Assembly (NCBI GenBank): GCA_028150825.1
Contig: JAOGIM010000001.1
Span: forward strand, 124,001 to 188,000
Direction: 5' to 3'
DNA: 64,000 nucleotides
Origin: Paracoccaceae bacterium
GTDB lineage: Bacteria; Pseudomonadota; Alphaproteobacteria; Rhodobacterales; Rhodobacteraceae
Part shown: positions 1-64,000 of the stretch, in pieces
Numbering within the stretch: position 1 is the stretch's first letter
How the letters are laid out: every line of letters begins with the position of its first letter
Made by a program: the position numbers and the translations under genes
Notes under the pieces: model-generated
What the model was told of the DNA's origin: nothing
Database searches by the model: none
The model's input: only the letters and a program-made list of their open reading frames with translations

Positions 1-1475
1 CCGCCCCCAGATTGATTTCTGGTGGAACAAATTGTTACGCGCCTAATGGACATCTTTGGAATGTTCTGGTGACAGCTCATGGCATCTTGATGATGTTCTT
101 TGTCGTCATCCCAGCTTTGTTTGGTGGCTTTGGTAACTATTTTATGCCTTTGCAGATCGGTGCGCCGGACATGGCTTTCCCACGGATGAACAATCTGTCG
201 TTCTGGCTTTATATTGCGGGTACGACTTTGGCGATTTGTTCGGTGCTGGCACCTGGTGGAAATGGTCAAGCTGGATCTGGAGTTGGTTGGGTTCTGTACC
301 CACCTCTCTCGGTAAACGAGGCCGGAATGTCGATGGACTTAGCGATCTTTGCCGTTCATGTATCGGGGGCTTCTTCAATTTTGGGTGCAATCAATATGAT
401 TACGACCTTTTTGAACATGCGCGCACCTGGCATGACGTTGTTCAAAGTACCACTGTTTGCATGGTCAATCTTTATCACAGCATGGCTAATTTTGCTCTCA
501 CTACCGGTTCTAGCAGGCGCAATTACAATGCTTCTTACAGACCGTAATTTTGGGACAACTTTCTTCGATCCCTCTGGTGGCGGCGATCCGATTTTGTATC
601 AGCACATTCTATGGTTTTTTGGCCACCCCGAAGTGTACATCATCATACTTCCTGGCTTTGGACTGATCAGTCACGTGATCGCAACATTTGCACGTAAGCC
701 TGTGTTTGGGTATCTTCCGATGGTCTGGGCGCTGATTGCCATTGGTGTTTTGGGCTTTGTGGTTTGGGCGCACCACATGTACACGGTTGGAATGTCATTG
801 ACACAACAATCCTACTTCATGCTTGCGACAATGGTTATTGCGGTTCCGACAGGCATTAAAGTGTTTAGCTGGATTGCGACACTCTGGGGGGGGTCTATCG
901 ATTTTAAAACACCGATGTTATGGGCATTTGGCTTTCTGTTCTTGTTCACCCTTGGTGGCGTTACAGGCATTGTTCTTGCGCAAGCACCACTGGACAGAGC
1001 TTATCATGACACTTACTATGTAGTTGCGCATTTTCATTATGTGATGTCCCTCGGAGCGGTCTTTACTATTTTTGCTGGCATATATTACTATTTTGGCAAA
1101 ATGACGGGCCGAGCCTATCCTGAGTGGGCTGGAAAACTTCATTTTTGGATGATGTTCATAGGAGCAAACCTAACCTTTTTTCCTCAACACTTCCTTGGGC
1201 GTCAGGGAATGCCACGGCGTTATATCGACTATCCAGAAGCGTTCGCATACTGGAATATGTGGTCAAGTATTGGCGCATTCTTGTCCTTTGCTTCGTTCAT
1301 TTTGTTCTTTGGTATTATTGCTTATTCGCTGTTGCGCGGAGCAAAAATCACCGAGAACAATTACTGGAACGAATACGCCGATACATTGGAATGGACACTC
1401 CCGTCTCCTCCACCAGAGCATACGTTTGAGATCCTTCCAAAACAGGAAGATTGGGATAAATCAAACGCACACTAA
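1..1475 (+). CDS. ctaD: Cytochrome c oxidase subunit I (aa3 type), 5' end cut off
   Basis: This is the catalytic subunit of the haem-copper terminal oxidase in the inner membrane, which reduces oxygen to water and pumps protons. The frame is open from base 1, so the gene begins before the window; the TTG given as a start in the ORF track is internal. Family landmarks are all present in order: the low-spin haem ligand in TAHGILMMF, the CuB and tyrosine segment [15 protein letters not shown], the CuB histidine pair [10 protein letters not shown], the K-channel lysine in PTGIKVFSW, and the haem ligands in [10 protein letters not shown]. The C-terminus ([27 protein letters not shown]) is typical of Rhodobacteraceae. 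About 490 of roughly 560 residues are present. A strong terminator follows directly. Confidence 0.97.
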
Positions 1476-1495
1476 CCATTTGTTCTTGTAAACCC

Positions 1496-1527
1496 AAAAG
1501 CCCCGTATTTATGCGGGGTTTTTTTCC
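1496..1527 (+). terminator. Rho-independent terminator after ctaD
   Basis: A ccccg...cgggg stem with an eight-base loop is followed by a run of seven T. It lies about 20 bases after the ctaD stop codon and fits a strong intrinsic terminator for that gene. Confidence 0.9.
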
Positions 1528-1594
1528 TCAGCACCATTTCACTATTATAAATTGCGTGATCTCATATCCTTTGAAAGCAGTATAGAGAGTAAAG

Positions 1595-2092
1595 ATGCCC
1601 TACCATTGGAAAACTAATTTTCAAGATGGACAGGACACCCGCATCTTAGAGATATGGCCGCACAATTCTCTACCCAAACAGGGCTTTGCAAGCTTTATAA
1701 TCACGACATTCGTTCTAATCTTGCTACCGCTTGTGGCGTTATCCGGAACTCTTGTTTTTTGGGGATTGCTGCCATTCTTGATGCTTGCTGTATGGGCTAT
1801 TTGGACTGCTCTTCAACATAGCTATAAGCGAAACAAGATATATGAATGTCTTAGCTTTAGACAGCAGACCTTAGATTTGAAGCGAACGAATCCAAAAGGC
1901 GACACCCAAAATTGGTCATGCGAGGGATATTGGAGCCGCGCCAGTATCTATATTAAAGAGGGTCCAGTGCCATTTTATGTGACCTTAAATGGAAATGGCA
2001 GAGAAGTTGAAATAGGCGCTTTTCTAAGTGAAGACGAGCGAAAATCTCTATATGAAGAACTGCGAAGTGAGCTCTCATATTATAAAAGCTAG
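1595..2092 (+). CDS. DUF2244 membrane protein
   Basis: A 165-residue protein of the DUF2244 family, whose function is not known. The N-terminus carries the motif WPHNSLP typical of the family, followed by two hydrophobic membrane segments at about residues 32-75 (FIITTFVLILLPLVALSG and GLLPFLMLAVWAIW). The cytoplasmic C-terminal part contains the conserved run PFYVTLNGNGREVEIGAFLS and ends with a short helix. The length matches the family. It follows ctaD but lies behind a strong terminator, so it probably has its own promoter. Family recognition is firm; the role is not inferred. Confidence 0.85.
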   Translation: MPYHWKTNFQDGQDTRILEIWPHNSLPKQGFASFIITTFVLILLPLVALSGTLVFWGLLPFLMLAVWAIWTALQHSYKRNKIYECLSFRQQTLDLKRTNPKGDTQNWSCEGYWSRASIYIKEGPVPFYVTLNGNGREVEIGAFLSEDERKSLYEELRSELSYYKS

Positions 2093-2131
2093 AATTAGAA
2101 ACTTTACCACAACGTAGGACGGGACAGTTTC

Positions 2132-2887
2132 TTGGGACAGGCTCCTGACATAAATAAAACCCAGCGTTTTCACAATCTCATTTTGGCCCAACTGCGACTA
2201 ATAAACTTTGATAGAGTGGCAAAACTGAAGCCTTCCGAAAGGCTTGCATTGAAGATGTGCGGGAGCCCTAGAACCCTCCAATTAAAAGCTTCTCAAGTGA
2301 TATTTCTCTTGCCACTGGTACGCAAATCAAAAGTCAGTAACTGGGTATTGGTTGAGAGTAAACTAGCGAAAACGTCATCTAGCTGTATTGCCCAGACAAA
2401 TGGAAACTGGAAAGCCATAATCTGTGGCCAAGACAGATCAGGTATGCCAGATGATCCTAGAGTGCATTTTCTTCAGTTTACGAATGAAATGAAGGGCAAT
2501 GATAGACGGGCCAAGCTTGGAGAGCTCGCGCAATATTTTCTAGCGGTTTCTCGTCCCTCAGGATTTGTGATGACCTTTGACGCCGATGATCTGGCTCATC
2601 ACGACCTTGTTGAAGCGTTCTTATCCTTCCAGCATGAAATTGGATATTTAATCGACCATGGTCTTATCCATGATATTGATGCCCAAACCTATGGACCGTC
2701 AGGACATCTAACCCGTACAAAACCACTGCGTAAACTATTTTGGAAACTATTTGAGAGTTGTTCTGCTTTTTGTTATGACCCAAATGATTTTACCCGCTTG
2801 CGGGACTTTATAAAAGCCGCCATCAACATGAGCATAGCATGTTCCCATATCGAGCCAAACTCGCTTCACGCCCGTTGGCGCCGCTGA
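2132..2887 (+). CDS. GT-A-like glycosyltransferase family protein
   Basis: A 251-residue protein that resembles a group of Roseobacter proteins annotated as family-A glycosyltransferases. After a 55-residue lead comes a beta-strand plus PL motif (QVIFLLPLV), then the WKAIICGQD strand and a candidate nucleotide-sugar or metal site FDADDLAHHDL at about residue 150, close to the DxD motif of GT-A enzymes. The track start is TTG; the next in-frame ATG (base 2255) would remove 41 residues, part of which looks conserved, so I keep the longer form. Substrate is unknown. It stands 40 bases after the DUF2244 gene, possibly in one unit. Identification rests on pattern memory, so a moderate call. Confidence 0.55.
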   Translation: MGQAPDINKTQRFHNLILAQLRLINFDRVAKLKPSERLALKMCGSPRTLQLKASQVIFLLPLVRKSKVSNWVLVESKLAKTSSSCIAQTNGNWKAIICGQDRSGMPDDPRVHFLQFTNEMKGNDRRAKLGELAQYFLAVSRPSGFVMTFDADDLAHHDLVEAFLSFQHEIGYLIDHGLIHDIDAQTYGPSGHLTRTKPLRKLFWKLFESCSAFCYDPNDFTRLRDFIKAAINMSIACSHIEPNSLHARWRR

Positions 2888-3029
2888 CCAATAATATGTT
2901 AATCTACGAATTCAACCACAGTCAGAACTCAGGCCTAAGGTGAGAAAGGGGATCTTTTAAATCGCATTTTGTTCAAAAATACAAAATAACTGATGCAAAA
3001 ACCCCTGAACAGATCAAGCAACGCTTTAA

Positions 3030-3491
3030 TTAGGCGGATAGTTTATCTTTTACTAAAGGACCAACTGATCCGAAATCCATTTGTCCGGTATATTGAGATT
3101 TCAAAATCCCCATAACACGTCCCATATCGCGGATGGATTCCGCACCCACTTCGCTAATTGCACTTTCAACGGCGGCGCTGACCTCTTTACCACTTAACTG
3201 TCTGGGAAGAAATTCCTCTACAACAGCGATTTCGCTGAGTTCGCGTTCTGATAAATCTAGCCTACTGGCCTCTTCATACGTGCGCGCACTCTCTTGACGC
3301 TGGCGCACCATTTTTCCGAGAATTGACAGAACTTCGGTGTCATCCACACCATCATGATTGCCCTCAGCTCGCACTGCAATATCACGATCCTTAATTGCAG
3401 CGTTTATGAGCCTGATCGTAGAAAGCCGTGCTGTGGCTTTGTCCTTCATCGCCTGTTTCATTTCAGCCGTAATCCGAGCGCGAAGTTCCAT
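3030..3491 (-). CDS. GatB/YqeY domain-containing protein
   Basis: A 153-residue YqeY-like protein, related to the C-terminal tRNA-binding domain of the GatB subunit of amidotransferases. Helical motifs typical of the family are visible: LRARITAEMKQAMKDKATARLSTIRLI at the start, VVEEFLPRQLS in the middle, and DMGRVMGILKSQYTGQMDFGSVGPLVKDKL at the end. I place the start at MELRARI rather than five codons upstream, because homologues begin there. The exact role of stand-alone YqeY proteins is not established. The gene diverges from carA, with about 170 bases between the starts, a conserved arrangement in Rhodobacteraceae as far as I recall. Confidence 0.88.
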   Translation of the reverse strand: MELRARITAEMKQAMKDKATARLSTIRLINAAIKDRDIAVRAEGNHDGVDDTEVLSILGKMVRQRQESARTYEEASRLDLSERELSEIAVVEEFLPRQLSGKEVSAAVESAISEVGAESIRDMGRVMGILKSQYTGQMDFGSVGPLVKDKLSA

Positions 3492-3663
3492 TCTATGTCC
3501 AATCACATATCTGCAGTATCAAGGTCTCACACTTACCGAAAGCCACCTGCAAGGGCAAGAGCATATAACTTTGCTTGCACCTCCAAACTTGCCATGGTTG
3601 CTCTTGACCCCCGAGCACCTGCACATTACTCTCCAGCCAATTGAAAGGCGGAAAAATATATCT

Positions 3664-4815
3664 ATGGATGATCAGCCAGAGGCCAACTTAACAGCCTGTC
3701 TTGTGCTTGATGACGGAACCATGTTTTTTGGCAAAGGTTTCGGAGCAGAAGGTGAAGCAGCTGCGGAAATATGCTTCAACACTTCCATGACCGGATATCA
3801 AGAAATCATGACCGACCCCTCTTATGCTGGTCAGATAGTGACGTTTACTTTCCCACATATTGGAAATGTCGGAACTACGTCCGAAGATGATGAGGCGGGC
3901 ACTATATTTGCCGAGGGTATGGTGGTGAAATGGGATCCAACTGAATCGTCAAATTGGCGCTCTCAAACCCAGCTCTCGGATTGGTTGCGCGCCCAAGGGA
4001 AAATTGCAATTGGTGGAATTGATACACGCAGATTGACGCGTGCCATTCGTCAACATGGTGCACCACATGCATTACTAGCTCATGCGGCGGATGGCATTTT
4101 CGATACAGATGCATTGCTTACCAAAGCACGCGCGTTCAAGGGGCTTGAAGGTCTGGATCTAGCAAAAGAGGTCACTTGCAAACAGTCATACCATTGGGAT
4201 GAACTGCGTTGGGATTGGTCAAAGGGATATACCGCTAGAACGGTTAAACAACACAAAGTTATTGCCATCGATTACGGCGCCAAGCGCAATATCTTGCGCT
4301 CACTTGCCTCTGTTGGATGCGATATTGTTGTCTTACCAGCCACCGCAACTGCAGAAGAAGTGTTAGCGCATAAACCAGATGGGGTTTTTCTTTCAAACGG
4401 GCCCGGTGATCCTGCTGCAACTGGCAAATATGCAGTTCCCATGATCGGTGAAATCCTGAAAGCAGAATTACCTGTATTTGGTATCTGTTTGGGCCATCAA
4501 ATGCTGGCTCTAGCTTTAGGTGCAACAACCGTTAAGATGAACCACGGCCATCATGGTGCCAATCATCCAGTCAAAGACCAAGAAACTGGTAAAGTTGAAA
4601 TAACATCCATGAACCACGGCTTTGCCGTCGATGCGCAAAGCCTTCCCGATGGAGTGATAGAAACGCACATTTCTTTATTTGACGGGTCTAACTGCGGTAT
4701 CCGCCTCAAAGACCACCCTGTCTATTCCGTCCAATATCATCCAGAAGCCAGTCCAGGACCGCAAGACAGCCACTATCTTTTTGAGAAATTTGCAAACCTT
4801 ATGTCTGCCCGATAA
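3664..4815 (+). CDS. carA: Carbamoyl-phosphate synthase small subunit
   Basis: The glutaminase subunit of carbamoyl-phosphate synthetase. It releases ammonia from glutamine for the large subunit CarB and feeds arginine and pyrimidine synthesis. The N-terminal CPSase_sm_chain domain (LDDGTMFFGKGFGAEG, FNTSMTGYQEIMTDPSYAGQ) is followed by a class I glutamine amidotransferase domain with the nucleophile in GICLGHQML and the His-Glu pair in YHPEASPGPQD. The ORF track extends 102 codons too far upstream; the ATG at 3664 (MDDQPEANLTACLVLDDG) gives 383 residues, the normal family length. carB is not next to it. A hairpin lies 45 bases after the stop codon. Confidence 0.97.
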   Translation: MDDQPEANLTACLVLDDGTMFFGKGFGAEGEAAAEICFNTSMTGYQEIMTDPSYAGQIVTFTFPHIGNVGTTSEDDEAGTIFAEGMVVKWDPTESSNWRSQTQLSDWLRAQGKIAIGGIDTRRLTRAIRQHGAPHALLAHAADGIFDTDALLTKARAFKGLEGLDLAKEVTCKQSYHWDELRWDWSKGYTARTVKQHKVIAIDYGAKRNILRSLASVGCDIVVLPATATAEEVLAHKPDGVFLSNGPGDPAATGKYAVPMIGEILKAELPVFGICLGHQMLALALGATTVKMNHGHHGANHPVKDQETGKVEITSMNHGFAVDAQSLPDGVIETHISLFDGSNCGIRLKDHPVYSVQYHPEASPGPQDSHYLFEKFANLMSAR

Positions 4816-4860
4816 AGTCCAGTGTCGCATTTTCAGAAAATTTTACTTTATGAGGCAAAA

Positions 4861-4887
4861 GTTACCTCTGGTTGGCAAAGAGGTGAC
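4861..4887. terminator. Bidirectional hairpin between carA and a small convergent ORF
   Basis: gttacctct and agaggtgac form a nine-pair stem (one G-T pair) with a nine-base loop. It is flanked by A-rich sequence on both sides, so each strand has a T run next to the stem; on the minus strand a TTTT follows within three bases. Its position between two convergent genes fits a shared terminator. Confidence 0.6.
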
Positions 4888-4920
4888 AAAAAAAGACACA
4901 TGGCAGGGCTTCGACAAAAA

Positions 4921-5064
4921 TTACTGAATCGTCATAAGAGGGCTACTTTTCAAAAACTGCTTGGCTAGGCCGCTTTCGCACAAGCTATCAGCCAGTTTGA
5001 AATAACCCACATCAATGGCTTCAAGGATCAGTGCATGAGCATCGCGTTCGTTAGACTTTGTCAT
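4921..5064 (-). CDS. Small 47-residue protein, unknown function
   Basis: This ORF is too short for the supplied track. It reads MTKSNERDAHALILEAIDVG and continues to 47 residues with a normal stop. The sequence looks like a folded helical peptide and not random translation: it is mostly hydrophilic with an amphipathic middle (ALILEAIDVGYFKLADSL) and one cysteine. Support for it being a gene: it starts divergently 94 bases from the pyrimidine nucleotidase, and a hairpin terminator lies about 35 bases past its stop. The ribosome binding site is weak. I do not recognise a family. Confidence 0.55.
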   Translation of the reverse strand: MTKSNERDAHALILEAIDVGYFKLADSLCESGLAKQFLKSSPLMTIQ

Positions 5065-5158
5065 GGTCTTTTTATTTTCCGATTGTTAAGGATTGGTATC
5101 CACTGAAAAGACGATAAATCAACCCTAATTGGGAAAATCAAAAGAAAGTTGACCGACA

Positions 5159-5818
5159 ATGGCCAAAACCACATTCGATCACGTGACGCAGTGGGTTTTT
5201 GATCTGGACCATACACTTTACCCACCCAAAAACCGTCTGTTTGACCAGATTGAAATAAAAATGACTAACTATGTCATGCAAACCTTAGGGCTGAGCCGCA
5301 AACGTTCAAATCAGCTGCGCAATGACTATTGGTATACCTATGGAACAACCTTGTCGGGCTTAATGAAAGAGCATTCAATAGACCCTGACCCATTTTTATA
5401 CAACGTTCATCAAATTGATTTTTCAGTGCTGGAACCGGCATCCAGCCTTGGCAAGGCAATCGCCAAACTAAACGGTCGCAAAATTGTTTATACGAACGGC
5501 ACTGCAGCCTATGCCCAAGATGTCCTCAACGCACTGGGGATACGACCTGTTTTTGATGCCCTTTATGGTATTGAAGATGCCAATTATCTCCCAAAGCCCG
5601 AACCATGTGCTTTTGAGAACATATTTAAGAAGGATGGTATCAACCCACAACATGCTGCAATGTTTGAAGATGATCCAAGAAACTTGGTCGTACCAAAATC
5701 ATTTGGCATGCGGACTGTCCTTGTCGCTCAAAGCGACGTTCAAAAACCTGATCATGTTGATTTTGTGACGACTGATCTGACAAATTTTCTGCGTCAGATT
5801 GTCAAAGCATGCCCATAA
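5159..5818 (+). CDS. HAD-family pyrimidine 5'-nucleotidase
   Basis: A HAD-superfamily phosphatase of the pyrimidine 5'-nucleotidase (SDT1-like) group, 219 residues. HAD motif I is WVFDLDHTLYPP (nucleophile and acid Asp), motif II is IVYTNGT, motif III lysine lies in LPKPEPCAF, and motif IV is MFEDDPRNL. The predicted reaction is dephosphorylation of pyrimidine nucleoside monophosphates in the cytoplasm, but HAD substrates are hard to infer from sequence. It is divergent from the small ORF and is followed by the UbiH-type gene 49 bases downstream. Confidence 0.88.
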   Translation: MAKTTFDHVTQWVFDLDHTLYPPKNRLFDQIEIKMTNYVMQTLGLSRKRSNQLRNDYWYTYGTTLSGLMKEHSIDPDPFLYNVHQIDFSVLEPASSLGKAIAKLNGRKIVYTNGTAAYAQDVLNALGIRPVFDALYGIEDANYLPKPEPCAFENIFKKDGINPQHAAMFEDDPRNLVVPKSFGMRTVLVAQSDVQKPDHVDFVTTDLTNFLRQIVKACP

Positions 5819-5867
5819 CCTTTGACAGATGAGGCTGGCTGACTATTTTGCATCCAGAGGAGTTTTT

Positions 5868-7073
5868 ATGAATTTTAAGGCAACAGATGTCTTCGTGTCA
5901 GGTGGTGGCATCGCAGGTATGGCCGCAGCGATAGCTTTTGAACGGGCAGGTTTTTCCGTAATTTGCGCAGATCCTGTAGCCCCAGTGATCACACGGCAGG
6001 ATAACGGAGCTGATCTGCGCACCACAGCTTTTCTTCAGCCTTCACAAACATTTCTGCAATCTATCGGTATTTGGGATCATTTGGCCAAGCACGCAGTGCC
6101 ACTTGAGGTGATGCGTATCGTGGATGCAGGCGGAGCAATCACGCCACCTGCGATCCGTGTCATGAAAGAATTTCAGGCAAGCGATATTTCCAATCAGCCT
6201 TTTGGTTGGAATGTGCCAAATTGGCTGTCGCGCAAAGAGCTCTTAAAATCTTTAAACGATGCCAAAGACGCAACATTCCTGCCGGGGGTTAACACGGTCA
6301 AAGTATTTACTCGAGAGAGCGAAGCCCGCGTCACACTCAGCGATGGCCAAAAAATCCGTGCTCGCCTCATTATAGCAGCGGATGGTAGCTCCTCATACGT
6401 GCGCAAAAATGCGCAAATTGGCGTCACGACTAAACGTTTTGGCCAAAAAGCTCTAGCCTTTGTAGTAACACACCCAATCCCTCACGAGAATGTATCGACA
6501 GAGATCCATCGACGTGGAGGGCCCTTTACTCTAGTACCCCTGCCAGACCACCAAGGCACTCCATCCTCGGCAATTGTATGGATGGAAACATCCAAACACG
6601 CGGCGCGACTGATAGAAATGGACAGAAACAGTTTTGAGACAGAAATGAACGCGCGATCATGCGGTATTCTGGGTCCTCTGACACTGGAAACAAAGCGCAC
6701 CGTTTGGCCTATTATCAGTCAGCTTGCCGACCGGTTTAGCGCCCAGCGCATTGCGCTTGTCGGTGAGGCGGCACATGCGATCCCACCTATCGGAGCACAA
6801 GGCCTTAACATGAGCCTGGAGGACATCAAAACTCTTGTAGACCTTGCAATAAAAGCAGACGACATCGGCTCAAAATCAGTTTTAGATGCCTATCATAAAG
6901 CTCGGATAACCGATGTCAGGTTCCGGGTTGGAGGTATTAGTCTGCTAAATCAGACATCAATCGGCCCAAGCCAAATCTTACGTGACATACGCGCTAGCGG
7001 AATCGGAGCTTTGCACGGTCTGGCCCCACTACGTAAAACGTTGATGAAGATGGGATTAGGCGTCAGGTCCTAA
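5868..7073 (+). CDS. UbiH/UbiF/COQ6-family FAD-dependent monooxygenase
   Basis: A 401-residue flavoprotein hydroxylase of the ubiquinone-biosynthesis type. The FAD-binding dinucleotide fold is at the N-terminus (VFVSGGGIAGMAAAIAFERAG), the DG motif is IAADGSSSYVRK, and the second flavin motif is GEAAHAIPPIGAQGLNMSLED, where the usual GD is GE. Members hydroxylate the ring of polyprenylated ubiquinone precursors at the inner membrane; which ring position this one acts on cannot be told. I chose the ATG at 5868 because an AGAGGAG ribosome binding site lies six bases upstream, while the track start 13 codons earlier lacks one. Confidence 0.88.
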   Translation: MNFKATDVFVSGGGIAGMAAAIAFERAGFSVICADPVAPVITRQDNGADLRTTAFLQPSQTFLQSIGIWDHLAKHAVPLEVMRIVDAGGAITPPAIRVMKEFQASDISNQPFGWNVPNWLSRKELLKSLNDAKDATFLPGVNTVKVFTRESEARVTLSDGQKIRARLIIAADGSSSYVRKNAQIGVTTKRFGQKALAFVVTHPIPHENVSTEIHRRGGPFTLVPLPDHQGTPSSAIVWMETSKHAARLIEMDRNSFETEMNARSCGILGPLTLETKRTVWPIISQLADRFSAQRIALVGEAAHAIPPIGAQGLNMSLEDIKTLVDLAIKADDIGSKSVLDAYHKARITDVRFRVGGISLLNQTSIGPSQILRDIRASGIGALHGLAPLRKTLMKMGLGVRS

Positions 7074-7100
7074 GAATAGTGTCCCTGTCGCCAAATAAAT

Positions 7101-8228
7101 TTACAAAACTTGATCTAAGACACGTTCAAGGCGCTGAATAGTGCCTTGAACATCATAAAGTTTGTCCAGTCCAAACAAACCTAGGCGAAATGTCATAAAG
7201 TTTTCAGGCTCGTCACATGCCAACGGAACGCCCGCAGCAATTTGCATCCCCTTGGCCGAGAATTTTGAACCGTTCTGAACCGCGGGATCCGACGTGTAGG
7301 ACACCACCACACCTGGTGCCCCAAAACCATCTGCCGCTACTGATACAATGCCTTTGGCTTTAAGCAAAGCGCGGACTTGGTTGCCCAATTCCCACTGGGC
7401 ATCACAGAGTTTTGAAAAACCATATTCGCGTGTCTCAAGCATGGTGTCGCGAAACGCACGCAGCGCATCAGTGGGCATGGTAGCATGATATGCATGACCG
7501 CCATTTTCATAGATTTCCATAATGGAATGCCATTTTTTCAAATCGATGGCAAAGCTGTCTGAGGAAGTATACTCCAGACGCTTAACAGCGCGCTCAGACA
7601 TCATGACCAGCCCAGCCGAAGGTGAAGCTGACCAGCCTTTCTGAGGGGCCGAAATAAGAACATCAACGCCACTCTCGCGCATATCGACCCAAGCGCACCC
7701 GGACGCAATACAATCAAGCACCATAAGCGCGCCCACTTCATGCGCTGCCAATGACAAAGCTTTTAGGTAATCAGGTGGTAAAATCACACCTGCGGAGGTT
7801 TCTACATGCGGCGCAAATACGATGTCAGGACGCGCTTCGTGAATTTTGGCAACCACATCTTCAATAGGAGCAGGACGAAAAGGAGACTGAGAGCCATTGC
7901 CAATCTGACGCGCTTTGATCACTTCTACATCACAAGAATCTGAAGTCGCTTCAAAGATTTGGGACCAGCGATAAGAGAACCAACCATTTCGTACGACAAG
8001 GATTTTAGCTTTTTGCCCAAATTGGCGTGCAACGGCTTCCATTCCGTATGTGCCGCCTCCAGGGATCAGGGCCACCGAATCCGCCGCATACACCTCTTTT
8101 AGCATCAAAGAGATGTCGTTCATAACCTGTTGAAAAGATTTTGACATGTGATTGAGCGATCTGTCTGTGAAGACAACAGAAAACTCTTCAAGGCCGTCTG
8201 GATCAATATTGTCTAGAAGCGCTGGCAT
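7101..8228 (-). CDS. PLP-dependent class V aminotransferase
   Basis: A 375-residue fold-type I PLP enzyme of the class V aminotransferase group (alanine-glyoxylate / serine-glyoxylate aminotransferase relatives). Visible elements are the phosphate-binding glycine loop ALIPGGGTYGMEAVAR, the aspartate that contacts the PLP nitrogen in LMVLDCIASGCAW, and the lysine that forms the internal aldimine in ISAPQKGWSASPSAG. Substrate is not inferred. The gene lies convergent to the UbiH-type gene and downstream of two Lrp regulators, about 110 bases from the nearer one, so Lrp control is possible. Confidence 0.85.
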   Translation of the reverse strand: MPALLDNIDPDGLEEFSVVFTDRSLNHMSKSFQQVMNDISLMLKEVYAADSVALIPGGGTYGMEAVARQFGQKAKILVVRNGWFSYRWSQIFEATSDSCDVEVIKARQIGNGSQSPFRPAPIEDVVAKIHEARPDIVFAPHVETSAGVILPPDYLKALSLAAHEVGALMVLDCIASGCAWVDMRESGVDVLISAPQKGWSASPSAGLVMMSERAVKRLEYTSSDSFAIDLKKWHSIMEIYENGGHAYHATMPTDALRAFRDTMLETREYGFSKLCDAQWELGNQVRALLKAKGIVSVAADGFGAPGVVVSYTSDPAVQNGSKFSAKGMQIAAGVPLACDEPENFMTFRLGLFGLDKLYDVQGTIQRLERVLDQVL

Positions 8229-8335
8229 TTTTTAACTCCAATTATTTAGTTACAAACTAAGCCCCTGCCTGCCCAAAGGCAAAGGTAATTTCGCCGCAGG
8301 GCCTTTCACCATTTTATTCGCACAATCTTTAGGTC

Positions 8336-8791
8336 TCAAATTGGGCCGGGTCTGCGCTCTTCGCTTAACAAGACATTCGCCTCAACATCACCTGCTCCTG
8401 GCAATGTCATAACACGTCGACGCAGAATGCGTTCAAAATCAGCAATATCGCGGGCCACTATGCGCAGGCGATAGTCATAGATCCCTAACACATGCTCGAC
8501 GGTCTGCACCTCAGGAATGGCCGAGACCGCGCGTTCAAAATCCTCAAGCTGAACACCTTTTTTTCCCGACAATTTGATTCCCAGAAAAACTGTCACTCCA
8601 AAACCTAGCTTTTCACGATCAAGGATAAGCCGATGACCCTTAATGACACCATGTTCCTCCAGCCGACGAATACGGCGCCAGATCGCAGGCTGTGACATAC
8701 CAAGCTGCTTTGCCAATGCCCTGGCAGATTGTTCAGCATCGTTCGACAGAAAACCAAGCAGAGCAAAATCTATTTCATCATAGACACTCAT
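8336..8791 (-). CDS. Lrp/AsnC family transcriptional regulator (second of pair)
   Basis: A 151-residue leucine-responsive-type regulator. The N-terminal winged helix has the family pattern (LLGFLSNDAEQSARALAKQLGMSQPAIWRRIRRLEEHGVI), followed by the RAM ligand-binding domain (VTVFLGIKLSG ... VLGIYDYRLRIVARDIADFERIL). Its start codon overlaps the stop of the paralogue upstream in the ATGA manner, so the two are translated together. Lrp proteins form dimers and higher oligomers that sense amino acids; the tandem pair divergent from ilvC suggests control of branched-chain amino acid synthesis. Confidence 0.93.
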   Translation of the reverse strand: MSVYDEIDFALLGFLSNDAEQSARALAKQLGMSQPAIWRRIRRLEEHGVIKGHRLILDREKLGFGVTVFLGIKLSGKKGVQLEDFERAVSAIPEVQTVEHVLGIYDYRLRIVARDIADFERILRRRVMTLPGAGDVEANVLLSEERRPGPI

Positions 8792-9254
8792 ACCGGTAGA
8801 ACTTCATCGAATTTGATCCGCGCTATATGCATCAATGGTTCGATGTCGGCGATATGGGGAAGAGTTAGAATGAGTTCGCGATAAATCTTTTGATAATCAG
8901 ACATGTCCTTGGCAATCACCGAAAGCCGAACATCAACGCGGCCCAGAAAAGTCTGGATTTCGATCACTTGTGGCACAAACCGTGCAGCACCCAAAAAATC
9001 GTCAAAGGCACGAGATTGGGTTTTATCCAAGGTGATCCGCAAAGACACTTCTAAACTGTAGCCCAGTTTAGACCAATCGATCACAATCTCTTTGCCTAAA
9101 ACCAGGCCGTCATCACGCAACCGCGTCAGCCGACGCGAGACCACTGCCGGAGTACTGCCAGCTATGTCAGACAGGTCAGCAACCGACATCGTAGGATCCG
9201 ACTGCAAGCGTCGCAGCAAACGTCTATCAAGGTCGTCTAACAATATTTTTACCA

Positions 9255-9255
<1 letters not shown>
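8788..9255 (-). CDS. Lrp/AsnC family transcriptional regulator (first of pair)
   Basis: A 155-residue Lrp/AsnC protein. The DNA-binding domain is LDDLDRRLLRRLQSDPTMSVADLSDIAGSTPAVVSRRLTRLRDDGLV and the RAM domain carries EIQTFLGRVDVRLSVIAKDMSDYQKIY. It overlaps the second lrp gene by four bases and is divergently transcribed from ilvC across a 116-base AT-rich spacer. A palindrome begins on the gene's own start codon, which suggests autoregulation. The two paralogues differ clearly in sequence, so they may form heteromers or sense different ligands. Confidence 0.93.
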
Positions 9256-10394
<1,139 letters not shown>

Positions 10395-10403
10395 TCTAGA
10401 ATT

Positions 10404-10432
10404 CTTCCGGGCCTAATTGATGGGCCCGGAAA
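10404..10432 (+). terminator. GC-rich hairpin after ilvC
   Basis: ttccgggcc pairs with ggcccggaa over nine bases around a short loop. It begins ten bases after the ilvC stop. The following tract is aaaattgtt, so the T run is weak, but place and stem strength support a terminator. Confidence 0.65.
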
Positions 10433-10502
10433 ATTGTTAGTACTGCAGTGCTTATCCTGCTTTGTAACTAAGGTCTATTACGCAGAATAACAAATATACG
10501 GA

Positions 10503-11417
10503 GTGCAAAAAGCCTCTAAAATTGCCAGTCTGAATTGGTTGCCCGTAATCCTACTGGGTTTAATATGGGTCAGCTCATTTATGGTGGTTGAACTGGCGCT
10601 GAACCAGCTAATACCCCTCTTGTTAGTAGCATGTAGGATGAATTTCGGCGGGACCATGAGCCTTATAATCTGGGGTTCTTTAGGGTGGAAGCTATATCAA
10701 ATTACCCGACGCCTTATGCTACCCTTGTTAGCAATCGGAATGCTGAATGCTGAATGCTGAATGCTAAATTACCGTATCAATTGATAAGCTGAGGCAACTT
10801 CACGTCACATCTGAGTTCGCAGGTGTCGCAATGGCGACAGTTGGCCCTATCATGTTGCCATTGGCACATATATTTATACCTGGTGAGAAAATGCCATTGC
10901 ATCGTTTTGTTGGATTTACAATTGACTTTGCTGGCGTTTTGATTCTGGGTGTCCACTAGGTTTTTGTATGAACCGGGTCTAATCTGGAATAGCTTGGGCA
11001 TTTGACCTGTTTCATTGCCACATCTTGTTATGCGTGCAGTGCGACTATTACCCGCCGCATACCACCTATTGACCAAGTCGGACTAGTCAATGTGCCATTG
11101 ATTATAGCGGCGTTCTAAAATGACGGTTGCGCCAAATTATAGCACTCCTACGACCTTTGAAGGATCGTAATACACTTGTCAAGGTTACCACTTTGGGCTT
11201 TATACCTATGACATGCGCTGCATTTCATCATCCGCGGTGTAGGCCCAATATTTTTAAGTTTGGCAAATTAGCAAGTACCTCTCTGGTTGTTATTTTGGGA
11301 ATTTTTATTTTGAAAGAACAATTTTATTTCGTCCCAGTGATCGCTATCGCTTCGATCCTTTTTGGCTTCAGCCTTATCCAGTACAGCGCCTCAAAAAGCT
11401 TTTTTTGTTCGTACTGA
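10503..11417 (+). pseudogene. EamA/DMT-family transporter pseudogene (copy 1)
   Basis: A decayed ten-helix drug/metabolite exporter. The first part (LPVILLGLIWVSSFMVVELALNQ, GTG start at 10503) is in frame 1 up to base 10760. Translation of 10813-10959 in another frame gives the middle helices (EFAGVAMATVGPIMLPLAHI, then GFTIDFAGVLILGV). The final helices appear at 11190-11417 (STSLVVILGIFILKEQFYF). The frame is broken first by a 14-base expansion of a 7-base repeat; just after it, a conserved tryptophan codon has become TGA in the run LPYQLIS-stop. Family recognition is good, and the gene cannot make a full protein. Confidence 0.85.
10738..10765 (+). repeat. Four-copy 7-bp tandem repeat GAATGCT
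   Basis: GAATGCT occurs four times head to tail inside the EamA pseudogene. Removing two copies (14 bases) restores a continuous family-like reading (AIGMLNAKLPYQLIS). Seven is not a multiple of three, so the expansion itself shifts the frame. This points to slipped-strand replication as the lesion. Confidence 0.92.
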
Positions 11418-11551
11418 CCAAGGCGCATTAAAGCCAGAGGTATTTTCCAGTTCACTCGTCAATAAATACCTGCAATAGTTTCAGAACGCACTCATGATCG
11501 AGCTTTAAAAATAAAGAGAGCGGCACACGATTTCAAGTATGAGGATTTTAA

Positions 11552-12643
11552 ATGACGACTGCAGAAGACAGGCTAAACCTACTTCGCCAGATCATGGCGC
11601 AGGAAAATGTAACCCTCGTTACCCTTGGACCGGGTGCACACATGCAATGGCTTCTTGGCTTTCACCCCCATGCGGACGAACGCCCTTGCCTTCTATGCAT
11701 CAGCCACAATGGATCTGCTTTTTTAATGCCCGCGCTTAATGCCGAAGGAATACGAGAAAGTACCGACCTAACATTTTATGAATGGGACGATGCAGCGGGT
11801 CCGAACAGCGCGCTACAACACCTTTTGACAGATCTTAAAGTAGGCGGAAAGGCGAACCTTGCCCTAGATGAAACAATGCGGGCTGATTTTGCCGCTCTTA
11901 TTCAAAAGGCTTTGCCGCAGGCCAGAAGACAGTTTTTGACGTCAACTGTAGGAGCTTTGCGCATGCGCAAGGATGATGACGAATACAAACGCCTTAAGCG
12001 CAATGCAAAGATTGCAGATAATGCGATGCAGGCAGCATGGCAGGTGCTCAAGGCTGGCATGCGTGAAAATGACGTTGCAGCAGTTATTCAAAAATCCTTT
12101 GCAGATCAAGGTGCGGAAGCCAAATTCCATATTATTGGAGCTTCAAAAAATGGTGCCTATCCACATCATCAGACTGGCGACACGATCCTGAAAGAAGGTG
12201 ATGCACTCGTGATGGATATCGGTGGCACAAGTGAAGGCTATTTCAGCGATATCACGCGCATGGTCGTCTTGAGTGAGCCACCAGAGGGTTATAATCTCAT
12301 TCACCAGACTGTTGATCGCGCTGTCAAGGCCGCGTTACAAGCGGCTAGACCCGGCGTACGCGCCTGCAATGTCGACGCGGCTGCACGTGGTGTCATTACA
12401 GATGCGGGATACGGCGAATATTTTGTGCATCGCACAGGCCATGGCCTTGGCAGCGAAGTTCACGAACAACCCTATCTCACCTCAACATCTGAAACAGTAC
12501 TAGAGGAAGGTATGGTATTTTCAATTGAACCGGGTATTTATTTACCAGGTCGCTTTGGCGTCAGACTAGAAGAAATCGTTATTCTGCGCTCAGACGGCCC
12601 AGAAATACTTTCGGAGTTACCGCGAACTTTGAACATCCTTTAA
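11552..12643 (+). CDS. M24-family Xaa-Pro peptidase
   Basis: A 363-residue metallopeptidase of the creatinase / Xaa-Pro dipeptidase fold. The N-terminal creatinase-like domain (residues 5-130) precedes the pita-bread catalytic domain. The five dinuclear metal ligands are visible: two aspartates in MDIGGTSEGYFSDITRM, the histidine in HRTGHGLGSEVHE, and glutamates in SIEPGIYLPG and GVRLEEIV. It probably trims peptides with a proline in the second position in the cytoplasm. It stands alone on the plus strand after the EamA pseudogene and is convergent with glmM. The exact specificity is not known. Confidence 0.92.
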   Translation: MTTAEDRLNLLRQIMAQENVTLVTLGPGAHMQWLLGFHPHADERPCLLCISHNGSAFLMPALNAEGIRESTDLTFYEWDDAAGPNSALQHLLTDLKVGGKANLALDETMRADFAALIQKALPQARRQFLTSTVGALRMRKDDDEYKRLKRNAKIADNAMQAAWQVLKAGMRENDVAAVIQKSFADQGAEAKFHIIGASKNGAYPHHQTGDTILKEGDALVMDIGGTSEGYFSDITRMVVLSEPPEGYNLIHQTVDRAVKAALQAARPGVRACNVDAAARGVITDAGYGEYFVHRTGHGLGSEVHEQPYLTSTSETVLEEGMVFSIEPGIYLPGRFGVRLEEIVILRSDGPEILSELPRTLNIL

Positions 12644-12755
12644 AAACACAATGCACAACTTCGATGACCTAAAATTTACCTAATTTTTGGTTAATTTTTG
12701 ATGTTACCGATGCACTGTATTCTAAGCCAACATTTAGCCATCTTCATATAGTCCA

Positions 12756-12782
12756 CGATTTATAGGTCCTGAGCCTAAATCG
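12756..12782 (-). terminator. Stem-loop spanning the glmM stop codon
   Basis: cgatttatagg and cctaaatcg form a nine-pair stem with one bulged base around a seven-base loop, and the glmM stop codon lies within the stem. It could end transcription between glmM and the convergent M24 gene. No T run follows, so this is a tentative call. Confidence 0.35.
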
Positions 12783-14124
12783 CGCATGCCTCAGTCACCG
12801 ACCGAACAACATCATCGACCACTTGGTGCAGGAGAGTATCACTTTCGCATTCGGCCATGACTCGTATAAGGGGTTCAGTACCTGATTTTCGAATAAGCAA
12901 ACGGCCCTTTCCGTGTAAGCTGCCTTCAGCATGGCTAATGGCCTGTTTCACACTGTGCATTTCCAGTGGATCTCGGCCTAACATGTAACGAACATTTTTT
13001 AAAAGCTGGGGAACGGGTTGAAAAACACCCAAAAGCTGGCTTGCCGGTTGACCAGTACGGATAATTTCTGCCAAAAATTGTAACCCTGCCATCAACCCAT
13101 CGCCAGTCGTGGAATAATCGCTCATCACAATATGTCCGGACTGTTCTCCACCAAGATTAAATCCACCTTCGCGCATTCTCTCAACGACGTATCGATCACC
13201 AACTTTCGTACGCTCAAGGGAAATTCCTTGAGCGTTCAAATATCGTTCAAGCCCCAGGTTAGACATCACAGTTGTTACTAGAGCCTGCCCATTCAGCCTG
13301 TCCTCGCCAGCCCATCTTTGCGCCAATAGCGCCATAAGCTGGTCACCGTCGGCAACCTTGCCATACTCATCAATGATGATCAGACGATCCGCATCACCGT
13401 CTAGACACAATCCGACGTCTGCATTGTGCACAATCACTGTTTCAGCTGCAATCTGGGGATATATCGAACCGCATTTAGCATTAATATTGCGTCCGTTAGG
13501 GCTGACCCCAATTGGGATAACCTCAGCACCAAGCTCCCATAAAACTTCAGGAGCTGCCCGATAAGCAGCCCCATTGGCACAGTCAATCACAACCTTTATT
13601 CCGTCCAGACGCATGCCAGCGGGGAAAGTTGATTTTGCCCGCTCTACATAGCGAAATAATCCATCATCAATTCTTTGCGCCCGCCCAATTTTATCCGAGG
13701 GTGCCAGTTTAAATCCAATTTCCAGAAGCTCTTGGATCTCACTCTCAACCTGATCGGATAATTTAAATCCATCGGGACCAAAAAGTTTAATGCCATTATC
13801 ACGAAACTGATTGTGGCTTGCAGATACCATAATACCCAGATCCGCCCGCATTGAAGGTGTCAGTAACCCCACCGCCGGCGTTGGGACAGGTCCAAGAAGC
13901 AATACATCCATCCCAGCAGAAGTTAACCCTGCAGTAAGAGCATTTTCAAACATGTAGCCAGATTGACGGGTATCTTTTCCGATCACAACGCGTTTGGCAT
14001 GGGCGGATTTCGTACCAAAGTAATTACCAACCGCCGCGCCTAGTCGCAACGCTATTTCCGCAGTCATGGGGTACGCATTCGCTTCGCCTCGAACACCATC
14101 TGTTCCAAATATGCTATGTCCCAT
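12775..14124 (-). CDS. glmM: Phosphoglucosamine mutase
   Basis: GlmM converts glucosamine-6-phosphate to glucosamine-1-phosphate on the way to UDP-GlcNAc for peptidoglycan and lipopolysaccharide. The start at [13 protein letters not shown] gives 449 residues, the family length; the track start is ten codons too far upstream. The active-site phosphoserine is in [15 protein letters not shown], the metal-binding loop is [11 protein letters not shown], the sugar-binding loop is GGEQSGHIV, and the phosphate-binding loop is [12 protein letters not shown]. The start overlaps the folP stop by one base, so the genes are coupled. Confidence 0.97.
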
Positions 14125-15134
14125 TACTTTATCCCAAACATAATCGTTTGCCACATGTCAAAAGCCTGTCGCGTTTCTCTCACATCGTGAACCCTAAATA
14201 TTTGCACTCCCTGCGAAACTCCAGTTAAAGCCGCAGAAACAGACCCAATAACCCTGCCTTCTGCTACATTTTCTTGGGTGATTTTACCAATAAATCCTTT
14301 ACGTGATACCCCAAGAAGTAAAGGCACACCCAGACTGTGAAAAAGCGAAATTTTATTCAGCAAAGCAAGATTGTGCGCCATTGTCTTGCCAAAACCAATG
14401 CCAGGGTCAGCAATGATGCAATTGCGAGCAATCCCTTGCCTGTTCAGACGATTGATCTGATCATCGAGAAAGTCATAAACATCCAAGACAACATCGTCAT
14501 ACAGAGGATTATCTTGCATCGTTTCCGGAAGTCCCTGCGAATGCATAACACAGACAGGCAAATTTTCTTTGGCACAAAAGGGTGCAAGATCGGGGTCAAA
14601 TGTAAGGCCGGAGACATCGTTGACAAGCGCAGCACCACTTTCAACAGCGGCTCGGGCAACAGCGGCTTTGCGAGTATCTATAGAGACTGCGACTTTTGTT
14701 TTAGCACAAATGTTGCGAATGACTGAGGCAGTCCTTTTAATTTCAAGAGCGGCAGATATTTTTTTGGCGCCCGGTCGAGTTGATTCACCACCAACATCGA
14801 TAATGTCTGCACCATTTTGCAACATATTTTCTGCCTGAAACACTGCACTTGCAGGATCGTCAAAACTTCCACCATCAGAAAAACTATCGGGTGTTACATT
14901 TAAGACGCCCATAATACAGCAGTTTGTTAATTCCATTCCAGCCAATTTGGGCCTTGGATCGACAAGCCGATTCAGCCACTTTTGCGGTAATTCTTTCGCC
15001 GGGATCATCTCGGAGGGCTTACCTCGCGCAAGCCGCTCAACTGAGTTAAACCACAGCCGGCCCTGCCCAAGAAAGAACGCGTCTTTCGGTTTATCCACAT
15101 TAGATATCAGAATTGGTCTGAAGTAATCCTTCAT
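14124..15134 (-). CDS. folP: Dihydropteroate synthase
   Basis: FolP joins dihydropterin pyrophosphate to 4-aminobenzoate in folate synthesis and is the sulfonamide target. The TIM-barrel signatures are clear: [16 protein letters not shown] (pterin site), [43 protein letters not shown], and [15 protein letters not shown]. About 80 extra N-terminal residues (YFRPILIS...) precede the barrel, as is usual in Rhodobacterales. I use the ATG at 15134 (MKDYFRPI) and not the TTG six codons upstream. It lies in the order folB-folP-glmM on the minus strand. Confidence 0.95.
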
Positions 15135-15172
15135 AAGTTGCTCTTGCCGCAAAAGCCAACAGTTTGCAACAA

Positions 15173-16093
15173 TTACAAAGCATCTCGTTCAAGTGAAAGC
15201 GCTCGGATGGTAAAATTTTGCTCTTCAGTCATAAAGTCGCCCAAAACTTGAAGCTCTTTCGCTTGTAACCTTTGTGCCAACCAAGATGCCAAGGCAACAG
15301 TGTCAGCGACCGGAAATGATGGGGCCTGTGTTGCGTCAAGAACCATTTTAGAGGGCGCCCAAACGCTTATTTTATCATTTTTCATCGCCCAATCGAGCTC
15401 TGTTTTAGTTTCAATAACCATACAACGATTATCCCGTGACGCGAGCATCCAAGCATTTTGCTCAATTGCCAACAACTCGATTCGGCGGTCTACTAATGCG
15501 TGCGCGGTCAAAGTGGGTACTTTCTCTGGCAAACCAACACAAAGCACACTTGGGCTAATATGAGCACTAAGATCATCTAACCAGCGAACAAGATTTTTCG
15601 AATTGATCGCAGCATTGCTAAGATAAATAATGCCTGGTTGCGGCGTATCTATTGCTTCAATCGTACTATCTTTTGCGAGATCATCTTTACTGCGAACAAT
15701 CTCAACTCCCAAAGCACCCGGCCCACGATCGAGCTTTTCGATACGAACAAAAGTTCGTATGGCCTGAGGCTCTTGCAAAATTCGCTCTGCCACGCGCGCT
15801 GCCAATGTTTCCAAAAGATTAAATCGTTCTACCGTCAACTCAAAGGCAATCGCTTCTGTGACCTTGTCATAGGACAATATCCGATCTACGTCATCGCCTA
15901 CTAAATGCGCAGGACGAACTTCAACAACGATATTAAAACAGACCCTCTGAGTGGTTCCTCGCTCTTGCTGAAATGCTCCAATTTCGACTTCTACTGTATG
16001 ATCACGCAGTGAAATTCGATCATAGGCCGTCAGTGAGCTCGCCTCTGCGCGCTCTACGGGATGTTCAAACGCCAACCGAATTTCATTTGTCAT
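15173..16093 (-). CDS. folB: Dihydroneopterin aldolase with a C-terminal extra domain
   Basis: Residues about 20-135 form a FolB domain: YDRISLRDHTVEVEIGAFQQER, with the catalytic-site glutamate and the later RFNLLETLAARVAERIL and VRIEKLDRGPGALGVEI. FolB cleaves dihydroneopterin to hydroxymethyl-dihydropterin. The remaining roughly 170 residues are not part of a normal FolB (about 120 residues). They resemble, weakly, the C-terminus of amino-acid-kinase-fold proteins (WAPSKMVL, then PSFPVADTVALASWLAQRL). The fused form seems common in Rhodobacterales. The gene leads folB-folP-glmM, so the extra domain may act on folate or a related pterin. Confidence 0.88.
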   Translation of the reverse strand: MTNEIRLAFEHPVERAEASSLTAYDRISLRDHTVEVEIGAFQQERGTTQRVCFNIVVEVRPAHLVGDDVDRILSYDKVTEAIAFELTVERFNLLETLAARVAERILQEPQAIRTFVRIEKLDRGPGALGVEIVRSKDDLAKDSTIEAIDTPQPGIIYLSNAAINSKNLVRWLDDLSAHISPSVLCVGLPEKVPTLTAHALVDRRIELLAIEQNAWMLASRDNRCMVIETKTELDWAMKNDKISVWAPSKMVLDATQAPSFPVADTVALASWLAQRLQAKELQVLGDFMTEEQNFTIRALSLERDAL

Positions 16094-16205
16094 TGCTGAC
16101 AGCCCTTAATTGCAAAGCATGATCTAAGCTACAGGTTTTTCTCCTAATCTCACAATCCATGCACGTCATTTTGGGCTTCAACTGCGGCATTTCACGTCAA
16201 TCCTC

Positions 16206-16850
16206 TCAATTCTGAGAGTCCAAATTCACATCTGTATAAAAATAATGCTGGCCAATAGATGCCGTTTTGTGAAACTTTTTTGACCAACGTGGAGACACGT
16301 TTTGACTATGGTAAAAGGTTGCGCCAGTCGTCAATTTCCTAGGAGCACCGCGCAACATAATTTTTGCTATTTTACCTGAAATTTCAAAGGCTTGTTTTTC
16401 ATCCACGATTTCAAATCGACCATCACACATATAGCTAAACTGACACTTGTGTCGCTTGGAACTGCCTTGATTGACAACTCCGCAAACAGAATTTGGGAAA
16501 TCCTTACTATCCATACGGTTTAAGATAACTTCCGCTACTGCGAACTGTCCCTTAATGCTTTCACCGCGTGCCTCAAAATAGAGCGCTTGCGCTAAACAAT
16601 ACCATTGCTTCCCTCCTTTTTGCATCGGCAAAAGGTTCAAATGGCTTTCCGAATAAATTCTATTGTGATCCAAGTTTGTTGCGCTGATTAGCCATTTTAA
16701 TCGCAATTTTGGCATATCGGCGCGATACTTCTGATCCAAATTAAAAATATCATTAATCACAGCCTTGTTGGCATCAGACATAGCAATATTTGGCAGTAAG
16801 ACACTTAAAATTGTCAATTTGATTAAATTCAATAAAATACGGAATGACAT
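16206..16850 (-). CDS. Cell wall hydrolase, SleB family
   Basis: A secreted or periplasmic hydrolase of the SleB/Hydrolase_2 fold, which in spore formers is a peptidoglycan lytic transglycosylase. The domain starts at about residue 85 of 214 with the family motif [13 protein letters not shown], containing the catalytic glutamate, followed by [13 protein letters not shown], the paired cysteine motif VCGVVNQG ... CQFSYMCDG, and [14 protein letters not shown] prefer the ATG at 16850, since it gives a good signal peptide ([20 protein letters not shown]); the track start 13 codons upstream is possible. It follows ppdK on the same strand with a 75-base gap. Confidence 0.88.
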
Positions 16851-16925
16851 AACGTCTATTTTCGTCTCGCTAGGCTTCTCAAAGGCCATTAGATCAGCCT
16901 TGTCACTACAAATATTTGAGCCTGC

Positions 16926-19466
16926 TTATGACGTTCGACTAGAGATTGCAAGCTGGGCAGCGGCTAGGCGGGCAACTGGCACACGAAATGGCGAACAAGA
17001 CACATAATCAAAGCCGTATGTTCGACAAAAGGCAATAGCTTCAGGACTTCCACCATGCTCGCCACAAATTGAAACAACGATCTCAGGATTAGCCTTTCTT
17101 GCGCGTTCGACGCCCAGCATCAAAAGTTCACCAACGCCATCCGTATCCAGCGTATGAAACGGATCTTCTGGAAAGACCTCTTGCTGAACATAGGCGGCCA
17201 TAAATCGACCCGCATCATCACGCGATAGACCGTACGTCATTTGGGTCAGGTCGTTTGTTCCAAAGCTTAGGAATGACGAGTTCGAGGCTATTTCATTTGC
17301 GCGCAGCGCTGCCCTAGGCGTTTCAACCATCACACCAAGCTTGAAATCAAAATCTACGCCCTTCTTAGTCCGCACATCTGCTGCAACAGCTTCGATGCGA
17401 GATTTCACAAGTTCCACTTCACGCTTTGCGCTAACCAAAGGGATCATAATTTCTGGGATAATTAGTTCCCTGTCATGGCTAGCTTCTATTGTCGCCTCAA
17501 AAATCGCACGCACTTGCATTTCATAGATTTCAGGGACAGTAATTCCAAGACGAACTCCTCGAAGGCCGAGCATGGGATTATATTCTTTCATGCTCTCTAC
17601 GCGCCGCGTGACATCTGATAGAGGAAGGTCCAGCGCCTCAGCGAGGTCGCGCAAACCTGCCCGATCAGATGGCAAAAATTCATGCAATGGTGGATCAAAC
17701 AAACGGATACAGACCGGCATAGCCTCCATAATACGGAATAGCTCCATAAAATCAGCTTTCTGCATTGGCAAAAGACGATCCAGAACCGCCTCGCGTTCAG
17801 TGCGAGTATTAGCAAATATCATTTCCTGCATGACCGTCATGCGATCTGCTTGAAAAAACATATGTTCCGTCCGGCAAAGTCCTATGCCGCGAGCACTAAA
17901 ATTACGCGCCGTTTGGGCATCAGCAGCCGTATCTGCGTTGGCTCTTATTTCGATGTCACATGCCTCCTCTGCCCATTGCATCAAAGTTCGAAAAGGCTCC
18001 TCTAGAGACGCTTCTACCATCTTGCTCTGGCCAGCCAAGATCTGACCGTTGGTTCCATCGACCGTGATCATTTCACCTTCTTCAAAAATGCGCCCATCTC
18101 CTGAAAGAAGCTGTTTCTTTTGAATATGAAACCGAATTGAACTTGCACCAACAATACAAGGTACACCCATTCCCCGACCAATCACGGCCGCATGGCTGGT
18201 CATTCCACCACGTTCAGTCAAGACGGCGTTCGCGGCGTACATTCCGCGAATATCTTCAGGGCTAGTTTCACGTCTTACAAGGATACAGGGTTCTTCACGC
18301 GACTTGCATGCAAGAGCCGCCTCCGCTGTAAAAACGATCTGGCCCGAGGCGGCACCCGGACTTGCGGCAATACCACTACCAATCACATCTCGGTTTGCAT
18401 CTGGAGCTATTTGGCGATGCAGCAATTCCCCCAAAGCGTGCGGTTCGATACGCATCAAAGCCTCTTCTTTGGGGATAATACCCCAATCTGCCAATGAGAC
18501 TGCAATCCGAACGGCTGCAGGTGCGAGACGCGCAATTTTAATCCCGTCTAGAATATACAAATTTCCATCTTCTATCGTGAATTCGATTTGCATCTCTTCA
18601 CGCAAGCGATGGCGCATTAATTCAGCTTGTGCTTTTAAGGTCTCAAATATCTTGGGTGCGACTTCTTCCAAGGAATTACCGCGCGGATCCCGCGTCAGGT
18701 ATAGGGCGCCTTGTTCTTGGGCCAAGGCATCGCGCCACTGGCTTTGACGTCGGTATCTTCCAGTTATCTGTGGCATGCCTGTATCGCTATTGACCAATTG
18801 TAACACGCCCGAGCCACATTCTCCCTTGCCGATTCCATAGACCATTTTTTGGACGACCAACCCTAGCCCCGCATCGGTAGGCGCACCCTTAGCCTGGCGC
18901 AAAAGACGCGCGGTAGTACCTTCCCAGGCACGTGCCATAGAGCGTAAAACCTCAGCCAATTGTATAGATTTGTCCTGAGGAAAAGGTTCTTCCGTTTCAT
19001 TCTCATAGGCGCGTAAAGCCGCGATAACAGCCTCTTCGTCCTGACCATTGATGTGATCAAACATTTCAGGATCAAGGCGCGCAACATGCACTGAATAACC
19101 CTGCACAAAGCGCAAATAAATTTTAGCCGCAGCTTGTGACCCCAGCATTGCGGACAACTGCCCAAACCGCTCATCATTCATGCCGATATTCAAAACTGCC
19201 CCTGGACCACCCCAATCCGAACTTTCCGAAGAAGGTCGAACGCAAAGTAAATCATCTGTTTCAAAATTATCTAGGATTTTAACAATGCTAGGCACTTCGT
19301 TGGCAGCGATTTTGTGGACCATATCAAACGACAGCGCAACTGTACATGGAACGGGCAGATCAAGACGAACCAACCGCTGTAAACACTTTGCCCGTCCCCC
19401 ATGTGTGGGGGCCGTTATGGGCGCAGTTTGCGTTACTAAAGCAATGTTGGAACAGTTTTGCTGCAT
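16926..19466 (-). CDS. ppdK: Pyruvate, phosphate dikinase
   Basis: PPDK interconverts pyruvate, ATP and phosphate with phosphoenolpyruvate, AMP and pyrophosphate. Domain order is an N-terminal ATP-grasp region, the swivelling phosphohistidine domain with GGMTSHAAVIGRGMGVPCIVG, and a C-terminal PEP/pyruvate barrel with FGTNDLTQMTYGLSRDD and the catalytic cysteine in VSICGEHGG. At 846 residues it is a little shorter than the usual 880-900, and the N-terminus is of the shortened Roseobacter type. I start at MQQNCSN because AAAGG lies just upstream. The gene is in the conserved order glyQ-DUF6446-glyS-ppdK-sleB. Confidence 0.95.
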   Translation of the reverse strand: MQQNCSNIALVTQTAPITAPTHGGRAKCLQRLVRLDLPVPCTVALSFDMVHKIAANEVPSIVKILDNFETDDLLCVRPSSESSDWGGPGAVLNIGMNDERFGQLSAMLGSQAAAKIYLRFVQGYSVHVARLDPEMFDHINGQDEEAVIAALRAYENETEEPFPQDKSIQLAEVLRSMARAWEGTTARLLRQAKGAPTDAGLGLVVQKMVYGIGKGECGSGVLQLVNSDTGMPQITGRYRRQSQWRDALAQEQGALYLTRDPRGNSLEEVAPKIFETLKAQAELMRHRLREEMQIEFTIEDGNLYILDGIKIARLAPAAVRIAVSLADWGIIPKEEALMRIEPHALGELLHRQIAPDANRDVIGSGIAASPGAASGQIVFTAEAALACKSREEPCILVRRETSPEDIRGMYAANAVLTERGGMTSHAAVIGRGMGVPCIVGASSIRFHIQKKQLLSGDGRIFEEGEMITVDGTNGQILAGQSKMVEASLEEPFRTLMQWAEEACDIEIRANADTAADAQTARNFSARGIGLCRTEHMFFQADRMTVMQEMIFANTRTEREAVLDRLLPMQKADFMELFRIMEAMPVCIRLFDPPLHEFLPSDRAGLRDLAEALDLPLSDVTRRVESMKEYNPMLGLRGVRLGITVPEIYEMQVRAIFEATIEASHDRELIIPEIMIPLVSAKREVELVKSRIEAVAADVRTKKGVDFDFKLGVMVETPRAALRANEIASNSSFLSFGTNDLTQMTYGLSRDDAGRFMAAYVQQEVFPEDPFHTLDTDGVGELLMLGVERARKANPEIVVSICGEHGGSPEAIAFCRTYGFDYVSCSPFRVPVARLAAAQLAISSRTS

Positions 19467-19557
19467 TGCGGCACCTTTCATTCTTCACTGCAGCTTATAG
19501 CGAACATAGTTTTGATCAAGAAAAAGCTTGACCACTCTGGCATTGGCCTGAGTAGGC

Positions 19558-21618
19558 TCACCCTTCGATCCGCGATAGATCCGCAACTGCAAGACACACA
19601 GAGCGCATTTTGCTCAAAAGATTGAGCCGGTTACGCCTGATCACCTGCTTATCGGTGTTAACCTGAACACCTTCAAAGAAGCCGTCAACTGGTGCTCTTA
19701 AAGACGCCAGACTTTTCATTGCTAGCGTAAAATCCTGAGCCTGAATAGCCTTTTTGATGACTGGTTCGTTTGTCTCCAGAGCTTTGAAAAGGGCGCGTTC
19801 TTCGTCGGTTTCTGCAAACTTGATATCTGCCCCATACGAATATTCTACACCATCGTTTTGTTCAGCCTGCATCACGATATTATTAGCACGTTTAAACCCT
19901 TGAAGCAGGTTTTCCCCGTCGACGGTCTCTAAGAATGCCGCAAGCGCACGAGCAAGCCGGGACACCATCATGAGGTCATCACTGCCCTCCATGGCAATTG
20001 CCGCATCGATGATATCGTGGCGAATATCTTGATCCCGAAGAAAAACCTTTAAACGATCATGAAAAAATCCAAGAAGGTTTTCTTTATCAGTATTAGGATA
20101 AGCTTTAGAAAACGCTGTAAGTAAAGGCAGAGCTAACTCATTTTCAAGCACTAATCTAATTACCCCAAGGGCGGCACGTCGCAATGCAAATGGATCCTTG
20201 CTTCCTGTGGGCTTCTCGTCAATCGTCCAGAAGGCGGTCAACTTGTCAATTTTATCAGCCAAAGCAACAGCGATTGAAACGGGCGCATCAGGAACTGCAT
20301 CCGATGGGCCCATCGGCGCATAATGTAGTTCACAAGCCTGAGCAATTTCGTCCGCCAAACCAGAAGCCTTACAGTAATAACTCCCCATTAACCCTTGTAG
20401 ATCAGGGAATTCATACACCATTTCAGAGGCAAGATCAGCTTTGACAACCAAGGCAGCCTCTTTGGCAAGAGCAGGATCTGCATTTGTAAAAGGCGCAAGG
20501 TCTTGGCTGAGACTGGCTAGTCTGGCAATCCGGTCAGCCTCACTGCCCAGTTTGTTATGAAAGGTCACATCTGCAAGCGTTGCCACCCAAGTTGCCATTC
20601 CATCAGCTTTGGCAACGCGCAAGTCATTTTCCCAGAAAAATTTGGCATCCGACAATCTTGCGGATAAAACCTTCTGGTTTCCTCTCAGGATTGTTTCGCC
20701 CTGATCTGCAGTTTCGCGATTGGCAACCGTAATAAAACGTTCAATGCGGCCTGTTTTGAGGTGGCGCAACGAAAAGAACTTTTGATGCTCTTTCATCGAC
20801 GTGCGCAAAACTTCGGGTGGAAGGTTAAGAAACACAGGTTCAATTGATCCCATGAGGACAACTGGCCATTCAACAAGGCCAGACACCTCAGCCAAGAGTG
20901 ACGGATCGCTGACCAACTCATGACCACATGCAAAAGCTTGATTTTCAGCCTCTTGCAAAATCATTTTTGACCGCTCTGCCGGGTCCAAAATAACATAGTT
21001 GCGTTTTAATTTTGCTTCATAATCCTCAAAGCCTGTGACCGAAAAAGGTTTGGGTGCCATAAACCTATGACCAGAAGTTTGATCAGAAGCCTTTAAGCCA
21101 TCAATCTCAAGGGGCACCACTTGAGCACCCACCTCGTTACTCAGCAAGCAGATAATCGCATGCAAAGGGCGCACCCAACGCAGGCTTCCAGCGCCCCAGC
21201 GCATAGACTTTGGCCAAGGGAATGTCCGCACTATTTTTTCAAGTAGCTCACCAATAATTGTAGTGGTGGAGCGCCCAGGCGTCTGGACGATTGCTAAATA
21301 GAATGGGCCTTTTTTACCATCGCGAACTTCCAAGGCTGCACGATCAAGACCCGTGCTGCGCAAGAAACCTTTCAACGCTTTCTCAGGCGCATCGACTCGC
21401 GGGCCTTTGCGCTCTTCGCGCACTGTTGGACTTTCGTCGGGCAAGCCTCGTACCGTCAGCACAAGCCGCCTTGGGGTCGAGAATGCAGCGGCTCCAGAAT
21501 AGGTCAGCCCAGCGTCAACCAATCCGTTGATCATCAGCTTTTTGAGATCCTCAGCAGCTTTGAGCTGCAAACGCGCGGGAATTTCTTCCGAGAATAATTC
21601 TATTAATAAGTCTGACAT
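19558..21618 (-). CDS. glyS: Glycine-tRNA ligase beta subunit
   Basis: The tRNA-binding beta subunit of the heterotetrameric (alpha2beta2) glycyl-tRNA synthetase. The start at MSDLLIELFSEEIPARLQ gives 686 residues; the track start is 46 codons upstream, inside the previous gene. Family motifs include SMRWGAGSLRWVRPLHAIICLL, EHQKFFSL, NRETAD, FHNKLGS, YEFPDLQGLMGSYY and DPFALRRAALGVIRL, with the anticodon-binding domain at the C-terminus. It begins one base after the DUF6446 stop and is coupled to it. Confidence 0.97.
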   Translation of the reverse strand: MSDLLIELFSEEIPARLQLKAAEDLKKLMINGLVDAGLTYSGAAAFSTPRRLVLTVRGLPDESPTVREERKGPRVDAPEKALKGFLRSTGLDRAALEVRDGKKGPFYLAIVQTPGRSTTTIIGELLEKIVRTFPWPKSMRWGAGSLRWVRPLHAIICLLSNEVGAQVVPLEIDGLKASDQTSGHRFMAPKPFSVTGFEDYEAKLKRNYVILDPAERSKMILQEAENQAFACGHELVSDPSLLAEVSGLVEWPVVLMGSIEPVFLNLPPEVLRTSMKEHQKFFSLRHLKTGRIERFITVANRETADQGETILRGNQKVLSARLSDAKFFWENDLRVAKADGMATWVATLADVTFHNKLGSEADRIARLASLSQDLAPFTNADPALAKEAALVVKADLASEMVYEFPDLQGLMGSYYCKASGLADEIAQACELHYAPMGPSDAVPDAPVSIAVALADKIDKLTAFWTIDEKPTGSKDPFALRRAALGVIRLVLENELALPLLTAFSKAYPNTDKENLLGFFHDRLKVFLRDQDIRHDIIDAAIAMEGSDDLMMVSRLARALAAFLETVDGENLLQGFKRANNIVMQAEQNDGVEYSYGADIKFAETDEERALFKALETNEPVIKKAIQAQDFTLAMKSLASLRAPVDGFFEGVQVNTDKQVIRRNRLNLLSKMRSVCLAVADLSRIEG

Positions 21619-21619
21619 A

Positions 21620-22147
21620 TCATAGACTTTCTGGTGGTAGAGAGCATCCAGGAAACAAGGGTTTACCATCAAATGCACGCTTGCCACAATTGTTAATTCT
21701 ATTCCACGAGTAGCCCAATCCATTGGGCAGGATTGTAACAACGCGATCAATACCATATACGATATTCTCTATGGCTAGAAACGAAACGGCCTCTCCTGCC
21801 TCAATCTTTGATCCAAGCTCTTTTGCTTTAAAACATTTAAACCAAGACGGGGCGTTCAAAGGCACGGCATCATCTATTGTTTTGTAAACACTCCCTAGCT
21901 CGACCGGCGATTTGGAGCTCTGGAAACAGGCCCGATAGCGAATTGGAGAGCTTTTAGAGTCAATCGCTTGAAAGTTTGTATAGGCAATCGGTTCCGCGAT
22001 ACTGTTCAATTTTTTAGTCAAAACCACATCGGAAGATCCATTTGGTACAACCGCATCATAAAAGGCATAGACCTGAAGATAATACATACCACCGCCAGCC
22101 AATACCCCACACACGACAATAAAGCTGGCTAGAAATTTACCCATCAT
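21620..22147 (-). CDS. DUF6446 family protein, between glyQ and glyS
   Basis: A 175-residue protein with an N-terminal membrane anchor or signal sequence ([27 protein letters not shown]) and a predicted periplasmic domain with several cysteines ([28 protein letters not shown]). Rhodobacterales keep a DUF6446 gene between the two glycyl-tRNA synthetase genes; its function is not known. The start overlaps the glyQ stop (ATGA) and its stop is one base from the glyS start, so all three are translated as one unit. The cysteines suggest disulfides. Confidence 0.8.
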
Positions 22148-23067
22148 TGAAGCTTTCCTCCAGCTTCCGTAAGGACAAAGGCATCAGCACATTTTTTGGC
22201 CAACGCGCGAACCCTACCGATGTAGGCCTGCCGCTCCGTAACCGAGATTACGCCACGCGCATCCAGGAGGTTAAACAAATGGCTGGCCTTGATACATTGA
22301 TCGTATGCCGGGTGTGACATAATGATCTTTTTCCCAGTCTTGGGATCGATTTGCTCTTGGTCAAGGATGCTATTACACTCTATTTCCGCATCTTCAAAAT
22401 GGCGTAACAACATTTCTGTATTGGCCACATCAAAATTCCAGCGCGCATATTCCTGCTCAGTCTGCAGAAAAATATCTCCATAAGTCAGCGGGATCAGAGT
22501 TTGAGGATTATTAAACGGCATATCCATGACGTGATCAATGCTCAAGACATACATCGCCAATCGCTCAAGCCCATAAGTCAGCTCGCCCGATACAGGGTGG
22601 CAGTCATGTCCACCGACCTGTTGAAAATAAGTAAATTGAGATACTTCCATCCCGTCACACCAAACTTCCCAGCCTAAACCCGCTGCGCCGAGCGTTGGGC
22701 TTTCCCAATCGTCTTCGACAAACCGTATGTCATGCAGTTCCATGTCGATACCAATCGCTTCGAGCGAACGTAGATAAAGCTCCTGCAAATCTGGCGGACT
22801 TGGCTTGATGAGCACCTGATATTGATAGTAGTGCTGTAACCTGTTCGGATTTTCACCGTACCGCCCGTCCGTTGGCCTGCGCGAAGGCTGAACATAGGCA
22901 GCCGCCCACGGTCTCGATCCCAGTGAGCGCAAGGTCGTTGCAGGATGAAACGTTCCGGCACCTACTTCCATGTCATAGGGTTGCAAAACAGCGCAGCCCT
23001 TTGAAGACCAATACGCTTGAAGCCGCAATATTATGTCTTGAAAAGATTTAGAAACGTCTACTGTCAT
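22144..23067 (-). CDS. glyQ: Glycine-tRNA ligase alpha subunit
   Basis: The catalytic alpha subunit of glycyl-tRNA synthetase, which activates glycine with ATP. The start at [20 protein letters not shown] gives 307 residues. Class II motifs are visible: [67 protein letters not shown] and [14 protein letters not shown]. It leads the unit glyQ-DUF6446-glyS, with ppdK and sleB following. The region upstream (23068-23293) is shared with the divergent pseudo-protease gene. Confidence 0.97.
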
Positions 23068-23293
23068 TTTTCTGCCTGCCACATGGAAAAGCCTGTGCCT
23101 CTCATTAGGCAAACAACGACCAAGGGTCAATCAATCCAGAGCAATGATTATAGCATTCGCGTCATATCCCAAAAGAAATCACACATATCACTGGCAAACT
23201 TCTTTGACGCACTATAAATAGCTTAACGAGGCGCGATGATTTTCATTGAATCCGGTGAGAGATTCTTCGAAACCCGAAAATTGGAGTTATAGT

Positions 23294-25051
23294 ATGTTTA
23301 AAAAATTATGGCTTTTTTGGTTTTGGATTATTTGTATACCATCACTGGCCGTTTCACAGTCACTTAACGTTTGGTTACAGATCGAAGCGCATCCAAGCGT
23401 GATCGAAGCAGAACAACAAGCGCAGTTTTATGGGGCAGCAATTGCGGATGTCAGTGCTTTTGCAATCAGTGGAGGATGGTATGCTGTAACCATTGGACCG
23501 CTGGATGAAAAAGATGCCGAAAGCCAACTTTTAAAATTACGTGCTGCAGGTGCAATACCGCTAGATAGTTTTATCTCGAGAGGCACAAATTTTGAGCAAA
23601 AGATCTGGCCAGTCGGATTTGAGACCAATGAAAGCGATATTACAACCCCGTCTGAAGAGACCACTGCTCCAACAAAACCAAGTGCGGTCACAGCTAAAAA
23701 CTCACTTATAAGGCTATCCTCAGGGGCTGATGAGACGATTGAGGAAGCCAGAGCCATCGAGGCAACGCTAACAAAAGATGAAAAAAAGCAGCTGCAAGTG
23801 GCATTAAAATGGGCCGGATATTATACCTCCTCCATCGATGGGGCCTTTGGGCCTGGAACACGGGCCGCAATGGGCGCTTGGCAGAAAGCTGAGAGCGTAG
23901 CCCCAACCAAAATTATGACTTCAAAGCAGCGAGACTTTTTACTGGCACAGTATAATGAAATACTGCGTTCGCTACGGCTGGAAACCATCTCGGATCTTGA
24001 AGCTGGTATCGCACTGAAAATCCCAATGAATATTGTAAAATTCCAGAAATATTCCCCCCCTTTAGTATATTTTGGATCCTTTACTGGTACGCAACACAGT
24101 GTCTATATGATTTCTCAGGAAGGCAGTACGGCGGATCTAAAGGCACTCTACGAGGCCCTTCAATCCCTGGACACAATTCCACAGACGGGCGAACGCAACC
24201 TTAAGGGTGATAGTTTTGAAATCAACGGACAAAACAACCAACTTTTTTCTTATGCAACTGCCTCTTTGAAAGGTGGCCAGATAAAAGGTTTTGTTCTCGT
24301 GTGGCCAGCAGATGATGCGGCGCAACATGAACGTCTTTTGACAGAAATGAAAAAAAGTTTTGAAACCTTCCGCGGCACGCTTGATCCGGATATGGGTGAT
24401 GGCCGCATCCAAACGTCAGATTTACTATTTGGGCTAGAAATCAGAAAGCCAGCATTTTCGCGGTCAGGTGTTTTTGTCACAGCAAAAGGCCATATTGTTA
24501 CGGATGCTCAAGGACTTGATATGTGTGATAGGATTACCATCGAAAACCACTTTGATGCTCAAATTATAGCGATAGATCCGAGCAGAACTCTAGCGATCAT
24601 CGCAACTAAACAAGCTGTTTCACCACCTGAAGTCGCGGAAATCTCGCTTTATAAACCGACTATAGGTGATAAAATAATTGCAGCCGGCTATTCTTACGAA
24701 GGAATCCTTGCGGCACCAAGTGTCCTTGTGGGTGAAGTCGATGATCTTAAGGCGCTTAATGGGAATACTGATTTCATGCGGCTCAATATTGCGATGATGA
24801 CGGGGGATGTCGGTGGACCAGTGTTGAATAAGTTCGGTACTCTCAGTGGAATTATGACGGCTGATCGCACCGCAGGCAGAAGCTTACCGAAAAAAGTACA
24901 CCACGCAATCAAAGCCAAAACCGTAGTGTCGCTCATGAACGAAGTTGGCCAATTTGTAACTTATAAGAAATTACAGCAATCGGTGAAAAAAATACTGATC
25001 GAACGTGACGCCCGAAATATAACAGGTTTAGTAAGCTGCTGGAAAGACTAA
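23294..25051 (+). CDS. Secreted SPOR-like / peptidoglycan-binding / inactive trypsin-like protein
   Basis: A 585-residue exported protein. A signal peptide (MFKKLWLFWFWIICIPSLAV) is followed by a SPOR-like repeat (about residues 23-105, ISGGWYAVTIGPLDEKDAES), a peptidoglycan_binding_1 domain (about 155-220, LKWAGYYTSSIDGAFGPGTRAAMGAWQ), and a C-terminal trypsin/HtrA-like domain (about 395-560). All three catalytic positions are changed: the histidine motif reads VTDAQGL, not TNNHVI; the aspartate site reads PSRTLAII; and the serine site reads GDVGGP, not GNSGGP. It is thus likely a pseudo-protease that binds cell wall. The ATG at 23294 has a GGAG ribosome binding site; the track start is 16 codons upstream. 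Confidence 0.75.
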   Translation: MFKKLWLFWFWIICIPSLAVSQSLNVWLQIEAHPSVIEAEQQAQFYGAAIADVSAFAISGGWYAVTIGPLDEKDAESQLLKLRAAGAIPLDSFISRGTNFEQKIWPVGFETNESDITTPSEETTAPTKPSAVTAKNSLIRLSSGADETIEEARAIEATLTKDEKKQLQVALKWAGYYTSSIDGAFGPGTRAAMGAWQKAESVAPTKIMTSKQRDFLLAQYNEILRSLRLETISDLEAGIALKIPMNIVKFQKYSPPLVYFGSFTGTQHSVYMISQEGSTADLKALYEALQSLDTIPQTGERNLKGDSFEINGQNNQLFSYATASLKGGQIKGFVLVWPADDAAQHERLLTEMKKSFETFRGTLDPDMGDGRIQTSDLLFGLEIRKPAFSRSGVFVTAKGHIVTDAQGLDMCDRITIENHFDAQIIAIDPSRTLAIIATKQAVSPPEVAEISLYKPTIGDKIIAAGYSYEGILAAPSVLVGEVDDLKALNGNTDFMRLNIAMMTGDVGGPVLNKFGTLSGIMTADRTAGRSLPKKVHHAIKAKTVVSLMNEVGQFVTYKKLQQSVKKILIERDARNITGLVSCWKD

Positions 25052-25073
25052 GGCTCTAACAGTTAGAGGACAT

Positions 25074-26629
25074 TTAAATAAGAGTTCGAGCCTTGGCTGA
25101 AAATGCTTCGATTAGACCATTTTGTAAGCTGCTACGTGTTTCAGGATGACGCTCCAATGCGCCGTAAGTTTTTGCCAATGCGTAAAAGTCAGAATTCAAT
25201 GCCTGAACCACATTCGGTGCAATTTGCGCTGCAATCATGCTGTACTCAATAGCTTTTAATTTCTGGTTGTCCCACAGCAAAATTGGCAAGTTAAGTCCTA
25301 ATTCCACAGTGACCCCAAGCTCAGACAGCGAATATTAGAAGCCATAATCACCAGTAATAGCAAGTATTGGCAAGCCAAGCCTTGGCACATTTCCCCCGAT
25401 CGCGGCCGGCAAAGCATAGCCCAGCGTTCCAAAGCCAAGAGGATGATGCCAATGTCCCGGACGCGGCATATCCCAAATTTCTTTCGCCAGATAAGCAAAT
25501 TGGGTCATATCAAAGTATATCGTTGCCTCTTTAGGCATGACGTCCTGCAGAGCTAGAAAAATCTTAGCAACTCCAAGAAACTCAGCTTCAGCCTGTGACC
25601 ACCAAAGTTTGCGATCATTGGCAATGGCGTCGTATGCCCATAAACAGGGTTGGGCCTGGTCGGGTAACCGTTTGACTAATTTGGGGACGAAATCTTCTGC
25701 ACGCACCAAAATTCGCAAATCTGCACGATGATGGTCACTCAGCGCTTCCGGATCGACATCGACTCGCACCATTGGTGCTTTATGGCCCAGTTCGCACCAC
25801 CAAATATCAACTTCGCCTAACTCGGAGCCAATAACAACCACCAGATCAGCCTTAGCAATTGTTCAAGGTGACCCTGGCCGCGCCAAAGCAGAGCCCATAT
25901 ATTTCGCACGATTTCCCTCAATTAACCCACGCCCACAAAAAGTAGTGAAAAACGCAGCACCACTCCGTCGAACCAATTCTGTAATATCTGTTTTGATTGC
26001 ACCGCCACCCAAGATAAAAAGTGACTGACGCGCGTCGCACAACATTTCTGCCGCGCGCTCAATCCCCTTAGGATCGTTAAGAGCGTGTCAAACATTTGGA
26101 CGTGGGGTCGGGGAACTCGGGGACATGTGCCTCAAGTTGAAAAATGGAAACCTGAATATGTTTGGGGCGTGCCCGATTTGCTGCAAATTCTTCAAAGGCT
26201 TGATGCAAAAGCCCATAGGCGGCCTGCGCACTATTAGCTGTCAATGACCATTCACATACCTCATCAGCAGCACCCTCTTGATCCAGCATCTGATGTAGTT
26301 GCCCTCGATGCGCTGCGACCTCGTCTAAACAGGATGAGATGACAAGCATTGGCACTCTGTCTGAATATGCCTGCCCCATTGGTGTCATGATATTACAAAG
26401 ATAAGGCACAGTGATCACATAAGCTACGCCCAGCTAGCACTCGCTCTGGCATAGCCGTCCACCATAAAGCCGGCACCTTGTTCACGGCGCGCCAGAACAT
26501 GAGTCAGGCCAGCCTTTTCAATACCGCGATAAAGCTCTTGATTGTAGACACCGGGAATACCAAAATAACTCTGATATAAGGGCTTTTTAAAAAATGCGAA
26601 ATTTGCGCCCCAAGTGTACGGCTTGTCAT
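25074..26629 (-). pseudogene. TPP-dependent enzyme pseudogene (acetolactate synthase-like)
   Basis: A thiamine-diphosphate enzyme broken into at least four frames. The start is readable (ATG at 26629, MTSRTLGAQISHFL ... YFGIPGVYNQELYRGIE, then REQGAGFMVDGYARA) up to a stop in SASWA. The middle pieces at 26418-26077 (PMGQAYSDRVPMLVISSCLDE) and 26045-25863 follow. The C-terminal TPP-binding part at 25841-25335 ends in GYALPAAIGGN and GDYGF, where active enzymes have GDGGF. The last piece is 25307-25074. The start overlaps the trkH stop (TGATATG), so it was once co-transcribed with trkH. Substrate is unknown; relatives include acetolactate synthase and guanidino-oxopentanoate decarboxylase. Confidence 0.85.
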
Positions 26630-26630
26630 A

Positions 26631-28079
26631 TCAAGTTCTCCAAAATTGGATTGTTAAAATAGCATATACAGCCAATAGTTCGAGCCGACCGATTAACATA
26701 GCTGCTGATAAAATCCATTTTGCCAAGTCACTTAAACCGGCATAATTCCCCGATGGCCCAATTTGATCACCAAGGCCGGGACCAATATTGCCAAGCGCAG
26801 AGGCCGACGCCGAGATAGAGGTGATCAGATCAAGCCCTGTCATTGCTAGCAAGATCGCAACAATGCACAAGGTCACCATGAAGAAGATAAAAAATGACAT
26901 CACCGAGCTGAGAACATCATTATCAATGGCACGTCCGTCATATCTAGGAATAAAAATGCCATTAGGGGATCGGATCTTTTTGAGCTGAGCGCTCACAGAG
27001 GCATAAACAAGCTGGTAGCGAAATATCTTCACCGAACAGGCTGTTGACCCGGCGCAACCACCAATGAGGCCGATAAAAAAGAACATCGTGATCAAAAATC
27101 CACCCCATTGGCCATAATCTGCACTAGAATACCCCGTTCCCGAGATAATCGACGTAATATTGAATAGAGCTTTGCGAAAGGCTGTTTCACCATCAAAGCC
27201 AAGGGATGCATAAACAACCAGCGTCGTCACCAAAGCCAAAATTAAAACAACCGTTACAAATGTTTTAACTTGCACATCTTTGAAAAGGGCCAACTGGTTT
27301 CCATTCACCAACTGAACATATCTGACGAACGGCAATGACGCTAGTATCATAAAGATAACGCAGACATATTCTGCACCGGCATCAAACGCACCAAAGGAGG
27401 CATCATAATTTGAAAATCCACCGGTAGCCACAGTGGTCATAGCATGAACCGTCGCATCAAAAGCAGATAGACCTACAGAAAAGTAGGCCAATATACAAAC
27501 CATCGTAACAGCTAAATAAATAACAGAAATTTGGATAGCAATTGTCGTAGCTTTTGGTAGGATCTTGCCAAGGGTATCGAACGCTTCAGCTTTGAAAATC
27601 TGCATTCCGCCCACACGAAGCTCAGGGAGAAAAACCATTGCCACAACAATGATGCCAATGCCGCCAAACCACTGTAAAATGCCACGCCAAAGCAGAAGTC
27701 CTTTGGGCATTATGTCAAGCTCTGTAAATACAGTCGCACCTGTCGTGGTCAAACCAGACATAGCCTCAAAAAATGCATCTACATAACGCGCTTCTGTTGA
27801 ACCGAACATAAAAGGCAACGCCCCAAATAGCGGTAGCGCCAACCAGACACCCGTTGTTAGGAGGAATGTTTGCTGAATGGTCAGTCCCTCTTTGGCGTCG
27901 TTAGAACAGGCCAAGGCGAGTAAAACGCCAAATATGCCTGTGACGAGGGAGCTTTGAACAAACACACGCCATTCGCCTCGACCTTCGGCAAGGTCAACAA
28001 GAAACGGCACAATCATTGCGACGCCCAAAAGCGTCAGCAAAATACCGATCACATATCCCACGGGCCTAAAGTCTACCAT
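26631..28079 (-). CDS. trkH: Trk-type potassium uptake membrane protein
   Basis: TrkH is the ion-conducting inner-membrane subunit of the Trk potassium uptake system. It has 482 residues with many hydrophobic segments and the four selectivity-filter P-loops in order: LTTTGATVF, TVATGGFSN, ISGTGYSS and SALGNIGPG. The regulatory NAD-binding subunit TrkA, which is needed for function, is not in the window. The gene follows folE2 by about 50 bases on the same strand, and its stop overlaps the start of the decayed TPP enzyme. Confidence 0.95.
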   Translation of the reverse strand: MVDFRPVGYVIGILLTLLGVAMIVPFLVDLAEGRGEWRVFVQSSLVTGIFGVLLALACSNDAKEGLTIQQTFLLTTGVWLALPLFGALPFMFGSTEARYVDAFFEAMSGLTTTGATVFTELDIMPKGLLLWRGILQWFGGIGIIVVAMVFLPELRVGGMQIFKAEAFDTLGKILPKATTIAIQISVIYLAVTMVCILAYFSVGLSAFDATVHAMTTVATGGFSNYDASFGAFDAGAEYVCVIFMILASLPFVRYVQLVNGNQLALFKDVQVKTFVTVVLILALVTTLVVYASLGFDGETAFRKALFNITSIISGTGYSSADYGQWGGFLITMFFFIGLIGGCAGSTACSVKIFRYQLVYASVSAQLKKIRSPNGIFIPRYDGRAIDNDVLSSVMSFFIFFMVTLCIVAILLAMTGLDLITSISASASALGNIGPGLGDQIGPSGNYAGLSDLAKWILSAAMLIGRLELLAVYAILTIQFWRT

Positions 28080-28130
28080 CCGTCAAAGGCTTCACTATTC
28101 AATCTGTTTCTGTCAAGAGCAGAAGCTATT

Positions 28131-29222
28131 TTATCCAGAATGAATCAGGGTCGAAAATAGCTTGGGGTCGATCGAATTAAGCGCGAATGTAGGACCTTCA
28201 GTAAGCACAGACACAGCATCATGGCTGTGCAGGCTCTCCTGATGACTGGCCATGACGCGAAAATCACCAATCCTTTCATCTTTCGTCAAAACTTGGCAAA
28301 AAAGACGCGCAGCATCTTCAACAAATATAGGATTTGCAGCGTTTAGCTCGGCAAAGGCCTGCTCGTCTTCGCGCTTGACCATAACTTGCGTTTCGGTGGG
28401 AATTGCCGAGCGACAAAGTTCGACAAGATCCTCAAACCACAAAACGTCATGATTATTTAAAACAACAGATATCCGTGCAACCGACCTTTGCGAATGTGGT
28501 GTTGCCAATCGGTTGCGCGACTGGCGTGCATGCTCGCTTAGTTCAAGAGAACAAGGGCATGTTGAGCTATAGACATAATCCAAATGCAATATCTTTGTTC
28601 TAACCCCATCGGTGTCGACCACCTCTAAAGCCAGATCATAATACTGATATCCCGTCAGGCCAGAACGTAAACTCGATACTTTTATGGGAAAGGAAATCCG
28701 CATCTGAATGCGCGCATCAAAACTGTCCAAGTCGCGTTTGTAATCATCCAAGGCGGCCAAGATAACTTCAAAGCTGAATTGCTTTTCCGCATGCTGGTAA
28801 AAACTGCGCATTATGCGGGACATGTTGATGCCCTTCTTGTCTGCCTCAAGACTGACTGTGCCTGTAACCGAAGTTTGCAGAGTTTGGTTTGCGCAGTCGC
28901 GCATCTTGTAAGTTAAAGGCAATCTAAAATTTGATATACCAACATGTTGAATTTGACGGTTTTCGCCACGGATGAGAGAGCTGGGACCATTCTGGAGGTC
29001 AGGCATAGTTTGGAGATAATCTTCAGCTGGCGAGAATTCATTCTGATATGTATTCTCAAGCTTGGGATAGTGGGCAGAAAGAAGACGGGTTATAATATCT
29101 GTGTCCACACTATTAAGATCCTCTGGCCCTGCATTAGCCACCCAATCACGCAAAACACGCATCGCATCTTTAACTTCGTTGTCGTCGGGAAGCGTTTTTA
29201 CTTCACGGGTATGAATATTCAT
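28131..29222 (-). CDS. folE2: GTP cyclohydrolase FolE2 (type IB)
   Basis: FolE2 converts GTP to dihydroneopterin triphosphate, the first step of folate synthesis. It is the isoform that does not strictly need zinc. Family motifs are VGISNFRLPLTY, GINMSRIMRSFY, the metal-ligand cysteine region STCPCSLELSEHARQ and the RSVARISVVLNN strand, and HSHDAVSV near the C-terminus. I start at MNIHTREVKTLPDDNEV (363 residues), nine codons after the track start. With folP and folB also in the window, the folate route is well represented. I saw no clear Zur box upstream. Confidence 0.95.
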   Translation of the reverse strand: MNIHTREVKTLPDDNEVKDAMRVLRDWVANAGPEDLNSVDTDIITRLLSAHYPKLENTYQNEFSPAEDYLQTMPDLQNGPSSLIRGENRQIQHVGISNFRLPLTYKMRDCANQTLQTSVTGTVSLEADKKGINMSRIMRSFYQHAEKQFSFEVILAALDDYKRDLDSFDARIQMRISFPIKVSSLRSGLTGYQYYDLALEVVDTDGVRTKILHLDYVYSSTCPCSLELSEHARQSRNRLATPHSQRSVARISVVLNNHDVLWFEDLVELCRSAIPTETQVMVKREDEQAFAELNAANPIFVEDAARLFCQVLTKDERIGDFRVMASHQESLHSHDAVSVLTEGPTFALNSIDPKLFSTLIHSG

Positions 29223-29351
29223 TCCGGACCCTTTCACATTATTAGCCAACAGTCTTCTTCATTCATCGTGCTGGATTTTGCTAGATACTACGATAGTCAA
29301 ATTCATTTGGATCAATTAAAGTCAAATTTTTAGATGAATTACAGATCTAAA

Positions 29352-30526
29352 TCATTCTAAAGCCTGTACAATATTTGCTATTAAATCTCCAGAATCCTCT
29401 TGACCTACGCTAAAACGGATAAGACTGGTCGTTATTGAAAGCAAGCCCTTTTACCGTTCGCTTAGTCGTTGATGCGTGGTTGAAGCTGGATGCGTGTAGA
29501 TTGATTTTGAATCTCCTAAGTTATTGGCGATAATCCCAACTTATATTGCATTCAAAAATTTAAATTCAGCTTCCCGACCACCTATTAGGTCAAGCGCAAT
29601 AACTGTAACCGCACCAGAGAGTTGTTCGTTAACAGTTTTATTTTGCGGGTGTGACACATGTCCAGGATAGATCATTCGTTCAAGCGCACTATTGCCGTTC
29701 AAGCCTTTTGAGATTTGTACAGCAGTTTCCGCTTAGGCCCGAACCCTTAATTCAATCGTTTCCAACCCTTTCAACATTATCCAGGCGTTAAATACGCTCA
29801 TTGCTCAACCTTTGTGCTTTTAAAATATTTCAAGTGTTTTGGTGATGAATTTCTTTGTTCCTAGCACAACACCACCGAGCAACTGCCCTTGACCATCAAT
29901 GTGCTTCGTGGCTGAATAAATAACGACACCTACGCCAAGTTCAATGGCATTTGAAAACAGGGGTCATAAAGACATTATCAACGATCATAATGGTGCCCAC
30001 ATCAAAGGCTAGGTGCGCGACCGATGCAGTATCTATTACTTTCAGCGTAGGATTAGAAACTGTCTCAAAAAATACAAAACGTGTATCTGGCCTAAGAGCT
30101 TTTTCCCACTGGTCCAAATCAAGACCATCTACAAAACTAACCTCTACGTCAAACTTAGTGAGAACCTCTTCTAGCACATAAAGGCAAGATCAAAAGAGTG
30201 TACGTGATGCAACCACATGATCACCAGCCCTTAAAATCGAACAAAGCGCCCAATGCATCGCCGCCATGCCTGATGCTGTTGCAAAAGCAGCCTCCGCCCC
30301 ATTTAGAAGAGCAATTCGATCTTCACACATCACAGCTTTGGGGTTTCCGTATCAAGAATAAATAAATTCGTCATTGTCAGTTTTTAGAAATCTTTCTTCT
30401 ACTGCTTCAGCGGAGTCATATTCGAAGCCTTGTGTCATAAATAAAGCCTCGCTCACTTCGCTATATTGGCTGCAGCGCAAACCACCATGAACCATTTTTG
30501 GCACGCTTTTTTAAATTTTTTTTCAT
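29352..30526 (-). pseudogene. metZ: O-succinylhomoserine sulfhydrylase pseudogene
   Basis: A broken PLP enzyme of the Cys/Met metabolism family, readable over its whole length in changing frames. The N-terminus gives KMVHGGLRCSQYSEVSEALF and GFEYDSAEAVEERF, ending in stops; then GNPKAVMCEDRIALLNGAEA and GMAAMHWALCSILRAGDHV. The middle (VDGLDLDQWEKALRPDTRFVFFETVSNPTLKVID) is the 78-codon ORF in the track. Next come GQLLGGVVLGTKKFI near the PLP lysine region, and the C-terminal FSVGQEDSGDLIANIVQALE up to the stop at 29352. At least five stops and several frameshifts are present. The likely ancestor is metZ or a close metB relative; the SAM-II-like leader upstream favours metZ. Confidence 0.87.
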
Positions 30527-30597
30527 CGCAAATCTTTTGTCTTTTCAGGCACAAAAAAGTCCTAAACTCCGCCAAGCGAAAAGGGCTTTGCTACTGA

Positions 30598-30656
30598 CCT
30601 TTTAGCAGTATCTTTAAGCGTGATCTGCAATCTGGCAACAAATCTCCAGAAGTATC
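30598..30656 (-). ncRNA. SAM-II-like riboswitch, probably decayed
   Basis: On the minus strand, about 75 bases upstream of the metZ remnant's start, the conserved SAM-II core occurs in order: GATTTG, CC, TTGCA, CACG, TTAAA and GCTAAAAGG. This matches the alphaproteobacterial SAM-II pattern as I remember it, in which GCUAAA forms the pseudoknot. The P1 stem, however, is poor: the expected partner of the CACG strand before GATTTG reads TTCTGGA and gives only about three pairs. An extra C also precedes TTAAA. I read it as a riboswitch left after its gene died. Confidence 0.7.
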
Positions 30657-30806
30657 AGAAACGCTAAATACGGAAAATGGTCAAGACAAAGAGAGGTCAG
30701 GCGCGTCTCATTCTCTGGCTTGCATCCCTGCCTTAACATAAAACAAAATGTGCTGACAGGGATCTTGATGGCTTTACGCAAACCCAACACCAGATCACAC
30801 CAAATC

Positions 30807-31406
30807 CTAAAGGTCGTTTAGCTGTCCATATTTTTTTATAACTGGATACTGTAGCATCATAAACAGCATAACCGCACCAGTCAGGCCGAACGTTTTGAAA
30901 TAAACCCACGCTTCACTGCTTTGGGTACGCCAGATAATCTCATTCAGAACTGCAAGAGCAAAAAAGAATATGGCAAGTCTGCTGCCAATGATCTGCCAAC
31001 CTGCATCTTCCATAGGCAACCTGTCGCCAAGTAACGATTGAATATAATTTTTCCCACGAAGAAGCCCAAAAGAGATAGTTGCACCAAACAGAACATAAAT
31101 GATCGTAGGCTTCATTTTGAAAAAGCGCTCATCGTTCAAAAAAACAGTCAAAGCCCCAAAAACAACGACAAGAGTAAGCGTCAGAACCTGCACTTTGGAC
31201 AAATGACCATTGAGCCACCAGCCAATAGCGGTGGACAAAATCATCAGCGGTACAAAAATTGCGGTTGCTTGAATGAGGCCTGAATATTCATGCCCGTAAA
31301 AGACAACTGTTTCGCCCTTGCGCCAAATAAAAACCAGAAAAAATACTAGGACTGGACCAATCTCCAGCGCGGACGAGATAAAGGAAGAATTGTTGTTTTC
31401 AGTCAT
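30807..31406 (-). CDS. yciB: YciB/IspZ inner membrane septation protein
   Basis: A 199-residue polytopic membrane protein of the YciB (intracellular septation protein A, IspZ) family, involved in cell envelope integrity and division. The family hallmarks are EIGPVLVFFLVFIWRKG at the N-terminus, KPTIIYVLFGATISFGLL, and WRTQSSEAWVYFKTFGLTG near the end. The true start is MTENNNSSF; the track adds 35 codons. It lies upstream of the metZ region on the same strand and directly follows a decayed EamA gene. In Roseobacters it often sits near ftsY, as here. Confidence 0.93.
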   Translation of the reverse strand: MTENNNSSFISSALEIGPVLVFFLVFIWRKGETVVFYGHEYSGLIQATAIFVPLMILSTAIGWWLNGHLSKVQVLTLTLVVVFGALTVFLNDERFFKMKPTIIYVLFGATISFGLLRGKNYIQSLLGDRLPMEDAGWQIIGSRLAIFFFALAVLNEIIWRTQSSEAWVYFKTFGLTGAVMLFMMLQYPVIKKYGQLNDL

Positions 31407-31417
31407 GAAGGTTCCCG

Positions 31418-32316
31418 CTAATTCCCAAATTCCACAAATACTACTCCAACTGCTAACATGATCATCATAACGTTGCCATAAGGTCCAACCGGCTCTTTCA
31501 AAAAAAACCACCCAATAAGAGCGGCAAATGTAATTGATGACTCACGCAATATCGCGGCTTCACCAACTTTGTCCAGTCGTGTTGCTAGCATTATTGAGGC
31601 AAAACTGAAAATAGCAATAATTCCGCTAATCATACCACGCGGCATCAATGGGCCGCCAGCCGGGCAATCGTATATTCTAACCCACCTGATAAAGATAAAA
31701 GATGGAAGAGCAATACCATCGATAACAAAGAACCAGACAATAAGAATAAATGGATTAACCGCCTGACGAATTTCATGCATCGTATGCAGTTTAGAGAGCG
31801 ACGAATGCACCCGTTGCAACGGCCAACACCAGTGCCATGCTCAAAGTGTTTATAGCATTTATAATATTTAGCATATTATAAGCGGCCAGACTAAAAATAT
31901 CACCCAAAATGATAGCGATCCCAGTCCATTGCATCGCATTAAATGTTTCTTCAAAAACAAATACGCAGCAATTATTGCAAAAATAGGGGCTGTTCCTCGC
32001 TTTCCCGGGTAAACAACGGTGTAATTTCCACGCGTGTAGGATATGGCGTGAAGAGTTTTTGAATCAGGTAACTGATAAAAACACCGACCATAATGGGCCA
32101 AAGAGACGACTCAGGCCACGGTAAAACAAAAAGCGCCACTGGTAATACCATCATAAAATATCAGAAATCGATAACACCTCGCGAAAGCCAAGAATCATGT
32201 TGTCCCTTTTGCAAAGCAGCAAAAACTGCATAGAGAAACGCTGTTAGAATTGCCAGATCCGAAGTATAAATAGGTGCATTTGGCGTTCCCCCTATACTTA
32301 AAATTCACTCAGTCAT
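31418..32316 (-). pseudogene. EamA/DMT-family transporter pseudogene (copy 2)
   Basis: A second decayed DMT exporter. The start reads M-T-E-stop-I-L-S, in which a tryptophan codon has become TGA, followed by LAILTAFLYAVFAALQKG. Helix pieces follow in changing frames: MMVLPVALFVLPWPESSLWP and PIMVGVFISYLIQKL, then GTAPIFAIIAAYLFLKK. The C-terminal part is the 133-codon ORF with GIISIFSF-type and LRESSITFAALIGWFFLKEP helices, typical of EamA domains. It lies between yciB (11 bases away) and ftsY on the same strand, suggesting it was once part of the same transcript. Confidence 0.82.
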
Positions 32317-32382
32317 TTGCTGTTCCGCTTTCAAATATCACTGGGGGATTGCCTATAGAACCTTAACTTATAAAAAGGTAAA

Positions 32383-33657
32383 TTATGGTACCCCTTGACC
32401 TGTCAAAGCCTTAGCATATTCTTCCGGGTCAAAAGGTGACAGGTCATCGATTTGCTCGCCTATACCGATTGCATGTATCGGTAGGCCAAATTTATCCGCC
32501 AGGGCGACAAGAACACCACCTTTTGCAGTGCCATCCAGTTTGGTCATCACAAGACCACTGACGTCTGCCAGCCGCCTGAATGTATCGACTTGGTTTAATG
32601 CATTTTGTCCCGTCGTCGCATCAAGCACCAGCAAAGTATTATGTGGCGCGTCTGGATCCTGTTTCTTTATAACGCGCACGATCTTAGAGAGTTCTTCCAT
32701 CAGATCAGTTCTATTTTGCAGTCGTCCAGCCGTATCAATCAAAAGCAAATCTGCCTTATCAGCCCGTGCTTTCTCTATCGCGTCAAAGGCAAGACTCGCT
32801 GGGTCAGACCCCTTTGCTGCAGTCAATACAGGCACACCGGCGCGGTCTCCCCAAATCTGTAACTGCTCTACGGCGGCTGCCCGAAAAGTATCACCAGCAG
32901 CAATTATAACGGACTTTCCAGCTACTTTGAACTGGCTTGCCAATTTACCAATCGTTGTGGTTTTTCCCGATCCGTTTACCCCAACAACCAAAACAACTTG
33001 TGGCGTTTGAGAATAAAGCGGCAGTGGCTTGGCAACAGGCTCCATGATCCGCGTGATTTCTTGGGACAGAAGGGATTTAATCTCACCCGACGAAAGTTTT
33101 TTACCCAATCGGCCTTCAGCGATATTAGCGGTAACTCGCATTGCTGCATCGACCCCCATGTCAGACGAGATCAGCAGGTCTTCTAGCTGTTCGAGCATAG
33201 GATCATCCAAAACCCTACGCACCGCCGTTGTCTCGGCTTTACGCCCCATCAAACGACCAATAAATCCTTTAGATGGTGCACTTTTCTCGACTGCTGCCTC
33301 TAATACTGGGGCAGGATCAATTTTTTTGAAATCTACGGTTTCCAACGAGGCCTGATTTTTCTCGTCAACTGTCGTCAAAGGTTGGAAATCAGTCTTGGGC
33401 GGATCAACTTTGGACGCTCCAGACTCTACCTGGATGGCGACCGGTTCGATCACAACCGCTTTAGACGTTTTCTTCATTGTTTCTAGTACAACCTCCGACT
33501 TCGCCGGTTTGGGGGCCATTTTTTGGGGTGTAGCTTGGTCTGGTAGATCTTGCTCATCAGACGGTTCTCCACCATCTTTGACGATCGCGTCCAGACCCTC
33601 TTCTAATTTAGAAGACGATTTGAAGAGTCTCTCCTTAAGTTTTTTGAAAAAGGCCAT
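32383..33657 (-). CDS. ftsY: Signal recognition particle receptor FtsY
   Basis: The GTPase receptor that docks the SRP-ribosome complex at the inner membrane. The start at MAFFKKLKERLFKSSSKLEEG gives 424 residues. The N-terminal A domain (about residues 20-125) is acidic and low in complexity, as usual. The NG domain follows, with G1 GVNGSGKTTTIGKLA, G2 DTFRAAAVEQL, G3 DTAGRLQN, G4 TKLDGTAKGG and the closing GIGEQIDDLSPFDP. It is preceded by a 237-base gap containing an inverted repeat. Confidence 0.96.
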   Translation of the reverse strand: MAFFKKLKERLFKSSSKLEEGLDAIVKDGGEPSDEQDLPDQATPQKMAPKPAKSEVVLETMKKTSKAVVIEPVAIQVESGASKVDPPKTDFQPLTTVDEKNQASLETVDFKKIDPAPVLEAAVEKSAPSKGFIGRLMGRKAETTAVRRVLDDPMLEQLEDLLISSDMGVDAAMRVTANIAEGRLGKKLSSGEIKSLLSQEITRIMEPVAKPLPLYSQTPQVVLVVGVNGSGKTTTIGKLASQFKVAGKSVIIAAGDTFRAAAVEQLQIWGDRAGVPVLTAAKGSDPASLAFDAIEKARADKADLLLIDTAGRLQNRTDLMEELSKIVRVIKKQDPDAPHNTLLVLDATTGQNALNQVDTFRRLADVSGLVMTKLDGTAKGGVLVALADKFGLPIHAIGIGEQIDDLSPFDPEEYAKALTGQGVP

Positions 33658-33788
33658 CGATGCTACCACTTTCTTAGGTTTGTCTTATTGACCTAATCTG
33701 CTTTAGTTCCGAGGAAAAGAGCACTCTCTAGCATTTAGGTTTAAAATCAACAATCTCACATCATATTTGCAAAACACAAAGGTTTGTG

Positions 33789-33821
33789 CTGATCAAAAAT
33801 GCAATTGAAGATTTTGATCAG
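33789..33821. repeat. 10-bp inverted repeat between fdh beta and ftsY
   Basis: ctgatcaaaa and ttttgatcag are perfect inverted copies separated by 13 bases. The site is in the 237-base gene-free stretch before ftsY. The stem is AT-rich and has no T run, so it may be an operator or mRNA stem-loop and not a terminator. Nothing else was seen in the gap. Confidence 0.55.
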
Positions 33822-33894
33822 TAGCCTGCACATTACAGCGACCAGATTGTAAAAACATCGCAAACGACACTTAAGCATTTTGCCATGCCATCTA

Positions 33895-35580
33895 TTATAT
33901 TTCTTCGGCAAAGTGTTTTATTGTCATACGAATGGGGTTTGGAGCGGCTTGTCCTAATCCGCAGATCGATGCGTCAACCATTGCCGAGCTTACGTCTTCA
34001 AGCAGGTCTTTATCCCAATGCTCTTGTTGCATCAGTTTAACCGCTTTTTCACAGCCCACTCGACATGGTGTGCATTGACCACAGCTTTCATCTTCAAAAA
34101 AGCGCAGCATATTTAGGGCTGCGTCGCGTGCGCGGTCCTGATCTGATAAAACAACAACTGCAGCAGACCCAATAAACGATCCATGCGGTTGAAGCGTATC
34201 AAAATCAAGCGGGATATCGTTCATATGAGCCGGCAATAGTCCAGAAGACGGCCCCCCGGGTTGGTAAGCTTTAAAGACATGGCCCTTCAACATGCCTCCA
34301 CTTGCCTCAATAATATCCATAATTGTGGATCCCGCAGGAAGCAAAAATACCCCTGGGTTTTTTACCCGACCAGAGACTGAATAGCTGCGCAACCCTTTGC
34401 GCCCATTCTTTTGGACAGAGGATAATATCTCAGATCCCTCACGGCATATTTTTGCAACCCAATAAAGTGTCTCAACATTGTGCACCAGAGTCGGCCGATT
34501 AAAAATCCCCACTTGAGCCACAAAGGGTGGACGGTGACGCGGCATGCCCCGTTTGCCCTCGATGCTTTCAATCATCGCACTTTCTTCACCGCAGATATAA
34601 GCTCCAGCCCCACGCCTTAGATCTATAAAACCCGGGGCAACGATCCCCGCATCCTCAAGGGTTTTGATTTCCTCTGCCAGAATATGGAGCACGGCAGGAT
34701 ATTCGTCACGCATGTAAATAAAAGCTTTTTCCGCCTCAACCGCCCAAGCAGCGATCAACATCCCCTCTAGGAAAATATGCGGAGTGCGCTCTAGATAATA
34801 GCGGTCTTTAAAGGTGCCAGGTTCGCCTTCATCGCCATTAACAGCCAAATAGCGCGGCCCCTCGTTCATCCGGACAAAGCCCCATTTCTTCCCCGATGGA
34901 AAGCCAGCACCGCCCAAACCGCGCAGACCGGAGGCAAGAACGTCCTCTTGAACATCTTCCCAATTACCGCCTGAGCGCAAATTTTCTAAAGTATGATAGC
35001 CACCACTCGCACGGTAGCTCTCGTAAGTCTCGTAATCTGGAATCTCGGCATTCGTATCAGACGCCTCAACAGCAGCCTTCACTGTGTCAAAATTGGCGGT
35101 ATCAATGTGTTTATGGCCAAGCTCCAAAACTGGGGCTGTGTCACACCGCCCCATGCAAGGCGCACGCAACACACGAACCTCAGATTTATCTAATCCATCC
35201 TCAAGTGCTTTTTTAAGCTCCTGGGCACCTGCCAGTTCGCAGCTCAGACTGTCACAGACACGGATCGTCATAGCCGGCGGCGGTGTTTGACCTTCTTTAA
35301 CCACATCAAAATGGGCATAAAAAGTCGCCACTTCGTAAATTTCCGCCATAGAAAGACGCATCTCTTCGGCCAAAGCTCGCAAATGGGCTGCCGATAAATG
35401 CCCGTATTTATCCTGAATCAAATGCAAAAATTCAATCAAAAGATCGCGGTCACGCGGAAGATCAAGCAAAAGTGATCTAACCTCGTCAAGTGCGCTATCT
35501 TCATACTGGCGACCCTTAGGCGTTTTTCGCCCACGACCCTTACCAGACTTCCATACGCCTTTCCGATCGTCTAATGGCAT
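33895..35580 (-). CDS. NAD-dependent formate dehydrogenase beta subunit (NuoE-NuoF fusion)
   Basis: A 561-residue diaphorase subunit that passes electrons from formate oxidation to NAD+. Residues about 25-180 are NuoE-like, with the 2Fe-2S cysteines in RVCDSLSCELAG and APCMGRCDTAP. Residues about 215-560 are NuoF-like: FMN/NADH site GLRGLGGAGFPSGKKW and NGDEGEPGTFKDRYYLE, and the 4Fe-4S motif ESCGQCTPCRVGCEKA with a fourth cysteine in ICGLGQAAPNP. This fused layout marks the Fdh1B type and not Nuo. The catalytic molybdenum or tungsten alpha subunit normally follows, but here the next gene is ftsY, so the subunit is orphaned in this window. Confidence 0.87.
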   Translation of the reverse strand: MPLDDRKGVWKSGKGRGRKTPKGRQYEDSALDEVRSLLLDLPRDRDLLIEFLHLIQDKYGHLSAAHLRALAEEMRLSMAEIYEVATFYAHFDVVKEGQTPPPAMTIRVCDSLSCELAGAQELKKALEDGLDKSEVRVLRAPCMGRCDTAPVLELGHKHIDTANFDTVKAAVEASDTNAEIPDYETYESYRASGGYHTLENLRSGGNWEDVQEDVLASGLRGLGGAGFPSGKKWGFVRMNEGPRYLAVNGDEGEPGTFKDRYYLERTPHIFLEGMLIAAWAVEAEKAFIYMRDEYPAVLHILAEEIKTLEDAGIVAPGFIDLRRGAGAYICGEESAMIESIEGKRGMPRHRPPFVAQVGIFNRPTLVHNVETLYWVAKICREGSEILSSVQKNGRKGLRSYSVSGRVKNPGVFLLPAGSTIMDIIEASGGMLKGHVFKAYQPGGPSSGLLPAHMNDIPLDFDTLQPHGSFIGSAAVVVLSDQDRARDAALNMLRFFEDESCGQCTPCRVGCEKAVKLMQQEHWDKDLLEDVSSAMVDASICGLGQAAPNPIRMTIKHFAEEI

Positions 35581-35757
35581 ACTAGCTGCTCCGTTATCAT
35601 TTTTTCACATCCTATCGGAATGTTGAGTCGATGCGTGAGGATAAAAGCGACATACAATGCTTCAGATGCGTTTTGTGATATAAAATAACTCGCAGAAAAG
35701 ACTGTTAAAGGAAACAATATTTTACAAAAGCGCTCAAGATTGTGTTATGGGATACAT

Positions 35758-36153
35758 ATGAAATTAATTCTTAGCATATTGTTAAATTTATACTTTTCAG
35801 CTTCCTTGGCGGAGACATCCATGTCGGCAGAAGAATTTGAAAACTATACCAATGGTCAAACTCTCTATTATAGCCAAAACGGATCAGTTTATGGCGCTGA
35901 ATCCTATTTTGAAGGTGCGCGCGTGCGCTGGTCCTTTCTGGACGGCAATTGCCTTTTTGGGACATGGCGAGAGCAAGAGGATATGATCTGCTTTGAATAC
36001 GGGCCGGACGTAGACATACAATGCTGGCAGTTTTTCAAAGACGGAGGTCGATTAATTGCAAAATTTGCCGGCTATGAACTTAGTTCGCCACTCTACGAGG
36101 CACGCCGTGCGCCCAGCCCTCTTGAATGTCCTGGTCCTGAGGTCGGTGTTTAA
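35758..36153 (+). CDS. Small exported protein of Rhodobacteraceae, unknown function
   Basis: A 131-residue protein with a clear signal peptide (MKLILSILLNLYFSASLA) and a mature domain of about 110 residues. The pattern (SAEEFENYTNGQTLYYSQNG, YGAESYFEGARVRWSFLDGNC, then MICFEYGPDVDIQCWQFF) is one I associate with an uncharacterised Roseobacter family. Three mature-domain cysteines, with another near the C-terminus, could form disulfides. The ATG at 35758 is preferred over the track start six codons upstream, since it gives a proper signal peptide. It is convergent with xseA and their stop regions overlap by four bases. Confidence 0.75.
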   Translation: MKLILSILLNLYFSASLAETSMSAEEFENYTNGQTLYYSQNGSVYGAESYFEGARVRWSFLDGNCLFGTWREQEDMICFEYGPDVDIQCWQFFKDGGRLIAKFAGYELSSPLYEARRAPSPLECPGPEVGV

Positions 36154-37697
36154 AACAAAGATCCTTGATCCAACTCAGGAGGTGGTAGTTTTTTGGTAGC
36201 TTTTTGTTTGCCCGAAATTGACCATCGCCCATCGGAAAATTCAATTTCCAGGGCCTCAGCGTTCTTGGCCTCTTTCGTTGTTGTAATCACTGCGTCTCCA
36301 GAGCGAACAACCACATAGCCGCGGTTTAGAGTTGCCTTATAGCCCAGTGTTTCACGCAACCTTTCTAAACCAGTCAATCTGTCTTTCAGCCCTCCCACAT
36401 ACTGGTTAACCACATTAGACAAGTTTTTTGCAGCTTGGTGATACGCGTCTCTGTTGTCGTTTATTTTTCGATCAACCAAACGTGACACAAGGCGGGAAGA
36501 TATACGCTCCACTTCCGTCTTTCGCATATTGACTGACCGATCTAACGCAAGTTTTAAACGCGGCTCAATAAGGCAAAATTGGCTTGCGGCGCTGTCTACT
36601 TTTGACCGCGCAAAAGAGGCGCGAAGTGTGCCCGAAACATCGTAGAGATGCATTTTTTGTTTTTGGACAAACGCAGTCAGTGCAGCTGGAAAACGCTCAG
36701 ACATGTGATCTAGCTTTTGACGTTCGTAATGGAAAAGCACATCTGGTTTAGGCAAAGCGCGCCCCAAATCGCGCAACCTTTGCGATCTTGTCGTGAGATG
36801 ATTGTTCAACGTACGGCTCATACGCGCACTTTGAGCCTCAACCCAAACCAAAAGTTCATGCCGAACTGGAACGGCCAACTCAGCAGCAGCGGTCGGTGTT
36901 GGTGCGCGCTGGTCAGAGACGAAATCAATCAAAGTAGTATCCGTTTCGTGACCAACGGCCGAAATTAAAGGAATATTTGACTTTGCCGTCGCTCTGGCAA
37001 CAATCTCCTCGTTAAATCCCCAAAGATCTTCAAGCGAACCACCACCGCGCGCAACAATCAATAAATCTGGTCTGGGGACCGCTCCGCCCGGGGTCAACGT
37101 ATTAAAACCGGCAATCGCCTTTGCAACGTCTGTGGCACATTTATCCCCCTGTACCGCAACAGGCCAGATTAAGACTTTGCGCGGAAAACGATCGCGCAAA
37201 CGGTGCAGGATATCGCGAATAACCGCCCCAGAAGGAGATGTGACAACTCCGATGATCTCCGGGAGATAAGGAATGGCCTTTTTACGCGTCTCATCAAAAA
37301 GACCTTCCGCTGCCAGCATTGCTTTGCGCTTTTCAAGCATCACCATCAAGGCGCCAACCCCGGCAGGTTTTATATCCTCAATTACCAATTGATATTTTGA
37401 TTGCCCACCAAATGTCGTGATACGACCCGTGGCAACAACTTCAAACCCCTCTTCCGGTCGGATTGGTAATCGGGAGGCAACACCTTTCCAAATCACAGCA
37501 GAGATCACCGATTTATCGTCTTTGAGATCTAAGTAAATATGCCCCGAGCGAGGAAAAGACACTCTACCAATTTCACCTTTGATCCGAACGTGCGAAAATT
37601 CACCCTCTATCACTCGCTTAATTGCACCAGAAATTTCAGAAACGCTGAATTCTGGACCATTTAAACCAATTTCTGGGGCATCTATTAGATCATTCAT
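36150..37697 (-). CDS. xseA: Exodeoxyribonuclease VII large subunit
   Basis: The catalytic large subunit of exonuclease VII, which degrades single-stranded DNA together with XseB. The N-terminal OB fold (HVRIKGEIGRVSFPRSGHIYLDLKD) is followed by the catalytic domain with GVVTSPSGAVIRDILHRLRDRFP, ARGGGSLEDLWGFNEE and AVGHETDTTLIDFVSDQRAPTPTAAAE, then a long coiled-coil region and a C-terminal NRGYVVVRS segment. The 515-residue length is normal. xseB is not adjacent. It diverges from purD with 70 bases between the starts. Confidence 0.96.
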   Translation of the reverse strand: MNDLIDAPEIGLNGPEFSVSEISGAIKRVIEGEFSHVRIKGEIGRVSFPRSGHIYLDLKDDKSVISAVIWKGVASRLPIRPEEGFEVVATGRITTFGGQSKYQLVIEDIKPAGVGALMVMLEKRKAMLAAEGLFDETRKKAIPYLPEIIGVVTSPSGAVIRDILHRLRDRFPRKVLIWPVAVQGDKCATDVAKAIAGFNTLTPGGAVPRPDLLIVARGGGSLEDLWGFNEEIVARATAKSNIPLISAVGHETDTTLIDFVSDQRAPTPTAAAELAVPVRHELLVWVEAQSARMSRTLNNHLTTRSQRLRDLGRALPKPDVLFHYERQKLDHMSERFPAALTAFVQKQKMHLYDVSGTLRASFARSKVDSAASQFCLIEPRLKLALDRSVNMRKTEVERISSRLVSRLVDRKINDNRDAYHQAAKNLSNVVNQYVGGLKDRLTGLERLRETLGYKATLNRGYVVVRSGDAVITTTKEAKNAEALEIEFSDGRWSISGKQKATKKLPPPELDQGSLF

Positions 37698-37767
37698 ATG
37701 CTCTCACTTGTAACACGTTCGTAACAAGTTTAGAACGCGACGCAATAAAGTCCAAGAGGTGCAGAAC

Positions 37768-39030
37768 ATGAAGATACTAATTTTAGGTGGTGGTGGGCGC
37801 GAACATGCGCTGGCTTGGGCTATAAAACAGAATCCCAAATGCGATGAACTGCTTTGCGCACCAGGAAATGCAGGTATCGCCAAGATCGCCGAGTGCCACG
37901 AATTGGACATTGAAAACCCGAGTACTGTCTTAGATTTCGTACAAACCCATAAAGTAGACTTTGTCATAGTAGGACCAGAAGCGCCGTTGGTCGCGGGCGT
38001 TGCACAATCTTTGCGGGAGGCAGGTGTTACAACCTTTGGACCAGATAAAGCTGCCGCCCAGCTTGAGGCCAGCAAGAACTTTACCAAAGAAGTGTGTGCT
38101 CAGGCAAATGCACCAACCGCCTCTTACGCATATTTTACCGATCTCAGCTCTGCTAAAACTTATATCCTAAACCAAGGCGTACCTATCGTTATAAAGGCCG
38201 ATGGCCTGGCTGCTGGAAAAGGGGTTGTGGTGGCAATGGATTTGGAGACTGCTTTAGGTGCAGTTGAAACAATGTTCGGCGGAGAATTTGGAGCTGCTGG
38301 TGCCGAGGTTGTTATTGAAGAATTTATGGAGGGAGAAGAAGCATCACTTTTTGTACTATGCGATGGTATGACGGCTGTTACAATTGGAACAGCACAAGAT
38401 CACAAGCGCGCCTTTAACGGGGATGCCGGCCCAAACACTGGTGGGATGGGAGCCTATTCACCAGCCCCTATTCTCGATGCTAACACATTGGAAAAAGCGA
38501 TGCATGAAATCGTCAAACCAACGCTAAAAGTGCTTGTCAGTCGCGGTACGCCCTATCAGGGCGTACTCTATGTTGGCCTCATGATCAAAGAAGGGCAACC
38601 AAGGCTTGTGGAATATAATGTCCGTTTCGGTGATCCAGAATGCCAAGTGCTGATGATGCGCCTTGGCGCACAAGCTTTTGATTTGATCGAGGCTACAGTA
38701 AAGGGCGAATTGGAGGCTGCGCATGTCAATTGGGCCGACGACCATGCATTAACAGTTGTGCTGGCAGCGCAGGGTTATCCGGGCAGCTATGAAAAGGGGT
38801 CCATTATAAAAGGTCTTGAAAAGGTCGCACAAGATTCCAAAAATATGTGCTTTCATGCTGGAACCACAAGGAACGGCGATGACATAACCGCTACCGGTGG
38901 CCGCGTACTTAACTTCACTGCAAGGGGAGAAAGCCTAGGCGAGGCTCGCCAACAAGCCTATGACATGGCAAACCAAGTAGAATGGCAAGGTGGGTTTTAT
39001 CGGACGGATATCGGATGGCACGCTCTGTGA
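37768..39030 (+). CDS. purD: Phosphoribosylamine-glycine ligase
   Basis: PurD joins glycine to phosphoribosylamine to give GAR, the second step of purine synthesis. The start at MKILILGGGGREHALAW gives 420 residues; the GTG start in the track is three codons upstream. ATP-grasp features are PIVIKADGLAAGKGVVVAMD, EEFMEGEEASLFVLCDG, NTGGMGAYSPAP and EYNVRFGDPECQVLMMRL. It diverges from xseA. Downstream lies the decayed LysE region. Confidence 0.97.
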   Translation: MKILILGGGGREHALAWAIKQNPKCDELLCAPGNAGIAKIAECHELDIENPSTVLDFVQTHKVDFVIVGPEAPLVAGVAQSLREAGVTTFGPDKAAAQLEASKNFTKEVCAQANAPTASYAYFTDLSSAKTYILNQGVPIVIKADGLAAGKGVVVAMDLETALGAVETMFGGEFGAAGAEVVIEEFMEGEEASLFVLCDGMTAVTIGTAQDHKRAFNGDAGPNTGGMGAYSPAPILDANTLEKAMHEIVKPTLKVLVSRGTPYQGVLYVGLMIKEGQPRLVEYNVRFGDPECQVLMMRLGAQAFDLIEATVKGELEAAHVNWADDHALTVVLAAQGYPGSYEKGSIIKGLEKVAQDSKNMCFHAGTTRNGDDITATGGRVLNFTARGESLGEARQQAYDMANQVEWQGGFYRTDIGWHAL

Positions 39031-39079
39031 GGAAGCCTAAAAATACCACTGAAGGTTGGAAGTATGTAACTGCCCTTTA

Positions 39080-39700
39080 GTAATCTTTAATGTCACTGCT
39101 TAACAAATATAGACATAACTCCCACTTAAACCAATGTCAGTTCGCCAAAACGCAAGCTTCATGCGAGGAATCTAGGATGGATAATTTTTTGAAGGCAATT
39201 TACCTACAGCTGGCGTATAAAGGAGTGTAATAATGGCGGCTAGAGCAACAAAAGTAGCGAGTAAGACTGAAAATTGAGGCAAAAGTGGAGTATAAATATT
39301 CAGAAATTGCGGTGCAAACGCGGTGAAGAAAACAATAGATTTCAATTTAGAACGGTGACAGCCGCAGCATGATAAACAACCTTAAAGTACCTTTCGCAGC
39401 AACGTCTTTGAGATCATAAACTGAAGCTTTTGAGGTACCACGCCATAGCTTTACACCGAGGTAAACAAGATAGATTGTACCAATCAATTTTTAAACTATG
39501 AACAGTCTGGCACATACGATGACTACGGCCCCTAACCCAGCTCATTAAACCGACCTCGCGATAAGGTCGTCCTGTGCCACACCAGACACAGTCGCCAGCT
39601 CCACATGTTCACCGTGACTGACCGCATAGCTAAACACAAGTAAGACAGTTGGGCCTGAGAGCAAGAGTAACGCAATAGGATCTATTACAAATGTTAGCTA
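39080..39700 (-). pseudogene. LysE/RhtB-family exporter pseudogene
   Basis: The minus strand carries an amino-acid exporter remnant in several frames: FVIDPIALLLLSGPTVLLVFSYAVSHGEH and TVSGVAQDDLIA at the start, then KLIGTIYLVYLGVKLWRG, then FFTAFAPQFLNIYTPLLPQF and LLATFVALAAIITLLYTPAVG. These match the helices of LysE in order. The ATG is missing and the frame is broken at least three times. No part exceeds 60 codons, so it is not in the ORF track. Ends are approximate. Confidence 0.8.
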
Positions 39701-39809
39701 AATCTGAAAATCCAATAAAACCTAGTTTGACGTTCAAAAACTTTGAAAGACATGAAGTGAATCAAAGGAAAAAAGTATCGATTATCATGTCGACATTACA
39801 ATATTTGCG

Positions 39810-40305
39810 CGTACGTTTTCAATCTAAGCTGGTTGCACCATAGTCTTAATAGTATGTGGTGACCACAAACCTGTTTTGATCAGGATCCAGAGAGTAGATT
39901 GACCATGAAAATTCACAATCAATAATGTTTTCCTCTTTCACTTTCTGGTCAGACCTATTTTTTAAATTTAAGGCTGCTATTAATTTGCAACAATTCAGAA
40001 AATTATCACAAGATATTTGAAAAGAAATTGTTTACACTGTGAAACATCTTTGAGTTTGCGCACAAAAAATAAGAGCTCTGTACAACTATCTCCAGCTTCT
40101 ATTATGAGGGGCACATTGGACCGCCAGCCCTAGCACCAAACGCTATATGCTCTTTCAATCTCAATACACGTCCATACCATTTGGCGGCGTTTTCACGGTC
40201 TGAAACTTCCAAGTGAACACGGTCGATTCGGCCCACGCGTATAGGGACACCAAATTTGGGTTCCATATGTTTTACTTTAGTCATGAACGCATTTGGCTCA
40301 ACACT
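39810..40305 (-). pseudogene. VOC (glyoxalase/dioxygenase-like) protein pseudogene
   Basis: The N-terminal piece (GRIDRVHLEVSDRENAAKWYGRVLRLKEHIAFG) is a typical VOC first module and stops at 40102. About 150 bases of AT-rich sequence later, the minus strand gives CEFSWSIYSLDPDQNRFVVTTYY, the usual closing module of the fold. The middle is unreadable. It is therefore a decayed gene for a metal-dependent glyoxalase-superfamily protein. Ends are approximate. Confidence 0.7.
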
Positions 40306-40348
40306 TAGAAGTATTAGCAACTTACTCTGTAATCTTTAAAGTCCTAGA

Positions 40349-40690
<342 letters not shown>

Positions 40691-40824
40691 TTAAATCGTT
40701 TGTACTTCCTAATAGAGCCAACCAGATTCTGCCAGTTCATTCTACAATATGAAAAACATCTATTGCTGTAAAATAATTTTGTACTATCTTTGTTCTTGTC
40801 GAAACATATCGCGAGCCTAATGCT

Positions 40825-41184
40825 ATGCCCCACAATTGGCCAAGTTCGCCAAACTCATGCCCAGCTGATAAGCTATGCAACCCGCCAGAAGGGGCCCGCT
40901 TGACTGTTGCCGGGCTTGTTATCCTGAGACAACGCCCCGGAACGGCAAAAGGTGTTATTTTCATAACTTTGGAAGATGAGACAGGAGTCGTGAATGTGAT
41001 TGTGCGGCGCAGTCTTTACGAGCGGTATCGTCGCGCTGTGATCTCGGGACGGCTGTTACGTATAACGGGCCGTTTACAGCGGGGTTCTGCAGTAACACAT
41101 ATTATTGCAGAGCAAATAGAAGATATATCACATATGCTTGATACCTTACTCAATACGCCCATAGCCCCATTTACCACGCCCTGA
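40825..41184 (+). pseudogene. dnaE2: DnaE2 (ImuC) C-terminal OB-domain remnant
   Basis: A 119-codon ORF that matches only the last part of the error-prone polymerase DnaE2: GARLTVAGLVILRQRPGTAKGVIFITLEDETGVVNVIVRR, the OB fold that precedes the C-terminus. A full DnaE2 has more than 1,000 residues; the polymerase and PHP domains are absent, since only about 150 bases separate this ORF from the ferredoxin gene. ImuA and ImuB, its partners, are not seen. I regard it as a deletion remnant. It may still be translated, since it keeps an ATG and an open frame. Confidence 0.82.
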
Positions 41185-41780
41185 CTTAGCTTTACACTGT
41201 GCATTGCGGATAAGAGGGTGTGATATGACCTTTAATAATCAATATTTCTGGACAGCGAAGTGTTTTGCGCGCTTTTGGGAATTAGTATTCCCCAGGTTTA
41301 GTATCAATGGATGGAATGGCCTTATGCAGATGCTGCCAGAAAATCATTGAGCCCGCTGTTTATGATTCAGTTAAAGAAAAAGAACTAACAAGATCAAACA
41401 GCGTTGGTTACTTTGGCAATGTCTTGTTACCAGCGGTCAATCAAACAAAGCCCAGTCAAAAGATGATAACCTAAGCAAACGAAATTTGGTTCAGTGCAGT
41501 TTGCAAAGACCTACTGAATTCAGAGTTTATTGTCGTTCTGCAGAAAGCGTTAGCAAACCGAGGCTATTTTGACAGTAGGCTTACTGGATTAATGGATATC
41601 AAGAACAAGCATTGCAAAGTCTTTAGTCAAAGCGCGGCTCGTCTCCGTTGGCAACCAGTCTGCAAATAGCAATTTAAATGGAACTTGAGACTGAAAATCG
41701 TTCTTAATTTTTATGTGCCGTAACGCCTGTCAATATTGCGGTGCGCAATCCAGCGATACCTCATCCCGATAGTAAGAAAG
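41185..41780. other. Gene-free stretch of about 600 bases, no family recognised
   Basis: All six frames are full of stops. The longest readable stretches (plus-strand MTFNNQYFWTAKCFARFWEL from 41225, followed by ENH-stop) look like former coding sequence but match nothing I know. It follows the DnaE2 remnant, so it may be the rest of the same degraded locus. Confidence 0.5.
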
Positions 41781-41782
41781 GC

Positions 41783-41809
41783 GACCGCTCTGACTTTGTC
41801 GAAGCGGTC
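41783..41809 (-). terminator. Hairpin downstream of degP
   Basis: gaccgct and agcggtc are a perfect seven-pair stem with a 13-base loop, 13 bases past the degP stop on the minus strand. The sequence after the stem (GCCTTTCTTA) has a modest T content. A weak intrinsic terminator is the simplest reading. Confidence 0.55.
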
Positions 41810-41821
41810 AGAATTACAGGT

Positions 41822-43288
41822 CTACTCTAACTCTAGGACCACAAATCTGGGTTGGCCATCACGCCGTACCAACAATAGAATTGAGCCGCGCCCACCTTCT
41901 TTTGTAGCCTCAACCTGCGCTTTGAAATCTTCCAAATTGGCAATGTTTGTCTGCCCTGCATCTGTTATAATATCACCAGGACGTACACCTTTTTCAAAAG
42001 CATCGGATGATTCATCCACTTCTAAAACATAAAGCCCTACTGCGGACTCTGGGAGAGATTTCTCGTCCCTTAAAGCGTCATCTATTTTCACAAGTGAGAG
42101 GCCTAAAATGCCCTCGGGTTCAACTGGCTTACTGTTAACCTGATTTGTGTTCACGGGACGCTGTCCTAACAGCACATCAAATGTCTGTCGCTTTCCATTC
42201 CGTAAAACAACTACTTTGACCGTTTCACCGACTGCCGCACGACCGACCATACGGACTAATTCGCCAGCATTTTCAACAGCCTCACCGTTAAACAAAACAA
42301 TAATATCTCTTGTTTCTAGGCCTGCATTTAACGCAGGGCCACTACCAAACACTTCTGATATGATGGCGCCTGACGAATCTTCTAGATCAAGAGTCTTTGC
42401 AATTTCTTCTGTCACCGGGCCGATAGACACACCCAGCCAACCGCGCCTTACTTCACCAAATTGACGCAATTGCTCAACTATGGGCGCGACAACGTTTGCC
42501 GACATAGAAAATCCAATCCCAATAGAGCCTCCATTAGGCGATAGAATTGCAGTATTTACACCGATCACCTGCCCATTCATATTAAACAAAGGCCCACCCG
42601 AATTACCTCGGTTGATCGCGGCATCCGTCTGAATATAGTCATCATAATTTCCAGAAAGCTCTCGATTGCGGGCAGAAATAATTCCAGCAGAGACTGAAAA
42701 CCCCTGTCCCAAAGGATTTCCGATTGCCATAACCCAATCGCCAACACGCGCAGTATCACTATTTGCGAATTTGACAAAATCCAGAGGCTTATCAACATCC
42801 AGTTTCAATAGAGCGATATCAATATTTTTGTCCACACCTATAACAGTCGCAGCATGCTCTGCACCATTTGGAAATTCGACCATGATCTCATCGGCACCCT
42901 CAATCACATGATTGTTGGTGACCACAAATCCATCTTCAGATACGACAAAGCCAGAGCCCAGCGCAGAGGTATTTCGTGGACCTCTTCTATCAGGGTTTTG
43001 ATCGTTGAAGTCCCTGAACAAGTCTTCAAACGGGCTCCCTTCTGGAACAACCCCTTTCGGAGCCAAGCTCTTTGCAACTTTTGTCGTTGTAGTGATATTG
43101 ACCACGGCCGGGCTCATCCGTTCGACTAAATCTGCAAAACTATCAGGCGCTGAGCGCACCACAGTTGCTAAACTCTGAAATATCAGAACAGCGAGCGCCA
43201 ATAATGCCAGTTGCAGTATCTTTTGAGCAGCCATATGACTATTTGGTGCATTAGATGACGCTATTTTTGGCAAACGCTGTTCGTACAT
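41822..43288 (-). CDS. degP: Periplasmic serine protease DegP/HtrA family
   Basis: A periplasmic quality-control protease with 488 residues. A hydrophobic export segment (ILQLALLALAVLIFQSLATVV) is preceded by about 20 extra residues. The catalytic triad is intact: TNNHVI (His), NIDIALLKL (Asp) and GNSGGPLF (Ser). Two PDZ domains follow (GWLGVSIGPVTEEIAK... and GLSLVKIDDALR ... GVRPGDIITDAGQ). I keep the track start because CAGGAG lies upstream; an internal ATG at 43234 lacks a ribosome binding site. It follows hflK-hflC-DUF2065, the usual alphaproteobacterial order, after a 238-base gap. Confidence 0.95.
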   Translation of the reverse strand: MYEQRLPKIASSNAPNSHMAAQKILQLALLALAVLIFQSLATVVRSAPDSFADLVERMSPAVVNITTTTKVAKSLAPKGVVPEGSPFEDLFRDFNDQNPDRRGPRNTSALGSGFVVSEDGFVVTNNHVIEGADEIMVEFPNGAEHAATVIGVDKNIDIALLKLDVDKPLDFVKFANSDTARVGDWVMAIGNPLGQGFSVSAGIISARNRELSGNYDDYIQTDAAINRGNSGGPLFNMNGQVIGVNTAILSPNGGSIGIGFSMSANVVAPIVEQLRQFGEVRRGWLGVSIGPVTEEIAKTLDLEDSSGAIISEVFGSGPALNAGLETRDIIVLFNGEAVENAGELVRMVGRAAVGETVKVVVLRNGKRQTFDVLLGQRPVNTNQVNSKPVEPEGILGLSLVKIDDALRDEKSLPESAVGLYVLEVDESSDAFEKGVRPGDIITDAGQTNIANLEDFKAQVEATKEGGRGSILLLVRRDGQPRFVVLELE

Positions 43289-43406
43289 ATTAAAAACGCT
43301 CCTGTATTTCTTGTTTTAAGTCTTCTTTGACTGATGTTTTCTTGAAATGTAGTTTTCGAAAAGCTAACTGACGAAAAGCGACATGATTTTTTATCCGTGG
43401 TGAGAT

Positions 43407-43434
43407 TTTGTTAGTAGATCTTTGTTAGTAGATC
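43407..43434. repeat. 14-bp perfect tandem duplication
   Basis: tttgttagtagatc occurs twice in direct succession in the spacer between DUF2065 and degP. The rest of the 238-base spacer holds nothing else I recognise. It is either a recent slippage product or a pair of regulator half-sites in the degP leader. Confidence 0.85.
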
Positions 43435-43526
43435 AATGTTACATTGATGTTAAATAATCTCGTTCGCCTGAAAATCCACATTTAATAATAAAACACCTGT
43501 CCAAAAAAGCTATGTATCAAGGTAAG

Positions 43527-43721
43527 CTAGAAAAATCGTTCCACCAGATGCAACATAACAGCACCTAAAAGTGCTGACGACACGCCAAAAATACGCCGCG
43601 ACTTAATGGGTATCTCGCTCATCTGGCGTAGCATATTTTCAACGAAAAGAGGGGCCAGTGCATAGACTAGCCCCTCGATAACCAATACAAGACCTACGCC
43701 CCATATCAGAGCAGAAATCAT
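43527..43721 (-). CDS. DUF2065 membrane protein
   Basis: A 64-residue inner-membrane protein with two hydrophobic helices (IWGVGLVLVIEGLVYALAP and GVSSALLGAVMLHLV) joined by a short charged loop (MSEIPIKSRRIFG). It belongs to the DUF2065 (YjeT-like) family that accompanies hflKC in many proteobacteria. Its start overlaps the hflC stop by four bases, so it is co-translated. It may associate with the HflKC-FtsH complex, but that is inference from location. Confidence 0.88.
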   Translation of the reverse strand: MISALIWGVGLVLVIEGLVYALAPLFVENMLRQMSEIPIKSRRIFGVSSALLGAVMLHLVERFF

Positions 43722-44599
43722 TTGAGGCCTTTATCGGATTTGAGGTAATTAAAGAATTCGGAGTCAGGCGACATAACCATAGTAGAGTTTTGCCCGCGCA
43801 ACGATTTGCGATAAGCGCCCAGTGAACGATAGAACTCGAAGAATTCTGGGTCCGCACCATAAGCCTCGGCAAAAATAGAGTTTCTTTCCGCATCAGCTAG
43901 ACCCCGAATGATTTCCGATTCACGGTTCGCTTCAGAAACAATCTCAACCTGTGTCCGATCAGCAGACGCTCTTACCCTCTGTGCAGCTTCGTTACCACGA
44001 GCAATCTCATCTGCCGCTTCACGTTCACGTTCGGCTCTCATTCTAGCGAATGTCGCGTCAAGGTTCTGCCGGGGTAAATCTGTCCGTTTAAGACGCACGT
44101 CGATCACTTCTATTCCCATCTCTTGTGCATCTACAATAGCCCCATTACGAATGCGGAGCATCAAAGCCGCACGATCAGAACTGAGAATATCGTTTGATGC
44201 AACAGAGCCGAGAATTTCCCGTGTTTGAGAGCTCAAAATACGATCCAGTCTTGCACCAGCAACACTGATCGATTGATCACCCGACGAGCCCGTAATTTGG
44301 CGAAATTTATTTATATCAACAATCCGATAGCGCGCGAAGGCATCAACGACCAAACGCCTATCATCCAGTGGCGTTACTTCAAGAGGATCGATATCACGAC
44401 TTAGGATACGATCATCATACCGTACAACCGATTGAATAAGCGGTAACTTGAATGCAAGACCTGGATCCTCTTGGGTGGAAACAACACGACCAAATTGCAG
44501 GACAAGGACTTTTTCACGCTCGTCTACGATGTAAACCGAAGAATAGAGTCCGATAAGGATAAGAACGGCGCCGACGATAGCTAAATTTAAAATGCGCAT
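43718..44599 (-). CDS. hflC: Protease modulator HflC
   Basis: HflC is a membrane-anchored SPFH/prohibitin-family protein that, with HflK, surrounds and regulates the FtsH protease. It has 293 residues, with an N-terminal anchor (ILNLAIVGAVLILIGLYSSVYIV), the SPFH domain (VDEREKVLVLQFGRVV, GLAFKLPLIQSVVRYDDRILS) and a C-terminal coiled-coil rich in arginine, glutamate and alanine. It is coupled to hflK by overlapping start and stop codons and to DUF2065 by a four-base overlap. Confidence 0.96.
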   Translation of the reverse strand: MRILNLAIVGAVLILIGLYSSVYIVDEREKVLVLQFGRVVSTQEDPGLAFKLPLIQSVVRYDDRILSRDIDPLEVTPLDDRRLVVDAFARYRIVDINKFRQITGSSGDQSISVAGARLDRILSSQTREILGSVASNDILSSDRAALMLRIRNGAIVDAQEMGIEVIDVRLKRTDLPRQNLDATFARMRAEREREAADEIARGNEAAQRVRASADRTQVEIVSEANRESEIIRGLADAERNSIFAEAYGADPEFFEFYRSLGAYRKSLRGQNSTMVMSPDSEFFNYLKSDKGLK

Positions 44600-45729
44600 T
44601 ACTTGGACTCCTTCGTCAACTGGTTCAACGGCAGGTAAGGGACTACACCCGAACCACCAACATTCGCATCGATGATAACTTTATCAAGCCCACCCAAAAC
44701 TTCTTCCATTGTCTCAAGGTATAATCGTTTGCGCGTAACTTCTGGCGCTTTTGAATACTCTTCTAAAACGGCACTGAAACGGCTCGCTTCACCAGTCGCT
44801 TCGTTTACCACTCGTGCACGGTACCCTTCCGCCTCTTCTAGAACCTGAGCCGACTCACCGCGCGCTTGCGCCAGAACTCGATTGGCATAGGCGTCTGATT
44901 GTTTCAATAGACGGTCGCCTTCCTGTTCTGCGGCTTGTACGGCTCTGAAGGCGTCAATAACCTGTTCTGGTGGGTCTGCTTTTTCAAAATTGACCCTAAC
45001 AATGTTTACACCACTATCATAACTATCCAAAGTATCTTGGATGAGTTCTTCAAGTTTTGCCTTAATTGCACCGCGGTCCCTGTTCAGTATTGGTGCTAGA
45101 TCGGACTGCGCTATAATTTCGCGCATGGCAGACTCCGAGACAACCCGAATTGTTTTTCGAGGATCACGCAAGTTAAAAAGATAAAGTCTAGGATCTGTGA
45201 TGTTCCAAACAACTTGGAAATCTATATCGATGATATTCTCATCACGCGTCAGCATTAGGCCAGCATCCCCGAGAACTTGACCTATGCCGATATCCTCAGT
45301 CTGTTCACGGTCTACAGGAAGTACTTCCGCCGTTACAATAGGCCAAGGCGCAAAGTTTAAACCTTCCTCGCCAGTCTGGTAATATTTACCCAAAAAAAGC
45401 TCAACTGATTTTTCAAAATTCTGCACCTGATAAAAACTTGCAAACAGCCAGTAGGCCACCGCTAGGAAGCCTGCAGCAAAGAATGCACCCCGCCCTAGAC
45501 CAGGTCCAGACCCGTCTCCTTGATCTCCACCACCACGGTTTTGGCTACCTCCGCGCCCACCCATGAGCACTTGGAGTTGTTCTTTGCCTTTTCGCAGCAT
45601 TTCATCGATTTCCGGTGGCACTTGCGAACCCGAATTAATAGGCTTTTTGGGCCCCTTACCAGATGAGCCACGGTCATCGCCGCCCTGCCCGCCGCCGCCG
45701 CCCCATGGACCGCCGTTATTCCCAGTCAT
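44599..45729 (-). CDS. hflK: Protease modulator HflK
   Basis: HflK, the partner of HflC, has 376 residues. A glycine-rich cytoplasmic N-terminus (NNGGPWGGGGGQGG) is followed by one membrane anchor at about residues 80-100 (GAFFAAGFLAVAYWLFASFY), then the SPFH domain (VELFLGKYYQTGEEGLNFAPWP, WNITDPRLYLFNLRDPRKTIRVVSESAMRE) and a C-terminal coiled coil (VQAAEQEGDRLLKQSDAYANRV). It leads the hflK-hflC-DUF2065 unit, with degP further downstream. All parts are intact. Confidence 0.96.
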   Translation of the reverse strand: MTGNNGGPWGGGGGQGGDDRGSSGKGPKKPINSGSQVPPEIDEMLRKGKEQLQVLMGGRGGSQNRGGGDQGDGSGPGLGRGAFFAAGFLAVAYWLFASFYQVQNFEKSVELFLGKYYQTGEEGLNFAPWPIVTAEVLPVDREQTEDIGIGQVLGDAGLMLTRDENIIDIDFQVVWNITDPRLYLFNLRDPRKTIRVVSESAMREIIAQSDLAPILNRDRGAIKAKLEELIQDTLDSYDSGVNIVRVNFEKADPPEQVIDAFRAVQAAEQEGDRLLKQSDAYANRVLAQARGESAQVLEEAEGYRARVVNEATGEASRFSAVLEEYSKAPEVTRKRLYLETMEEVLGGLDKVIIDANVGGSGVVPYLPLNQLTKESK

Positions 45730-45803
45730 AAATATAAGTTCCCTTTGTAGGTCAATATTTTAGCTAACGTTGTATGGGTGAAGTGGGCACCCATTTTGAT
45801 AAG

Positions 45804-47162
45804 TCAAGTTTTTCGTGTCGGCTCTCGCATCGTAACAAGCTCTTCTGCGATCGTCGGGTGCACTGCCATAGTTCGATCAAAATCTTCTTTTGTCGCTCCC
45901 ATTTTAATTGCTATACCCAAAAGCTGTATCATTTCACCAGCGTGCGGCACAACTATATGGCACCCTAGTACCTTGCGGGAATTGGCGCAAACTACAAGCT
46001 TCAATAACGATTTGTCGTCGCTTCCTGCAAAAAATTGGCGCATTGCTTGAAAATTTGCAACGTAGACTTCAATTGGACCTTGCAAGCGCGCCTTTTCTTC
46101 TGAAAGTCCGATGGCCCCCATTTCTGGCTGCGTGAAGATTGCTGTCGGAATCAAAGTGTGATCAACCGCTGTGGGCTCGCCGCGAAAAACTGTTGCAATG
46201 AACGCCATGGCTTCGTGGATCGCCACTGGAGTTAAATTAACACGGTCTGTCACATCCCCTAACGCATAAATTGAAGGTACCGTCGCCTGCGAATATTCAT
46301 CCACAACAATTTCGCCTTTGGCGCCCAGGCTTACGCCTACAGATGGATCAATAAGGTTTTTGGTATTGGCCGAGCGACCTGTTGCATACATCACAGCATC
46401 AAAAACTTGCGTTTTACCTTTCGTATCAGTTACTAAAAGACCCTTGGGCGTCTTTTCTATTTTTTCAAGGTTCAAACCACAGCGCAAATCAATGCCCCTT
46501 TTTACCATATCGCCAGCAACAAGATCGCGTGCCTCATTATCAAATCCTCGCAAAATCTGGTCGCCACGATAATACTGCGTTGTTTTGACCCCAAGACCGT
46601 TCATGATTCCAGCAAATTCCGAGGCTATGTAGCCACCACCCACGATCAAGATAGACACTGGCAGAAGTTTAAAGTTGAACATCTCATTTGAAGTGATGGC
46701 ATGTTCAATACCGATTATCTTGGGCAAAGTTGGCGTTCCACCAACAGCAATGAGAATAGTCTCAGCAGTGATGCACTGACCAGTGCTAAGCTCGACTGTG
46801 TGTGCTTCTAAGATCTTTGCTCTGGCATCAAAAGTATGCACTCCAGCCCGTTCCAAGAGGCCACGGTAAACAGCTTCAAGCCGGTCCAATTCTTGGGTCA
46901 GTTTTTGATGAAAGACAGTCCAATCGAATTTTGCCTCGGCGAACGTCCATCCGTAGCCTTCCGCCTCGGGCAGAAAATGCGCAACATCACTAGCATAAAC
47001 CATAAGTTTCTTTGGCACACAGCCCCGAATAACGCAGGTGCCGCCATAGCGATCTTCTTCGGCCAAGCCAACTCTGACCCCAGTTTCAGAGGCTGCTACA
47101 CGCGCTGCGCGCACGCCTCCAGAACCGCCTCCAATAACAAATAGATCATAATCAAAGAGCAT
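45804..47162 (-). CDS. gor: Glutathione-disulfide reductase
   Basis: A 452-residue flavoprotein that reduces oxidised glutathione with NADPH in the cytoplasm. The FAD motif is DLFVIGGGSGGVRAARVA, the redox disulfide is in GGTCVIRGCVPKKLMVYA, the NADPH fold is ILIVGGGYIASEFAGIM with the arginines in YRGDQILRG that favour NADPH, and the catalytic His-Glu pair is in MAVHPTIAEELVT. It lies two bases after rpiA on the same strand. The order rpiA-gor is typical for Roseobacters. Confidence 0.95.
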   Translation of the reverse strand: MLFDYDLFVIGGGSGGVRAARVAASETGVRVGLAEEDRYGGTCVIRGCVPKKLMVYASDVAHFLPEAEGYGWTFAEAKFDWTVFHQKLTQELDRLEAVYRGLLERAGVHTFDARAKILEAHTVELSTGQCITAETILIAVGGTPTLPKIIGIEHAITSNEMFNFKLLPVSILIVGGGYIASEFAGIMNGLGVKTTQYYRGDQILRGFDNEARDLVAGDMVKRGIDLRCGLNLEKIEKTPKGLLVTDTKGKTQVFDAVMYATGRSANTKNLIDPSVGVSLGAKGEIVVDEYSQATVPSIYALGDVTDRVNLTPVAIHEAMAFIATVFRGEPTAVDHTLIPTAIFTQPEMGAIGLSEEKARLQGPIEVYVANFQAMRQFFAGSDDKSLLKLVVCANSRKVLGCHIVVPHAGEMIQLLGIAIKMGATKEDFDRTMAVHPTIAEELVTMREPTRKT

Positions 47163-47164
47163 GT

Positions 47165-47947
47165 TTATTGTCCAATAACAGAGAAAATATTCTTGTCATC
47201 CTGGATTGTTGCAGTCACAGTTTTGCCATCGAGCAAAGTTCGGACCTCACCCTTGCCATTTTCATATCCAATAACAACAGTTTCACAGATATCAACGAAA
47301 AGCCCATTCTCAACAACACCAGGAATACGGTTTAAATCTACTGCCAAATCGCGCGGATTCGCAATCCTAACCAGACGCGTGTCAAGGATATGGTTACCCT
47401 CGTCTGTGATAAACACAAGCCCATTTTTTTCTCTCAGTTGGATATTAAGCGCCTTAAAACCGTAATCTTTCAGTTTCGCCTCAATCAGAGTTTGCGTCGA
47501 TTGCAAACCAAAAGGGATGACTTCGATCGGCAAAGCGAAATTACCAAGCGTTGCTACATCTTTTTCCTTGTCGGCGATGACGATCATTTTATGGCTGGCT
47601 TTAGCAACGATCTTCTCTCGCAAAAGGGCACCACCACCGCCTTTAATCAGATTGAAATCACGATCAAATTCATCAGCGCCATCAATGGTAACATCAAGCC
47701 ATCCCGCTTCGTCCAGCGTAATGATCCTAATACCGAGATCAATTGCTAATTCAGCTGTGCGCGAAGATGTTGGAACAGCCACAATATCGAGGCCACCCTC
47801 GGTCACCATTGCGCCAAGTTGTTTGACCAGCCATGCGGCTGTACTGCCAGTACCCAACCCGACTTTCATTCCACTTTTAACGTAATCAGTTGCAAGCTTA
47901 GCTGCCGTAAACTTGGCCCTTTCAGGCCCTGAGAGCGTGTGTGCCAT
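47165..47947 (-). CDS. rpiA: Ribose-5-phosphate isomerase A
   Basis: RpiA interconverts ribose-5-phosphate and ribulose-5-phosphate in the pentose phosphate pathway. The family motifs are VGLGTGSTAAWLVKQLG, the substrate loop VTIDGADEFDRDFNLIKGGGGALLREKIVA and VADLNRIPGVVENGLF-like text near the C-terminus. The start at MAHTLSGPERAKF (260 residues) is preferred because a GGAG site stands eight bases upstream; the track start is four codons earlier. gor follows with a two-base gap. Confidence 0.96.
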   Translation of the reverse strand: MAHTLSGPERAKFTAAKLATDYVKSGMKVGLGTGSTAAWLVKQLGAMVTEGGLDIVAVPTSSRTAELAIDLGIRIITLDEAGWLDVTIDGADEFDRDFNLIKGGGGALLREKIVAKASHKMIVIADKEKDVATLGNFALPIEVIPFGLQSTQTLIEAKLKDYGFKALNIQLREKNGLVFITDEGNHILDTRLVRIANPRDLAVDLNRIPGVVENGLFVDICETVVIGYENGKGEVRTLLDGKTVTATIQDDKNIFSVIGQ

Positions 47948-48131
47948 TACAATCTCCAATTATTTTTGCGCTTATACGATGCAATTTCGACATGCGCGAG
48001 AGGGTCAGGGCAAGATTTTGGCTGAATTTCAAATTAAATTCGATGAATTTAAGTGTTTGGAATGACCCTTTGTGATTTGACTTGTCGTTTTTGCAAATCT
48101 TTATAGATGGCAGGACTAATTAAGGCACGCT

Positions 48132-48821
48132 GTGAACTTTACAGTGCACTATGCGCCCGATAATACCTTAATGATTGTTCAGCTGGCGTTGCTTGAGTTT
48201 GAGAGGCTATTTTCAACAAAGCTTGTCGACCAGCCAAACCAGCGACAAGGCTCAGATACTGATGTAATTATGAACCCAAACGGACTGATAACCGTGATTG
48301 AAACCCCAGATAGTAACAATTATTAGACAGCCTCGATTTTGCTCTGGTTGGTAGTTTGACAAGGAGCTCCTTCGCCCAGCGTGAAAGATAAAGAAAGCTT
48401 CTTTGCTAGAAAATGTTTATTTTTTTTAAACACTCTCCATCTATCTCGAAGAATATCATGTTGCCCAAAAAAATACAGTGCCCGCGAGATGCCAGTGACA
48501 CACAGGTTTGCGCCAAAGCAAAAAATACTTTTATCTTTTATCGATATGCTCGAGGGTAGCTTATCACTACGACCACCTTTTGTGATATTTACACTAAATA
48601 TTTTAAATTTATATTTTACCGTCTGCTTGCGTTGGCTGGCACTTTATCTTAAGGCCAAATTTAAGACGGTCGGTCTAGGCCGTTGGATTAGGCTTCAAGA
48701 TCTTTGCCCACTCTTTTACACTAGGCCAAGCGTAGCGCAAGCGGCTCTTGCAGAAAGACTAGGACAAACTGTGTTGAGTAATCCCTCTCGTACTGTTCCT
48801 CCAGAAGGGATGGCCACCTGA
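48132..48821 (+). pseudogene. Glutathione S-transferase pseudogene
   Basis: The N-terminal thioredoxin-like part reads from a GTG at 48132 (VHYAPDNTLMIVQLALLEFE, then LVDQPNQRQ and MNPNGLITVIETPDS) and stops at 48326. After a short gap, the 146-codon ORF from 48381 gives the C-terminal helical part (CLRWLALYLKAKFKTVGLGRWIRLQDLCPL, then TRPSVAQAALAERLGQTVLS and PPEGMAT), which is the typical GST ending in this group. Part of the middle is deleted or shifted. The stop overlaps the sdaA start as TGATG, so the two were once coupled. The ORF at 48381 is a fragment and not an independent gene. Confidence 0.82.
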
Positions 48822-50194
48822 TGTTTTTATCAGTTTTTGAGATGTTCAAAATTGGGATTGGGCCATCGTCTTCGCACACTATGGGACCAATGGTTGCAGC
48901 GGCGCGTTTCCTACACTTGATGCGCGCTTCTCCATTCTCCTTTTTCGGCGTGAAGAGCAGCCTACATGGATCGCTGGCTTTTACGGGTATAGGGCATGCG
49001 ACGGATAGAGCAACTATTCTTGGCCTGGCAGGTTTCCTACCAGAAACATATGATCACGCAAGAGCGCAACTTACACTTGAAGCGATCAGAGAGAGCCATG
49101 TGATCACTCCCCCCAATTTACCAGCTTTAAAATTTAATCCCAAAGACGACCTACGTTTTGATTTTGGCCCAAATTTACCAGGGCACGCTAACGGTATGAT
49201 CCTGATGGCGACAGATGCCCAAGGCGATGTCGTCCTGCAGGAAACCTACTATTCGGTTGGAGGTGGCTTTGTTCTGGATGAACGCGAACTGTACCAGGAC
49301 GATGTTTCTGAAAGAATTGCAGATGTTCCATACCCCTTTAAAACTGCCCAAGAAATGCTGCATATGGCGGAAACATCAGGCAAATCCATTGCCCAAATGA
49401 AAAGATCTAATGAAATATCGCACAGTGGCCACGACCGAGTCACAAGTGGCATCGCCCTCATTTGGAAAGTTATGTCGGATTGTATCGAGCGCGGCTTGGT
49501 TCAGGACGGAACTTTGCCAGGCGGTCTGAACGTAAAGCGGCGCGCAAAGGGAATACACGATGCTTTAATGTCCGAGCGCGGCAAAAATCTGGTTGCGCCT
49601 CATACAATAAATGATTGGATGTGTGTTTACGCTATGGCAGTAAATGAAGAAAACGCAGCCGGCGGTCAGGTCGTAACAGCCCCGACAAACGGAGCAGCGG
49701 GCGTTGTTCCTGCAGTGTTGCGCTATTATCTTGACCACGTGCCAGGCGCTTCGCCCAAACGTATTGAGGAGTTTTTGTTGACAGCCTCTGCGATCGGTGG
49801 ACTGGTCAAGTTCAACGCATCAATCAGCGGTGCCGAGGCGGGCTGTCAGGCAGAAGTAGGCGGCGCGAGCGCAATGGCCGCCGCAGGTCTTTGCTCGGTC
49901 TTGGGCGGTTCGCCCAAACAAATCGAAAATGCAGCTGAGATTGCATTGGAACATCATTTGGGAATGACCTGTGATCCCGTAAAAGGTCTCGTGCAAGTGC
50001 CGTGCATTGAGCGCAATGGCCTAGGGGCGATTAAAGCGGTCTCTGCCGCGAGCCTCGCGCTCAGGGGCGACGGAACGCACCTTGTGCCGCTTGACGCGTG
50101 TATAGAGACACTGCGACAGACTGGCATTGATATGAGCGAGCGCTACAAAGAGACATCTTTGGGTGGATTGGCCGTGAATGTTCCCAACTGTTAG
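48821..50194 (+). CDS. sdaA: L-serine ammonia-lyase (L-serine dehydratase), single chain
   Basis: The iron-sulfur L-serine dehydratase that converts serine to pyruvate and ammonia. It has 457 residues with both beta and alpha domains in one chain. The N-terminal motif is FKIGIGPSSSHTMGPMVAAARF, the ASB domain follows, and the alpha domain carries the cluster cysteines in SGAEAGCQAEVGGASAMAAAGL, MTCDPVKGLVQVPCIERN. It begins on the last base of the GST remnant's stop codon. There is no evidence of damage. It would link serine turnover to central carbon metabolism. Confidence 0.95.
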   Translation: MFLSVFEMFKIGIGPSSSHTMGPMVAAARFLHLMRASPFSFFGVKSSLHGSLAFTGIGHATDRATILGLAGFLPETYDHARAQLTLEAIRESHVITPPNLPALKFNPKDDLRFDFGPNLPGHANGMILMATDAQGDVVLQETYYSVGGGFVLDERELYQDDVSERIADVPYPFKTAQEMLHMAETSGKSIAQMKRSNEISHSGHDRVTSGIALIWKVMSDCIERGLVQDGTLPGGLNVKRRAKGIHDALMSERGKNLVAPHTINDWMCVYAMAVNEENAAGGQVVTAPTNGAAGVVPAVLRYYLDHVPGASPKRIEEFLLTASAIGGLVKFNASISGAEAGCQAEVGGASAMAAAGLCSVLGGSPKQIENAAEIALEHHLGMTCDPVKGLVQVPCIERNGLGAIKAVSAASLALRGDGTHLVPLDACIETLRQTGIDMSERYKETSLGGLAVNVPNC

Positions 50195-50319
50195 CAACGC
50201 CTTTACCATTTCGTAATGTCATTGAAAAATATATGTTTTATCTTTGATTTATCGCTCTGCAATTGTATCGAGATAGCGGGTTTACACCAGACAACATCTT
50301 ATACAACAAGTAGCAAACT

Positions 50320-50940
50320 TGGATGGCCCAAACTTTAGCAATAACAGACACGTCCTAAGAACGCGTTATCAACGGGGCTGTCTTAATGATGTGCTTTTGC
50401 ATAGTTGCGCCGTTTTGGATGTTTTCGCCAAACTTGCATCCTCACAGATCCTAATCGTGCAGATCACAACATTCAGATTTCTCGTGCAAACATTTCTGAT
50501 GCTACCAATATTTCGGCTCACGAAATATAAACTGAGGTTTTTGTGATCACTGATCCAAGGCTCTTGTGACGAAAGGTATTTCAAAGAATATTGATCCTAT
50601 TCCTATGCAGCTGGATACTGTTGTTTTGGGTCTATTATTTGTCTCACGGGTATGATTTTTAGCCACTATTTGGCGCAGAGAATCTCATATTTATTAAACC
50701 AGAGACTATTTATTGTGTATGGCTCTTTGGCGCAGGGTTATTCGCCACGATTTGGCATCTGATGGTGATGCCCGCGCTACGATATGCCCCTTCAGCGACG
50801 CTGACACCTGTGCGTTATCTGGACATCGCTAAGTCTGGACTAATTAGTTATTGGGTTTTTTACATGTTCAAAACGGGTTAGCTTTGTGAGGGGTGATGAT
50901 GATACTGAGCAGTTTTATATTTTCATTCGTAAGCAAATGT
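50320..50940 (+). pseudogene. EamA/DMT-family transporter pseudogene (copy 3)
   Basis: The first piece (VLDVFAKLASSQILIVQITTFRFLVQTFLMLPIFRL, about 50410-50530) is the N-terminal EamA helix pair with the conserved I-Q-I-T-T-F-R-F-L pattern. A later piece (50735-50875, LFGAGLFATIWHLMVMPALRYAPSATLTPVRYLDIAKSGLISYWVFYMF) is the closing EamA domain. Stops and frame changes separate them, and parts of the centre are missing. Ends are approximate. Confidence 0.75.
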
Positions 50941-50997
50941 TAAATAAATCAACAAGATTTTAAGCTGCGCTATCCGTGTATCACTTCCGTGATTTAA

Positions 50998-51190
50998 TTA
51001 TGGCAAATAACAAACCACTTCCGGGAATATAGTTGATACTTTTTTTATGCATCCTCGCCCCAACCAGCAAGATTCTTGGCTCTAAAATACCGCTTACAAT
51101 GTTGATATTTGCTCGTTTTGAAGTCCAAAAATTGATTTTGATACCCTTGGTTTCTCTGGGGCAACGTTAATGAAAGATGGGCAAAAGGAC
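50998..51190 (+). pseudogene. EamA/DMT-family N-terminal fragment (copy 4)
   Basis: A short piece, ANNKPLPGI, stop, LILFLCILAPTSKILGSKIPLTMLIFARFEVQKLILIPLV, matches the first two helices of a Roseobacter-type DMT exporter, with a conserved methionine or similar codon lost to TAG. The rest of the gene is not found before the thiamine pyrophosphokinase. It differs from copy 3 and is a separate remnant. The remaining bases up to 51320 show nothing I recognise. Confidence 0.6.
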
Positions 51191-51322
51191 GCAAGCGTTT
51201 ACAGCAATCAAAATCTTTTATTGGTTGCAGCCGGCATCAGATAGCTCATAATTGAGGATAAACCAAGCGGCATAGACAATCTATGGGTCGTAACCATAAT
51301 GGCAGCGGGCTGTATATTCTAC

Positions 51323-51931
51323 TCAAAGAACGGTCCATCGCTCGGCATGCTGCAGCGACGCAAAAATTAGGTTTGCATGAGACACCGGCAGAATAGCAAG
51401 CATTTTTGGTCCAGAGGGCTTCAAACAGACAGGGCCAGCGGATACGTTGGATGTCCCAATTTGAGCGTCTGGGGCAAATTCCAATCCATTCGTACTCCAT
51501 TGCAATCCATGTGATTGGATCATGACTTCTCCCATGGGAAATAGGGATATGCGTGTATTTTTAGGAAGATCGATAGAAAAATCCGGCGGAACAACAAATA
51601 CTGCATCCAATTCCCCAAGTAATAGGCACTTTATGTGCGCATAGCGGACAAGGTTTGTTTGAGTCGCCATCTGGTGGTCAAGTCGCGCCCCCAGAAACCC
51701 AACACCAACAACCATTGGTGCAGAAATCCGCTGGAGACATTTTTCAAAATCAGTACTATCTTGCTCTTCAACAGCATGGAAGCGGTCTTTAGAAATACGG
51801 CCAATCAGATTTTTTGATATTGAGTCCATATCTCCAATCACTGCGACCGGATCACTACCATGCGCCAAAAGAGAGTCAGCACCTCCATCAGCAGCGACGC
51901 TGACAGGTGCTAGATTAAGCGCCATATCCAA
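51323..51931 (-). CDS. Thiamine pyrophosphokinase, N-terminus frameshifted
   Basis: Residues match thiamine diphosphokinase, which makes TPP from thiamine: VAADGGADSLLAHG, VIGDMDSI, EEQDSTDFEKCL, and GARLDHQMATQTNL are all intact. The normal first strand (ITLVGGAPFT) can be read upstream only with a frame change: GTTTGGA in place of GTTGGA adds one base near 51961 and makes an in-frame TAG. The upstream frame has no ATG, GTG or TTG either, since a TGA comes just before. The 202-residue ORF shown begins at a TTG and lacks this strand. It is either a very recent pseudogene, an N-terminally shortened protein or a sequencing error. Confidence 0.7.
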   Translation of the reverse strand: MDMALNLAPVSVAADGGADSLLAHGSDPVAVIGDMDSISKNLIGRISKDRFHAVEEQDSTDFEKCLQRISAPMVVGVGFLGARLDHQMATQTNLVRYAHIKCLLLGELDAVFVVPPDFSIDLPKNTRISLFPMGEVMIQSHGLQWSTNGLEFAPDAQIGTSNVSAGPVCLKPSGPKMLAILPVSHANLIFASLQHAERWTVL

Positions 51932-52019
51932 GGTTTTCCATGTAAAAGGCGCCCCTCCAACTAGCGTAATTGGTTCTGAGTTGGAAACGATAGGCTTAAT
52001 AATGGCAAATTCCCTTCAT

Positions 52020-52652
52020 TTATGGTAGGTTAGATTATATCATAAACTAATACTTTTATTAGCAAAATTTCGATCCTATTCAAACGCTACCAGAACCAAA
52101 GTTTATTTAAAATCGGTTTCTAAGGCGCAGGGAAATATGAAAAATTCAACTAAAGTTCTAAATGTCTGATAAGGAAACTTCTCTTACACTCGTAAAGAGT
52201 CAATAGATGGGTAAAGTATCAAAATTCATTTGGATTATTGCTTTTAATAAATTTACTTTGAGAAAATAAAGGCTCTATCCAAACTATAATTCAGATATTA
52301 CCGCTGATAACCAAAGTCTAGAACCTGAATCAGACCCCATTGATCTGGCCGAATTTTAATTCTTTGCTGAGCATATGTTCACAGTTGGAGACAACACCTT
52401 CAAAAAGAGACTAGAAGCGGACGCAAGGTTTTCGCAAACTGCCAAAGCAACAAAAATTCGTGTCCACAGTTTATGGGCAAGGTGAGCTGTGAAGACCCCC
52501 AGAACCTTTTGCGCAAACGCTGGTTTTAGACATTCGACCACTTGCTAAAAGTAGTTAAAGTTAAGCGTTTAGAGGCAGGCGTTTTTGAAATTCTAAAAGA
52601 AAAAGGATGCAACATTAAGGACTAAAATCTTGGTTAAAGGGTACGGTTAAGG
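52020..52652. other. Gene-free stretch of about 630 bases with a degraded unrecognised ORF
   Basis: On the plus strand from 52321, one frame reads EPESDPIDLAEF, stop, FFAEHMFTVGDNTFKKRLEA, DARFSQTAKATKIRVHSLWAR, stop, AVKTPRTFCANAGF, with only scattered stops and charged, protein-like composition. It ends near 52610 in another frame with RLEAGVFEILKEKGCNIKD. I do not recognise a family. The 5' third (52020-52310) is AT-rich with nothing visible. Confidence 0.45.
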
Positions 52653-52871
52653 CTATTTTCCATCTGGATCAGCCTGACCAATTCCTTTAAAAATATACTT
52701 AAAAGGTATTGCCCAAACCACCCCAAGGCACAAATAAATAAACAATTCCAAGAAGATAGATGGCCGATCGAACTGAGCAATCAAACTTATGCTAGCAACA
52801 GCATATACTGGTAAGCCGACAAGTAATATCAAGAGCGACAGTCGTCTTCGCGCTTTGTAACTTAGGGTCAT
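52653..52871 (-). CDS. DUF2842 membrane protein
   Basis: A 72-residue protein with two membrane helices (LSLLILLVGLPVYAVASISLIA and FLELFIYLCLGVVWAIPFKYIF). The start MTLSYKARRRLSLL and the end GIGQADPDG are typical of the alphaproteobacterial DUF2842 family. Its function is unknown. It lies 33 bases downstream of purA on the same strand, an arrangement frequent in Rhodobacteraceae. Confidence 0.88.
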   Translation of the reverse strand: MTLSYKARRRLSLLILLVGLPVYAVASISLIAQFDRPSIFLELFIYLCLGVVWAIPFKYIFKGIGQADPDGK

Positions 52872-52904
52872 TCAACTGTCTCCGCCACTTAATTTCTAAA
52901 AACT

Positions 52905-54197
52905 TTAATCTGCGAAAGGGTCTGTTACTAGAATTGTGTCGTCTCTCTCGGGTGAAGTAGAAACTAGGGCAACAGAACAATCAATCAATTCCTCAATCCG
53001 GCGTACATATTTAATAGCGTTAGCAGGTAGCTCAGCCCAACTTCTTGCGCCTTCAGTACTTTCGGACCATCCACTCATCTCTTCATAGATTGGCCTGCAG
53101 CGCACTTGCTGATCTGCCGCGAACGGCAAATAGCTGAGTTCTTCTCCATCGAGTTGATATCCAACACAGATTTTCAAAGTCTCAAATCCATCCAGCACAT
53201 CGAGTTTAGTCAAAGCAATCCCATTCATTCCCGACGTTGCGCAGGTCTGGCGTACGAGTGCCGCATCAAACCAGCCACACCTTCTTTTACGCCCAGTTAC
53301 TACCCCAAATTCATGTCCACGCTCTCCCAGTCTCTGACCATCTGGATCATCAAGCTCAGTTGGGAAAGGCCCCTCGCCGACACGCGTTGTATAAGCTTTG
53401 ACAATCCCCAAAACAAAATCGATTGCGCCTGGACCAAGACCAGAACCAGTTGCTGCTTGGCCTGCGATCACATTAGATGATGTTACAAAGGGGTAAGTGC
53501 CAAAATCAATATCCAGCAAGCTACCTTGGGCTCCTTCAAATAGAATACGACTTCCAGATTTGCGTTTTTCAGACAAGACTTTCCAAACAGGCGCTGCAAA
53601 TTGGAGTACAAAAGGCGCAATCTCACCCAGTTTTGCAATCAAAGCTTCGCGGTCAACAGGCTCAAGGCCAAGACCACGGCGTAAGGTATCATGATGCAAA
53701 AGTAGGCGGTCAACCCGAGCCGCAAGTGTTTCAGGGTCGGCAAGATCAGAGACCCGAATCGCCCGGCGGCCGACTTTGTCTTCATAGGCTGGCCCAATTC
53801 CTCTTCCCGTCGTTCCAATTTTTGCAATGCTTTTGAGCGCCTCGCGGGCGTGGTCAGCTTCAGCATGAACGGGCAAAATCAAAGGTGTATTTTCCGCAAC
53901 CATCAAATTATCCGGAGAAATCTCAACACCTTGTCCACGCAGCTTGGCAATCTCTTCTTTTAGGTGCCACGGATCCAAAACCACGCCATTGCCAATCACA
54001 GAAAGCTTATTACCCCGAACAATACCAGAAGGCAGCAGCGATAATTTATAAACTTTTTTATCTATGACAAGAGTGTGCCCAGCATTATGTCCGCCCTGAA
54101 AGCGCACGATCACTTCTGCCCGCTCACTCAGCCAGTCAACCAGCTTGCCTTTTCCTTCGTCACCCCATTGGGCGCCTACAACGACAACATTTGCCAT
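52905..54197 (-). CDS. purA: Adenylosuccinate synthetase
   Basis: PurA joins aspartate to IMP using GTP, the first step from IMP to AMP. The start at [18 protein letters not shown] gives 430 residues; the track adds 29 codons. Motifs are the P-loop-like [60 protein letters not shown] and [15 protein letters not shown]. It follows the nitrile hydratase genes by 92 bases on the same strand and precedes DUF2842. Confidence 0.97.
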
Positions 54198-54289
54198 GAC
54201 CGACCTTTCAAAACAGCACCAAACCAGGGCCGGTATAGCGATGTAGAATACGAGAGGGAAGTTTGAAATTAAGAATATAGCCAAAATTT

Positions 54290-54607
54290 CTATTTTAGCG
54301 ATACGGGTGCTCCGTGAGGAGTAATTAAATAAGCAGTTTTCCAGGCTTCTTTAATCAAAAACAAATCTTTTTGGCCAGTTATATTGAGCTCAGTCAAAAA
54401 TCCCTCTAGCGCATCAAGCCAAGCTATAAAATAATCTTCACCACCATTTAGTTCATGATCGACGCCATGTCTTAGTAGCGAAGCGCCAAATTTTTCTGAC
54501 CAATCTGCCCATGAAAAATGTCCAGAGTCATTAAGATGGACAGTCAATGCGAACAATTGGCCATGCCAGACCTCTTCAAAAACCGGTTCCGTGTACAGCG
54601 CATTCAT
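54290..54607 (-). CDS. Nitrile hydratase accessory (activator) protein
   Basis: A 105-residue protein of the P14K/NHase-activator family, related to the N-terminal part of the beta subunit ([46 protein letters not shown]). Such proteins deliver cobalt and help oxidise the active-site cysteines by exchange with the beta subunit. The start overlaps the beta subunit stop by four bases (ATGA). It is the last gene of the alpha-beta-activator unit; no amidase gene is present. Confidence 0.88.
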
Positions 54608-55281
54608 AACGGTTCAAGATAGCTTTGCCAAAGGTCCAGCATCACCAGATCACAAGGATTTTCAGGATGTTCCCAAAGCGTGCTGGCCTTAAATGCTACG
54701 GTGTAAAGGGGTTCCGGAGCTTCTCCAGCGCCATGAGCATGAGCATCAGGAAAAATATGGCTGCCATGAGAACCAACAATCGTACCTACCTTTTGCGAGG
54801 CATAGTTTGGCAGTCGCGTATGACCACCGGACAAGGATCTATTTTCTGCAAGCCTAGTCTTTACTGGATCACCAGTCATATAAAGCTGGGTGATAGAGGT
54901 ATACCTGAGTGTCGGCCCGCCTTTCGAGAGGCCGCTCGCCACTTTCTCAGCTCTAAGGACCCGCTCACAAAGGCTGTCCGAACCGCGCTCTCCCTGAAGA
55001 CTTTGCAATTCTTCAACGCTTACAAGGCCTTTTGCAACAAGCATATCAGCAAGAGCTGATATCCATTTTTCGTAATACGAAAATTTCGAATAGTCCGCTG
55101 GACTTAGATTTTCCCTAGAATGACGGGATTCATCAAGATTCCATTGACCTAAAAAACCGGACGCGACGGTCACTGCTAGAGCGCGCGCGTGCCATTTTTT
55201 TTTAAAAACAGCTTCGTGCCCGAAATCAGGCATAACCGGTCCGTCGCCAAAGCGTCCTCCCATGTCATGAATGCGGCTCAT
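54604..55281 (-). CDS. Nitrile hydratase beta subunit
   Basis: The beta subunit of nitrile hydratase, 225 residues, normal in length. Motifs are MSRIHDMGGRFGDGPV at the N-terminus, the conserved YYEKWISALADML, and the C-terminal beta-barrel with TRLPNYASQKVGTIVGSHGSHIFPDAHAHG and PLYTVAFKASTLWE. The conserved arginine that touches the active-site sulfenate should lie in RLPNYASQKVG, which fits. It overlaps the alpha gene upstream and the activator gene downstream by four bases each. Confidence 0.92.
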   Translation of the reverse strand: MSRIHDMGGRFGDGPVMPDFGHEAVFKKKWHARALAVTVASGFLGQWNLDESRHSRENLSPADYSKFSYYEKWISALADMLVAKGLVSVEELQSLQGERGSDSLCERVLRAEKVASGLSKGGPTLRYTSITQLYMTGDPVKTRLAENRSLSGGHTRLPNYASQKVGTIVGSHGSHIFPDAHAHGAGEAPEPLYTVAFKASTLWEHPENPCDLVMLDLWQSYLEPL

Positions 55282-55898
55282 TGCGCGTCCTTTGGAAATC
55301 CAGTTCCAATCATGCTGTCACGCGTGACCAGTTCAGCTAGCTGTAGTTCGCTCCAACCTTCAGTACCCTCGGGCCTCTGGGGTATAACAAGGTACCTTAG
55401 TTCTGCCGTCGAGTCCCAAACTCTGACAGATGTATCGTTTAGTAGCGCAACTCCAAACTCAGCTAAAACTTTGCGCGGTTCTCGCACTGCACGTGCGCGA
55501 TAAGCATCAGACTTATACCAAGTTGGAGGAATGCCCAAAAGCGGCCAAGGGTAACAGCTACACAAAGTACATACGACTATATTATGTATTTTATCAGTAT
55601 TCTGCAACGCCACAATATGCTCACCCTGGCGACCATAAAAGCCCAGATCAGCTACTGTTTTGGTGGTGTCAGAAAATAAGCTATTACAAAAGGCTGAGTC
55701 TGACCACGCACGTGCGACAACCATTGCACCATTTTGGGGACCAATTTTATTTTGATAAGTATCTATAATCGCATCAAGAGCGTTCAAATCAATCAAGCCT
55801 TTGCGCATTAAAAGCGTTTCAAGCGCATTAACTCGCAAAGCAGGATCGGAGGGTAAAACGCTGTGGGCGTGTGTATGATCATTACTGTCATGAGGCAT
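55278..55898 (-). CDS. Nitrile hydratase alpha subunit, cobalt type
   Basis: The metal-binding alpha subunit, 206 residues, which hydrates nitriles to amides in the cytoplasm with the beta subunit. The metal claw is VCTLCSCYPWPLLGIPPTWYKS. The threonine in CTLC marks the cobalt form (iron enzymes have CSLC). The N-terminus has a short histidine-rich stretch (HDSNDHTHAHS) that might bind metal. Thiocyanate hydrolase gamma subunits are similar, but the plain alpha-beta-activator order favours nitrile hydratase. It diverges from secG. Confidence 0.93.
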   Translation of the reverse strand: MPHDSNDHTHAHSVLPSDPALRVNALETLLMRKGLIDLNALDAIIDTYQNKIGPQNGAMVVARAWSDSAFCNSLFSDTTKTVADLGFYGRQGEHIVALQNTDKIHNIVVCTLCSCYPWPLLGIPPTWYKSDAYRARAVREPRKVLAEFGVALLNDTSVRVWDSTAELRYLVIPQRPEGTEGWSELQLAELVTRDSMIGTGFPKDAQ

Positions 55899-56005
55899 AA
55901 CTTCAAATTGCTATGCTTCATGGCAACAGTCAAGATGCTTTGCCCCTTGCTCATAAGCTCAAACTCTTTTATCTAGCATGTCAAGTACGGTATTTGCGGG
56001 GTCTA

Positions 56006-56374
56006 ATGGAAAACGTTGTTCTAACAATCCACCTATTATTGGCGTTATCGCTAATCGGAGTCGTTCTTTTGCAACGATCTGAAGGAGGCGGATTAGGTCT
56101 TGGTGGTGGCGGCGGCGGCGATGGCGTTATGTCTGGCAGAAGTACGGCTTCAGCCTTGTCAAAGGTCACCTGGATTCTTGCAATAGGCTTTATCATTACA
56201 TCTTTGAGCCTCACTATAATTGCAGCCAACAACACGGCAGTTTCATCGGTTGTTGACCGTTTAACGACAACAGATCCAACGAAAGAGGGTATGAAACCGT
56301 TAATTCCAGACGTTGACCTGATCCTACCACCAACAGAAGAAGACGCAGCACCCCTTGTTCCAAGTGCTGACTAA
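56006..56374 (+). CDS. secG: Preprotein translocase subunit SecG
   Basis: SecG is an accessory membrane subunit of SecYEG. Two membrane helices (VVLTIHLLLALSLIGVVLLQ and WILAIGFIITSLSLTII) surround the conserved loop with a glycine run (EGGGLGLGGGGGGDGVMSG) and TASALSKVTW. The ATG at 56006 gives 122 residues; the track start is 31 codons upstream in the spacer. The acidic, proline-rich C-terminal tail is usual in alphaproteobacteria. pyrG follows 152 bases later, the usual secG-pyrG order. Confidence 0.94.
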   Translation: MENVVLTIHLLLALSLIGVVLLQRSEGGGLGLGGGGGGDGVMSGRSTASALSKVTWILAIGFIITSLSLTIIAANNTAVSSVVDRLTTTDPTKEGMKPLIPDVDLILPPTEEDAAPLVPSAD

Positions 56375-56526
56375 GCCACGACGGATTGATCATAAATAAA
56401 AGAGTGCAGCACTACCTTGAGGTTGTGTTGCATAAGTCTTACGAATCCTTTACTGATTTAATCCCGTGAAGTTGTGAAATTTTTGTTTCCGATTATCCGC
56501 CAACCCGGGCTCTTAAAGTCCGATTC

Positions 56527-58188
56527 ATGGGAGCAATTCTTAACTTGGCCAAATTTGTTTTTATTACTGGCGGTGTCGTTTCTTCACTTGGCAAAGGTCT
56601 CGCCTCGGCGGCTTTAGGAGCGTTACTGCAAGCGAGGGGCTACTCTGTAAGGCTTCGGAAACTAGACCCCTACTTGAATGTTGATCCAGGGACGATGAGT
56701 CCATTTGAACATGGCGAAGTCTTCGTCACTGACGATGGTGCTGAAACTGATCTCGATCTTGGCCATTATGAGCGCTTTACAGGTGTTGCTGCCCGTAAAA
56801 CTGACTCAGTCTCATCGGGAAGAATTTATTCCACGGTTCTCGAAAAAGAACGCCGCGGAGATTATCTAGGCAAAACGATCCAAGTTATCCCACATGTCAC
56901 AAACGAGATAAAAAACTTTATCGCAATCGGTGAAGATGAAGTCGACTTTATGCTATGCGAAATTGGAGGCACCGTTGGCGACATCGAAGGCCTTCCTTTC
57001 TTTGAAGCAATCCGCCAGTTTTCACAGGATAAACCAAGAGGACAGTGTATTTTCGTTCATCTAACCCTGCTACCCTTTATTAGAGCTAGTGGCGAACTCA
57101 AGACTAAGCCAACACAGCACAGCGTTAAAGAATTACGATCTATTGGCTTAGCACCAGATATTCTAGTGTGCCGCTCAGAGGGTGCTATTCCAGAAAAAGA
57201 ACGCGAGAAACTAGCGCTATTCTGCAACGTTCGCGCCGATAGTGTTATCGCTGCACAGGATTTAAAATCAATTTACGAAGCACCATTAGCTTATCACAAA
57301 GAAGGTCTTGATCAAGCAGTTCTGGATGCGTTCGGAATTGCACCAGCTCCAAAACCTGATTTGCGTCAGTGGGAAGATGTCGCCGATCGAGTTTATAATC
57401 CTGAGGGCTATGTAAAAGTGGCGATCGTGGGAAAATATACGCAGCTCGAAGACGCTTATAAATCTATCGCAGAAGCCCTCACACATGGTGGCATGGCAAA
57501 TCGGGTTCGCGTAAACGTAGAATGGGTCGACGCAGAAATTTTTGACCGCGAAGATGCAGCCCCATATCTACAAGGCTTTCACGCCATTCTTGTGCCTGGA
57601 GGTTTCGGCGAGCGCGGCACTGAAGGTAAAATCAAAGCTGCCACATTTGCTCGCGAACGTAAGATCCCCTATCTTGGTATTTGTTTGGGAATGCAAATGG
57701 CTGTGATTGAAGCGGCAAGAAATGTGATTGGTGTTAAAGATGCAGGTTCAGAAGAGTTTGACCATGAAGCGGGCCAGCGCCGCTTTGAGCCTGTGGTCTA
57801 TCATCTGAAAGAATGGGTTCAGGGCAATTACAAAGTGTCGCGCAAAGTTGGAGATAACAAAGGTGGCACCATGCGGCTTGGCGCATATGACGCCCAGCTG
57901 ATAGAAGGCTCAAGAGTTGCCAAGGTCTATGGGACAAGTTCGATCGACGAGCGTCATCGTCACCGCTATGAAGTCGACATCAAATACCGCGATAAATTGG
58001 AAAAAGCGGGTCTTCGCTTTTCCGGTATGTCGCCCGATGGTCGTTTGCCTGAGATCGTGGAATGGTCGGATCATCCTTGGTTTATTGGGGTGCAATTTCA
58101 TCCTGAGTTGAAATCAAAACCTTTTGACCCGCATCCCTTGTTCAAAGATTTCATCCGAGCTGCTAAAGACAATTCAAGACTGGTCTGA
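56527..58188 (+). CDS. pyrG: CTP synthase
   Basis: PyrG aminates UTP to CTP with glutamine and ATP. The synthetase domain has the P-loop [27 protein letters not shown] and [38 protein letters not shown]; the class I glutaminase domain has [18 protein letters not shown] (nucleophile Cys) and [10 protein letters not shown]. The length of 553 residues includes six extra N-terminal residues. Homologues start at MARYIFITGG, which would match the internal TTG at 56545 ([10 protein letters not shown]), with GGGAG as its ribosome binding site; both starts are possible. Confidence 0.96.
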
Positions 58189-58297
58189 GACTTTGGACAA
58201 AAAGGTACTTTTGAGCAAAGACCAAGGTTGGGTTAGGGCACTACATCTACAGCCTGCTAACATTGCCTTTTGTAACTTTTAAACTTAGCTCATAAGT

Positions 58298-59077
58298 ATG
58301 CTATCCTATCAACATATATATCACGCTGCTAATTTGGCCGATGTTCATAAACACGCGGTCCTTGCAGTTCTGTTGGACTATTTAACACACAAACCGAAAG
58401 CCGTCACCTATGTGGAGACTCACGCCGGACGATCACTCTATAATCTTAGCGATGCGGCTGCACGAAAAACTGGCGAAGCCAAAGAGGGACTTTTGGCTAT
58501 TGAAGAAAAGTCGTGGTTTGCGCCAGACCATCCTTACAGGCGCGCCCTAGAACAGACGCGCCAAATAAATGGACCAGATGCATATCCGGGCTCGCCCGCG
58601 CTAGCAGGAGGCCTTTTACGCTCCACCGATAGTCTACATTTGGCCGAACTGCACCCTCAGGAAAGTGCTGCATTGAAAAAAGAAATGCGGCATCGGGCCA
58701 ATATATACATGCAGGATGGATTTGAAATGGCCAAATCAATCTGCCCTCCAACCCCACGCCGCGGTGTTATGTTGATTGATCCAAGTTATGAACTGAAAAC
58801 CGATTATCAAACAATCCCAGGGTTTATGAAACATATCAAACGCGTCTGGAACGTTGGCATTCAGGTCTTGTGGTATCCAATCCTCCAAAAACAGTTGCAC
58901 TTGGAAATGCTAAGCCACCTTGAGGCGACATTCTCCATGAGTGTACGGCACGAGGTGTCATTTTTACCTGCAAAAAAAAATCATGGTATGACCGGATCAG
59001 GACTTTTTATAATAAATCCACCGTTCGGTTTGCAGGAAGAGCTTTCACGCCTATCCTCACTTTATGGCCAGCTGTAA
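58298..59077 (+). CDS. rlmJ: 23S rRNA (adenine-N6)-methyltransferase RlmJ
   Basis: RlmJ methylates adenine 2030 of 23S rRNA. The N-terminus is characteristic (MLSYQHIYHAANLADVHKHAVL), then the SAM site VTYVETHAGRSLYNL and the catalytic motif LIDPSYE (a variant of the N6-methyltransferase DPPY motif). GMTGSGLFIINPPFGL follows near the C-terminus. The length of 259 residues is slightly shorter than in E. coli (280). It is followed by a frameshifted DUF1330 gene 18 bases downstream. Confidence 0.93.
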   Translation: MLSYQHIYHAANLADVHKHAVLAVLLDYLTHKPKAVTYVETHAGRSLYNLSDAAARKTGEAKEGLLAIEEKSWFAPDHPYRRALEQTRQINGPDAYPGSPALAGGLLRSTDSLHLAELHPQESAALKKEMRHRANIYMQDGFEMAKSICPPTPRRGVMLIDPSYELKTDYQTIPGFMKHIKRVWNVGIQVLWYPILQKQLHLEMLSHLEATFSMSVRHEVSFLPAKKNHGMTGSGLFIINPPFGLQEELSRLSSLYGQL

Positions 59078-59095
59078 AGTCACGGAGACTATAGG

Positions 59096-59313
59096 ATGAC
59101 AAAAGCCTATTGGATAGCGCATCTGGACGTAGGCAGTTCGATCGCCTATGAGAATTATATAGCAGCCAATGCAGAGACATTCGCCAAGTTCAACGGTCGT
59201 TTTATTATTCGAGGCGCCGAAAACCAATTAAGGAGGGCATCTCAAAAAGCCGTACACCTTTAATAGAATTTTTGTATTATCAAATGGCACTGGCATTTTA
59301 TGAGAGTCCTTAA
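59096..59313 (+). pseudogene. DUF1330 protein pseudogene
   Basis: The first 40 codons (MTKAYWIAHLDVGSSIAYENYIAANAETFAKFNGRFIIRG) match a DUF1330 protein. A frameshift near 59230 gives LRRASQKAVHL-stop. The correct continuation is in another frame (SKSRTPLIEFLYYQMALAFYESP, 59240-59310) and ends with TAA where a tyrosine would be expected. It is shorter than 60 codons and absent from the track. One frameshift and one stop indicate recent decay. Confidence 0.82.
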
Positions 59314-59388
59314 TACAAAAAAATTTGTTTTGCTAAAAGACATATCATGTAAAGATCTAATCATTGTCAAAGGGAATAACAGTTAATC

Positions 59389-59826
59389 ATGTTTGCTAAT
59401 CTTTTAAAAACACTTCTCGGACCTGAACCCAAAGACCTCACTCCGAGCGATGCACGACTTGCGATTGCCGCACTTCTGGTTCGGGTGGCGCGGTCGGATA
59501 ATGATTATGCGGCAGCAGAAATCGAAAAAATTGATCGTATGCTTGCAACTCGATATGAACTGAACGCTGCACAAAGCGTCGACCTTAGAAAGCAGGGTGA
59601 GGAGCTCGAAAAAGAGGCTCCTGACACGGTTCGCTTTACCCGCGCAATTAAGGATTCTGTTCCGTATGTAGATCGAGTGAGCGTCATAGAGGCACTTTGG
59701 CAAATTGCCCTCGCCGACGGAGAGCGCGACATCGAGGAAGATGCACTATTGCGTCTTGTGGCAAATCTTCTGGGGATTTCAGATGTTGAAAGCGCATCAG
59801 TACGCAAACGCATAGCAGCATCTTGA
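59389..59826 (+). CDS. TerB-family tellurite resistance-like protein
   Basis: A 145-residue cytoplasmic helical protein of the TerB/DjlA-like fold. Acidic residues typical of the family are in ALLVRVARSDNDYAAAEIEKIDRML and EALWQIALADGERDIEEDALLRLVANLLGIS, spaced as in TerB metal-binding sites. In this single-gene setting it is unlikely to confer tellurite resistance; its role is unknown. The stop overlaps the TTG start of the decayed PhnD-like gene, so the two were coupled. Confidence 0.88.
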   Translation: MFANLLKTLLGPEPKDLTPSDARLAIAALLVRVARSDNDYAAAEIEKIDRMLATRYELNAAQSVDLRKQGEELEKEAPDTVRFTRAIKDSVPYVDRVSVIEALWQIALADGERDIEEDALLRLVANLLGISDVESASVRKRIAAS

Positions 59827-60490
59827 TCGCAGCTCTTTCCATGTATGACACGCCCGAAGTGTCAGACGCCTCTGGTGGTCTTTAGGAAGAGCTCCAAAAT
59901 TTATTTCTATAGGCCAAAAACTCTTGCGCTGAATAGGAATGTATGATCGCTCTGACAAGTTCCCAACCTCTTTCTTGCACAGACCTGTGGCCTGCCATTT
60001 CGCCAAATATTGCGCAACAAGGTTAGTTATGATGCGTCACCAGACTATGCATAAAAGAGTTGTAGGCCAGGGTATTAAAAAAGCATATTTGTTTTTGGAA
60101 AAGAACAAAGTCTTAGCAGCGCTGTGCGCGGTATATTTGCATTAAACGAGACTTTTTTCCAATCAGGCTAGGCTGGCCCGATGATTACCCTGAAAAAACA
60201 GGCACCTAGTTCAAAAAGTATTTTAAAAACAGGCAGCCATTTAAACTCAGCCAAGGCTGTATCCCAAGGAAATACTAATTTTGCAGCTCTGGATGCATAT
60301 ACCTAGAGTATCATCCGACAGTATGATAATTTTGCAAAACTACTTATTGTGATTAGTCAAACGGATCCTTTTCCATGTGTGACGTATATTTGTTCATGAA
60401 AACATGACCCAGATTTTGTGTTTGATGCCTGTATTTGCGGGCACAAACACCTGCGAACAGAAATAAGACACAAGCTGGGGTAAAATAGCT
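59823..60490 (+). pseudogene. PhnD-like ABC phosphate/phosphonate-binding protein pseudogene
   Basis: The start reads LIAALSMYDTPEVSDAS from a TTG at 59823, like the MIAALPMYD beginning of a Roseobacter PhnD-like family. After stops, one frame gives LFLAQTCGLPFR, VSYDASPDYA, and ALNETFFQSG. Another from 60185 gives PSSKSILKTGSHLNSAKAVSQG, NTNFAALDAYT, stop, SIIRQYDNFAKLLIVISQTDPFP. Those pieces lie in the right order for a PhnD-like binding protein. At least eight lesions are present. The final 200 bases before the next gene show nothing recognisable. Confidence 0.75.
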
Positions 60491-60709
60491 TTATTCGTTT
60501 GGCCAAAAGCAACTATATGAACGTACCAAATCCTATCACAGACCCGAATTAAGCTGATCAAATATTCTTGAATCGTTTAAAATGAAATCTCCATACCTGT
60601 TTTAATTGTACAAATGCCTGTACCAATTTTAAAAAGAGACAGTCACCAAGTCTTCTATGGACAAAAGAAACCAAGGCTGAAATGATCCGACCACATTTTT
60701 GAGGTTTAG

Positions 60710-62026
60710 ATGGAGCTGCAGGGATTTTCTACGTTTCGGATTGCGGTTTGTGATCTTAACGGGCTTATGCGCGGCAAACGCCTAACTGCGCTCGACCACC
60801 CAAAACTCGCAACTGATCAAATTAGAATGCCACTGTCCGCTTTGAACGTGGACCTTTGGGGATGCGATATTGATGAAAGTCCACTAGTTTTTAAAACTGG
60901 TGACGCCGACGGTTTTCTTCGACCCACAGAACGCGGTCTGCTGCCAATGCCGTGGCTTACCCAAAAAAGTGCTCTTGTTCCTATGTGGATGTTTAGCGAG
61001 AACGGAACCCCATTTTCAGGTGACCCTCGGCATGCTTTAGCCCAAGTATTGGATCGCTTTGCTAAGCGCGGTTGGCAAGTCATCGCGGCAACTGAGCTTG
61101 AGTTTTACCTAGTGGATGATAGCGGATCCTCTCTTTTGCCAGTAATAAACCCGACAAATAAGCGCAGATTGAACGCTTCGGACACTTTGTCTTTGCAACA
61201 ATTGGACGATTTTGACGCGTTTTTCTCAGATCTATACCAATCTTGCGATACATTAGGGATCGCGGCGCAAACGGCAACCTCAGAATGTGGGGTAGGCCAA
61301 TTTGAAATGAGTATTTCACATTGCGACGCCATGCGAATGGCCGATGACACATGGCTTTTTAAAACTCTTGTAAAAGGTTTGGCACGTAAGCATGGCATGG
61401 CTGCAACGTTTATGGCAAAACCGTTTATGCACGATGCTGGCAATGGACTACATATTCATTTTTCGGTTCTTGACGAAGATGGGCGCAATATTTTCGATGA
61501 CGACAGCGAGAGCGGATCTGAGCTTTTGCGGTATGCAGTTGCCGGGTGTCTGAGCTCTATGCAAGCGTCGACACTTGCTTTTGCGCCTTATGAAAATAGC
61601 TATCTGCGCCTTATCCCTGGTGCGCATGCCCCAACCAACGTCTGTTGGGCCTATGAAAACCGGACTGTTGCAATCCGCATTCCTGCTGGCAACCCAAAAG
61701 CACGGCGTATTGAACACCGGGTTGCAGGTGGTGACATCAATCCATATCTGATGATAAGCCTCGTACTGGGCGCCGCTATGGTCGGGATAGAAGACGAAAT
61801 GATTCCTCCAGAACCAATCAATGGTAATGCGTATGATCAAACGTTTGATCAACTCGCACTTGACCTAGCGAGCGCGATTTACAGTTTTGAAACGGATCCA
61901 GTTATTGCACGCATTTTGCCAGGTCCATTGATTGAAAATTTTAGCCTTACAAAGCGGCAGGAAGCAACAGCTTTTGGGTCGATATCTGCCGAAAAACACT
62001 GGGAAACATCCCTTGAGAAGGTCTGA
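60710..62026 (+). CDS. Glutamine synthetase family protein, PuuA-like (first)
   Basis: A 438-residue glutamine synthetase fold enzyme of the gamma-glutamylpolyamine synthetase type. The beta-grasp N-domain is followed by the catalytic domain with metal-binding ATELEFYLVDD, SECGVGQFEMSI, NGLHIHFSV, and the substrate strip PTNVCWAYENRTVAIRIPAGNP. Many members attach glutamate to polyamines (putrescine) or other amines in the puu route; the true amine is unknown. GAGGTTT precedes the ATG. It is separated by 50 bases from a class I amidotransferase, which is followed by a second paralogue. Confidence 0.88.
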   Translation: MELQGFSTFRIAVCDLNGLMRGKRLTALDHPKLATDQIRMPLSALNVDLWGCDIDESPLVFKTGDADGFLRPTERGLLPMPWLTQKSALVPMWMFSENGTPFSGDPRHALAQVLDRFAKRGWQVIAATELEFYLVDDSGSSLLPVINPTNKRRLNASDTLSLQQLDDFDAFFSDLYQSCDTLGIAAQTATSECGVGQFEMSISHCDAMRMADDTWLFKTLVKGLARKHGMAATFMAKPFMHDAGNGLHIHFSVLDEDGRNIFDDDSESGSELLRYAVAGCLSSMQASTLAFAPYENSYLRLIPGAHAPTNVCWAYENRTVAIRIPAGNPKARRIEHRVAGGDINPYLMISLVLGAAMVGIEDEMIPPEPINGNAYDQTFDQLALDLASAIYSFETDPVIARILPGPLIENFSLTKRQEATAFGSISAEKHWETSLEKV

Positions 62027-62076
62027 AAGCATACAGAATAAGAAAATTAGCCGTATTATATGAAAGACATATATCA

Positions 62077-62763
62077 ATGAGAATAGGCATATTACAGGCA
62101 GGACATGGCCCAGATATTTTAATTCAACAGACTGGCGATTACGGTGTATTGTTTGAAAATTTTTTAGGTGGGTATGGCTTTGATTTTGGTATCTACAGCG
62201 TCGTCGATATGGAATTTCCAGCTTCGACGCAAGATGCAGATGGTTGGCTAATCACCGGTTCAAAGCACGGTTGCTATGACAACCTACCTTTTATTAATCC
62301 TCTGGAAAATTTAATTCGAGATATATGGGCTCAATCTCTCCCATTGGCCGGGGTCTGTTTTGGTCACCAGATCATTGCACAGGCGCTTGGTGGGAAAGTT
62401 GAAAAATTCAAAGACGGCTGGTCAGTTGGACTTACTGAATATGATTTTGAAGGGGAAAAAGTGTCATTGAACGCTTGGCACCAGGATCAAGTCATGAGTC
62501 TGCCCGATGAAGCCACTGTTACAGGGTCAAGTGATTTTTGCAAAAACGCTTTTTTGATATATGGGGATAAAGTGTTTACTCTTCAAGCTCATCCTGAATT
62601 TGACAATGTGTTTGTAAAAGGTCTGATTGAGCATCGCGGCCTTGGGGTTGTACCACCCAAGCTTTTGGACCAGGCGCGGAAGAACCTTGTACAAGACAAT
62701 GCCAATTCTGTTATCAGAAGAAAAATCGCAACGCTTTTCCAATCTTCTAAGGTAGACTCATGA
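62077..62763 (+). CDS. Class I glutamine amidotransferase-like protein (possible gamma-glutamyl hydrolase)
   Basis: A 228-residue cytoplasmic protein. The catalytic cysteine is in AGVCFGHQIIAQALGG and the histidine in FTLQAHPEFD; DADGWLITGSKHGCYD is the usual oxyanion segment. It is related to the amidotransferase half of GMP synthase, but stands alone. Sandwiched between two PuuA-like ligases, it probably hydrolyses a gamma-glutamyl amide, as PuuD does, although PuuD belongs to a different subgroup (inference from context). Its stop overlaps the next start (ATGA). Confidence 0.88.
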   Translation: MRIGILQAGHGPDILIQQTGDYGVLFENFLGGYGFDFGIYSVVDMEFPASTQDADGWLITGSKHGCYDNLPFINPLENLIRDIWAQSLPLAGVCFGHQIIAQALGGKVEKFKDGWSVGLTEYDFEGEKVSLNAWHQDQVMSLPDEATVTGSSDFCKNAFLIYGDKVFTLQAHPEFDNVFVKGLIEHRGLGVVPPKLLDQARKNLVQDNANSVIRRKIATLFQSSKVDS

Positions 62764-64000
62764 CACAGTGGCCTAACCTCTACAAAAAGCTTCCAAAAGC
62801 GGCAACAGACTATCTTGAGGGAAAAAAACTGGACGAAGTTGAATGCGTGTTGGCTGATCTCCCCGGCATCGCGCGCGGAAAAGCAGTACCAGCAGCCAAA
62901 TTTGCCAAGCAAAATTCGTTTTATCTCCCCGAATCAATTTTCTTTCAGACCATTACAGGTGATTGGAGTGCCTCGGATTACGAGCGCGACTTTATAGAGC
63001 GCGATATGACACTCGTGCCTGATTATTCCACAGCCACAGCAGCTCCATGGACGGGGGATTGGACTTTACAGGTCATTCATGATGCTTATGACCGCAAAGG
63101 CGAACCCATTCCGTATGCGCCGAGGAACGTCCTCAAACGCGTTGTTCAGCTGTATAGAGATATGGGGTTAGAGCCAGTTGTTGCTCCAGAAATGGAATTT
63201 TTTCTCGTTGCCCGCAACGTTGACCCAGCACAGTCAATTCAACCAATGATGGGCCGGACAGGCCGGCCGGCAGCGGCGCGGCAAGCCTATTCAATGACAG
63301 CTGTTGATGAATTCGGGCCTGTGATAGATGATATCTATGATTTTGCCGAAGCACAGGGTTTTGAGATCGATGGGATCACACAAGAGGGTGGTGCCGGCCA
63401 ACTCGAAATCAACTTACTGCATGGGGATCCCGTGAAACTGGCTGATGAAGTTTTTTACTTTAAACGTCTGATAAGAGAGGCCGCTCTAAGGCACGATTGC
63501 TTCGCCACATTTATGGCCAAACCGATTGAAAACGAACCGGGTAGTGCCATGCATATCCACCACTCTTTGATAGATATTGAGACAGATAAAAATGCGTTTT
63601 CAGGGCCTCAAGGGGGCGAGACAGACCTCTTTTTCAATTTTATCGCTGGCATGCAGAACCATTTGCCGGCAGCGATAGCATTATTGGCTCCATATGTGAA
63701 TTCCTATCGCCGCTACGTCAAAGACCTTGCGGCGCCAATAAATCTTGAATGGGCTCGCGACAACCGGACCGCCGGTATTCGGATACCAATTTCCGATCCA
63801 GAGGCAAAGAGGGTTGAGAACAGGCTGGCTGGAATGGATTGTAATCCATATCTTGGGATAGCAGCCTCGCTTGCCTGTGGTTACATGGGTATAAAAAGTG
63901 AAATTCGTCCAGCCAAACAACATCGAGGTGATGCATATGAAGGCGAGAAGTCTATTCCACGGGTTATGGGAGAAGCCTTAGGTCATTTTGAGCAAGCCAA
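62760..64000 (+). CDS. Glutamine synthetase family protein, PuuA-like (second), 3' end cut off
   Basis: This gene runs off the window and is missing from the ORF track. It starts at MTQWPNLYKKLPKAATDYLEG, overlapping the amidotransferase stop by four bases. The first 413 codons hold the whole glutamine synthetase core: VECVLADLPGIARGKAVP, APEMEFFLVARN, QEGGAGQLEINLLHG, GSAMHIHHSL and WARDNRTAGIRIPISDPEAKR. It is clearly a different paralogue from the first PuuA-like gene. About 30-50 residues of the C-terminus are expected beyond base 64000. The order ligase-amidotransferase-ligase is a conserved Roseobacter polyamine or amine catabolism set. Confidence 0.9.
   Translation, partial: MTQWPNLYKKLPKAATDYLEGKKLDEVECVLADLPGIARGKAVPAAKFAKQNSFYLPESIFFQTITGDWSASDYERDFIERDMTLVPDYSTATAAPWTGDWTLQVIHDAYDRKGEPIPYAPRNVLKRVVQLYRDMGLEPVVAPEMEFFLVARNVDPAQSIQPMMGRTGRPAAARQAYSMTAVDEFGPVIDDIYDFAEAQGFEIDGITQEGGAGQLEINLLHGDPVKLADEVFYFKRLIREAALRHDCFATFMAKPIENEPGSAMHIHHSLIDIETDKNAFSGPQGGETDLFFNFIAGMQNHLPAAIALLAPYVNSYRRYVKDLAAPINLEWARDNRTAGIRIPISDPEAKRVENRLAGMDCNPYLGIAASLACGYMGIKSEIRPAKQHRGDAYEGEKSIPRVMGEALGHFEQA

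Follow-up and report, generated by a model that had tools for sequence, protein, structure and literature searches.

MamO, a repurposed HtrA-fold protease encoded in the magnetosome island of Magnetospirillum, is needed for MamE-dependent proteolysis without a triad of its own: Thr replaces the catalytic Ser, the other catalytic residues are in place, and the protein binds metal through a di-histidine site and carries a TauE domain (PMC4794232). The protein described here resembles MamO in being an alphaproteobacterial protein of the HtrA/trypsin fold that appears to have lost catalysis and been kept as a pseudoprotease, but its family lacks all three catalytic residues and any conserved His, and its partner domains are wall-binding. 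Its best relatives of solved structure are DegS, DegQ and DegP (HtrA, S1C), with which it shares motifs around the former active site, whereas it has none of the His, Asp and Ser residues, yields no PDZ domain in a Pfam search at E up to 1, and adds two cysteines (C411 and C582) and a wall-binding N-terminus. A third point of reference is DipM, a wall-bound inactive LytM regulator of autolysins in an alphaproteobacterium (PMC10336132). DipM and the LytM factors are likewise soluble periplasmic proteins that bind the wall, carry a dead enzyme domain and are used as regulators; however, the LytM endopeptidase fold is unrelated, targeting is by LysM rather than SPOR, and the partners are known, making this a functional analogy only. 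SPOR domains of other proteins are known to bind denuded septal glycan (e.g., PMC6895207). The literature searched yielded nothing on the present pseudoprotease family.

The gene lies in a window of 64,000 nucleotides (the whole stretch of DNA that was analyzed), and the protein it encodes is laid out as follows.

23294..25051, + strand: coding sequence of the pseudoprotease, 585 residues, ATG at 23294; about 340 of the 397 family genomes searched carry it
23294..23356, + strand: Sec signal peptide, residues 1-21, MFKKLWLFWFWIICIPSLAVS followed by Q, read from the sequence with a putative cleavage site
23372..23548, + strand: SPOR domain, residues 27-85 (Pfam PF05036, 21.3 bits, E 3.4e-4)
23783..23935, + strand: PG_binding_1 domain, residues 164-214 (Pfam PF01471, 36.6 bits, E 5e-9)
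23963..24415, + strand: undescribed middle domain of ~150 residues, residues 224-374, lying after PG_binding_1 and before Trypsin_2
24464..24853, + strand: Trypsin_2/HtrA-like domain without triad, residues 391-520 (Pfam PF13365, 40 bits, E 8e-10; DegS and DegQ alignments)

A ribosome-binding motif (GGAG, 23283-23286) precedes the ATG, and a family consensus, AxAQ, coincides with the putative position of signal-peptide cleavage. The SPOR, PG_binding_1 and Trypsin_2 matches all exceed the curated Pfam cut-offs, SPOR barely so (the cut-off being 21 bits), and the same domains return in 27-33 of 33 orthologues, with SPOR matched by Pfam in 27 and PG_binding_1 in all 33. These matches bear out the order of signal peptide, SPOR, peptidoglycan-binding and HtrA/trypsin-like domains given in a preliminary description of this DNA. 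That description was also upheld in its triad loss and selected scaffold, as detailed below, but its layout omitted the middle domain and the invariant C411/C582. Approximately 65 residues remain C-terminal of the trypsin domain, and the Pfam search found no TauE domain in the window protein. Structural modeling with AF2 gave low confidence throughout, with an unusable pLDDT of 34 for the full-length protein with a two-row alignment, and a pLDDT of 48 and pTM of 0.49 for the trypsin domain aligned with one homolog (L004) and DegP fragments from the window. In a Foldseek search the latter, weak model matched DegS at a TM score of about 0.5, a result that is partly circular given the DegP rows in the alignment, and its matches included MamO (5hm9). 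We take the model as pointing to an HtrA fold only, at a coarse level.

The positions of the catalytic triad were assigned from a phmmer alignment of the window protein to solved DegS, in which the DegS segments TNKHV (His), SLTDLAV (Asp) and HGNSGGA (Ser) align with TDAQG, PSRTLAI and TGDVGGP, respectively. The residues at issue are listed below with their state in 165 homologues, each with a full-length profile score of 150 bits or more; they came mainly from the two ends of the family's ranked matches, the best and the weakest.

24509..24511, + strand: Q406, position of the former catalytic His; Glu or Asp in 108 of 165
24524..24526, + strand: C411; Cys in 165 of 165
24587..24589, + strand: T432, position of the former catalytic Asp; Gly in 144 of 165
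24779..24781, + strand: R496, the counterpart of DegS Q191 in the alignment; 151 of 165 have Arg, and 84% of active relatives have Gln
24806..24808, + strand: D505; Asp or Glu in 160 of 165, Asn in active relatives
24809..24811, + strand: V506, position of the former catalytic Ser; Ala or Val in 128 of 165
25037..25039, + strand: C582 of the C-terminal SCW motif; Cys in 164 of 165, the remaining one being truncated

All three catalytic positions are replaced in the window protein, as had been proposed, and the triad is missing in 164 of the 165 homologues, the sole intact one being L087. Since the domains recur across the orthologues and the triad is non-catalytic in 164 of 165, chance is ruled out for the observed layout and triad loss. 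The His position is occupied by Glu (79), Asp (29), Ala (22), Gln (16) and others, and the Ser position mostly by Ala (98), Val (30) and Thr (12). Ser itself occurs at the nucleophile position in 7 of the 165, one of them the intact L087, and this, together with retention of the HtrA fold, is what could be said for a protein that still cuts through a displaced nucleophile or an unrecognized triad. We regard that as very improbable, given that all but one of the 165 lack His and no column offers a substitute, that Gly stands at the Asp position of the great majority, and that none of the 164 triad-less homologues retains two of the three residues. The window protein is thus presumed, from its sequence, to be catalytically inactive.

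The prevalence of acidic residues at 406 and 505 raises the alternative that the former active site was rebuilt as a site for a small ligand or cation, comparable to metal binding by MamO. The window protein itself, however, has Gln at 406, and the dead domain has no His-rich column, meaning that a di-histidine site of the MamO type is absent; since His never exceeds 25% of members in any column, the alignments do not favor metal binding in the manner of MamO, and the rebuilt-site explanation as a whole seems to us improbable.

Around the lost triad the scaffold persists. GD-x-GGP and GYSY are kept in the dead domain, and G392, T403, C411, A434, G465, G507, G515, C582 and W583 are common to the dead domain and active relatives. 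All 44 of the subfamily's active relatives likewise have C411, although Cys at this position was among the criteria by which they were selected, and C411 and C582 are probably joined by a disulfide. Beside the dead nucleophile the clade has a signature of its own, Asn to Asp/Glu at 505 and Gln to Arg at 496, both nearly fixed, with the exceptions at 496 being chiefly divergent members; an acidic residue at 406 is a further, frequent feature of the clade. Hypothetically, R496 and D505 form a salt bridge or lock; the literature searched held no source on the role of DegS Q191.

The 397 genomes of the family, nearly all of different genera, were searched for full-length strong matches, with weak matches re-searched by profile and the figure of about 340 counted from the table. 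The neighboring genes on the left of the window gene mark the orthologous locus.

22144..23067, - strand: glyQ, divergent neighbor, conserved beside the gene in 19 of 20 neighborhoods
21620..22147, - strand: DUF6446 gene between glyQ and glyS (Pfam PF20044, 164 bits)

The head-to-head arrangement with glyQ in 19 of 20 neighborhoods extends to the most divergent members (L194-L200), and the other flank is often trkH and folE2, as identified from the window's open reading frames. The product of the DUF6446 gene has a signal-like N-terminus, and the gene sits between glyQ and glyS in most neighborhoods. A promoter scan of the divergent region gave a score not above that of shuffled sequences, and glyQ, glyS and the DUF6446 gene give no hint as to the function of the pseudoprotease. 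Among viral contigs there were PG_binding matches only; among plasmids there was one full-length match, in Pseudorhodobacter turbinis (1.6-Mb replicon, no annotation), which agrees with a placement of the window in Rhodobacteraceae. No tie could be made between the pseudoprotease gene and Dshi_0924, a vesicle-abundant SPOR protein of D. shibae. One glyQ-linked member (L088/L194, G030:C281) has unusually eroded trypsin motifs, with TDGGAG in place of GD-x-GGP, and its N-terminal domains are still present.

The preliminary description would have had to contend with any orthologue that kept its triad, and the one intact protein among the 165, L087 (L193:5007-5915 region, G163:C166), is also the single exception to the glyQ synteny, lying on a stretch of contig that lacks glyQ. 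Its domains are SPOR, PG-binding, middle and trypsin, its His-Asp-Ser is intact, it has Gln at 496 and Asn at 505 as in active enzymes, and it clusters with other active paralogs of the family at 94% SH-aLRT. As it is off the glyQ locus and grouped with active proteases, L087 is better read as a paralog than as an orthologue. It belongs with the alphaproteobacterial C...CW trypsin-like proteases (L056, L042, L087), which share the domain with C411, C582 and W583, and in the case of L087 the whole architecture, but differ from the pseudoprotease in their intact His-Asp-Ser, Asn at 505 and Gln at 496. In another genome (L176, G178:C1:1174700-1178700) a dead full-length protein was found together with an active paralog that has SPOR/PG-binding-like N-terminal segments.

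When the profile search was extended to the class, no full-length relative turned up outside the family; the matches there were to the trypsin part only (residues about 384-584), within other proteins, and these have C411, C582 and W583 together with TNHHV, DLAL and GNSGGP, i.e., an intact triad. The window's own genome also encodes an intact-triad protein of the subfamily (L042, contig 43), and the window encodes a standard DegP (41822-43288, - strand). For 81 trypsin domains, a maximum-likelihood tree built without the three triad columns requires the triad state to change just once. The change falls on a branch (100 bootstrap, 98 SH-aLRT) with the dead clade on one side and 42 intact relatives on the other, so that one loss suffices. 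(One relative, L178_9, was scored as intact; a deletion shifts its Asp by one column, and the motif DGADLA shows the Asp.) The tree itself infers no root, and activity is taken as the ancestral state because the wider subfamily and DegP have intact triads. Insofar as the sequences record it, the comparison shows a single loss of the triad, which would predate the radiation of this Rhodobacteraceae-like family or fall early in it.

This family-wide pattern refutes, to our minds virtually completely, the explanation that the window gene reflects local decay or a sequencing artefact. The assembly is indeed fragmented (110 contigs, 62.7% complete) and the adjoining gene at 25101-26640 (- strand) is frameshifted, but the pseudoprotease reading frame is intact, like replacements occur in sister genomes (e.g., L035, 78% identical) as well as throughout the family, and dN/dS is well below 1. 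The adjoining gene, for a thiamine-pyrophosphate enzyme, is split over several frames through either pseudogenization or assembly errors; in a sister genome (G399, L182) it is one open frame of 535 residues at the same place.

Comparison of the window protein with L035 gave a dN/dS of 0.16 for the whole and 0.11 for the trypsin domain, and comparison with L004 gave 0.16 for the trypsin domain; the range for the dead domain (0.11-0.16) is comparable to that for the PG_binding domain (0.09-0.14). These ratios show, as far as substitution patterns can, that the dead trypsin domain evolves under purifying selection. The view that its scaffold is selected is accordingly sustained by the family-wide loss, the conserved GD-x-GGP and GYSY and the low dN/dS. 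Such strong conservation suggests that the domain now serves in binding or regulation and not as an enzyme. It is conceivable that the domain is instead a structural remnant, a folded cap or spacer without a ligand of its own, with the wall-binding and middle domains doing the work. In keeping with this, the PG-binding and middle domains are conserved at least as well as the trypsin domain (they average 0.55 and 0.41 identity to the window protein, the trypsin domain 0.35), and a few members, such as L088, have badly eroded trypsin motifs. The low dN/dS of the trypsin domain speaks against it, as do the clade-specific, fixed D/E505 and R496 near the former active site, which would be superfluous in a mere spacer, and we therefore consider a remnant unlikely.

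The middle domain is marked by the motifs IKGFxLVWP, PPxxxF and LISQxG and has a mean column identity of 63% in 26 orthologues. It had no match in the PDB (E up to 10) or in Pfam, and among 289 genomes searched across the class it was confined to the four members of this family; a weaker version is fused to intact proteases in L095 and L087. The specific function of the protein may lie in this domain.

Together these observations lead us to favor, as probable, a secreted pseudoprotease anchored to peptidoglycan, descended from an HtrA-fold protease through a single loss of the triad, and acting as a cleft-binding adaptor or regulator that does not cut. SPOR and PG_binding_1 would tether the secreted protein to peptidoglycan, with SPOR probably enriching it at the septum, and the former active-site cleft, fixed in a non-catalytic state, would bind a peptide or protein partner. 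Tethered to the wall in this way, the protein may act on an envelope enzyme or client as its adaptor or regulator, as MamO does for MamE or inactive LytM factors do for amidases, and candidate partners would be DegP or a non-protease. An obligate active mate from the same subfamily, in a fixed pair like MamO and MamE, was also considered. Such a dedicated partner is unlikely because most of the carrier genomes examined had no second trypsin match of the subfamily at the threshold used.

A pseudoprotease clade of the HtrA fold that is ancient and family-wide is well supported by these data. As the trypsin match exceeds the Pfam cut-off, automatic annotation would tend to name these proteins trypsin-like peptidases across hundreds of genera, a label that would clash with the lost catalytic residues. 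Few bacterial HtrA-fold pseudoproteases have a described function, MamO being the one found in the literature searched. A widespread clade unconnected with magnetosomes, with an intact homolog of the same architecture, allows a direct test of the change from protease to non-catalytic factor, for which L087, judged from its motifs, would be a natural active counterpart to the dead clade. More tentatively, it is possible, though we would not presume it, that a glyQ-linked, septum-targeted pseudoprotease monitors or regulates wall remodeling or proteolysis in the envelope through its former cleft and a new family-specific domain, in which case a protease would have switched to a wall-bound regulator once and been carried through hundreds of genera. 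The finding points to an uncharacterized envelope protein in a major bacterial lineage.
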